Assembly (NCBI GenBank): GCA_020438485.1
Contig: JAGQUM010000020.1
Span: 1 to 35,648 of the forward strand
DNA: 35,648 nucleotides
From: Thermoleophilia bacterium
GTDB lineage: Bacteria > Actinomycetota > Thermoleophilia > Miltoncostaeales > Miltoncostaeaceae
Direction of reading: 5' to 3'
Positions 1-35,648 of this stretch are shown piece by piece. How positions within the stretch are numbered: position 1 is the first letter of the stretch; the number at the start of each line of letters is the position of its first letter. Position numbers and translations under genes: made by a program. Below the pieces are notes generated by a model, which was not told the DNA's origin, searched no databases, and worked only from the letters and a program-made list of their open reading frames with translations.

Positions 1-1251
1 GTCCTCGCGCACGCCCCCGGGGAGGCGGCCGAGCTGACGGGAGACGCGGACGCCACGCGGTCCCGCCACGCGGCCGTCGCCGCCGAGCTTGCCGCGGCCC
101 GCGAGCGCTACGGGACACGCAGCGGGGAGGTGGCCGAGCGGCGCGGCCGCGTCACCGGGGACGCGGCGCGCGTGGAGGCGGACGCCGCCCAGCTCGAGGC
201 CGACCGCGCCGCACTGGGGGCGTGGTCGACGTACGCCGACCCGTCCGGCGCGCTCGCGGAGGCCCGGCGGGCCGTGGCCGACGCCGAGGCCGCCGCCCAC
301 GAGGCGCAGAACTCCCTGGTGGGGGCCTCACGCGAGGCCGATGAGGGCGCGGCGGCGGCCGAACGGATCGCCCGGGAGGACGTGCAGCGCCTGCGGCTCG
401 CCGCGGCCCGCGCCGCCGACGTGGCGGGCCTCGACGAGCCCGCCCTGCCGGGCGAACCGCACGCGGCGGTCGCCGCGCTCGAGCCGTTCGTGCGACTGCT
501 GGAGGCGGCCCGGGACGACGCGCGGCGGCGCGCGCAGGAGTCATCCGAGGCCGCGGACGCCGCCCTGCGCGCGTTCAACGAGTCCTCCCGGGAGGGCGGC
601 GTGGCCGACCCGGCGACGCTTGACGCCGCCCGCGACCAGGCCGGGCGGGCGCTGGGCGACGCCCGGGCCGCGCTCGCGTCCGTGGCGTCCGCCGCGTACA
701 CCGCCGGCCAGTACGCGCGCGGCGCCCGCGCCGACGCGCGCGAGGCGGGCCTGTTCCACCAGATCGCGCAGGACCTGCGCGCCAACGGTTTTCCCCGGTA
801 CCTGCTGGGCCGTTTCCGCGAGCGGCTCGCGACGGGCGCATCGGTGCGGCTGCAGGAGCTCTCACACGGCGCGTACCGGTTCGCGGCCAGGGAGCCGGAC
901 CCCCTGGCGGTTGTCGACCTGCGCCGCGGCGAGAAACCCCGCGCGGCGTCCACGCTCTCCGGCGGCGAACGCTTCCTCGCCAGCCTTGCTCTGGCGCTGG
1001 GGCTGTCGGACATCGCGGCCGAGTCCGGGGGGCGGCTGGAGTGCCTGTTCCTGGACGAGGGCTTCTCCACGCTCGACGCCGATTCCCTCGAGCAGGCCCT
1101 CGCGGGTGTGGAGCGCCTGTCGGGCGACGGCCGCCTGATCGCCGTCATCACCCACCTGCCCGGCGTCGCCGACCGCCTGGGCGCCACGCTGCGCGTGACG
1201 AAGGACGCGGAGGGCGTGAGCCACGTGGCCGCCCCGGTCGCGGCGGGCTAA
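1..1251 (+). CDS. sbcC: SbcC-like exonuclease subunit, C-terminal part (5' end outside window)
   Basis: The frame is open from the first base, so the N-terminal ATPase half lies upstream of the window. The visible 416 residues are a long Ala/Arg/Glu-rich helical stretch, as in the SbcC/Rad50 coiled-coil arm, followed by the C-terminal ABC-ATPase lobe. That lobe has the signature LSGGE (about fragment residue 319), Walker B with catalytic Glu (ECLFLDEG), the D-loop STLD, and the switch histidine in ITHLPG. SbcC pairs with the SbcD nuclease to trim hairpins and DNA ends in the cytoplasm; sbcD would be expected just upstream. The stop overlaps the convergent TetR stop by four bases. RecN and SMC are alternatives, but the FLDEGFSTLD and ITH arrangement fits SbcC best. 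Confidence 0.88.
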   Translation, partial: VLAHAPGEAAELTGDADATRSRHAAVAAELAAARERYGTRSGEVAERRGRVTGDAARVEADAAQLEADRAALGAWSTYADPSGALAEARRAVADAEAAAHEAQNSLVGASREADEGAAAAERIAREDVQRLRLAAARAADVAGLDEPALPGEPHAAVAALEPFVRLLEAARDDARRRAQESSEAADAALRAFNESSREGGVADPATLDAARDQAGRALGDARAALASVASAAYTAGQYARGARADAREAGLFHQIAQDLRANGFPRYLLGRFRERLATGASVRLQELSHGAYRFAAREPDPLAVVDLRRGEKPRAASTLSGGERFLASLALALGLSDIAAESGGRLECLFLDEGFSTLDADSLEQALAGVERLSGDGRLIAVITHLPGVADRLGATLRVTKDAEGVSHVAAPVAAG

Positions 1252-1865
1252 CCGCCCCGCACCCGTTTGTCCAGCGTGTCGAGCAGCAGGTCGAGCCCCG
1301 GCTCGAAGTGGGCGCCGAACGCGTAGTCCGGCCGCATGGCCTGATCGGTGACGAACTCGACCAGGTGCGGGTATCGCCCGTCGGCGAGGGCCGCCACGAG
1401 CCCCTCCGCCACGTCCGCGGCGTCGCCGCCGCCCTCGAACGGCAGCGCGATCTCCTGCATCACGAAGCCGTAGACGTACGCGTCGATCATCGCGTACGCC
1501 AGACCGGTCCGGGCCGCGTCGAACCCGTCGCCGCGCAGCGTGCCGAGCATGGCGTCGTGGTGCGCCAGGGACGCCGGTCCGGGCGAGGTGCGCGTGTCCA
1601 GCAGGCCCAGAGCCCACGGGTGACGCAGCAGCACGGCCCGCGCCGACAGGCAGCGCCGCCGCACCTCCGCGCGCCAGGGACGGCCCGGCCGGGGCGCGTC
1701 CATCTCGGCGAACACCACGTCCACCAGCGCGTCCAGCACCGCCTCCTTACCCGCAAGGTGGTGGTACAGCGACATCGCCTTGACGCCGAGCTCGGCGGCG
1801 AGCGCGCGCATGGTCAGCCCGGCGGCGCCGTCGCGGTCGGCCAGGCTCACGGCCGCGGCCACCAC
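1248..1865 (-). CDS. TetR-family transcriptional regulator
   Basis: The N-terminal helix-turn-helix is clear (LTMRALAAELGVKAMSLYHHLAGKEAVLD), followed by an all-helical ligand domain resembling the TetR_C class. The listed start is the first in-frame GTG and gives 205 residues, but it clips the usual TetR N-terminus. The frame continues upstream for 17 codons and reads PLTRDD just before the GTG, as expected of the family. There is no ATG, GTG or TTG in that extension. A TAGGAT box at 1923-1928 lies six bases before an in-frame ATC at 1914-1916, so the true start may be ATC. A 29-bp palindrome directly upstream suggests autoregulation and control of the divergent membrane-protein genes. Confidence 0.85.
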   Translation of the reverse strand: MVAAAVSLADRDGAAGLTMRALAAELGVKAMSLYHHLAGKEAVLDALVDVVFAEMDAPRPGRPWRAEVRRRCLSARAVLLRHPWALGLLDTRTSPGPASLAHHDAMLGTLRGDGFDAARTGLAYAMIDAYVYGFVMQEIALPFEGGGDAADVAEGLVAALADGRYPHLVEFVTDQAMRPDYAFGAHFEPGLDLLLDTLDKRVRGG

Positions 1866-1922
1866 GTCGTCGCGGGTCAGCGGGGTCGTGCGGGTGTGGG
1901 ACCGGGGCTTGTCGATGCCGCG

Positions 1923-1928
1923 ATCCTA
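1923..1928 (-). promoter_or_regulatory. -10 box of the TetR gene, probably leaderless
   Basis: TAGGAT on the minus strand, with six bases to an in-frame ATC. The same box and spacing occur before ATG starts elsewhere in the window. The -35 region would fall inside the neighbouring palindrome. Confidence 0.5.
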
Positions 1929-1933
1929 CGCTA

Positions 1934-1962
1934 CCTTACTTAGTAAGTCGTACTAAGTAAGG
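1934..1962. promoter_or_regulatory. 29-bp palindromic operator for the adjacent TetR regulator
   Basis: Perfect 12-base arms, CCTTACTTAGTA and TACTAAGTAAGG, flank the 5-base centre AGTCG. This is one of the few AT-rich stretches in the region and lies between the TetR gene and the divergent membrane-protein genes, where a TetR dimer would block both promoters. Binding by this TetR is inferred from position. Confidence 0.75.
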
Positions 1963-2006
1963 GACGGTGGGGGCGATGGCGCGCACCACTCAGGGCAGGA
2001 CGGCCG

Positions 2007-2402
2007 GTGCCGTTCCTGGGCACGTTCCCGGCCTACGGCGGCGGCCCGCCCCCCCTGGCGTCGTCGGTGCTGGAGAGCCCCGCCCCGGCGCGCAGCGTCG
2101 CCGGGCACCCCGGGGCGCGCGCGGCGGCGGTGCTCGCCACGCTCCTCGACCCGGTCGTCGTCTCCGTCATCGGCGTGCCGGGGGCGGCCGCCCTCGGCAC
2201 GCGTGGCCCGCCGGCCGCGCACGCGTCGCTGGCGGCGTGGGTGTTCGGGGCCGCGCTCCTCGCGGCCGGCATTGCCGCGACGCCGACCGACGCCAACGGC
2301 TCTTTGTCGCCCTGCGCGATGCTGGGCCTGGGCGCGTCCGTGTGGTTCCGCCGTGCGCTGGGCCGGTGTCGCGCGTCGGCGTGGTGGGGCCCGGCCGGGT
2401 AG
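2007..2402 (+). CDS. Small hydrophobic membrane protein, family not recognised
   Basis: This 131-codon frame has G or C at nearly every third position and is clearly the coding one. It encodes hydrophobic stretches around residues 45-60 (AAVLATLLDPVVVSVIGV) and 75-95 (LAAWVFGAALLAAGIA), probably two to three membrane helices. The start is uncertain. GTG at 2007 has a weak AGGA before it. A -10-like TAAGTA inside the operator lies seven bases before a GTG at 1967, but that GTG is in another frame, so a frameshift between 1967 and 2007 is possible. The gene sits between the TetR operator and the DUF4386 gene and is probably under that regulator. The 163 bases that follow hold only a weak 37-codon frame. 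Confidence 0.5.
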   Translation: MPFLGTFPAYGGGPPPLASSVLESPAPARSVAGHPGARAAAVLATLLDPVVVSVIGVPGAAALGTRGPPAAHASLAAWVFGAALLAAGIAATPTDANGSLSPCAMLGLGASVWFRRALGRCRASAWWGPAG

Positions 2403-2565
2403 GCGTGCATGGCCGCCGGTGCCGCGCGGGCAGCGGCCGGCGGGGAACCCGGCATGCGGCCGTCGCGTCCCGGGGGCACGTTGGAGGTGGTGCCGGCCGG
2501 GGTGCCGCGACGGCACGGGTGAGACCCGGCGCCTACGCGGTGCCCCGGCGCGCGGCGGTGGCCGC

Positions 2566-3186
2566 GTGAACCGCCGAGACGGCCTGACGGCCGGGCTGGC
2601 CCTGCTGGTCATGGCGATCCTGGCGGGGTGGGCCAACCTCGCCGTCGTCGAGCGCTACGTGGTGCGCGGCGACGCGGACGCGACGGCCCGCGCCGTGGAG
2701 GCGCACCCCGGCGCGTTCCACCTGGCGGCCGCGGCGTTCGCCGCCGTGGTGGTGCTGGACGTCGTCGTCGCGCTGGCGCTGTGGCGATTCCTCCGCCCCG
2801 TCCACGCGCGGGCCGCGGCTCTGGCGGCGTGGGCCCGCCTGGCGTACGCCGCGGCGTTCGCCGTGGCCGTGACGCTGCTGGCCGCGGGCCGCCCGCTGGA
2901 CTTCCTGCGGGTGTGGGACGCCGCGCTGGGCGTGTTCGCCGTGCACCTCGCCCTGATCGGCTGGCTGTGCTTACGCGCGCGTGCCCCACGGGTCATCGGC
3001 CCGCTGCTGTACGTGGCGGCCGCGGGCTACGTCACAGACGCGGTGGTCAGCGTGGCGGCGCCGGACTCCTCGGTGCGTGTGGCGGCCTTCACGTTCGTGG
3101 GCGAGGTGGCGCTGATGGCCTGGCTGCTGTGGCGCGCCCGGGCGGGCCGGCGGACACCGCATGCCGCGGGGTCCGCGCCGGGTTAG
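2566..3186 (+). CDS. DUF4386-family integral membrane protein
   Basis: The 206-residue product resembles DUF4386 proteins: a first helix (LTAGLALLVMAILAGWANLAVV), a periplasmic-type segment with the RGDADATARAVEAHP pattern, then further helices ending in a conserved-looking block (PRVIGPLLYVAAAGYVTDAV) and a GEVALMAWLLWRA helix. Six membrane spans are likely. The GTG start keeps the family-like N-terminus; no strong ribosome-binding site is seen. The function of DUF4386 proteins is unknown. Members are often found beside TetR or similar regulators, which fits the upstream TetR gene and palindrome. Confidence 0.8.
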   Translation: MNRRDGLTAGLALLVMAILAGWANLAVVERYVVRGDADATARAVEAHPGAFHLAAAAFAAVVVLDVVVALALWRFLRPVHARAAALAAWARLAYAAAFAVAVTLLAAGRPLDFLRVWDAALGVFAVHLALIGWLCLRARAPRVIGPLLYVAAAGYVTDAVVSVAAPDSSVRVAAFTFVGEVALMAWLLWRARAGRRTPHAAGSAPG

Positions 3187-3215
3187 GCCGGGATCGCGCC
3201 GGGTACTGCCCCGGC

Positions 3216-3815
3216 ATGACCACTCAGAAGCCCTCCCGCCGTCGCCGCGCCGCGACGGCACCCAAGTTCACCGTTCCCGGCATGACGAAGAAGGACGCCG
3301 TCGCGCTCATCGACCTGTTGCAGCAGCGCCTGGTATCGCTCACCGACCTGGCGCTGACGCTGAAGCACGTCCACTGGAACGTGATCGGCCCGAACTTCAT
3401 CGCCGTCCACACGATGCTCGACCCCCAGGTCGACGCCATCCACCCGATGGTCGATGAGATCGCCGAGCGCATCGCCACGCTGGGCGGCGAGCCCAACGGC
3501 CTGGCGGGCGGCATCGTCGCGACGCGCACGTGGGACGACTACGACGTGGGCCGCGCACCCGCCCTCGAGCACCTGGGCGCCCTCGACGTGGTGTACCAGG
3601 GGGTCGTCGAGGACCACCGCAAGGCCGTGGACGAGGTGGAGTCGCTCGACCTGGTGACGCAGGACATGCTCATCGGCCACCTGGAGAAGCTGGAGCTCTT
3701 CCACTGGTTCGTGCGCGGGCACCTGGAGTCCATGGACGGCAGCCTGGTCACCGGCGGCGCCACGACGGAGCGGGGCGCGCAGCGCAAGGTACGCGCGTCA
3801 CGCAAGAAGGCGTGA
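3216..3815 (+). CDS. dps: Dps-like ferritin, DNA-binding protein from starved cells
   Basis: The 199-residue product has the Dps four-helix core with its intersubunit ferroxidase residues: His in KHVHWNV, His in IAVHTML, and Asp/Glu in VDEIAERI. The protein oxidises Fe(II) with peroxide, stores ferric iron in a 12-subunit shell and can coat DNA. The first 20 residues (KPSRRRRAA) and the last 15 (QRKVRASRKKA) are rich in Lys and Arg, consistent with direct DNA binding. A TACTGC hexamer six bases before ATG may be a weak leaderless promoter. The flavoprotein gene follows 17 bases downstream with its own TAGGCT box. Confidence 0.93.
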   Translation: MTTQKPSRRRRAATAPKFTVPGMTKKDAVALIDLLQQRLVSLTDLALTLKHVHWNVIGPNFIAVHTMLDPQVDAIHPMVDEIAERIATLGGEPNGLAGGIVATRTWDDYDVGRAPALEHLGALDVVYQGVVEDHRKAVDEVESLDLVTQDMLIGHLEKLELFHWFVRGHLESMDGSLVTGGATTERGAQRKVRASRKKA

Positions 3816-3820
3816 CGCCC

Positions 3821-3826
3821 TAGGCT
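3821..3826 (+). promoter_or_regulatory. Leaderless-type -10 box of the flavoprotein gene
   Basis: TAGGCT ends six bases before the ATG at 3833, and there is no Shine-Dalgarno sequence. Confidence 0.55.
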
Positions 3827-3832
3827 GCGTCC

Positions 3833-5185
<1,353 letters not shown>

Positions 5186-5188
5186 GGG

Positions 5189-5342
5189 TCACCCGCCCGG
5201 CGGCACGACCAGCGCCCCCACAACCATCGCGAGCCGCGGGACGCGCTCCATCACGACGGCCACGCCCTCCTGCAACAGCGGGCGCGGCGCGGCGTTCGGC
5301 CCGATCGCGTGGGTGGCGGAACACGTCGGCGAGCGCCGGCAT
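5189..5342 (-). pseudogene. Possible frameshifted remnant of a small gene
   Basis: Within the 335-base gap between the flavoprotein and MFS genes, minus-strand coding character is visible in two frames. From ATG at 5342 one frame reads MPALADVFRH. From about 5310 a second frame with strong third-position G/C reads GPNAAPRPLLQEGVAVVMER and ends at the TGA at 5189-5191. A single-base indel near 5310 would join them into a roughly 50-residue tail. I do not recognise the family. The rest of the gap (5343-5520) shows no gene. Confidence 0.3.
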
Positions 5343-5520
5343 CCCCCCACCGGGGGCACCGTCTCGCGCGGCTCGCGCGCATCGCCCCGTCTGGTGCGGC
5401 GGCCCCTCGCCGGCGCGAAGCCGGCCGGGAGGTGGGCAGCGAGGGAATCGGGCTCTGTGCGCACGTTACCGGCCGTCGCGCCCCATCCCGGTGTCGCGCG
5501 GTGCCGTGCCGTCGAGGCGT

Positions 5521-6564
5521 TCATTCGCGGCCGAGCGCACGCGGCAGGACGGCGACGGTGGCGACGGCCAGCGCGAGGATGCCCCAGAGCCCCCAGAGCG
5601 CCCACAGGCCGAACGCCGCGATGCCCACGAGGCCTCCCAGGAACTCCGCGGCGGACGTCACCGTGGCCCGGGCGGGGCCCTCGATGCGGTCCTGCAGGCG
5701 CATGTCCACGATGATGCGCACGCCGCGGAACACGCCGTAGAACGCGGCGATGGCCAGCACGCCCGCGGGGACGCGGGCCAGACCCGCGACGGCGACGAGC
5801 GCCACCGCGCCGCCGAACGCCCACGCCAGCGCGTCGCCCGATGCGTGGTGGAAGCGGCCGGCGAGGGCCGCACCCAGCGCGCCCAGCAGCGGCAGCCACA
5901 CCACGGCCAGCGGCACCCAGGGTGTGGGCACCCCCCACTCGTGGGCCAGCAGCACGTCGTACTCCTCGAGCGCCTCGAGGCTCAGTAGCAGGGACGAGGC
6001 GGCCAGCGCCCCGCGCACGACGGCCGACCCGGCCGCCTCCCGCACGCCGGCGCGCAGCAGCTCGAGGTACCCGTGGTCGTGGTCCTCGCCCCCGGGGCGG
6101 GCACGACGGGGACGCAGGTCGGGCAGCGTCCACGCGGCGGCGGACGCCGCAAGCGACGCGGCCACGCTGACGGCCCCCACCAGCGGGTAGCCGCCCCACA
6201 CCAGCAGCGGCCCGGCCGCCAGGCCCGCGGGCACCTGCCCGACGAGGCCCATCGCCGCCACCCGCCCGCGCACCCGCGCGTACTCGCCTGACGCCCCGGC
6301 CGCGTCGAGCCCGTCGTAGATGAGCGCCTCCAGCGTGCCGGAGATCAGCGACTCGCCGACGCCCCACAGCACGAAACCGAGGGCGAACGACCAGACCTCC
6401 GGGTGCACGACCCAGCACGCGAAGCCCGCGGCCTGGAACACGCCGGACGCGACCAGCATGGCGCGTCGCGACACCCTGTCGGCCAGCGCCCCGGTGGGGA
6501 CCTCGGCCACGAGCCCCACCACGGCCCACAGGGCGAACAGCCCCGAGATCGCGGCGTCCGACAT
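5521..6564 (-). CDS. MFS transporter (5' end apparently disrupted)
   Basis: The product is hydrophobic with about ten predicted helices and an MFS loop 2-3 motif (GALADRVSRRAML), typical of drug or metabolite efflux carriers. The listed ATG gives 347 residues but removes the first helix. Upstream the frame encodes WAFFIDAIALYPLYALLF, a normal helix 1, preceded by HTVRQIERR, with no ATG, GTG or TTG. Further upstream an in-frame ATG at 6690 sits seven bases after TACCAT, but TGA at 6676-6678 stops it at codon 5. The gene is therefore either a nonsense pseudogene, restarted internally, or affected by a sequence error. It lies downstream of the aldo/keto reductase on the same strand. Confidence 0.75.
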   Translation of the reverse strand: MSDAAISGLFALWAVVGLVAEVPTGALADRVSRRAMLVASGVFQAAGFACWVVHPEVWSFALGFVLWGVGESLISGTLEALIYDGLDAAGASGEYARVRGRVAAMGLVGQVPAGLAAGPLLVWGGYPLVGAVSVAASLAASAAAWTLPDLRPRRARPGGEDHDHGYLELLRAGVREAAGSAVVRGALAASSLLLSLEALEEYDVLLAHEWGVPTPWVPLAVVWLPLLGALGAALAGRFHHASGDALAWAFGGAVALVAVAGLARVPAGVLAIAAFYGVFRGVRIIVDMRLQDRIEGPARATVTSAAEFLGGLVGIAAFGLWALWGLWGILALAVATVAVLPRALGRE

Positions 6565-6697
6565 CCCATGCTCCGCGAACAGCAGGGCGTACAGGGGATA
6601 CAGCGCGATCGCGTCGATGAAGAACGCCCACGCGCACGCGCGGCGCTCGATCTGGCGGACTGTGTGCGGCGACGGTCAGTTCCCGGGCATCAGGACC

Positions 6698-6703
6698 ATG
6701 GTA
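6698..6703 (-). promoter_or_regulatory. Leaderless-type -10 box before the disrupted MFS start
   Basis: TACCAT on the minus strand ends seven bases before the ATG at 6690, which opens the MFS frame but meets TGA at codon 5. It lies just after the end of the aldo/keto reductase gene. Confidence 0.35.
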
Positions 6704-6709
6704 CGCCCG

Positions 6710-7645
6710 TCAGCCGGCCCGGTCGAGGCGGTCGCGCAGCTCGGCCGGCAGATCGAGAGCGGCGCCCGCGAGCGCCGACTCCATCTGACGCACGCTGCTG
6801 ACCCCCGCGATGGGGCGCACGCGCCCGCCCGGGCGGGCCAGCCACGCCAGCACCACCTGTCCCGGCGTGGCGCCCAGTTCGGCCGCAACCTCCCCCAGCA
6901 CCCGGAGGCGGTCGGTGGTGCCGGGGTGGCGGTACGAGTCCGGCAGCGGCCGGTCGGCCCGGTCGTACGCGCCGCGCAGCAGCGGGCTGTAGACCCAGAG
7001 GTCCACGTCGTCGTGGGCGTCCATGAAATCGCGCGTCTCCTCGGTGACCGCCCCGAAGCGGTGGTACCGGTCGGCGTCCGGCGCGTCCGGACGCCGGTGC
7101 ACGTACGAGTCGGCCAGCTGAACGGCGGTGAACGGCTCCGCCCCCGCCTCCCGGGCGAGGGCCCGGGCACGCTCCAGCCGCCACGTGGCGTAGTTCGACG
7201 CGCCCAGCCGCCGCACGGCCCCCTCGGCCACCAGGCGCGCAAGCGCGACGACCGTGTCGGCCAGGGGCGTGTCACGGTCGTCGGCGTGGGCCCAGTACAC
7301 GTCGATGACGTCCGTGCCCAGGCGGGCTCGGCTGCGCTCGACCTCGCGGCGGATCACGGAGGGCCCGAGCCCCTGGACGCCGCCGCCCCCGGCGGGCTCG
7401 ACACCCACCTTCGTGGCGATCTCCACGCGATCGCGCATGCCGGGACGGTCGGCCAGCCAACGGCCGATGACCGCTTCGCTCTGGCCCCCGTGCCCGGTGG
7501 GGTTCGCCCAGAACGCGTAGCAGTTCGCGGTGTCCAGCACCCGCCCGCCCGCGTCGGCGTAGGCGTCGAGGATGTCTCGCGCCGTGGCTTCCGGCACGGT
7601 CGTGCCGAAGTACATGGTGCCGAGGATGAGGGGCGGGGCGGACAT
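6710..7645 (-). CDS. Aldo/keto reductase
   Basis: The 311-residue protein shows the aldo/keto reductase barrel pattern: LILGTMYFGT at the start, the catalytic aspartate and tyrosine in RVLDTANCY, the lysine in EIATKVGVE, the expected histidine in DVYWAHADDRDTPLADTV, and the NADPH-binding end (RPIAGVSSVRQMESAL). It should reduce carbonyls with NADPH in the cytoplasm; the substrate is unknown. I chose the ATG at 7645 because GGAG lies just upstream and the barrel begins directly after it. A TTG eleven codons further upstream is open but adds a low-complexity tail. Confidence 0.88.
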   Translation of the reverse strand: MSAPPLILGTMYFGTTVPEATARDILDAYADAGGRVLDTANCYAFWANPTGHGGQSEAVIGRWLADRPGMRDRVEIATKVGVEPAGGGGVQGLGPSVIRREVERSRARLGTDVIDVYWAHADDRDTPLADTVVALARLVAEGAVRRLGASNYATWRLERARALAREAGAEPFTAVQLADSYVHRRPDAPDADRYHRFGAVTEETRDFMDAHDDVDLWVYSPLLRGAYDRADRPLPDSYRHPGTTDRLRVLGEVAAELGATPGQVVLAWLARPGGRVRPIAGVSSVRQMESALAGAALDLPAELRDRLDRAG

Positions 7646-7704
7646 CGGGCTCCGGAGTTTCGGTGGCGCGGCGCTCAAGCGCGCGCGCCGGGGGGCCGAG
7701 GAGG

Positions 7705-7734
7705 TTGTAGGCCGACCCCCGATTCCGGTACCCT
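7705..7734 (+). promoter_or_regulatory. Promoter of the tRNA cluster
   Basis: TTGTAG at 7705-7710 and TACCCT at 7729-7734 are separated by 18 bases. The predicted transcript starts near 7741, ten bases before the first tRNA. Confidence 0.5.
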
Positions 7735-7750
7735 TCCCGGGCTCACGCGC

Positions 7751-7832
7751 GGGGGGATGCCCGAGTGGTCAAAGGGAGCGGTCTGTAAAATCGCCGGCTC
7801 AGCCTACGGAGGTTCGAACCCTCCTCCCCCCA
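7751..7832 (+). tRNA. tRNA-Tyr (GTA)
   Basis: Acceptor GGGGGGA pairs with TCCCCCC. The anticodon loop CTGTAAA gives GTA. A long variable arm of about 13 bases marks a class II tRNA, and the T arm is GGAGG-TTCGAAC-CCTCC. Discriminator A ends the gene and no CCA is encoded. Confidence 0.95.
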
Positions 7833-7854
7833 CTGGTGTGAGCCGGATTTCAGT

Positions 7855-7927
7855 GCCCAGTTAGCTCAGTTGGTAGAGCACCTCCATGGTAAGGAGGGGG
7901 TCAGCGGTTCGAGTCCGCTACTGGGCT
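7855..7927 (+). tRNA. tRNA-Thr (GGT)
   Basis: Acceptor GCCCAGT pairs with ACTGGGC. The anticodon stem CCTCC/GGAGG encloses loop ATGGTAA, anticodon GGT. The T loop is TTCGAGT. CCA is not encoded. The gene lies 22 bases after tRNA-Tyr. Confidence 0.95.
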
Positions 7928-7940
7928 TGGCAGTACGCAG

Positions 7941-8014
7941 GGCGGAGTAGCTCAGCCGGTTAGAGCAGCGGAATCATAATCCGCGTGTCGGGGGTTCGAG
8001 TCCCTCCTCCGCTA
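7941..8014 (+). tRNA. tRNA-Met (CAT), elongator type
   Basis: Anticodon stem GCGGA/TCCGC encloses loop ATCATAA, anticodon CAT. Acceptor GGCGGAG pairs with CTCCGCT, leaving a G-T first pair. There is no C-A mismatch at the first position and no run of three G-C pairs in the anticodon stem, so it is not the initiator. A tRNA-Ile2 read by modified CAT is a less likely alternative. Thr-Met neighbours are common in actinobacteria, often before rpmG, which is absent here. CCA is not encoded. Confidence 0.93.
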
Positions 8015-8020
8015 CTTGAG

Positions 8021-8045
8021 AAGGCCCGCCTGTGCGGGCCTTTCG
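8021..8045 (+). terminator. Intrinsic terminator of the tRNA cluster
   Basis: A nine-base stem, AAGGCCCGC with GCGGGCCTT, closes the loop CTGT, and a short T-rich tail follows seven bases after tRNA-Met. It is the clearest Rho-independent terminator in the window. Confidence 0.8.
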
Positions 8046-8114
8046 TCGTTTGGCCCGGCCCGCGCGGCGCCCGGGACGAATGGCGCGCCGCAGGACCCGG
8101 CGGCCACGGGTCCG

Positions 8115-9308
8115 CTACTCGCGCGCCAGCGCCGCCGCCAGTTCCCGCGCCGCGCCGGTCGCGTCGGCGGTCGCCTTCGCCCGGACCCCGCGCACTGTTG
8201 GCGCGCCGATGGCGTTGCCGTTGACGAGGAACGCGGCGTTGCCGCGCGCGCCGCCCAGGATGCGCGTGGTGACGTGGTACGCGCCCAGGTCGCTCCGGCG
8301 GGTGACGTACGCGATGGCCGAGTACATGGGCCTGGCGCCCCCCACGCCGCGCACCCTTCCGCACGAGACGAGCCCACTGGGCAGCGCGCGGTTCTTTGTG
8401 CGGTACACGCGGCGCAGAGACCGGCAGAACCCCGTGGTGCTGCGGCGCGCCTTCGCGGGGGTGGAGTAGATCATCAGCGTGATGACCGGCGACGGCAGGC
8501 CCGGACCCTGCGCCAGCGTCGCCTGGGCCCGCAGACCCCGGCGGCGCGCCGCGAGCGACACGGAGACGTCGTTGATGTCCTTGCCGAGGTACTTCTCCAG
8601 CACGAGGGACTCGAGGACGCGTGAGGGGTTCACCCGGGCCGCCGCGACGCGCATGACGTGATACGTCCGGGTCGTGGCCGCGGTGTTCACCCCGTTCGCC
8701 GCCGTGACGGTGCACACCACGTCGCCGCCCGTGTCCGCCCCGGAGAGCTCGTACGAGAACGTCCTGTCCAGCGGGCTCGGACCGAATTGGCCCGGGATGG
8801 GGTTGCCGACCTCGCGCTCCTTGACCAACGTGGCCCCGCTGGTGAGCCGTGCCGTGTACGTCGTGGATGCGTCGGTGTTGCCCCACGCCGCACCGACGCC
8901 GCACGTCACGGTGCGACGGTTCACCAGGGACGCCTCCGTGGACGGTGGGGCGGCGGGCGCGAACGTGAACGCCGACGCGGGCGCCTGGGCCGAGGCCTTG
9001 TCGAGGCCCGACGACACCTGCACGTACACGACGCCCGTGAACGCCGTCTTCAGGCACGACACCAGCGCCGAGTTGCCGGACGCGACCAGCTGGATGCAGG
9101 ACGCACCGGCCGGGAAGTCGGGCGCGGACGAGACCTGCACGGACGCGTAGGACGCGGGGCCGTCCCACGCAACCCGGAAGCCGAGCCCCTCCTGCGCCAC
9201 GCGCACGTTGGAGATGGCGGCGGTCGCCGCCGCCGGCACGACGGCCGCCGCGGCCGCCCCCGCGAGCGCGGCGCGCCGGAACCCCGCGTGCCCCATGGTG
9301 AACCTCAT
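8115..9308 (-). CDS. Secreted protein of unknown function
   Basis: The 397-residue product begins with a signal peptide: a basic start (GFRRAALAG), a hydrophobic Ala/Val core and a likely cleavage after ATAA near residue 31. The mature part seems to have two beta-rich modules: SNVRVAQEGLGFRVAWDG onward (about 35-125), and one with paired cysteines (VTCGV and VVCTVTAANG, about 140-220) resembling Ig or fibronectin-like folds. A more basic C-terminal half includes CRSLRRVYRTKN and CGRVRGVGG. No enzyme motif is recognised. A second ATG at 9296 follows an AGG and could be the start. The promoter region has TAGGGT overlapping a 15-bp palindrome. Confidence 0.7.
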   Translation of the reverse strand: MRFTMGHAGFRRAALAGAAAAAVVPAAATAAISNVRVAQEGLGFRVAWDGPASYASVQVSSAPDFPAGASCIQLVASGNSALVSCLKTAFTGVVYVQVSSGLDKASAQAPASAFTFAPAAPPSTEASLVNRRTVTCGVGAAWGNTDASTTYTARLTSGATLVKEREVGNPIPGQFGPSPLDRTFSYELSGADTGGDVVCTVTAANGVNTAATTRTYHVMRVAAARVNPSRVLESLVLEKYLGKDINDVSVSLAARRRGLRAQATLAQGPGLPSPVITLMIYSTPAKARRSTTGFCRSLRRVYRTKNRALPSGLVSCGRVRGVGGARPMYSAIAYVTRRSDLGAYHVTTRILGGARGNAAFLVNGNAIGAPTVRGVRAKATADATGAARELAAALARE

Positions 9309-9314
9309 TCGTCC

Positions 9315-9329
9315 GGTTGCGACGCAACC
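9315..9329. promoter_or_regulatory. 15-bp palindrome over the promoter of the secreted-protein gene
   Basis: GGTTGCG and CGCAACC flank a single base. On the minus strand the palindrome shares three bases with the -10-like TAGGGT (9327-9332), so it covers the expected transcription start and lies six bases before ATG. It could be an operator or a short hairpin in the leader. Confidence 0.5.
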
Positions 9330-9470
9330 CTATTCGCACCCGGCGCCGGCGGGCAACCGGCCGTCGGGTCCGGTGGCGCGCGAATCGCCCGGCGGCGCCT
9401 GCCTCGTCGCCGGGACGACCCGGACGCCGGCTTCGGCGGGCCGCGGCAGCCGAGAGGGGGCACGCCCCAC

Positions 9471-9476
9471 TAGGCT
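9471..9476 (+). promoter_or_regulatory. Leaderless-type -10 box of thrC
   Basis: TAGGCT ends seven bases before the ATG at 9484. The spacer includes TGGAG, too close to the ATG for a normal ribosome-binding site. Confidence 0.55.
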
Positions 9477-9483
9477 TGGAGCG

Positions 9484-10941
9484 ATGGCCGCTCGCCCGTC
9501 CCCCGCCCGCTTCGTCTCGACCCGCGCACCCGCCGGCGCGCCGGGCCTGCCGTTCAGCGACATCCTGCTGGCGGGCCTGGCCCCCGACGGGGGCCTGTAC
9601 GTGCCCGCGGCGTACCCCGCGGTGGATGCCGTCACCCGGGGAGCGTGGCGCCGCCTGCTGGCCGACGAGGGATACGCGGCGCTGGCCCACGCCGTGCTGA
9701 GGCTGTTCATCGACGACATCCCCGGCGCCGACCTGCGCGTCCTGTGCGAGCGGGCGTACACGGTGGACGCGTTCGGCGACCCGGACATCGTGCCCGTCAC
9801 CGACCTCGGCGACGGGCTGCGCCTGGCGCACCTGTCCAACGGTCCCACCGCCGCTTTCAAGGACATGGCGATGCAGCTGCTGGGGCAGTTGTTCGAGTAC
9901 GAGCTGGAGCGCCGCGACGCCACGCTCACCGTGCTCGGCGCCACCTCGGGCGACACGGGCTCGGCGGCCGAGCACGCCATGCTCGGCAAGCCCCGCGTGC
10001 GCGTGTTCATGCTGAGCCCGCGGGGGCGCATGTCGCCGTTCCAGCAGGCGCAGATGTTCAGCGTGGACGACCCACGCATCGTCAACGTGACCGTCGCGGG
10101 CGTGTTCGACGACTGCCAGGACCTGGTGAAGGAGGTCAACGCCGACGCCGCGTTCAAGGCCCGCCACGCCGTCGGCGCCGTCAACTCCATCAACTTCGCC
10201 CGGCTGCTGGCGCAGGTCGTCTACTACGTCGCGGCATGGATCCGCGCCACCGGCGGCGACGACGACCCCGTGTCGTTCGCGGTCCCGTCGGGCAACTTCG
10301 GCAACATCTGCGCGGGCCACGTGGCGCGCCAGATAGGCATCCCCATCCGGCGCCTGGTGCTGGCCACCAACGAGAACACCGTGCTGCACGAGTTCTTCTC
10401 GACCGGCGTGTACCGGGTGCGGGCCGCGGCGGAAACGCACGAGACCTCCAGCCCGTCCATGGACATCTCGAAGGCCTCCAACTTCGAGAGGTTCGTGTAC
10501 GACCTGCTGGGCCGCGACGGCGACCGGGTACGGGCGTTGTTCGCCGACGAGCTGCCGCGCACGGGCCGGATCGACCTCTCGGACACCCCCGAGTTCGCGT
10601 CCCTGCGCGAGCGCTACGGGTTCGTGTCGGGCACCAGCACTCACGCCGACCGGGTGGCCACCATCCGCGACCTGGAGGGCCGCACGGGGGTGGTGATCGA
10701 CCCGCACACCGCCGACGGCGTGAAGGTGGCGCGCGAGTTCCCCGGAGACGAGCCGATGGTCGTGCTGGAGACCGCGCTGCCCGTGAAGTTCTCGTCCACC
10801 ATCCGCGAGGCCCTAGGCCGCGAGCCCGAGCGGCCGGAGCGGTTCGCGGGCCTGGAGGACCTGCCGCAGCGTGTCGTTGCCCTCGACGGCGGGGCCGGCG
10901 CCCTGAAGGCGCTGATCGCGGCCACCGACGACGGGGCGTAG
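9484..10941 (+). CDS. thrC: Threonine synthase, long form
   Basis: This PLP enzyme converts O-phosphohomoserine to threonine, the last step of threonine synthesis. Its 485 residues match the long E. coli/yeast-type branch rather than the shorter plant/actinobacterial form. The PLP lysine is Lys126 in [14 protein letters not shown], and the phosphate-binding loop appears as [14 protein letters not shown] and later [13 protein letters not shown]. The N-terminus ([18 protein letters not shown]) is the family's usual opening. The gene stands alone, without hom or thrB next to it, and has its own TAGGCT box. The topoisomerase gene follows 30 bases downstream. Confidence 0.95.
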
Positions 10942-10971
10942 ACCCGCCCCCCGCGCGGGTACCGGAAAGCC

Positions 10972-11988
10972 ATGGCGCGGCTGCGGCGGGTGTCACCGAG
11001 GACCACGGGCTGGACCCGGCGGCGTTCCGGCAGGGGGTTCCGCTACGTCGACGCCGACGGCGCTCCCGTCCCCGGCGAGCACGTGGAGCGCATCCGGTCG
11101 CTGGCCATCCCGCCCGCATGGAAGGACGTGTGGATCTGCCCGCACCCGCGCGGCCACATCCAGGCCGTCGGCACCGACGCGGCGGGCCGGCGGCAGTACC
11201 TGTACCACCCCGACTGGCGGGCCGGGCGCGACCAGCTGAAGTTCGCCCGCGTGCAGCTGGCCGGCGCACGCCTGGCCAACGCCCGCCGGCGCCTGATCGA
11301 GGACCTGCGCGCCGACGGCATGCCGCTCACCCGGGCGGCCGCCACGGCCGCCCGCCTGCTGGACCTGGGTTACTTCCGCATCGGCAGCGACGCGTACGCC
11401 GACGCCAACGGCTCGTTCGGCCTCACCACGCTGGAGCGCCGGCACGTGCGGCGCCGGGGCGACGACCTCGTGTTCAGCTTCGTCGGCAAGTCGGGCATCG
11501 AGCACTCCATCACCATCAGCGACCCGCTGGTGATCGAGTCGCTCAACCGCATGCGCGCCCGCCGTGGGGGCAGCACGCGGCTGCTGGCCTACCGCGGCCC
11601 CGCGGCGTGGGCCGACCTGGGCGCGGCGGCCGTCAACGAGTACCTCAGCGCGCTGATCTCCGAGGACCTCACGGCCAAGGACTTCCGCACGTGGCACGCC
11701 ACGGTGCTGGCCGCCGTGTCGCTGGCCGAGAGCCCCGAGGACGGCGCCACGAAGGCGTCCCGGGCCCGCGCGGTGCGGGCCGCGGTGGAAGACGTGGCGG
11801 CATACCTGGGCAACACGCCCGCGATCGCGAAGAAGTCGTACATCGACCCGCGCGTGCTGGACCAGTACGAGAACGGCGTGACCATCGCCCGTGCCCTGGC
11901 GCGCGACCACGACGACGACGATGCCCGCCAGGCGGGTATCGAGCGGGCCGTGGTGCGGCTGCTGGAGAACGCGGACGACGACGACTGA
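10972..11988 (+). CDS. DNA topoisomerase IB (poxvirus type)
   Basis: The 338-residue protein relaxes supercoils by nicking one strand through a 3'-phosphotyrosine link. The N-terminal beta domain is recognisable ([46 protein letters not shown]). The catalytic domain carries DFRTWHAT and the active tyrosine Tyr290 in [13 protein letters not shown]. The length is normal for bacterial type IB enzymes. The C-terminus is acidic (Asp-rich). It follows thrC closely and may be co-transcribed, though TACCGG six bases before ATG could be a weak own promoter. Confidence 0.93.
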
Positions 11989-12038
11989 CGAGCGGGGCGC
12001 GTTACCCTAGCCGGACCGCCCGCTACCGAGGTACCCGC

Positions 12039-13886
12039 ATGCCGCCGCTTCGCTCACGCACCACCACCCACGGTCGCAACATGGCCGGCGCCCGCGCCCT
12101 GTGGCGCGCGACGGGCATGACCGAGAACGACTTCGGCAAGCCCATCGTGGCCATCGCGAACTCGTTCACGCAGTTCGTGCCCGGACACGTGCACCTGAAG
12201 GACATGGGCGGGCTGGTGGCCGAGGCCATCGCCGAGGCGGGCGGCGTGGGCCGCGAGTTCAACACCATCGCAGTGGACGACGGCATCGCGATGGGCCACA
12301 ACGGGATGCTCTACAGCCTGCCGAGCCGCGAGATCATCGCCGACTCGGTGGAGTACATGTGCAACGCCCACCAGGCCGACGCGCTGGTGTGCATCTCGAA
12401 CTGCGACAAGATCACGCCGGGCATGCTGCTGGCCGCGCTGCGCCTGAACATCCCCGCCGTCTTCGTGTCGGGCGGCCCCATGGAGGCCGGCACCGCCGTC
12501 ATCGGCGACGACGGCGTGGCATCCAAGCCCCGCCGCCTCGACCTGATCGACGCGATGATCAAGGCCGTCGACGACAGCGTGGCCGACGCCGAGATCGCCA
12601 CCATCGAGCGGTCGGCGTGCCCCACGTGCGGGTCGTGCTCGGGCATGTTCACGGCCAACTCCATGAACTGCCTCACCGAGGTGCTGGGGCTGTCGCTGCC
12701 CGGCAACGGCTCCACGCTGGCCACCGCCGCCGCGCGCAAGGGCCTGTTCCAGGAGGCCGGGCGTCTGTCGGTGGCGCTGTGCAGGCGCTGGTACGGCGAC
12801 GACGACGCGTCGGTGCTGCCGCGCAACATCGCCACCAAGGCGGCGTTCGAGAACGCCATGCGCGTGGACATCGCCATGGGGGGCTCCACCAACACGGTGC
12901 TGCACCTGCTGGCCGCCGCGCAGGAGGCCGGGGTGGCGTTCGACCAGGGTGACATCGACCGGCTCTCGCGCGTCACGCCGTGCATCTGCAAGGTGGCGCC
13001 CAACACGACCGACTACTACATGGAGGACGTTCACCGGGCGGGCGGCATCCCCGCCATCATGGGCGAGCTCCACCGCGGCGGCCTGCTGGACGGCGCCGTG
13101 CACGCCGTGCACTCGGCCAGCCTGGCGGACTGGATGCGCGACTGGGACATCCGCGGCGGCGCGGCGACCGACGTCGCCACCGAGCTCTTCCACGCCGCCC
13201 CGGGCGGCGTGCGCACCACCGAGGCGTTCTCCACCACCAACCGCTGGGACGAGCTGGACACCGACGGGGAGGACGGCTGCATTCGCGCCGTGGAACACGC
13301 GTACACGACCGACGGGGGCCTCGCCGTCCTGACCGGCAACCTCGCGCCCGACGGCTGCATCGTGAAGACCGCCGGCGTCCCCGAACACCAATGGGAGTTC
13401 GCCGGTCCCGCAAAGGTGGCCGACTCCCAGGAGCAGGCCGTCGCGATGATCCTCAACGGCCAGATCAGCGAGGGCGACGTGGTGGTCGTTCGGTTCGAGG
13501 GCCCCAGGGGCGGCCCCGGCATGCAGGAGATGCTCTACCCCACCAGCTACCTGAAGGGCGTCGGCCTGGGACCCAAGTGCGCGCTCATCACGGACGGCCG
13601 GTTCTCGGGCGGATCGTCGGGCCTGTCGGTGGGGCACGTCTCGCCCGAGGCCGCATCGGGCGGCGCCATCGGCCTGGTGGAGGACGGCGACATCATCCGC
13701 TTCTCCATCCCCGACCGGTCCGTGACGCTGGACGTGGACGATGCCGAGCTGGCCCGTCGCCGCGGCGTCCGCGACCGCGAGGGCTGGGTGCCCGCGCAAC
13801 GCACCCGCGAGGTGTCGGCGGCCCTGAAGATCTTCGCCCGGTTCGCCCAGTCGGCCGACAAGGGCGCCGCCCGCAAGGTCGATTAG
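12039..13886 (+). CDS. ilvD: Dihydroxy-acid dehydratase
   Basis: The 615-residue enzyme dehydrates 2,3-dihydroxy-isovalerate and its ethyl homologue in branched-chain amino acid synthesis and in the supply of pantothenate precursor. Iron-sulfur ligand candidates are Cys122 in [11 protein letters not shown] and Cys194/197/200 in CPTCGSC, followed by [12 protein letters not shown]. Further family blocks are [15 protein letters not shown] and the C-terminal [15 protein letters not shown]. The length matches the E. coli-type subclass. The start ATG has GAGG eight bases upstream, and TACCCT at 12003-12008 may be its -10 box. No attenuator or T-box leader is seen. The stop overlaps a small minus-strand frame by four bases. 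Confidence 0.96.
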
Positions 13887-14017
13887 CCCCCGCCGCCCGG
13901 TTCGTCGTCGGCCGGCTCGCGCACCGGCCGCTCGGCGCCGGTGCGCAGGGCCTCCTCCACGGCTTCGCCGGCCGGGTCGTCTCCCGGCTGGGCGGGGGCC
14001 CCGCGCACGGCGTCCAT
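13883..14017 (-). CDS. Possible 44-residue acidic small protein
   Basis: The frame reads [14 protein letters not shown] onward to [11 protein letters not shown], with almost complete third-position G/C. Its TAA overlaps the ilvD stop by four bases, the same tail-to-tail overlap as three other gene pairs in the window. Both facts argue that it is real. A second frame with coding character (MPARRPVPFSVMTEGEITRG, from ATG at 14090) runs into it near 14017, so a frameshift may have split one protein of about 70 residues. No family is recognised; the sequence looks disordered. Confidence 0.4.
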
Positions 14018-14113
14018 GCCAGCGGTCCACCCCGCGTGTGATCTCGCCCTCGGTCATCACGGAGAACGGCACCGGCCTGCGCGCGGGCATCCCCCGCGGG
14101 CATCGCCCCTGGT

Positions 14114-14896
14114 TCAGCCCGTCGCCCGGGCGGCGTTGGCGCGCATGGCGGCGGTGACGTACGCGGACAGCCCGGGGTGGGTGCCGTCGTAGGCCACCGC
14201 GTACCGCGGGTCGCTGTCGTAGAGGTCGGCCAGGTTGCGCTGGAGGGCGTGGTCACAGGCGAAGAAGCGGCGGTCGACGTGCGCGCGGTGGTCCTCCGCG
14301 GCGCGCATCGCCGCGGGCCCCTCCGGTGGAGTTCCGGCCGTCATGGCATCGAGGAACGCCGCCACGTTGGCGTCGGCCTCGGCCTTGATCGCCTCCCAGT
14401 CGGCGCGGGTGTACGCGGCCGTCCGCCGCTGCGACTCCTGCCAGGCACGCGTTCGGCCCCAGCGGGCCGCCGCCTCGGCCTGGGCGTCGTCGAAGCCGTC
14501 GCCGAAGATCTCGGCGAGGTCCTCACGGGTGGCGGGTGTGGTCATGTCGTCCTCCTCCAGTGCGCGGGTGATCAGGCGCACCGTCGCCTCCATGCCCCGT
14601 GCCTCGGCGCGCAGCTCGTCGCGGCGCCGGAGCAGCGCGGCGCGCAGGGTTGCCGGGTCGGCGTCGAGCAGGCCGGGGATGTCGCGGAGGGCGATGCGCA
14701 TGCGCCGCAGCGCCACGACCCGGCCCAGCCGCGCGACGTCGGCCGACGAGTACAGGCGGTACCCGGCGTCGCTGCGGCCCGACAGGCGCAGCAGGCCCAG
14801 CGCGTCGTAGTGATGGAGGGTGCGGACGGTGACGCCGGTCAGCCGGGCCACCTCTCCCACGGCCATCGGTGCGGTCGGTGCGTTCATGTCGCCCAT
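14114..14896 (-). CDS. MerR-family regulator with TipAS-like ligand domain
   Basis: The 260-residue protein has an N-terminal MerR helix-turn-helix and wing (VGEVARLTGVTVRTLHHYDA, then SDAGYRLYSSADVARLGR), a long dimerisation helix (residues about 85-120), and a C-terminal TipAS-like domain. In TipA proteins that domain binds antibiotics or other multidrug ligands; recognisable segments are EIFGDGFDDAQAEAAARWG, AWQESQRR and HPGLSAYVTAAMRANA. GGGAGG lies seven bases before the ATG. It is divergent from the desaturase gene, with 127 bases between. MerR regulators often act on spaced promoters of neighbours, so it may control itself or the desaturase; neither is proven. Confidence 0.88.
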   Translation of the reverse strand: MGDMNAPTAPMAVGEVARLTGVTVRTLHHYDALGLLRLSGRSDAGYRLYSSADVARLGRVVALRRMRIALRDIPGLLDADPATLRAALLRRRDELRAEARGMEATVRLITRALEEDDMTTPATREDLAEIFGDGFDDAQAEAAARWGRTRAWQESQRRTAAYTRADWEAIKAEADANVAAFLDAMTAGTPPEGPAAMRAAEDHRAHVDRRFFACDHALQRNLADLYDSDPRYAVAYDGTHPGLSAYVTAAMRANAARATG

Positions 14897-14984
14897 GGTG
14901 CGGCCTCCCGTCGCGTGAGGGTCAAGTGCCACTCTCGCGCGCCCGGGCGACGGGTGTCGTCGCCGCGGGTGCGGCGCGTCCATA

Positions 14985-14990
14985 GAGTGG
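14985..14990 (+). promoter_or_regulatory. -10 box of the desaturase gene
   Basis: A TAGAGT hexamer lies roughly 35 bases before the TTG start of the desaturase. Unlike the leaderless genes here, this transcript would carry a leader with the ribosome-binding site GAGGGA. No clear -35 or MerR palindrome was recognised. Position accurate to one or two bases. Confidence 0.35.
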
Positions 14991-15023
14991 CCTCGACGCC
15001 TCCACAACCGCCCGAGGGACACG

Positions 15024-15986
15024 TTGACCACCTCCGCCGCGCCCCCGCCCGCGCACATCGGCACCGCCCGCGAGCACACGTCTACCGCCAGCCGCATCGT
15101 CACGCTGATCGCGGTGGTCGGCCCGTTCCTGGGGGTGCTGTCCGCCGCCGGGCTGCTGTGGGGCGTCGCCCTGCACCCCCTGGACCTGGTGCTGTTCGCC
15201 GTCATGTACGTGTTCTGCGGGCTGGGCATCACGGCGGGCTTCCACCGCCTCTTCTCGCACCGCGGCTTCCAGAGCGGCAAGGTCGTGCGGGCCACGTTCG
15301 CCATCGCCGGCTGCATGGCCATGCAGGGCCCGCTGACCCAATGGGTCACCGACCACCGCCGCCACCACGCCGCGTCCGACAAGCCCGACGACCCGCACTC
15401 GCCCCATCACCACGGGGGAGGCGTGTGGGGCACCATCAAGGGGCTTTTCCACGCCCACGTCGGCTGGCTGTTCGTCACGAAGGGCATGGAGCGCGGGCGT
15501 GTGTATGGCAAGGACCTCTACGAAGACCCCCTGATCCGCCGCATCGACCGTCTCTACATGCTGTGGGTCGTGCTGACGTTCGGCATCCCGTTCGCGGTGG
15601 CCTGGGCGATCACCGGCGACCTGGGCCGAGGCGTCGAGGCGTTCGTGTGGGCGGGCCTCGTGCGCGTGTTCGTGTTCGACCACATGACGTGGAGCGTCAA
15701 CAGCATCTGCCACGTGTTCGGCCGCCGCGCATACGCCACGTCGGACGAGAGCCGCAACGTCTGGTACCTGGCGCCGTTCACGTTCGGCGAGGCGTGGCAC
15801 AACAACCACCACGCGTTCCCCGGCTCGGCCCGCCATGGCCTTCACCGCTGGCAGGTGGACCCCTCGTGGTGGACCATCCGTGCCCTGGAGAAAGCGGGCC
15901 TGGTGTGGCGCGTCAAGCTGCCGACGCCCGAGCGGCTGGAGCGTCGCGACCTGTCCGCCTCCGCCGGAGACGCCGGCGACGCGTGA
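15024..15986 (+). CDS. Acyl-CoA delta-9-type fatty acid desaturase
   Basis: A 320-residue membrane di-iron desaturase with all three histidine boxes: H74-RLFS-H79, H111-RR-H114-H115, and H259-NN-H262-H263 (GEAWHNNHHAFPGSARHG). Hydrophobic helices lie around residues 25-65 and 175-215. It introduces a double bond in saturated fatty acyl chains, with electrons from a separate donor not encoded here. The TTG start is supported by GAGGGA four bases upstream. A His-rich insertion (HSPHHHGGG) follows the second box. It is divergent from the TipA-like regulator, which may adjust membrane fluidity to a drug-like signal; that link is inference. Confidence 0.92.
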   Translation: MTTSAAPPPAHIGTAREHTSTASRIVTLIAVVGPFLGVLSAAGLLWGVALHPLDLVLFAVMYVFCGLGITAGFHRLFSHRGFQSGKVVRATFAIAGCMAMQGPLTQWVTDHRRHHAASDKPDDPHSPHHHGGGVWGTIKGLFHAHVGWLFVTKGMERGRVYGKDLYEDPLIRRIDRLYMLWVVLTFGIPFAVAWAITGDLGRGVEAFVWAGLVRVFVFDHMTWSVNSICHVFGRRAYATSDESRNVWYLAPFTFGEAWHNNHHAFPGSARHGLHRWQVDPSWWTIRALEKAGLVWRVKLPTPERLERRDLSASAGDAGDA

Positions 15987-16016
15987 CGAATCGGCCCGCG
16001 GCGGGGTACCAGGGGT

Positions 16017-16259
16017 ATGCGACGACTCCTCGTTTCCCTCACGCTCGCCGGCCTCACCCTGGGGCTCGGCGGCTGCACGTTCCCCTGGGGCGTCGGCCCC
16101 CCTCCCTCCGTGCCACCGTGCGGCGACGCCGCCGCGCCGCGGTGCGTGCCCCCGGCGCCCGCGCCGGCCGTGACCGACCCCGCGAGGACGTGCGGCGACT
16201 GCTCGCCCCAGCCACCTCCCACCACGTCGCGGCCCCAGGACACCCCGCCCGGGGAATGA
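16017..16259 (+). CDS. Small proline-rich lipoprotein
   Basis: The 80-residue product starts with a lipoprotein signal peptide (MRRLLVSLTLAGLTLGLGG) ending in the lipobox LGGC, so Cys20 would be lipidated and the rest anchored outside the membrane. The mature part is short, rich in proline, with five further cysteines or so (CGD, CVPP, TCGDC) and no recognised domain. AGGGG precedes the ATG. It follows the desaturase by 30 bases and may share its transcript. The function is unknown. Confidence 0.65.
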   Translation: MRRLLVSLTLAGLTLGLGGCTFPWGVGPPPSVPPCGDAAAPRCVPPAPAPAVTDPARTCGDCSPQPPPTTSRPQDTPPGE

Positions 16260-16363
16260 GTCACCCCGCGGGCCTCGACGACGCCGGCACGTCCGCCGGG
16301 GGACCGTCACCACGGCGCCGAGCGCGACGGTGCGTGCCCCGAGTCCGAGGGCCCGCGCGCCCG

Positions 16364-16369
16364 TAGGCT
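16364..16369 (+). promoter_or_regulatory. Leaderless-type -10 box of the YdeI-like gene
   Basis: TAGGCT ends six bases before the ATG at 16376; there is no ribosome-binding site. Confidence 0.55.
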
Positions 16370-16375
16370 CCCCGC

Positions 16376-16963
16376 ATGGCGGCCGACCTCCCGCGCGTGA
16401 TGTTCGACGACGCCGACGCGTTCGCCCGGTGGATCGTCACCGAGGGACCCGCGGCGGGCGGCGTGTGGCTGGTGTACGCGAAGAAGAACGCCGGGGTGCG
16501 CACCATCACGCACCGCGAGGCCGTCGACGTGGCCCTGTGCCACGGCTGGATCGACGGGCCGGCCCGGGGAGTCGACGACCGATTCACGTCGCTGCGATTC
16601 ACGCCGCGGCGCACCAGGAGCGTGTGGTCGGCGATCAACGCCGAACGCGTCGGCGAGCTCATCGCCGAGGGGCGGATGACGCCGGCGGGCATGGCCGAGG
16701 TGGAACGCGCCCGGGCCGACGGCCGGTGGGACGCCGCCTACGCCCCGCCCAGCCGGATGCAGCCGACCGCCAGTCTACGCGCAGCGCTGGACGCGAACCC
16801 CGACGCGGCCGCCACGTTCGCCGGCCTCAGCGCGGCCGAGCGCTACTCCATCAACCACCGCCTGCACGTGCTGAGAACCGACGCGGCCAAGGCGAAGCGG
16901 ATCGCGGCGTACATCGCCGCGCTGAAACGCGGCGAGTCGCCCCACCCGCCGCGGGGACGCTGA
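16376..16963 (+). CDS. YdeI/OmpD-associated family protein
   Basis: The 195-residue protein matches the YdeI/OmdA family by its opening (DDADAFARWI), the block GVWLVYAKKNAG, the central HREAVDVALCHGWIDG and SLRFTPRRTRSVWSAIN, and the late KAKRIAAYIAALKRGE. Relatives have been linked to resistance to some peptides and bacteriocins, but no enzymatic activity is established. It ends two bases before the convergent TfoX-domain gene. Confidence 0.88.
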   Translation: MAADLPRVMFDDADAFARWIVTEGPAAGGVWLVYAKKNAGVRTITHREAVDVALCHGWIDGPARGVDDRFTSLRFTPRRTRSVWSAINAERVGELIAEGRMTPAGMAEVERARADGRWDAAYAPPSRMQPTASLRAALDANPDAAATFAGLSAAERYSINHRLHVLRTDAAKAKRIAAYIAALKRGESPHPPRGR

Positions 16964-16965
16964 GG

Positions 16966-17313
16966 TCAGACCGCCGCGCCCCTCACGTACTCCTCCGCCG
17001 CCCGCATGTACGCGTCCCATTCGCCGGCGTGCGCCAACGGGATGAGCACCCACTCCCTCATGGGCCGCCCGCCCATCGGGTCGAACGGCCCGGCGCCCTC
17101 CAGGCCAAGCGCCCGCTCGCGCGCGCCCCGGCCGAGCTTGGCGGTGAGGCCGTCCCCGAACAGGCCGGCGAACGCCCTGCCGCCCGCGACCTTCACCGCG
17201 GGCATACCGAACATGGGCGCACGCGCCACGTCGCGCTCCGCCGCGAGCCGGTCGACCGCCTCGTCGAACCGCGCGCGGGCCTCGTCGCTGGGTTTCGGCA
17301 TCGCCGACGGCAT
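16966..17313 (-). CDS. TfoX N-terminal domain protein
   Basis: The 115-residue protein is a stand-alone TfoX N-terminal domain, with APMFGMPAVKVAGGRAFAGL and DGLTAKLG as the telling blocks and PMREWVLIP near the end. In gamma-proteobacteria TfoX activates competence genes. Single-domain actinobacterial versions are of unknown role, and no competence genes are seen here. ATG lies seven bases after a TAGGAT box, so the mRNA is probably leaderless. The gene is divergent from the ArsC-like gene with only 35 bases between start codons. Confidence 0.87.
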   Translation of the reverse strand: MPSAMPKPSDEARARFDEAVDRLAAERDVARAPMFGMPAVKVAGGRAFAGLFGDGLTAKLGRGARERALGLEGAGPFDPMGGRPMREWVLIPLAHAGEWDAYMRAAEEYVRGAAV

Positions 17314-17320
17314 GGCCGCG

Positions 17321-17326
17321 ATCCTA
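17321..17326 (-). promoter_or_regulatory. Leaderless-type -10 box of the TfoX-domain gene
   Basis: TAGGAT on the minus strand ends seven bases before the ATG at 17313. It lies only nine bases from the divergent ArsC-like -10 box. Confidence 0.6.
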
Positions 17327-17335
17327 ACGCCCCAC

Positions 17336-17341
17336 TAGGCT
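17336..17341 (+). promoter_or_regulatory. Leaderless-type -10 box of the ArsC-like gene
   Basis: TAGGCT ends seven bases before the ATG at 17349, with no ribosome-binding site of normal spacing. Confidence 0.6.
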
Positions 17342-17348
17342 CCGGGGC

Positions 17349-17726
17349 ATGACCCTCACGCTGTTTCACAACCCCCACTGCTCCACGTCGGTGCACGCGT
17401 ACGACGCGCTGGTGGACGCCGGACACGACGTCGCCGTGCGCAAGTACCTGCTGGTGGCCGAGCGCCTGGACGAGGACGAGCTGCGCGACCTGGCCGCGCG
17501 CCTCGTGGGTGACCCGGTCGACGCGCTCATCCGGCGCGACAAGAAGTACAGGGACCTGGGGCTCGACATGGACGGGGCCGACGCCGACACCGTGGTGCTC
17601 ACGCTGCTGGTGCACCCGTCGCTGCTGCAGCGCCCCATCCTGGACGACGGCGAGAAGGTGATGGTCGGCCGCCCACGCGCGCGGGCCGCCGCGTGGGCGA
17701 AGGCCGGCCGGGTGGTCGACGCCTGA
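17349..17726 (+). CDS. ArsC/Spx-family thioredoxin-fold protein, arsenate reductase-like
   Basis: The 125-residue protein has the ArsC start (LFHNPHCSTS) with Cys11 as the likely nucleophile in a C-x-x-S arrangement, a central LIRRDKKYRDLGL block with conserved Arg, and the late RPILDDGEKVMVGRPR with the arginine that helps hold arsenate. Glutaredoxin-linked ArsC enzymes reduce arsenate to arsenite. YffB/Spx-like relatives share the fold without that activity. No arsB, acr3 or arsR is adjacent, so an arsenic role is uncertain. Confidence 0.8.
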   Translation: MTLTLFHNPHCSTSVHAYDALVDAGHDVAVRKYLLVAERLDEDELRDLAARLVGDPVDALIRRDKKYRDLGLDMDGADADTVVLTLLVHPSLLQRPILDDGEKVMVGRPRARAAAWAKAGRVVDA

Positions 17727-17739
17727 CGCTCGCGCCGCA

Positions 17740-18333
17740 TCAGCCCGCGGCCGGTCCGCCGCCCGGCGAGCCCCGGCCCCCGCGGGCGACGCGACGCACC
17801 AGCCACACCAGCCACGCCGCCAGGCCCACGCCGAGGATCAGCAGCGCGCCGGCCGCCGACGCCGCCGCGACGGGGTGGTGGAACGAGAACGCCACCACGC
17901 CGGCCAGTGCCGCGTCCTCGGTGCTCGACGCGACCACGTTGGTCACCGGTTCCGGCGACGCGTTGATCGCGGCCCGCAGGCCCATCTTCGTGCCGTGGCT
18001 CAGGACGGCCACGCCGCCCGCCAGCGCCGCCCCCGCCCACGGGTTGAGGTGCGGCCCCGCCTGCGCCCACTCCGCCCCCACGCCCGCGGCCACCAGGGGC
18101 CGCACCAGGGTCTGGGCGGTGTCGCTGACCGAGTCGACGTACGAGACCTTGTCGGCGAAGAACTCCACGACCAGCAGGACGGAGGCGCCCGCCAGCACCC
18201 ACGGCGAGCCCAGCAGGCCGGGAGCGTCGATGTAGCCCACGCGGTCCGCCACGCCCGTGATGACCAGCACGGCCCACGCGCTGAGCCCCGACGCCCAGCC
18301 CTGCGCCACGAGGAACGCGACGGCCCCCTCCAT
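17740..18333 (-). CDS. DUF4126-family membrane protein
   Basis: The 197-residue product resembles DUF4126: GWASGLSAWAVLVITGVADRVG at the start, then VEFFADKVSYVDSVSDTAQTLVRP, and the middle block GAALAGGVAVLSHGTKMGLRAAINASPEP. It has four or five hydrophobic helices and a Gly/Pro-rich cytoplasmic tail. The function of the family is unknown. The ATG is seven bases after CACAAT, a -10-like box, so its mRNA is probably leaderless. It converges with the ArsC-like gene, 13 bases between stops. Confidence 0.83.
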   Translation of the reverse strand: MEGAVAFLVAQGWASGLSAWAVLVITGVADRVGYIDAPGLLGSPWVLAGASVLLVVEFFADKVSYVDSVSDTAQTLVRPLVAAGVGAEWAQAGPHLNPWAGAALAGGVAVLSHGTKMGLRAAINASPEPVTNVVASSTEDAALAGVVAFSFHHPVAAASAAGALLILGVGLAAWLVWLVRRVARGGRGSPGGGPAAG

Positions 18334-18340
18334 GCGCGCG

Positions 18341-18346
18341 ATTGTG
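18341..18346 (-). promoter_or_regulatory. Leaderless-type -10 box of the DUF4126 gene
   Basis: CACAAT on the minus strand ends seven bases before the ATG at 18333; there is no ribosome-binding site. Confidence 0.45.
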
Positions 18347-18482
18347 TCACGGGCCGCCGCGGCGCGGGACGCCGGGATACGCGTCGTGGTTCGCGCGCGC
18401 GGATGAGCCCGCCGCCCCGTGTCACATCCCGGGGCCCGCTACCGTCCTCCGTCGACGGCTCAACCCACGCGCGGAGGACGAG

Positions 18483-18917
18483 ATGGCCGGCGAGTCCCCG
18501 AGGCTCCTGTCGGGCGGGAACCCCCAGATCCCGAAGGGCGACGGCGACGCACCCGTGCGGGAGTACATCGCCGGGATGCCCGGCTGGAAGGCCGACGTCG
18601 GCCGGGAGCTCGACGCGATCATCGAGCGCGCCGTCCCCGGCGCGACGAGGGCCGTGCGGTGGAACGCGCCCTTTTACGGCGTTCCGGGAGGCGGGTGGTT
18701 CGCCACCTTCCGCTGCTTCACCCGGTACGTGAAGGTCACGTTTTTCGACGGGGTCGACCTGGACCCCGTGCCGCCGGAGGCCGGGAAGGACGACCGCGCC
18801 CGCCACCTGCACGTCCACGAGGGCGAGGACCTCGATGCGGCGCTGCTGACGCGCTGGATGCAGCAGGCGTCCCGGCTGCCGGGGTACGGCTCCGCGTCGC
18901 CCGGGCCGCGGCCCTAG
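18483..18917 (+). CDS. DUF1801-family protein
   Basis: The 144-residue protein has the DUF1801 pattern: WKADVGRELDAIIERAVPGATRAVRWNAPFYG, then WFATFRCFTRYVKVTFFDG and a short C-terminal helix. The fold is small, soluble and of unknown function. The start is set by GGAGG upstream of ATG. It ends in a four-base overlap with the convergent acyl-CoA ligase gene. Confidence 0.87.
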   Translation: MAGESPRLLSGGNPQIPKGDGDAPVREYIAGMPGWKADVGRELDAIIERAVPGATRAVRWNAPFYGVPGGGWFATFRCFTRYVKVTFFDGVDLDPVPPEAGKDDRARHLHVHEGEDLDAALLTRWMQQASRLPGYGSASPGPRP

Positions 18918-20581
18918 CGGGACACGCGGATCCCGGCGGCCTCCCGGTCGAAGGTATCGGGCGTGACGCCCTCGTCGCGCAGCACGTTCTTGCGCACCCG
19001 CTCCGTCGGGGTGACCGGCAGCGCGTCGACGAAGCGGATGTAGCGCGGCACCATGAAGTACGGCATCCGCTCGGCCATCCAGTGGGTGAACTCCGCCGGG
19101 TCGGGCGCGCCACCCTCGGCGGGCTGGCACACGATGAGGATCTCGTCCTCCGACGAGGCGCCCTCGCTGGCCTTCACGCCGATGGCCGCCGCCCGCGCGA
19201 CGGCGGGGTGGTCCTCCACCTGGCGCTCCACCTCCATGGATGAGACGTTCTCGCCGCGGCGGCGGATGTAGTCCTTCACCCGGTCCATGAAGTAGACGTA
19301 GCCGTCCTCGTCCATGCGCCCCAGGTCGCCGGTGTGCAGCTTGAGGTTGCGGAAGTCCTCGGCCGTCTTCTCGGGCATGCCGTAGTACGCCCGCATGATG
19401 ATGTTCGGAATCCGCTGGTCCACAACGATCTCGCCCGGCGTGCCCGGCGGTAGCGGCAGGTCGGTGCCCGGCTCGACGATGCTCACGTCGTAGCCCGGGT
19501 TCGCGCGCCCGCACGACCCCTTTCGCACCGGCTGCGTGGGGTCCATGGTGGTGCACACGCCGGTCTCGGTGAGGCCGTACCCCTCGGTCAGCGTGACGCC
19601 GAAGCGCTCCTCGAACGCGTCGTAGATGTCGGCGGGGGCCGGGGCCGCCGCGATCGTGTGCACGCGGTGGGCACGGTCCTTCTCGGACGGCGGCTGGTTC
19701 CACAGGAAGTAGAGCATCGCGCCGATGCCGTTGAAGGTGGTGGCGCCCGCGTCGATGACCTGGTCCCAGAAGCGCGAGCCCGAGAACCTCTCGGTGACCG
19801 CCACACGGCCGCCGGCGATCAGGGCCGGGTACGCGCACAGCACCTGGGCGTTCGAGTGAAACAGGGGCAGGCAGGTGAAATAGACCTCGTCGGCCAGACC
19901 CGCGAGGTCGGTGCCCTGGCGCACGATGGCCGACTCGAGCGCGCTGCGGGCCGAGAAGTAGTCCGCGGCGTTCTGCTTGATCACGCCCTTCGACCGGCCG
20001 GTGGTGCCCGACGTGAACATGATGCGCGCGTCGTCGGTCCACGCGTACGCCACGGCCTCGGCATCGGTGTCGGGCGCGTCGCACAGCTCGGCGAACGACT
20101 CCCACGCCACGCGCGGGTCGGGGCCCGTGGCCTGGCCGCCCGACGGCACCACGATCACGCGCTCCAGCAGCGGCAGGTCGCCGGCCACCAGTTCCAGGCG
20201 ATCGAGGTACAGGTCGCTGATGATCAGCGCGCGGGCCTCGACCAGCTGGATCGTCCAGCTGAGGAAGTCGCCCTTGTACGCCGTGTTGATCGGGCTCATG
20301 ACGGCGCCCGCGGTGAGGATGCCGTACCACACGGGGATGTACTCGGCGCAGTTGGGCAGCATCACGCTGACCGACGCGCCGTGCTCCACGCCGCGGGCGC
20401 GCAGGCCGTTGGCCACCCGGTTGGCCAGCGCGTGCGTGGCGCCGTAGCTCACCCACTCGCCGTCGCCGAACCGGCTGTACGGGCGGTCCGGGTGCTCCGC
20501 GGCCCTCCGGCGCAGGATGTCGGGCAGCACCCACGTTGTGGGGTCCTCGCGGGCGTACCAGTCCGTCCACTCGCTACTCAC
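18914..20581 (-). CDS. Acyl-CoA ligase, CaiC-like (AMP-forming)
   Basis: The 555-residue enzyme activates a carboxylic acid to its CoA thioester with ATP. The AMP-binding P-loop is MFTSGTTGRSKGV (about residue 190), followed by GYGLTETGVCTTMD, the adenine/ribose motif LHTGDLGRMDEDGYVYFMDR, the hinge DYIRRRGENVSSMEVE and the C-terminal lysine in TERVRKNVLR. These resemble crotonobetaine/carnitine-CoA ligase relatives, but substrate cannot be read from sequence. The GTG start overlaps the crotonase stop by eight bases, indicating translational coupling. Longer upstream starts would run through the crotonase gene in another frame. It is the last gene of a three-gene operon. Confidence 0.9.
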   Translation of the reverse strand: MSSEWTDWYAREDPTTWVLPDILRRRAAEHPDRPYSRFGDGEWVSYGATHALANRVANGLRARGVEHGASVSVMLPNCAEYIPVWYGILTAGAVMSPINTAYKGDFLSWTIQLVEARALIISDLYLDRLELVAGDLPLLERVIVVPSGGQATGPDPRVAWESFAELCDAPDTDAEAVAYAWTDDARIMFTSGTTGRSKGVIKQNAADYFSARSALESAIVRQGTDLAGLADEVYFTCLPLFHSNAQVLCAYPALIAGGRVAVTERFSGSRFWDQVIDAGATTFNGIGAMLYFLWNQPPSEKDRAHRVHTIAAAPAPADIYDAFEERFGVTLTEGYGLTETGVCTTMDPTQPVRKGSCGRANPGYDVSIVEPGTDLPLPPGTPGEIVVDQRIPNIIMRAYYGMPEKTAEDFRNLKLHTGDLGRMDEDGYVYFMDRVKDYIRRRGENVSSMEVERQVEDHPAVARAAAIGVKASEGASSEDEILIVCQPAEGGAPDPAEFTHWMAERMPYFMVPRYIRFVDALPVTPTERVRKNVLRDEGVTPDTFDREAAGIRVSR

Positions 20582-21398
20582 CGGCGCCGGCCCCCTCGGG
20601 CCGCGGGGCCGCGCCGTCGCGGAACCGGCTCCAGTCGGGCTGGCGCTTTTCCTGGAAGGCGGCGATCCCCTCCCTCGGTTCGGGCCCGTGCACATGGTTC
20701 AGCGCCATCAGCTCGTACCCGTGCTGCATCGACGAGTACAGGAAGTCGGACCTGGCGTTGAGGCCCAGCTTCGCGAGGCGAAGCCCCTGCGGCGACTTGG
20801 CCAGGATCTCGTCGCACCAGCGGTCGACCTCGGAGTCCAGCTCGTCGTCGGGCACTGCCACGTTCGCCAGGCCCATCCGCACGGCCTCCTCGGCGGTGTA
20901 GTGGCGCACCAGGAACAGGATCTCCCGGGCCTTCTTCTCGCCCACCACCATGGGCATGTACTGGCACCCCCACCACAGGGGCGCCGTGCCGATCTTCGGG
21001 CCCGCCTGGCCGAACTTCGCCGACGCGCCCGCAATGGTGAGGTCGCACACCATGTTGAGCTCGTTGCCGCCCCCGATGCAGTACCCCCGCACCCGGGCGA
21101 TGATCGGCTTTCCGTTGTTGCGCATGGCCGAGCCCAGGCGCTCGGCCATGTGGTGGCCACGGCGCTTCTCCTTCATGCCCGACGACGGGTCCTGCACGTC
21201 GCCTCCCACGCAGAACGCCCGGTCTCCCGCACCCGTCAGCACGATGACGCCCACCGACTCGTCGTCGGCGGCCTCCTCGAATGCCTCGGTCAGCTCCAGG
21301 ATGGTCTGGCCCCGGAACGCGTTGAGGCGTTGCGGGCGGTTCATGGTGATCGTCATCCGCGCGCCCTCGCGCGTGACGATGATGTCCTCGTACGCCAT
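20574..21398 (-). CDS. Crotonase-family enzyme, MenB/BadI-like
   Basis: The 274-residue protein resembles naphthoate synthase MenB and 2-ketocyclohexanecarboxyl-CoA hydrolase BadI more than ordinary enoyl-CoA hydratase: LNAFRGQTILEL, GAGDRAFCVGGD (residues 56-67), GYCIGGGNELNMVCDLTIA (105-123), FGQAGPKIG (129-137), VVGEKKAREI and the ending AFQEKRQPDWSRF. MenB does ring closure and BadI ring opening on CoA thioesters. In the recalled family alignment, the aspartate of the block after GPK(V/M)GS is replaced here by Pro140 (KIGTAPLWWG). The reaction may thus differ from both. The ATG follows the nitroreductase TAG by two bases. No men genes are nearby. Confidence 0.85.
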   Translation of the reverse strand: MAYEDIIVTREGARMTITMNRPQRLNAFRGQTILELTEAFEEAADDESVGVIVLTGAGDRAFCVGGDVQDPSSGMKEKRRGHHMAERLGSAMRNNGKPIIARVRGYCIGGGNELNMVCDLTIAGASAKFGQAGPKIGTAPLWWGCQYMPMVVGEKKAREILFLVRHYTAEEAVRMGLANVAVPDDELDSEVDRWCDEILAKSPQGLRLAKLGLNARSDFLYSSMQHGYELMALNHVHGPEPREGIAAFQEKRQPDWSRFRDGAAPRPEGAGAGE

Positions 21399-21400
21399 TC

Positions 21401-22429
21401 CTATTGCTCCGCGGGAAGGAACTTCGCGGTGTCGATACCGTGCTCGGACAGGAGCTTGGCGAACATCTGCCGCATCTCCTCCGGATACTCGGGCAGGTCC
21501 TCGTTGTCGATCAGCCACCGCGCCCGCTCGCGCATGCGGGGGCCGAAGTCCCAGTCGGGGTCGGCCATCAGACGCTGGATCTCGCGCACAGGGAAGCTGA
21601 TGACGCCCTTGTCGCGGCCGAACCTGTCGGCGATCCGGTCCATCTGCTCGAACCGGCCCGGCAACGGGGCCTGCTCCTGAATCAGCCCCTTCTCCTTCAG
21701 CATCTCCACCGTGGCCGGGTCGCTCTTCCACGGTGTGCCGAACGCGTTCTCCGAGAACAGCGCCTCCATCTTCAGGCGAGGCCGCTGGCCGCCGGCGTTC
21801 GCGTCCTCCAGCGGGTAGCCCACCGCGTGGCCCCACGTGAAGCGGTAATGGTCGGGCAGGCCGAGGGCCTTCTCGACGCCGCCCGGCTTGCGACCGAACG
21901 CGATGAGGATGTTGCCCAGGCCCAGGCCCACGCCCGCGGTGATGGCGTTCGCGGCCGCCTGCCCGGTCTCGAACCGCAGCAGCATCTCGGTGCGCTCCTT
22001 GGGGAAGCTCATGAGACGCGGCAGCGTCTGGGTCATGGAGAACTCGTAGTTCCAGCCGTGGTACTTCGACGCCGCGCCCGCCAGCGACACGGTGCTGATG
22101 CCGTCGATGGCCCGGCCGTACCACGCGTTCAGGTTCGTGAGCCAGAGGATGAGGTGCGACGCCTGGTTGATGACCGTGACGTTGAAGCCCGAGACGCAGT
22201 CCTCGATGTCGTCCCAGATGTCGCAGTAGTCCTTTTGCAGGACCACCGCCTCGGTGGCGTTGATGTTGCCCTGGCACGAACTGAACCGGGCGGCCTGCAG
22301 CATCGTCTCGATCTTCCACCGCTCGACCTCGCGATCCGGGTCGAAGTACCGGATGCTGCGCCGGTTGCCCAGCGCCCGCAGCACGGGAACGTCGGGAATC
22401 TGGCCGGCGGACGGGACCTGGGTCGACAA
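21401..22429 (-). CDS. Nitroreductase-family flavoprotein with long C-terminal extension
   Basis: The 342-residue protein begins as a typical FMN nitroreductase (LRALGNRRSIRYFDPDREVE, then METMLQAARF-like helix and SSCQGNINATEAVVL), with a later GQAAANAITAGVGLGLGNILIAFG helix and cofactor-region residues. Typical members are about 180-220 residues. This one has a middle insertion and an extra C-terminal region of some 90 residues (PGRFEQMDRIADRFGRD onward) that I do not recognise. Members reduce or oxidise small substrates such as nitro groups, quinones or enones. The TTG start is set by GGAAAGG seven bases upstream. It is first in the operon, next to the tandem operators. Confidence 0.85.
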   Translation of the reverse strand: MSTQVPSAGQIPDVPVLRALGNRRSIRYFDPDREVERWKIETMLQAARFSSCQGNINATEAVVLQKDYCDIWDDIEDCVSGFNVTVINQASHLILWLTNLNAWYGRAIDGISTVSLAGAASKYHGWNYEFSMTQTLPRLMSFPKERTEMLLRFETGQAAANAITAGVGLGLGNILIAFGRKPGGVEKALGLPDHYRFTWGHAVGYPLEDANAGGQRPRLKMEALFSENAFGTPWKSDPATVEMLKEKGLIQEQAPLPGRFEQMDRIADRFGRDKGVISFPVREIQRLMADPDWDFGPRMRERARWLIDNEDLPEYPEEMRQMFAKLLSEHGIDTAKFLPAEQ

Positions 22430-22449
22430 GGGGACGCCTTTCCGGGCGG

Positions 22450-22485
22450 GTTTACGGTGTAAACAGCGGTGTTTACGTAGTAAAC
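22450..22485. promoter_or_regulatory. Two tandem TetR-type operators
   Basis: GTTTACGGTGTAAAC (22450-22464) and GTTTACGTAGTAAAC (22471-22485) share perfect six-base arms around three-base centres. Their centres are 21 bases, about two helical turns, apart, so two repressor dimers could bind the same face. They lie between the nitroreductase operon and the divergent TetR gene. The second site overlaps the TetR gene's TAAACT box. Confidence 0.8.
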
Positions 22486-22486
22486 T
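22481..22486 (+). promoter_or_regulatory. Leaderless-type -10 box of the second TetR gene
   Basis: TAAACT ends seven bases before the GTG at 22494 and overlaps the second operator, consistent with autorepression. Confidence 0.55.
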
Positions 22487-22493
22487 CCGGGGC

Positions 22494-23108
22494 GTGGCGT
22501 CCGTCAACCCCTCCCCGGCACGCGAACCGCTGACCCGTAGGCGCGTGCTGTCGGCCGCGCTGGACGTGATCGACCGCGACGGCCTCGACGGGTTCACGAT
22601 GCGGCGGCTCGGCGCCGCGCTGGGCGTGGAGGCGATGGCCGTCTACCGGCACGTGCCCAGCAAGGCGGCGCTGCTCGACGGCGTGATCGAGGCGATGCTG
22701 GCCGAGCTCAACGTCGGCGATCCCATGCCCGCCGACTGGCGGGGCGCGCTGTCGACGCTGGCCCGCCGCCACCGTGCGCTGGAGCGCCGGCACCCCGGCG
22801 CGTACGCGCTGCTGGCCGGGATGCCGGCGGCGGCGTACGCGGCCGCGCGGCCGGTGGTGGCCGACATCCTCTCCAGCCTCGCCGAGGGCGGCTTCGCCGG
22901 GCGCGACGCCGCCCGCGCGCTGCGCCTGGTGGTGCGGTTCACCATCGGATTCGCGCTGACGCGGCCGTCAGGAGATGTGCCGCCGCCCCACTCCGATCCG
23001 CTGGGACCCGTCCTGGCCGGCCTGGCCGACCCCGCGGAGGAGGACCGGCTGTTCGAGGTGGGCCTCGCGGCCCTGCTGGACGGGCTGGCCCCGGCCGAGG
23101 TGCCGTGA
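22494..23108 (+). CDS. TetR-family transcriptional regulator of the nitroreductase operon
   Basis: The 204-residue protein has a TetR helix-turn-helix (LTRRRVLSAALDVIDRDG, then FTMRRLGAALGVEAMAVYRH) and an all-helical ligand domain. The GTG start gives the normal short N-terminal tail, and the TAAACT box seven bases upstream supports it. It is divergent from the nitroreductase/crotonase/ligase operon with two palindromes between, the classic layout of a repressor released by a pathway substrate or CoA thioester. That role is inferred from layout. It resembles the TetR at 1248-1865 in overall plan. Confidence 0.88.
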   Translation: MASVNPSPAREPLTRRRVLSAALDVIDRDGLDGFTMRRLGAALGVEAMAVYRHVPSKAALLDGVIEAMLAELNVGDPMPADWRGALSTLARRHRALERRHPGAYALLAGMPAAAYAAARPVVADILSSLAEGGFAGRDAARALRLVVRFTIGFALTRPSGDVPPPHSDPLGPVLAGLADPAEEDRLFEVGLAALLDGLAPAEVP

Positions 23109-23407
23109 CCCCGCGCATGGTCGACGGTGGTCCGGCGTGGAGCGGGTGTGTGGCGGCGGTTGGCGCCTCCCGACCGCCATCACCCCGGCGGCCGCCCCGC
23201 ACCGGCCGGTCCCGCCTCCCCACCCCTCGCTCGACGGCGACGTCCCGTGGGGTACACCGGCATGTTCCCTTGCCGAGCGGGCGCGCACCCGGCCTCGGCC
23301 GGACGCCCCCCACCGCCGCACCGGGCGACCGGACCCATCCCGCACGACCACCAGCGCCACCGCACCGCCGTCGGCCCCCACCGGCGCCCCACCGGCGCCC
23401 CACCGGG
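23109..23407. other. Intergenic stretch without a supported gene
   Basis: No frame has both a start signal and consistent third-position G/C. The open frames are short and Arg/Pro-rich. Only the 11-base tandem repeat at its end stands out. Confidence 0.5.
23376..23406. repeat. 11-base tandem repeat, 2.8 copies
   Basis: The unit CCCCACCGGCG occurs twice in full at 23376-23386 and 23387-23397, and a nine-base third copy follows. It lies just past the end of the hypothetical gene at 23408. Confidence 0.7.
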
Positions 23408-24265
23408 TCACCACACGTAGGGCAACGCCGCCGGGTGCGGCGTGAAGCCGGGCACGCCGGGGTGGACCGCGTCGGCCAGCGACGGCGGGAGGTATTCGCG
23501 CACGAACCGCTCCGGGTCGCCGACGGCCCGCATCAGCCCGTCGTCCAGGCCCACGCCCGGCCCGAAACGCCTGCGGACCCACTCCGTCCCCAGCTCGGCC
23601 TGCGTCATGGCGGTCAGGCGACGGCCCTCCGCGGGGATCGCCGCGAGGGCCACGGGGTGCCCGTCGACCGCGAACAGGCCGGGGCGTTGCAGGAACACGA
23701 ACGCCCTGCCGAGCGTCGGGCCGGCGGCCCGCTCGACCGACGCCGCCAGGGCGCCAAGGTGGTAGCCGAACTCCGTGACGGCGAGCCACTCCAGCTGGGC
23801 CTCCGTGACCTCCAGCACCACGACGTCCACGCGGGTGCCGGGACGGTGGACGAGGCCCGCGGGGAACGCCCCGTACGTCACGGGGTAGGGCAGCGCGCAC
23901 ACGTCGTGGTCGTGCAGCACGGCCGGGGTCATGCGCACGGGGTCCCCGAGGACCCCCCTGAACTTGCCCGCGAGACGCCACGGCGACCCGTTCGACCCGA
24001 TGGCCAGCAGGGGAAACCGGGCGGTGGCGTCGTCGAGCGCCGCGCCGGGGACGACGTCGGCGCCGCGCACCACCACGGGCCCGTCTGCGCGGGCGAACGG
24101 GTAGTCGCGTCCCCACGCCAGGCGCCGGCGCACGTCGGGGTCGACCACCGTCGCGGGCATCCGCTCGAGGTACGCGGGCAGGTGGTCGTAGAGTTCCGCG
24201 TCGGGCACGCGCAGACGGGCGATGAGGTCCGCATCGCGCAGGGTGGGCCATTCCGGCGGGATCAT
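23408..24265 (-). CDS. Hypothetical soluble protein, faintly gamma-glutamylcyclotransferase-like
   Basis: The 285-residue product has strong coding character and no signal peptide or membrane helix. A segment near residue 90 (PLLAIGSNGSPWRLAGKF) recalls the glycine-Ser-Asn loop of gamma-glutamylcyclotransferase-like folds, and VVVLEVTEAQLEWLAVTEFGY suits the strand-helix that follows it in such folds. The match is weak and the catalytic glutamate is not clear. The ATG lies seven bases after CAGAAT, a leaderless-type box. It stands alone. Confidence 0.6.
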   Translation of the reverse strand: MIPPEWPTLRDADLIARLRVPDAELYDHLPAYLERMPATVVDPDVRRRLAWGRDYPFARADGPVVVRGADVVPGAALDDATARFPLLAIGSNGSPWRLAGKFRGVLGDPVRMTPAVLHDHDVCALPYPVTYGAFPAGLVHRPGTRVDVVVLEVTEAQLEWLAVTEFGYHLGALAASVERAAGPTLGRAFVFLQRPGLFAVDGHPVALAAIPAEGRRLTAMTQAELGTEWVRRRFGPGVGLDDGLMRAVGDPERFVREYLPPSLADAVHPGVPGFTPHPAALPYVW

Positions 24266-24680
24266 GGTGCCGATTCTGGACCACGCGGGGCGGGTTCGCG
24301 TTCCCCATCGGCGACGGGCCCCAGGCCCCGAGACCAGTGCGCGACGGTGGCCCCCGGGACACCGCGAGCCGGACCCCCGCCGCGCCGCCGTGGTGCGGAT
24401 GGGCGTCGCGCACGAGTCGATGGGCCCTGGACGCCGTATCCCTCCTCGCGTGGGCGGCGGCGTTCGCGGTCCGGGCCGCCACCGGCACCGCTCGCCCGTC
24501 GTGTGCCCCGCGGACGCTCGTGACGGCCCGCATGCCGTGGCCACGGTGGTGGGCGCGGCGCCGGTGCGCCGGCGCCCGTCCCTGCCCGGCCGGGGAAACG
24601 GCGCGCCCCCTCGGCGGCGGGCGCGTTCGGCCGGGCCGCGCGGGGCGCGCCCGCTGGTGCGCCTGGTGGCGCTTCCCGTG
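24266..24680. other. Intergenic stretch, perhaps gene debris
   Basis: No complete gene is supported. On the plus strand, about 24420-24540 has good third-position G/C and encodes a short hydrophobic run (LLAWAAAFAVRAA), but the frame decays on both sides. It may be the remnant of a membrane-protein gene. The promoter of the gene at 24265 is at 24273-24278. Confidence 0.35.
24273..24278 (-). promoter_or_regulatory. Leaderless-type -10 box of the hypothetical gene
   Basis: CAGAAT on the minus strand ends seven bases before the ATG at 24265. Confidence 0.4.
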
Positions 24681-25820
24681 TCAGGCGGGGACGTACACGC
24701 AGCTGGGGTCCTCGGCGAGATGGTCGCCGGTGACGCCGTAGGCCCGGGCGCGGCTGCCACCACAGACCTCTTTGAACCCGCACCGGCCGCACTTGCCCTT
24801 CAGCAGCGCCGGGTCGCGCAGCTCGCGGAACAGCGGCGCGTCGCGGTAGATGTCGACGGCGCCGGCCTCGCGGACGTTGCCGGCCACGATGGGCAGGAAC
24901 CCCGACGGCGTCACGTCCCCCGTGTGCGAGATGAACATGAACCCGCGGCCGTCGTTGACGCCCTTCATGGGCCGGTCCAGGCCGTCGGCGTACCGGAAGC
25001 CCGCGCCGGCGACCCCCTCCAGCCGGTCGCCCAGCGACGCCCGCGCGGCGCGCTGCAGCGCGATGCGGCGGTAGTGGGGGGCCGCCGTGGCCTTGATGTC
25101 GAAGCCCACGGTGCCGGTGAGGTCATGCAGCCAGCCGAGCACCCGCTCGTGCCCGTCCGCGTCCAGCATGGCCAGGCGGGCGCCGCGGCCCGTGGGCACC
25201 AGGAAGAACACCGACCACTGCACCACGCCCCACTCCTGCAGTAGCGGCACCATGTCGGCCAGGGAGTCCGCGTTATCGGCGTACACCGTCGTGTTGACCT
25301 GCAGCGCCAGGCCCGCGTCGCCCGCCGCGCGCATCCCGCGCACGGTGCGCTCGAACGACCCGGCGAACCCGCGGAAGCGGTCGTGGACCTCGGCCGTCGG
25401 CGCGTCGAGGCTGAAGGCCACCCGGCGGATGCCCGCGTCACGCGCACGGGCCATGCGGTCGGCCGTCACGAGGGCCGTGGCCGTGGGGGTGAGCGATACG
25501 CGCAGCCCCGCCGCGTCGGCGTGCGCGGCCAGGTCGAACAGGTCAGGCCGCATCAGGGGGTCGCCGCCGGTCAACACCAGGATGGGGCGGCCGAAGCGCG
25601 CGAGGTCGTCGATGAGCGCCATGCCCTCGGCGGTCGTCAGCTCGCGCGGGTCGCGCCGGTGCTGCGCGTCCGCGCGGCAGTGGTCGCACGCGTACGCGCA
25701 GGCCCGGGTGACCTCCCACGCGATGGTGAAGGGGGCCATGTCGAAGTCGATCCGCGCCAGCCAGCCGTCGCGTTCGCCCCGCATCGCGCGCGCGCCGGGG
25801 GTGAGGGTGCGCTCGTCCAT
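24681..25820 (-). CDS. Radical SAM/SPASM protein, TIGR04053-like
   Basis: The 379-residue protein has the radical SAM cluster motif C41-AYA-C45-DH-C48, the LTGGDPLMRPD SAM-binding block and a C-terminal SPASM-type cysteine set (Cys344, 347, 353 and 374) in GKCGRCGFKEVCGGSRARAY and DPSCVY. This set is typical of the group holding AhbC/AhbD, NirJ and TIGR04053 proteins, which modify hemes or peptides through carbon radicals. No heme-pathway genes are adjacent, so the substrate is open. A TAGACA box lies seven bases before ATG, fitting a leaderless mRNA. It is divergent from a 92-residue hypothetical gene. Confidence 0.87.
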   Translation of the reverse strand: MDERTLTPGARAMRGERDGWLARIDFDMAPFTIAWEVTRACAYACDHCRADAQHRRDPRELTTAEGMALIDDLARFGRPILVLTGGDPLMRPDLFDLAAHADAAGLRVSLTPTATALVTADRMARARDAGIRRVAFSLDAPTAEVHDRFRGFAGSFERTVRGMRAAGDAGLALQVNTTVYADNADSLADMVPLLQEWGVVQWSVFFLVPTGRGARLAMLDADGHERVLGWLHDLTGTVGFDIKATAAPHYRRIALQRAARASLGDRLEGVAGAGFRYADGLDRPMKGVNDGRGFMFISHTGDVTPSGFLPIVAGNVREAGAVDIYRDAPLFRELRDPALLKGKCGRCGFKEVCGGSRARAYGVTGDHLAEDPSCVYVPA

Positions 25821-25827
25821 GGGGCGG

Positions 25828-25833
25828 TGTCTA
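25828..25833 (-). promoter_or_regulatory. Leaderless-type -10 box of the radical SAM gene
   Basis: TAGACA on the minus strand ends seven bases before the ATG at 25820; there is no ribosome-binding site. Confidence 0.4.
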
Positions 25834-25904
25834 CCACGCGACACGTCCCTGATCGCCCGCCGGGGGGGACCGTAGAAACCCCGGACATGTGGCAGGCTGG
25901 GCGC

Positions 25905-26183
25905 ATGCACACCGACACACCCGCGTTCTCGTGGCGCGTCAACGCCGACGCCGCACTTCCCGACGTGGCACCGCCCGGCCTGGCCGACGAGGTGGCGCGT
26001 GCGTTCCGTGCCGACGGCGGCCTGCCCGACGTCACCATCGTGGGCGGCGCCCTTCACCTGCAGGTGCATGCGCGCGGCCGCACCAAGGACGATGCCGAGC
26101 ACGCCGTGGCCCAGGGGCTTGCCGCGGTGCTGCGCGACCTCGGGCAAGGCGAGGTCCACGTCCGCGCGTCGGTGGCGCTGTGA
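25905..26183 (+). CDS. Small hypothetical protein
   Basis: The 92-residue product (MHTDTPAFSWRVNADAALP onward) has two likely strands (LPDVTIVGGALHLQVHARG and GEVHVRASVAL) around a helix (TKDDAEHAVAQGLAAVL), a compact alpha/beta fold with no cysteine, signal or membrane segment. CAGGCT ends six bases before this ATG. An in-frame ATG at 25887 after TAGAAA would add six residues. The family is not recognised. It is divergent from the radical SAM gene, but nothing in it looks like a peptide substrate. Confidence 0.6.
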   Translation: MHTDTPAFSWRVNADAALPDVAPPGLADEVARAFRADGGLPDVTIVGGALHLQVHARGRTKDDAEHAVAQGLAAVLRDLGQGEVHVRASVAL

Positions 26184-26566
26184 CCCCGGCGGGTGCCGCA
26201 TGAGCGGCGGCCACGGTGCCCCCGGCCGCATCGCCGGCGTCGACCTCACCGCCCCCGACGCCAGGGCCGCGCGCGTCGACCTCGACCCGCGGGGTTGCGG
26301 ACTGGACCCCGCAGCCGCTCGACATGGGCGCAGACGACGGGTGCGCGCCTGACGGAACGCCGGCGGCGGCGTGTGCCACGACACCGGGCGATCCAACGCC
26401 GGCCTGCCGCCTGGTGGATGCCGTGCATGGCCGAGGTGGATCCGGGCACCGGGCTCCGCTGCGCGGTGGTGTGCGGCCCCGCCGGGGCGGATCGCCCTGC
26501 AAGGGGGACGGCACGGGGCGGCGGCGGAAGGCCTGCCGCGCCGGCAACGACTAGGATCGCGCGCCC
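26184..26566 (+). pseudogene. Possible decayed gene before prfC
   Basis: Coding character hops between frames. From ATG at 26201 one frame reads MSGGHGAPGRIAGVDLTAPD and on to about 26310. A second then reads DWTPQPLDMGADDG, and a third is faintly visible further on. No intact frame spans the stretch. It may be a pseudogene with several indels or simply noncoding GC-rich sequence. The product is not recognised. Confidence 0.3.
26552..26557 (+). promoter_or_regulatory. -10 box of prfC, near-leaderless
   Basis: TAGGAT ends nine bases before the ATG at 26567, so at most a very short leader is expected. Confidence 0.45.
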
Positions 26567-28144
26567 ATGAGCGTCACCCCCGCAGAGATCCGCGCCGAGG
26601 CGTCCCGGCGGCGCACGTTCGCCATCATCAGCCACCCGGACGCCGGTAAGACGACGCTTACCGAGAAGCTGCTGCTGTACGGCGGCGCCATCGATCTGGC
26701 CGGCGCCGTGAAGGCCCGCAAGGGGCACCGCGGCACGGCGTCCGACTGGATGGGCATCGAGCAGGAGCGCGGCATCTCCGTCAGCTCGACCGTGCTGCGG
26801 TTCGAGTACCGCGACGCCGTGGTGAACCTGCTGGACACGCCCGGTCACAGGGACTTCTCGGAGGACACGTACCGCGTGCTGACCGCGTGCGACGCGGCGC
26901 TCATGGTGCTGGACGCCGCGAAGGGCGTGGAGGACCAGACCCGCAAGCTGCTGGCGGTCTGCCGCCGGCGGGGCCTGCCCGTCATCAGCTTCGCGAACAA
27001 GGTCGACCGGCCGGGCATCGAGCCGCTCGAGCTGCTGGACCAGATCGAGGACGAGCTGGGCATGACGCCCGTGCCCATCACGTGGCCCGTGGGGTCCACC
27101 GGCACGTTCGCGGGCCTGATCGAGCGCTCCAGCGGCGACTTCATCCGCTTCACGCGCTCGGCGCGCGGCGCCACCGAGGCCGAGGAGGAGCGCCTGGACC
27201 TGGCCGACGCCGACGTGGAGGACGCAGACCGGCGCGCGGCGCGGGACGAGGTCGAGCTGCTCGACGCGGTCGGCGCCACCATCGACCGCGACGAGTTCCT
27301 GGCCGCCCGCATGACGCCGGTCTTCTTCGGCTCGGCCCTGGCGAACTTCGGCGTCCGCCACATCCTCGACGCGCTCGTCGACCTCGCGCCGGCGCCCCGG
27401 GCGTGGCCCACTGCCGACGACGACGAGCGCGCCGTGGACGCCCCGTTCAGCGGCTTCGTGTTCAAGATCCAAGCCAACGCCGACAGGGCCCACCGCGACC
27501 GCATCGCGTACCTGCGGGTGTGCACTGGCCGGTTCGAGCGGGGCATGCCGCTGACCATCGCCCGCACCCGCAAACAGCTCACCACCCGCTACGCGCACCT
27601 GCCGTTCGGCCGCGAGCGCCTGGAGCTGGAGGACGCGTTCCCCGGCGACGTCGTGGGCCTGGTGAACGCCACCGAGGTGCGCGTGGGCGACACGCTGCAC
27701 GACGGGCCCGCCGTCGCGTTCCCGCCCGTGCCGATGTTCGCCCCCGAGCACTTCACTGTGGCCCGCAACATGGACTCCAGCCGCTACAAGCAGTTCACGA
27801 AGGGCCTGCAGCAGCTCGAAGAGGAGGGCGTCGTGCAGATCCTGCGGCGCCAGGGGCGGGCCGACCCGCACCCCGTGCTGGCCGCCGTGGGGCCGCTGCA
27901 GTTCGAGGTGGCCGTCCACCGGCTGCGCGAGGAGTTCCGCGCCTCCGTCGAGCTGGACCCTCCGCGCGGGGGCGTCGCACGCCGCATCAACCCCGCTCAG
28001 GCCGACGTGTTCACCCGCAGCGGCGTGGCCCTGTACGAACGCGCCGACGACGCCGTGATGGCCGTGTTCGAGAACGACCAGCAGTTCGGCTTCTTCGCCC
28101 GGCGCAACCCGGACATCACGCTGGAGCCGTTGACCGGGGGTTAG
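26567..28144 (+). CDS. prfC: Peptide chain release factor 3
   Basis: RF3 is the GTPase that removes RF1/RF2 from the ribosome after peptide release. The 525-residue protein has G1 SHPDAGKTT (22-30), the switch region EQERGISVSST, G3 DTPGHRDFSEDTYR, G4 FANKVDRPG and a G5-like FFGSAL. The RF3-specific C-terminal domains are recognisable by RNMDSSRYKQFTKGLQQLEEEG and GPLQFEVAVHRLREEF. Length and motifs match RF3 rather than EF-G or TypA. Its stop overlaps the convergent diguanylate cyclase stop by four bases. Confidence 0.96.
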   Translation: MSVTPAEIRAEASRRRTFAIISHPDAGKTTLTEKLLLYGGAIDLAGAVKARKGHRGTASDWMGIEQERGISVSSTVLRFEYRDAVVNLLDTPGHRDFSEDTYRVLTACDAALMVLDAAKGVEDQTRKLLAVCRRRGLPVISFANKVDRPGIEPLELLDQIEDELGMTPVPITWPVGSTGTFAGLIERSSGDFIRFTRSARGATEAEEERLDLADADVEDADRRAARDEVELLDAVGATIDRDEFLAARMTPVFFGSALANFGVRHILDALVDLAPAPRAWPTADDDERAVDAPFSGFVFKIQANADRAHRDRIAYLRVCTGRFERGMPLTIARTRKQLTTRYAHLPFGRERLELEDAFPGDVVGLVNATEVRVGDTLHDGPAVAFPPVPMFAPEHFTVARNMDSSRYKQFTKGLQQLEEEGVVQILRRQGRADPHPVLAAVGPLQFEVAVHRLREEFRASVELDPPRGGVARRINPAQADVFTRSGVALYERADDAVMAVFENDQQFGFFARRNPDITLEPLTGG

Positions 28145-29718
28145 GCGGCACTGGCCACCGCCACGCCGGCGGGACCGGCGCGGTACACCCGGCCCTTGCG
28201 GTTGGCCTTGCCCGCGATGAGCGCCGCGTCGGCGCGCGCGATCAGCTCGTCGAGGTCGCCGTCACCCGCCGTGTCGTCGGCGTACCCCACCGTGCAAAGA
28301 ACGACGTGGCCGCCGGATGATGTCGATACGGGGCGGGCCTGGCAGTCGTCCAGCAGCCGGTCGAACACCTCGCCGGTCACGCGCCCCGCGCGACCGGCGA
28401 GGACGACGACGAACTCATCGCCGCCGAGACGCGCGACCACGTCGCCCGATCGTACCGCCGCGCGCAGGCGGCCGGCGAACGCCCGCAGCACCTCATCGCC
28501 GGTCTGGTGACCGTGCCTGTCGTTGATCTCCTTGAAGCCGTCGAGGTCCAGCACGGCCACCGCCGCCAGCCCCCCGCCGCCGCGGGCGCGGCGCAGCACC
28601 CGCGCCCCGCGCCGGGCCAGCTCGGCCCTGTTCACCAGACCCGTGAGCGGGTCAATGGTGGCCTTTCGGTGCATGGCGGCGACCGGTCGCGTCGCCCTGA
28701 ACACGAGCGGCAGCACCAGCAGCCCCGCGAGCAGGCCCGCCAGCACCGCCAGGCGCGTGCTCGTGACGACCGAACCGGATCCCTGGGTGAGTTCGTCCAC
28801 CGGGGCGAGCGCGACGACGTCGCCGGTGAGCTGGCCCGCGACGAACGGAGTGACGCGCGCCAGCATCGTCCGCCCGTCGAACGAGACGCGGCGGAAACCG
28901 GGTTCTCCGTCGACGCGCGAGGCGTAACGCAGCGCCTGCCGAAGTTCACCGCTTCGCCCCCGGCCCGAGACCCCCGTCGATCCGCCGGCGACCACGCCGT
29001 CCAGGCTGCGCGTGCGCGGCAGGATGGCAACGAAACCCCCGGCGCTGGGCGCCTCGGCCGTGAGGGCGTCGGCGAGCAGGCCCGGGCGCGAACGGACGGC
29101 GACGACCACCGGCGCCGAGCCGTAGCGCGTGAGCTTCGCGGCGACCAGCGAACCCGAGGCCTCGTCGACGCCCAGGACCACGCCGGGCGAGCGGCGCGTC
29201 GCGGCGAACCACCGCGTGCCCGTCGCGCGGTGCATGCGCGTCGTGCCCTGCAGATGGAACTGGACGCGACCCTGGTCGCCGGTGGTCACCGACATCACAT
29301 CGCCACGGGTGCCGGCCCCCTGCACCAGGACGAAACCCGCGATGCCGTCGCGACGCATCTCCACCGTGACGCCCGTGTGGAAGACGACCGACGCGGTCTC
29401 CACGTCGGGGCTGCGCGCAAGAGCGGCCAGGAGCCGAACGGCCATGGCCGCCGCACCGTCCCACCCGGCCCGGGGATCCAGCGCCCGGACCGCGAGGTCA
29501 CGCGCCAGGATCTCGGCGGCCGCGCGAAACGGCGCGGCGTCGCGCACCAGCGATCCGCGCACCCGCGCCGTGGTGCCGTCGAGCCGCTCGTGGCCTCGCG
29601 CCAGCATCGCGTCCTCGGCGACCCGGTTCTGCAGGATGAGGGCGCCCGCCACCGTGGCCACCTGGATCACGGCGACCAGCGACACAAGCAGGATGCGAAA
29701 GCGCAGCGGGGCCGACAC
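28141..29718 (-). CDS. Membrane-bound diguanylate cyclase (GGDEF)
   Basis: The 525-residue protein has an N-terminal helix (FRILLVSLVAVIQVATVAGALIL), a periplasmic-type sensor of about 300 residues, a second helix (LAVLAGLLAGLLVLPLVF) and a cytoplasmic GGDEF domain. The domain begins DPLTGLVNRAEL, carries the active GGDEF at 432-436 and an intact inhibitory I-site RSGD five residues before it. It should make cyclic-di-GMP from GTP, with product feedback. GTG start with AAGG upstream. It is clearly paralogous to the protein at 33356-34927 in both ends and layout. The sensor ligand is unknown. Confidence 0.92.
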   Translation of the reverse strand: MSAPLRFRILLVSLVAVIQVATVAGALILQNRVAEDAMLARGHERLDGTTARVRGSLVRDAAPFRAAAEILARDLAVRALDPRAGWDGAAAMAVRLLAALARSPDVETASVVFHTGVTVEMRRDGIAGFVLVQGAGTRGDVMSVTTGDQGRVQFHLQGTTRMHRATGTRWFAATRRSPGVVLGVDEASGSLVAAKLTRYGSAPVVVAVRSRPGLLADALTAEAPSAGGFVAILPRTRSLDGVVAGGSTGVSGRGRSGELRQALRYASRVDGEPGFRRVSFDGRTMLARVTPFVAGQLTGDVVALAPVDELTQGSGSVVTSTRLAVLAGLLAGLLVLPLVFRATRPVAAMHRKATIDPLTGLVNRAELARRGARVLRRARGGGGLAAVAVLDLDGFKEINDRHGHQTGDEVLRAFAGRLRAAVRSGDVVARLGGDEFVVVLAGRAGRVTGEVFDRLLDDCQARPVSTSSGGHVVLCTVGYADDTAGDGDLDELIARADAALIAGKANRKGRVYRAGPAGVAVASAA

Positions 29719-29906
29719 GGCTTACGGCCTTGAACGATCGGGGGCGGACAACATCACATCGGTGCCCGCCGCCCACGCCTTGAGACGACGGGCCGAAGCG
29801 GGGCGCCGCACGGCGGCGGGGCGGCCCGGGGTGAGGGACCCATGTCGCACGCGCGACCGTGAGGGGCGGCCGCCCGCCGAGGCCGTGGGTGAGGTCACCC
29901 AGGCCG

Positions 29907-30242
29907 TCACCGGAAGCTGATCGGGGGACGGGCGCCGTCGAACGGCGTGGCCGCCACCACGGCCGAGGGCGCGAGGGGCCCGTAGATGTGGGGGTAGGTG
30001 TCGTCCCCCACCGGGTCCTCACGCCACGGGACGCCCAGCAGGTCGGTGTCGATCTCCAGCAGTACCAGGGGCTCCGTGGCGTCGGCGTAGTACCGCGCGT
30101 ACACCCCTGCCACCTGGTCGGCGCGGGACGCGTGGATGAATCCCTCCCGGGCCAGCGTCACGCCGCGGCTGGAGGTGGTGTACGCTCCGGCGCGGCGCGC
30201 CGCGTCCCAGTCGGCGGCGGCGGCGATGTGGAAGACGCGCAC
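29907..30242 (-). CDS. DUF952-family protein
   Basis: The 111-residue protein shows the DUF952 blocks: VFHIAAAADWDAARRAGAYT, EGFIHASRADQVAGVYARYY, VLLEIDTDLL and a late YPHIYGPLAPSAVV. The family is small, cytoplasmic and without a proven function; its fold is related to ADP-ribosyltransferase-like proteins. GTG starts three bases after the stop of the ArsR gene, so both are translated from one mRNA. The 188 bases between it and the upstream-facing cyclase gene hold nothing clear. Confidence 0.87.
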   Translation of the reverse strand: MRVFHIAAAADWDAARRAGAYTTSSRGVTLAREGFIHASRADQVAGVYARYYADATEPLVLLEIDTDLLGVPWREDPVGDDTYPHIYGPLAPSAVVAATPFDGARPPISFR

Positions 30243-30245
30243 GCC

Positions 30246-30575
30246 TCAGGCGCCGACGATACGCGCCAGCTCGGCCACCTGCACCCTCAGCCCGTCGCAC
30301 ACGGTGGAGCACAGGGCGAGCACGCTGGGGTCGGCGACCGAGTAGACCACCCGGTTGCCTTCCTTGCGCCGGGTCAGCACCCCGGCCTTGTGGAGCGTCG
30401 CCAGGTGCTTCGAGACGTTCTGCTGCGTCGCGCCCAGATCCGCCGCCAGCTCGCCGACGCTGCGTTCGCCCGCCGACAGCCGGTCGAGCAGCCGGATGCG
30501 GATCGGCTCGCCGATCAGGCGGAAGCGCTCCGCAATGAGCTCAACGAGCTCGTCCGGGAGTGGTTGTCGGCTCAT
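30246..30575 (-). CDS. ArsR-family transcriptional regulator
   Basis: The 109-residue winged-helix protein has the ArsR plan: ERFRLIGEPIRIRLLDRLSAGERSVGELAADLG, the recognition helix ATQQNVSKHLATLHKAG and the wing VLTRRKEGNRVVYSV. Two cysteines, C-x-x-x-C in ALCSTVCDGL, lie in the last helix and could sense a metal or a thiol-reactive signal. The classic ELCVCDL metal site is absent. A TAGAGT box at 30608-30613 gives it its own promoter between the MMPL stop and its start. Likely partners are the upstream MMPL gene and the DUF302 gene, which share a palindrome at 32866-32889. Confidence 0.9.
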   Translation of the reverse strand: MSRQPLPDELVELIAERFRLIGEPIRIRLLDRLSAGERSVGELAADLGATQQNVSKHLATLHKAGVLTRRKEGNRVVYSVADPSVLALCSTVCDGLRVQVAELARIVGA

Positions 30576-30607
30576 CCGCACCCCGTTCGGGTGGATTGGG
30601 GCCACGC

Positions 30608-30613
30608 ACTCTA
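30608..30613 (-). promoter_or_regulatory. -10 box of the ArsR/DUF952 pair
   Basis: TAGAGT on the minus strand lies 32 bases before the ArsR ATG, so this mRNA has a leader, with GGGGTG before the start. Confidence 0.4.
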
Positions 30614-30642
30614 GCGGCGCGCGGCCCTTCCCCCGGGGCCGG

Positions 30643-32775
30643 CTACTCGTGCCCATGGCCGAACGACACGGACGGCAGCATCCGCCGCAGGGGTGCCGGC
30701 GTCCACCACGCGGCCGGCCCCAGCAGGCGCAGCGCCACCGGCACCAGCAGCAGGCGCACGAGGAACGCGTCGAGCGCGACGGCGACGCCCAGGATGATTC
30801 CCATCTCCTTCGGGGGCAGCGGACCTGACAGGGCGAACGTGAAGAACACGGCAACCATGACGGCCGCGGCCGCAAGGATCACCCGCCCGGAGTGCGCCAG
30901 CCCACCGACCATGGCGTCCTTGACGTCGCCGCCCGAGTGCTCGAGGTGCTCCTTCGCGGAGGCCAGCAGGAATACGGTGTAGTCCATCGCGATCGCGAAG
31001 ATCATCGCGAAGAAGAACACCGGACCCCACGCGTCGAGGAAGCCCTGCGACTCGAAGCCCAGCAGGGAGGCCAGGTGGCCCTCCTGGAACACCAGGCGGG
31101 CCACGCCGAACGCGGCCGCCGTGGCCAGCAGGTTCGTGACCACGCCCACCAGCGCCACCACCGGCGCCTGCAGCGCCACGAGCAGCAGGAGGAAGCCCAA
31201 CGCGAGGACGACGCCGATCACGATCGGCGTGGCGTCGGCCAGGGCGACCTCCAGGTCGTGGTTCTCGGCCGGTGCCCCGCCCACCAGGCTCCCCGCGGGC
31301 AGCGTGCCCCGCAGCCGGTCGATGGTGCGCCCCACCCCGGTGTCCGAGGGGTCCGTCGCGGGGACGGCCTGGATCATCGTCCACGTGCCGTCCGCGGACG
31401 GCACGCCGGGCATGGCCGCCGCGATCCCCCGATCGGCGGTCAGCACCGTGGCCGCCGCGGCCGCGTCGCCGGTCGGGGCCACGACCTGCAGCGTCCCCGG
31501 CGCACCCGGGCCGAACGCCTCCTGCACCTGTGCGTACCCCTCGCGCGACGAGTCGCCGTGGGGGACCACCGCGATGGAGGGCATGCCGGTGCGCAGGCCC
31601 AGCACTGGGGCCGCCAGCGCCAGCAGCACCAGCAGCGCGGGAAGGCCGTACAAGAGCGGCTTGCTCCAGATGCGCTCGGCCCAGCGGGCGAACGCCGGGG
31701 AGCGGTGCTCGCCCTGGTGCACCCACCTCAGGGACAGCCGGTCGACCCTGGAGCCCAGCGCCCCGAGCACGGCCGGCAGCAGCGTCATGGTCGCCGCGAG
31801 GATGAACACGACCGCCACCATGATGCCGAGCGCCATGGAGCGGAACGCGGGGCTGGGCACCAGCAGCACGGCCGATAGGGAGATCAGCACGGTGACGCCC
31901 GAGAACAGGACGGCCTTGCCGGCCGTGTCCATGGCCACGCCGGCCGCGTCGTCGGCGGCCATACCGCCGCCGAAGTGGGCGGCGCGGTAGCGCACCACGA
32001 TGAACAGCGCGTAGTCGATGCCCAGCGCAAGGGCGAACATCAGGGCGAAGTTCATGGCCCAGATGGAGATGTCGGCGGCGAGCGTGCCCAGGTACAGGAC
32101 GCCGGCGGACGCGACCAGACCGACGATGGTGAGCAGCAGCGGGAGGCTGGCGGCGACCAGCGACCCGAACGCGACGACCAGGATCGCGAGCGTCACGGGC
32201 CACGAGAACAGCTCCGACTTCATCATGGCCGAGCGGTTGGCCTCGTTGAAATCGGACCACATCCCGCTGGCACCGGTGAGGTTGACGCTCACCTCCGCGC
32301 TGCCGAGGTCGCGGAGCGGACCCTTGAGGCGGTCCGCGGCGCGGACCATCTCCTTGGGGTTGCGGGCCGACGTCCCCGTCAGGATCGCCGTGTGCCCGTC
32401 GCGGCTGATCGTCATGCCGGGGCGGGGCTGCATCACGCCGGACACGGCCGGATCGGCGCGGAGGACGTCCGTCGCGCGGCGCAGCGTGTCGCGGAACGCC
32501 GGCGCATCGGTGGCGAGACCGGTCGAGTGCACCACCACCATCAGGGAGGTGGAGTCCGCCCCGTTGAACGCCCGGGAGACGAGATCACGCGCCTCCACGG
32601 ATTCGGATCCCGTGGCCTCCCAGCCCGCCCCCGACAGGGAGTGCTCCACGCGCGGCGCCAGGAAGCCGAGCCCGACCGCGATCACCACCCACGCGACGAA
32701 CACGATTCGCGCGTGGTGCGCGGACCAGCGCCCGAGCCGGCCGAGGGGCCCGAGCGAGAGGGCATGAGCGCTCAC
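30643..32775 (-). CDS. MMPL-family RND transporter
   Basis: The 710-residue integral membrane protein has the MMPL plan: an N-terminal helix (ARIVFVAWVVIAVGLGFLAP), a periplasmic domain, helices 2-6 with FALALGIDYALFIVVRYR, a second periplasmic domain and helices 7-12 with IFAIAMDYTVFLLASAKE. The Asp-Tyr pair in helices 4 and 10 is the proton-relay site of the family. It would export lipids or hydrophobic drugs using the proton gradient. I chose GTG at 32775. A TTG 30 codons upstream lies beside the promoter palindrome and adds a Gly-rich tail. Divergent from the DUF302 gene. Confidence 0.93.
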   Translation of the reverse strand: MSAHALSLGPLGRLGRWSAHHARIVFVAWVVIAVGLGFLAPRVEHSLSGAGWEATGSESVEARDLVSRAFNGADSTSLMVVVHSTGLATDAPAFRDTLRRATDVLRADPAVSGVMQPRPGMTISRDGHTAILTGTSARNPKEMVRAADRLKGPLRDLGSAEVSVNLTGASGMWSDFNEANRSAMMKSELFSWPVTLAILVVAFGSLVAASLPLLLTIVGLVASAGVLYLGTLAADISIWAMNFALMFALALGIDYALFIVVRYRAAHFGGGMAADDAAGVAMDTAGKAVLFSGVTVLISLSAVLLVPSPAFRSMALGIMVAVVFILAATMTLLPAVLGALGSRVDRLSLRWVHQGEHRSPAFARWAERIWSKPLLYGLPALLVLLALAAPVLGLRTGMPSIAVVPHGDSSREGYAQVQEAFGPGAPGTLQVVAPTGDAAAAATVLTADRGIAAAMPGVPSADGTWTMIQAVPATDPSDTGVGRTIDRLRGTLPAGSLVGGAPAENHDLEVALADATPIVIGVVLALGFLLLLVALQAPVVALVGVVTNLLATAAAFGVARLVFQEGHLASLLGFESQGFLDAWGPVFFFAMIFAIAMDYTVFLLASAKEHLEHSGGDVKDAMVGGLAHSGRVILAAAAVMVAVFFTFALSGPLPPKEMGIILGVAVALDAFLVRLLLVPVALRLLGPAAWWTPAPLRRMLPSVSFGHGHE

Positions 32776-32865
32776 GCGGTCACCCCCGCCCGCCGGTCGT
32801 GGCCCGCGGGCCGTATCGCGATCACCGGAAACGCTCGTTCCACCGCCGCCACCTCCATTGGACAA

Positions 32866-32889
32866 CTACACAACTGTATGCTTGTATAG
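32866..32889. promoter_or_regulatory. AT-rich imperfect palindrome between MMPL and DUF302 genes
   Basis: Arms CTACACAA and TTGTATAG, one mismatch in eight, flank eight bases. It is the only AT-rich stretch nearby and lies in the divergent promoter region, as ArsR-type operators do. A link to the ArsR protein at 30246 is inferred. Confidence 0.5.
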
Positions 32890-32929
32890 CACACATCGGC
32901 TGGACGTCGACCGACTGGAGCACCCCGCC

Positions 32930-33337
32930 GTGGAGAACACCCCGTACGCCCTTCGCCGCACCTCCGATCTGGGACTCGACGAGGCGGTGGGCGCCGTCAT
33001 CCGCGCCCTGGCCGGCAACGGGTTCGGCGTCCTCACCACCATCGATGTGGCCGCCACCCTGCGGGCAAGGCTGGGCGTGGACGTCCCCGGCTACGTGATC
33101 CTGGGGGCGTGCAATCCCACGCTGGCGCATCGGGGCCTTGACGCCGAGCCGGACCTCGGCGTGCTGCTGCCGTGCAACGTGGTCGTCCGCGAGGAGGCGG
33201 GAGGGACCGTGATCTCCGCCATGGATCCGGTGGCGGCTCTGAGCCTGGCGGGCAACCCGGCGCTCGAGCCGCTGGCGGCCGAGGCCCGTGTGCTCATCGA
33301 GCGCTCTCTGGCGTCGCTGGACGACGCGCCCGCCTGA
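32930..33337 (+). CDS. DUF302-family protein
   Basis: The 135-residue protein matches DUF302: LDEAVGAVIRALAGNGFGVLTTIDVAATLRARLG-like opening, the central GYVILGACNPTLAHRGLDAE with the family's conserved cysteine, and LLPCNVVVREEAGGTVISAMDP. It is soluble and of unknown function, often seen near redox, metal or sulfur genes. I chose GTG at 32930, with GGAG nine bases upstream, because the longer frame back to 32858 runs through the palindrome. It is divergent from the MMPL gene. Confidence 0.85.
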   Translation: MENTPYALRRTSDLGLDEAVGAVIRALAGNGFGVLTTIDVAATLRARLGVDVPGYVILGACNPTLAHRGLDAEPDLGVLLPCNVVVREEAGGTVISAMDPVAALSLAGNPALEPLAAEARVLIERSLASLDDAPA

Positions 33338-33355
33338 GCGGGCGCGGACGGCTGC

Positions 33356-34927
33356 CTAGGGGGACCCCAGCGGGTCGCCCACGTGCGGGCCGGGGGCCTC
33401 GTTGACGGTTCCCTTGCCGGATGCTTTCGCCGCGATCAGGGCCGCGTCCGCGCGCGCGATGAGGTCCTCCACCGAGCCCGCGCCGTCGTCGTGGGCGTAG
33501 CCGACGGTGCAGTCGACGCGGTGGGCGGCGCCGCCCACCGCGAACGGCTCGCCCGCGCAGGCCTCGCGCAGCCGCTCGAACACCGCCCGCGGGTCGCCGT
33601 CGTGACGGGGACCGAGAACGACGACGAACTCGTCGCCGCCCAGCCGTCCCACCATGTCGCCCGTGCGGACGGCGGCCCGGAGGCGTTCGGCCAGCGCGCG
33701 CAGCACGTCGTCGCCGGCGGCGTGGCCGAGCGCGTCGTTGACCTGCTTGAACCCGTCGAGGTCGAGGACCCCCGCCGACAGCCGCGTCCCGGCGCCCCGC
33801 GCGCGCCGGAGGGCCCTCTCGCCGCGCATCAGGATCTCGTCGCGGCTCGCCACACCGGTGAGCGCGTCCACCGTCGCCCGGCGGTGCATCGTGTCCACCG
33901 ACCGCGTGGCGCGGCCGATCAGCGGGAGCGTGAGTAGCCCCGCCAGCAGGCCCACGCCGAGCGCCAGCCACGGGCTGCGGACGATCGCTCCCACGCCGTC
34001 GGTGAGGTCCGCGCGCGGAGCGACGGCCACCACGACGCCGCGCAGGTCGCCGAATCGGAACGGCTCGACCGCGGCAACCGCGTCGCGGCCCGACACGCGG
34101 GCGGGGGCGATGCGCGCGCCCCCGGCGTCCAGCGGCCCGAGCGCGGCGCGCAGGTCGGCCACGGCCGCGGCGGGCGGCGGGTCCGCCGCCACGCCCCCGG
34201 CGATCCACCCGGAGCCGTCGGGCCCGACGGGCAGCACCGCCACGAGCCCCCCGCGGGTTGGGGCCTGCTTGCGAACCACGTCGTCCATCACGGACGGGCG
34301 CGACTGGAGCCAGACGACGGCGGGGAAGCCCCGCACCACGATGCGGTGCGCCGCGATCAGCCGGCCGTCGGCCTCGGTGCTCAGGACGACGTCCCCGCGC
34401 GCCACCGCGCCCAGGTACCAGGGGCGGGTGCGCACGTCCGGCAGGTCCACGGGCGCCTGCCGCACGAGCCGGATCGCCCCGCCCCGCCGCCCGCGCATGC
34501 TGAATGCCGCGACGGCGCCGCGACTGCGCACCACCATCAGGAAACCGTTCGGCCCCCCGCGGCGAAGCTGGAACACCGACCCGTCCGGGCCGGCGATCGA
34601 GGCGGTCGCGACGTCGGGGCTCTTCGTGAGCGCACCCAGCAGCAGCAGGGTCAACTCCGTCTGACTGCCGCGCTCGTCCAGAGCGGCGCCGAACGCGCGC
34701 CGGTCGATGCGCTCGGCGAGGCCGGCCGCCTCCTGACGGAACGGCGCGACGCGGCGGACGAGCTCGAGGTTCACGCGCTGCCCCGCCGCGACAAGGTGTT
34801 CCGTGCTCTGGCGGGTCATCGCCCGCTCGGCGACGCGGCTCTGCACCACCAGCACGCCCGCCACCACCAGCGCCTGGATGGCGGCGACGACCAGGATCAG
34901 CATGAGGCGGAAGCGCGGGAACGTCAC
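33356..34927 (-). CDS. Membrane-bound diguanylate cyclase (GGDEF), paralogue
   Basis: The 523-residue protein repeats the plan of the cyclase at 28141-29718: helix (FRLMLILVVAAIQALVVAGVLVV), sensor region of about 300 residues, a second helix (WLALGVGLLAGLLTLPLIG) and a GGDEF domain beginning DALTGVASRDEI. The active GGDEF is at 430-434 and the inhibitory I-site RTGD lies five residues before it, so it should make cyclic-di-GMP with feedback. GTG at 34927 aligns with the paralogue's start; a longer frame to 35017 adds an Arg-rich tail. It ends 18 bases from the convergent DUF302 stop and lies 70 bases after the methyltransferase gene. Confidence 0.92.
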   Translation of the reverse strand: MTFPRFRLMLILVVAAIQALVVAGVLVVQSRVAERAMTRQSTEHLVAAGQRVNLELVRRVAPFRQEAAGLAERIDRRAFGAALDERGSQTELTLLLLGALTKSPDVATASIAGPDGSVFQLRRGGPNGFLMVVRSRGAVAAFSMRGRRGGAIRLVRQAPVDLPDVRTRPWYLGAVARGDVVLSTEADGRLIAAHRIVVRGFPAVVWLQSRPSVMDDVVRKQAPTRGGLVAVLPVGPDGSGWIAGGVAADPPPAAAVADLRAALGPLDAGGARIAPARVSGRDAVAAVEPFRFGDLRGVVVAVAPRADLTDGVGAIVRSPWLALGVGLLAGLLTLPLIGRATRSVDTMHRRATVDALTGVASRDEILMRGERALRRARGAGTRLSAGVLDLDGFKQVNDALGHAAGDDVLRALAERLRAAVRTGDMVGRLGGDEFVVVLGPRHDGDPRAVFERLREACAGEPFAVGGAAHRVDCTVGYAHDDGAGSVEDLIARADAALIAAKASGKGTVNEAPGPHVGDPLGSP

Positions 34928-34997
34928 GTGTCGCTCGGGTCGGGGCGGGGCGCGTCGTCCCGTATCGGCACCTCGCGCCGAAACTTGAGCGTTCTGG

Positions 34998-35648
34998 TCA
35001 CGCGCGCACCGGATCACCGCCCGGCGTGCCGTCCTCGCCCGCGGGAGCGAGGACCCACGCGGCCTGGTCGCCGTCGCCGGAGGCGTTGAGGCGCCGCGTG
35101 GCCCGCCACCATCCCAGCAGCCGCGCCCAGTCGCGCGAGGGCCGCCACGGAGCCCTCATGCGCGAGCGCGGGTCCATCAGGGCCATGTCGCGACGGTACT
35201 GCTCGCTGGCCCAGAACTGCATGGCCGTGGCGTCGTCACGGACCGATTCGACCCGCAGCCCGGCCCGCCGCGCCAGGTGCACCATGCCGGCGCGCGACGG
35301 GATCACGAGGTGACGGGGGGCGTCGAGGGCCACCCACCGGTCTCCGTAGCGCCGGAACGCGGCGCCGGAGGTGGTGGGGCATCGCACCACGATCCTCCCC
35401 CCCGGCGCCAGCAGCGCCCGCGCGCGGACGAGTTGCGCGCGGGGGTCCGCGACGTGCTCCAGGCTGTGGTGGAACGTCACCAGGTCGAACGGTCCCGCCG
35501 CGTGCTCGATGCCGGCCGCCTCGATCCCGCCGCCGCCCGGGAACCCCCGCGTGGTGGCCTGCGGATCGACGCCCCGGGGCGCGGGCAGCCCTGCCCGCGC
35601 GAGGGCCAGCACCAGCACGCCGGCCCCGCAGCCCACGTCCAGCACCCG
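34998..35648 (-). CDS. SAM-dependent methyltransferase, class I (5' end outside window)
   Basis: The frame runs off the window end, so the N-terminus is missing. The visible part begins at the SAM-binding motif VLDVGCGAGVLVLALARAG, continues with an acidic-loop candidate (GVDPQ), motif IV-like PFDLVTFHHSLEHVADP and LLAPGGRIVVRCPTT. This is the Methyltransf_11/23 pattern with the EHV triad seen in small-molecule and sugar methyltransferases. The substrate is unknown; the C-terminal third has RHLVIPSRAGMVHLARRAG. Same strand as, and upstream of, the second cyclase gene. Confidence 0.87.
   Translation of the reverse strand, partial: RVLDVGCGAGVLVLALARAGLPAPRGVDPQATTRGFPGGGGIEAAGIEHAAGPFDLVTFHHSLEHVADPRAQLVRARALLAPGGRIVVRCPTTSGAAFRRYGDRWVALDAPRHLVIPSRAGMVHLARRAGLRVESVRDDATAMQFWASEQYRRDMALMDPRSRMRAPWRPSRDWARLLGWWRATRRLNASGDGDQAAWVLAPAGEDGTPGGDPVRA

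Follow-up and report, generated by a model that had tools for sequence, protein, structure and literature searches.

A conserved, probably inducible ligase–crotonase–nitroreductase gene set of Miltoncostaeales and its possible role in CoA-ester metabolism

The window analysed here is a stretch of 35,648 nucleotides from a Thermoleophilia bacterium (Miltoncostaeaceae; contig JAGQUM010000020.1). The locus within it consists of three genes on the reverse strand, a regulator gene on the forward strand and two palindromes that lie between them:

18914..20581, reverse strand: LIG1, acyl-CoA ligase (ANL superfamily, PRK06155-like), 555 residues, GTG start
20574..21398, reverse strand: CRO1, crotonase-superfamily enzyme, 274 residues, ATG start
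21401..22429, reverse strand: NTR1, predicted long nitroreductase-fold flavoprotein, probably starting with TTG at 22427-22429
22450..22464, strand not applicable: putative TetR operator 1, palindrome GTTTACGGTGTAAAC
22471..22485, strand not applicable: putative TetR operator 2, palindrome GTTTACGTAGTAAAC
22494..23108, forward strand: TetR-family regulator, 204 residues, GTG start, divergent

The initial annotation described a tightly coupled trio facing its own TetR gene across paired operators, and both parts of this description are borne out by the coordinates. NTR and CRO are separated by 2 bases (21399-21400), and CRO and LIG overlap by 8 (20574-20581). The candidate TTG, which is preceded by GGAAAGG, is probably the true start of NTR. 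The regulator matches TetR_N and TetR_C_1 in Pfam and, weakly, PRK13756 in NCBIfam. It diverges from the trio across two exact GTTTAC-N3-GTAAAC palindromes (GTTTACGGTGTAAAC and GTTTACGTAGTAAAC) spaced 21 bp apart. These are the only sites with two or fewer mismatches in the whole window, where 0.10 would be expected, and no shuffled sequence contained two such palindromes. The sister genome carries one exact copy at the same position, and divergent TetR homologues adjoin the operon in loci L001, L005 and L084. A scan for sigma-70 promoters gave no match. Judged from its sequence, the unit is probably inducible.

LIG, CRO and NTR form one real, conserved operon-like unit. NTR occurs in 39 of 42 Miltoncostaeales genomes, most often with two paralogues per genome, and this order-wide conservation reaches down to genomes of 1.5 Mb. 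Of 23 genomes that could be evaluated, 15 have LIG after the operon-type NTR, and CRO lies between the two in 11 of 25. In genera g1, g5 and g11, an operon-type NTR was detected in seven genomes, each of which retains the complete trio; g12 retains it in part. Co-occurrence of the three families is therefore conserved within Miltoncostaeales, an order that has received little study and to which the trio is essentially restricted, and this conservation across relatives indicates that the gene set is not a product of chance. In phylogenetic trees the NTR-linked ligases form one clade, and the operon-type NTR sequences form a single clade nested among stand-alone paralogues. NTR can evidently act without its partners, since eight freshwater g12 genomes have no ligase adjacent to it (one retains only a ligase remnant) and several genomes lack CRO in the operon. 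Outside Actinobacteria, the assessment of breadth covered 84,980 genomes, scanned with a strict peptide pattern, and plasmids. The closest NTR homologues found outside Miltoncostaeales are those of genome G411, from the same phylum, and of actinobacterial plasmids (34–37% over 253 residues). The distant homologue in G411 (35%) is adjacent to a PRK06155-like ligase, which ties these two families together outside Miltoncostaeales as well.

LIG is identified as an ANL acyl-CoA ligase by its AMP-binding domain (PF00501, 233.2 bits, E = 5.8e-69) and its core motifs, namely the P-loop FTSGTTGRSKG, A5 YGLTETG, A7 HTGDLG and A8 RVKDYIRRRGEN. The A10 region reads PTERVRK instead of the usual GK, so that the usual lysine is missing, and GK is also missing in every homologue examined. 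LIG has the ANL core motifs in common with PRK06155/CaiC, but its score for PRK06155, the best of 102 NCBIfam models, is 471.5 bits and falls below the cut-off of 722. The fourth model is PRK08008 (crotonobetaine/carnitine-CoA ligase). A paralogue, LIG2, sits in a thiolase cluster at another locus of Miltoncostaeales.

NTR belongs to the nitroreductase family by its domain score (PF00881, 47.8 bits against a gathering threshold of 23.5, E = 2.4e-12) and its predicted fold, the model (pLDDT 81) showing a nitroreductase core over residues 10-232. The top structural match is the enone reductase CLA-ER (Z 18.2, rmsd 2.9, 192 aligned residues), which ties within 1 Z with several other nitroreductases and matches NTR by sequence with E = 0.0028. 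A fold predicted in this way would be compatible with reduction, oxidation or flavin reduction alike. TyzC, an oxidase of the nitroreductase superfamily with an unrelated role, is an example of the fold also desaturating (PMC10404671).

CRO is a member of the crotonase superfamily (ECH_1, PF00378, 206.1 bits against a gathering threshold of 27, E = 7.1e-61). Its top NCBIfam model is BadI (2-ketocyclohexanecarboxyl-CoA hydrolase, TIGR03210; 253.9 bits, cut-off 467.6), and the MenB models PRK07396 (250.1 bits, cut-off 380) and TIGR01929 (241.2 bits, cut-off 342.7) likewise score below their cut-offs. The closest solved structures are those of MenB (E = 4.5e-64) and the fold is kept. However, E. 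coli MenB Asp163, Tyr97 and Tyr258, whose catalytic roles have been described (PMC3637252), correspond to Pro140, Met75 and His235 in a HMMER alignment to 4els, and the operon carries no men genes. The Asp position, which also separates CRO from BadI, is Pro in 22 of 22 rows of the CRO family. The earlier label of a MenB/BadI-like crotonase therefore holds for overall similarity but not for the MenB catalytic residues or the model cut-offs, and these same observations exclude CRO as a MenB or BadI proper. The accompanying proposal of ring cleavage or closure loses its support, because the MenB residues used for such chemistry are replaced throughout the family, and as a reading of the CRO sequence it is weak. 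The residues E113 and H235 are invariant across the family. The catalytic residues of two-Glu enoyl-CoA hydratases are E144 and E164 in the rat enzyme; Glu113 of CRO occupies the first of these positions, and the second is Gly133. A paralogue, CRO2, overlaps cofG in a complete coenzyme F420 locus within Miltoncostaeales, which encodes CofE as a stand-alone protein.

Two further genes flank the operon in relatives. One encodes an acyl-CoA dehydrogenase (ACAD) and is found in this position at nine related loci. The set had been said to lack such an enzyme, which is correct for the local operon but misleading, because ACAD adjoins the operons of relatives and a 70% identical copy is present elsewhere in this genome. 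The other, c5, encodes a 450-residue protein, and it too is present elsewhere in this genome. By eye c5 resembled a nitroreductase (RKSRR and QNxNLxxQALGLGG). As a second nitroreductase it was rejected, with a profile comparison probability of 0.3% and no credible match in a sequence search of the PDB; its AlphaFold model has a pLDDT of 43.

The preferred reading, which we hold with about even confidence, is that the operon is an inducible accessory CoA-ester module for one carboxylic acid, built from duplicated parts common to Miltoncostaeales. The PRK06155-type ligase, going by its family and conserved ANL motifs, would convert the acid to its CoA thioester. The FMN-dependent nitroreductase-fold enzyme would then place two electrons on, or remove them from, a C=C bond conjugated to a carbonyl, with enone or enoyl reduction the favoured direction. 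The crotonase would hold the thioester in its oxyanion hole for hydration, isomerisation or elimination. The invariant Glu113 would take part in this reaction, perhaps together with His235, which is also invariant, and there would be no Claisen or retro-Claisen step of the MenB/BadI type. The product would pass to ACAD and to further steps encoded elsewhere. TetR, presumably bound at the two palindromes, would repress transcription in both directions until released by an acyl-CoA of the pathway. The initial annotation knew of no named pathway with exactly this trio, and we likewise found none in NCBIfam or in the literature searched, which covered the trio, the Paenarthrobacter plasmid pathway and Miltoncostaea metabolism. 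If the preferred reading is right, an enzyme of nitroreductase fold takes a redox role in CoA-ester catabolism that usually falls to acyl-CoA dehydrogenases or FabK-like enzymes, and a whole order of mostly uncultured Actinobacteria relies on a pathway without a name in these resources.

A broader reading, which is tentative and on balance unlikely, is that Miltoncostaeales possess a CoA-ester pathway not yet described, with shared enzymes that are partly wired into F420 biosynthesis. These would comprise the long nitroreductase-fold flavoenzyme, the Glu-only crotonase, the PRK06155-type ligase, c5, ACAD and a thiolase/HMG-CoA-synthase-like set. The operon would then be an inducible spin-off for a second substrate, with NTR acting directly on CoA thioesters.

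Among the alternatives, ring opening of the kind governed by KstR2 survives best, although it is improbable. A FadD3-like ligase would activate a cyclic acid, the flavoenzyme would desaturate it in the role of IpdC, and an EchA20/BadI-like crotonase would hydrolyse the ring by retro-Dieckmann cleavage, an interpretation close to that of the initial annotation. The gene architecture matches KstR2, FadD3, EchA20 and IpdC (PMC5380842), and BadI and MenB are the top models for CRO. However, the essential Asp163 and both Tyr residues of MenB are replaced in CRO (the catalytic residues of EchA20 itself lie outside this comparison), and IpdC is FabK-like rather than of nitroreductase fold (PMC5380842). 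Within the operon, where the search was made, there is no FabK-type IpdC, IpdAB, IpdF or FadA6 equivalent.

Detoxification is less probable still. A TetR gene beside a nitroreductase gene is a common arrangement in xenobiotic response, and the weak PRK13756 match points the same way; NTR would act on electrophiles or nitro compounds, and the acid so formed would be cleared by the ligase and crotonase. The near-universal presence of NTR and the second paralogue in many genomes better suit core metabolism, and no efflux or glutathione genes are seen beside the operon. It is very doubtful that the operon serves carnitine or crotonobetaine, with a CaiC-like ligase, a CaiD-like crotonase and the flavoprotein in place of CaiA. 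The ranks of PRK06155 and PRK08008 for LIG would fit, but every score is far under its cut-off, CRO is nearest to MenB and BadI with PRK03580 (crotonobetainyl-CoA hydratase) outside its best 25 models, and the operon has no CaiB-type CoA-transferase or carnitine transporter. A role for NTR in F420 metabolism, as a free-standing dehydro-F420-0 reductase or an F420-using enzyme, is suggested by its plasmid homologues beside cofD and by the position of CRO2, but is largely refuted by distribution and now the least credible of all, the reductase being excluded since no cofD was found in the present genome (G000), in its sister (G011) or in a 99%-complete genome (G018), all with both NTR types, and the distributions of NTR and cofD do not match across Miltoncostaeales.

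Several known systems resemble the preferred CoA-ester module in part. CLA-ER (PDB 4qlx) and the NfsA/NfrA-type nitroreductases have the fold of NTR residues 10-232 in common, but are only ~11–23% identical to NTR, which carries an extra C-terminal part of ~110 residues. The plasmid homologues (Paenarthrobacter pCZY and Rhodococcus opacus G13) are ~270 residues long and have no C-terminal extension, so that even they lack approximately the final 70 residues of this part. They adjoin cofD, with cofGH in the cluster; in place of an adjacent ligase there is a Baeyer-Villiger-type oxidoreductase, in pCZY together with CoA-transferases. Although IpdAB, IpdF, FadE30 and FadA6 of the KstR2 regulon have no counterpart in the present operon, that regulon, in Mycobacterium and Rhodococcus, likewise has a TetR-family regulator in control of an acyl-CoA ligase, a crotonase that clusters with MenB and a flavin oxidoreductase that works on CoA esters.

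Exactly as in the initial annotation, the window holds the four genes with a 2-base gap, an 8-base overlap and two palindromes. The source genome (G000; the window is its contig C62) comprises 2.58 Mb and is 95% complete. The start of the flavoprotein gene (NTR1) is most likely the TTG at 22427-22429, with GGAAAGG in front. The palindromes, putative TetR operators, are 21 bp apart and occupy much of the gap separating the divergent genes, and no further sites of this type occur anywhere in the window. The sister species has one exact copy at the same position, and L005 and L084 have only degraded palindromes (by eye). A divergent TetR gene was seen next to the operon in genera g1 and g11 only. 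Not far from TetR in the window, a Radical-SAM-like protein is encoded (24681-26396, minus strand; motif by eye), and the genes around it are also kept in the sister genome (L001).

The operon is real and conserved within one order, the Miltoncostaeales. The flavoprotein (NTR) family was found in 39 of 42 Miltoncostaeales genomes, mostly as two paralogues each, with identities in relatives from 87% downward. In a sample of 396 genomes from the phylum it is confined to this order and two genomes of another family (35% identity). Operon-type NTR1 sequences form a single clade (support 1.0) nested among sequences of the stand-alone paralogue NTR2. The joined coordinates of the flavoprotein, crotonase and ligase searches place NTR1 in 25 genomes. 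The ligase follows it in 15 of the 23 whose contig is long enough to judge, and the crotonase lies between the two in 11 of the 25. The full trio occurs in all seven NTR1-bearing genomes of g1, g5 and g11. Losses are limited to g12, where a C-terminal remnant of the ligase is still visible in L006. NTR2 (L050, L020-L047) is in most cases transcribed divergently from the gene of a ~120-aa B12-binding-like protein, with MutS2 nearby. Miltoncostaeales-type genes also appear on contigs titled Bifidobacterium breve (L006, L017, L045); the organism names on these MAG records appear to be mistaken.

The AlphaFold2 model of NTR1 (pLDDT 81) contains a nitroreductase core at residues 10-232. In VIA-align the enone reductase CLA-ER is in the top row, tied with several oxidoreductases. 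The fold suggests that the protein would use FMN and NAD(P)H. Outside the order, members of the family are ~270 aa long and end without the last ~70 residues.

The nearest NCBIfam models to the crotonase (CRO1) are BadI and MenB, with scores from little more than half to ~70% of the cut-offs. It was compared with E. coli MenB (4els) and 22 family rows. MenB Asp163, which is essential, is replaced by Pro140, Tyr97 by Met75 and Tyr258 by His235 (roles in PMC3637252); with all three replaced, no support was found for the ring cleavage proposed initially. Proline occupies the Asp163 position in 22 of 22 rows. Glu113, also common to all 22, sits at the position of Glu144 in rat enoyl-CoA hydratase, and the second hydratase glutamate position is Gly133. 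The residue pattern points to acid-base chemistry with an enoyl- or hydroxyacyl-CoA as substrate, and away from ring reactions of the Claisen type, but falls short of proof because catalytic residues vary widely among crotonases.

For the ligase (LIG1), PRK06155 outscores the other models by a wide margin but stays under its cut-off. The core motifs are intact, and the usual A10 lysine is missing in all ligase homologues examined. A second ligase in G000 (60%; contig C12, 1-15000, L086) lies beside aldehyde-dehydrogenase-like, AhpD-like and hydrolase-like reading frames and near a peptide-type ABC transporter (all by eye).

In relatives, genes downstream of or beside NTR1 encode a methyltransferase, an aminotransferase, the acyl-CoA dehydrogenase ACAD6 and c5, a protein of ~450 aa found in 39 of 42 Miltoncostaeales genomes and often located immediately downstream of the operon. 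No Pfam domain was found in c5, and its AlphaFold model is poor (pLDDT 43).

G000, contig C84, 53703-55028: c5
L009, 10890-12245: c5

As initially noted, the trio includes no acyl-CoA dehydrogenase. However, ACAD6 flanks the operon in relatives and is encoded on contig C75 in G000 (70% identical), so the lack of such a gene in the operon reflects how the genes are arranged and is no evidence that the pathway does without the enzyme.

Paralogues of the operon's enzymes occur in other loci. In most F420-positive genomes the crotonase paralogue CRO2 is separated from cofD by a few kilobases. In L080 CRO2 overlaps cofG by 4 bases (5758-6564, 6561-7763), and CRO-type paralogues likewise overlap or abut cofG in L076, L077, L079 and L083. 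L080 also carries cofH, cofE/cofC, cofD, MaoC, an aminotransferase, IclR, a TRAP transporter and two acetoacetate-decarboxylase-like genes; this complete F420 biosynthesis locus with CRO2 is possibly an F420-linked catabolic island. The PRK06155-type ligase paralogue LIG2 clusters with two thiolases, an HMG-CoA-synthase-like enzyme and small DUF35-like proteins, the last named by eye, with no family match obtained. On Paenarthrobacter and Rhodococcus plasmids NTR homologues adjoin cofD, with cofGH, a Baeyer-Villiger-type oxidoreductase and an aminotransferase in the same clusters, for which no substrate was found in the literature searched.

L078, 6463-12466: LIG2 cluster
L081, 9697-15345: LIG2 cluster
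L071, 1044-13252: NTR-cofD cluster, Paenarthrobacter pCZY
L072, 887-15754: NTR-cofD cluster, Rhodococcus opacus G13 plasmid

A search for cofD in G000, its sister genome and G018 did not find the gene, so the operon apparently does not need F420. The claim of novelty stands, in that the resources searched hold no named equivalent. The enzyme families are known and the working scheme is unproven. Given the paralogues in other loci and the cofD result, the operon looks like parts copied from a larger order-wide metabolism and re-assembled under its own TetR.
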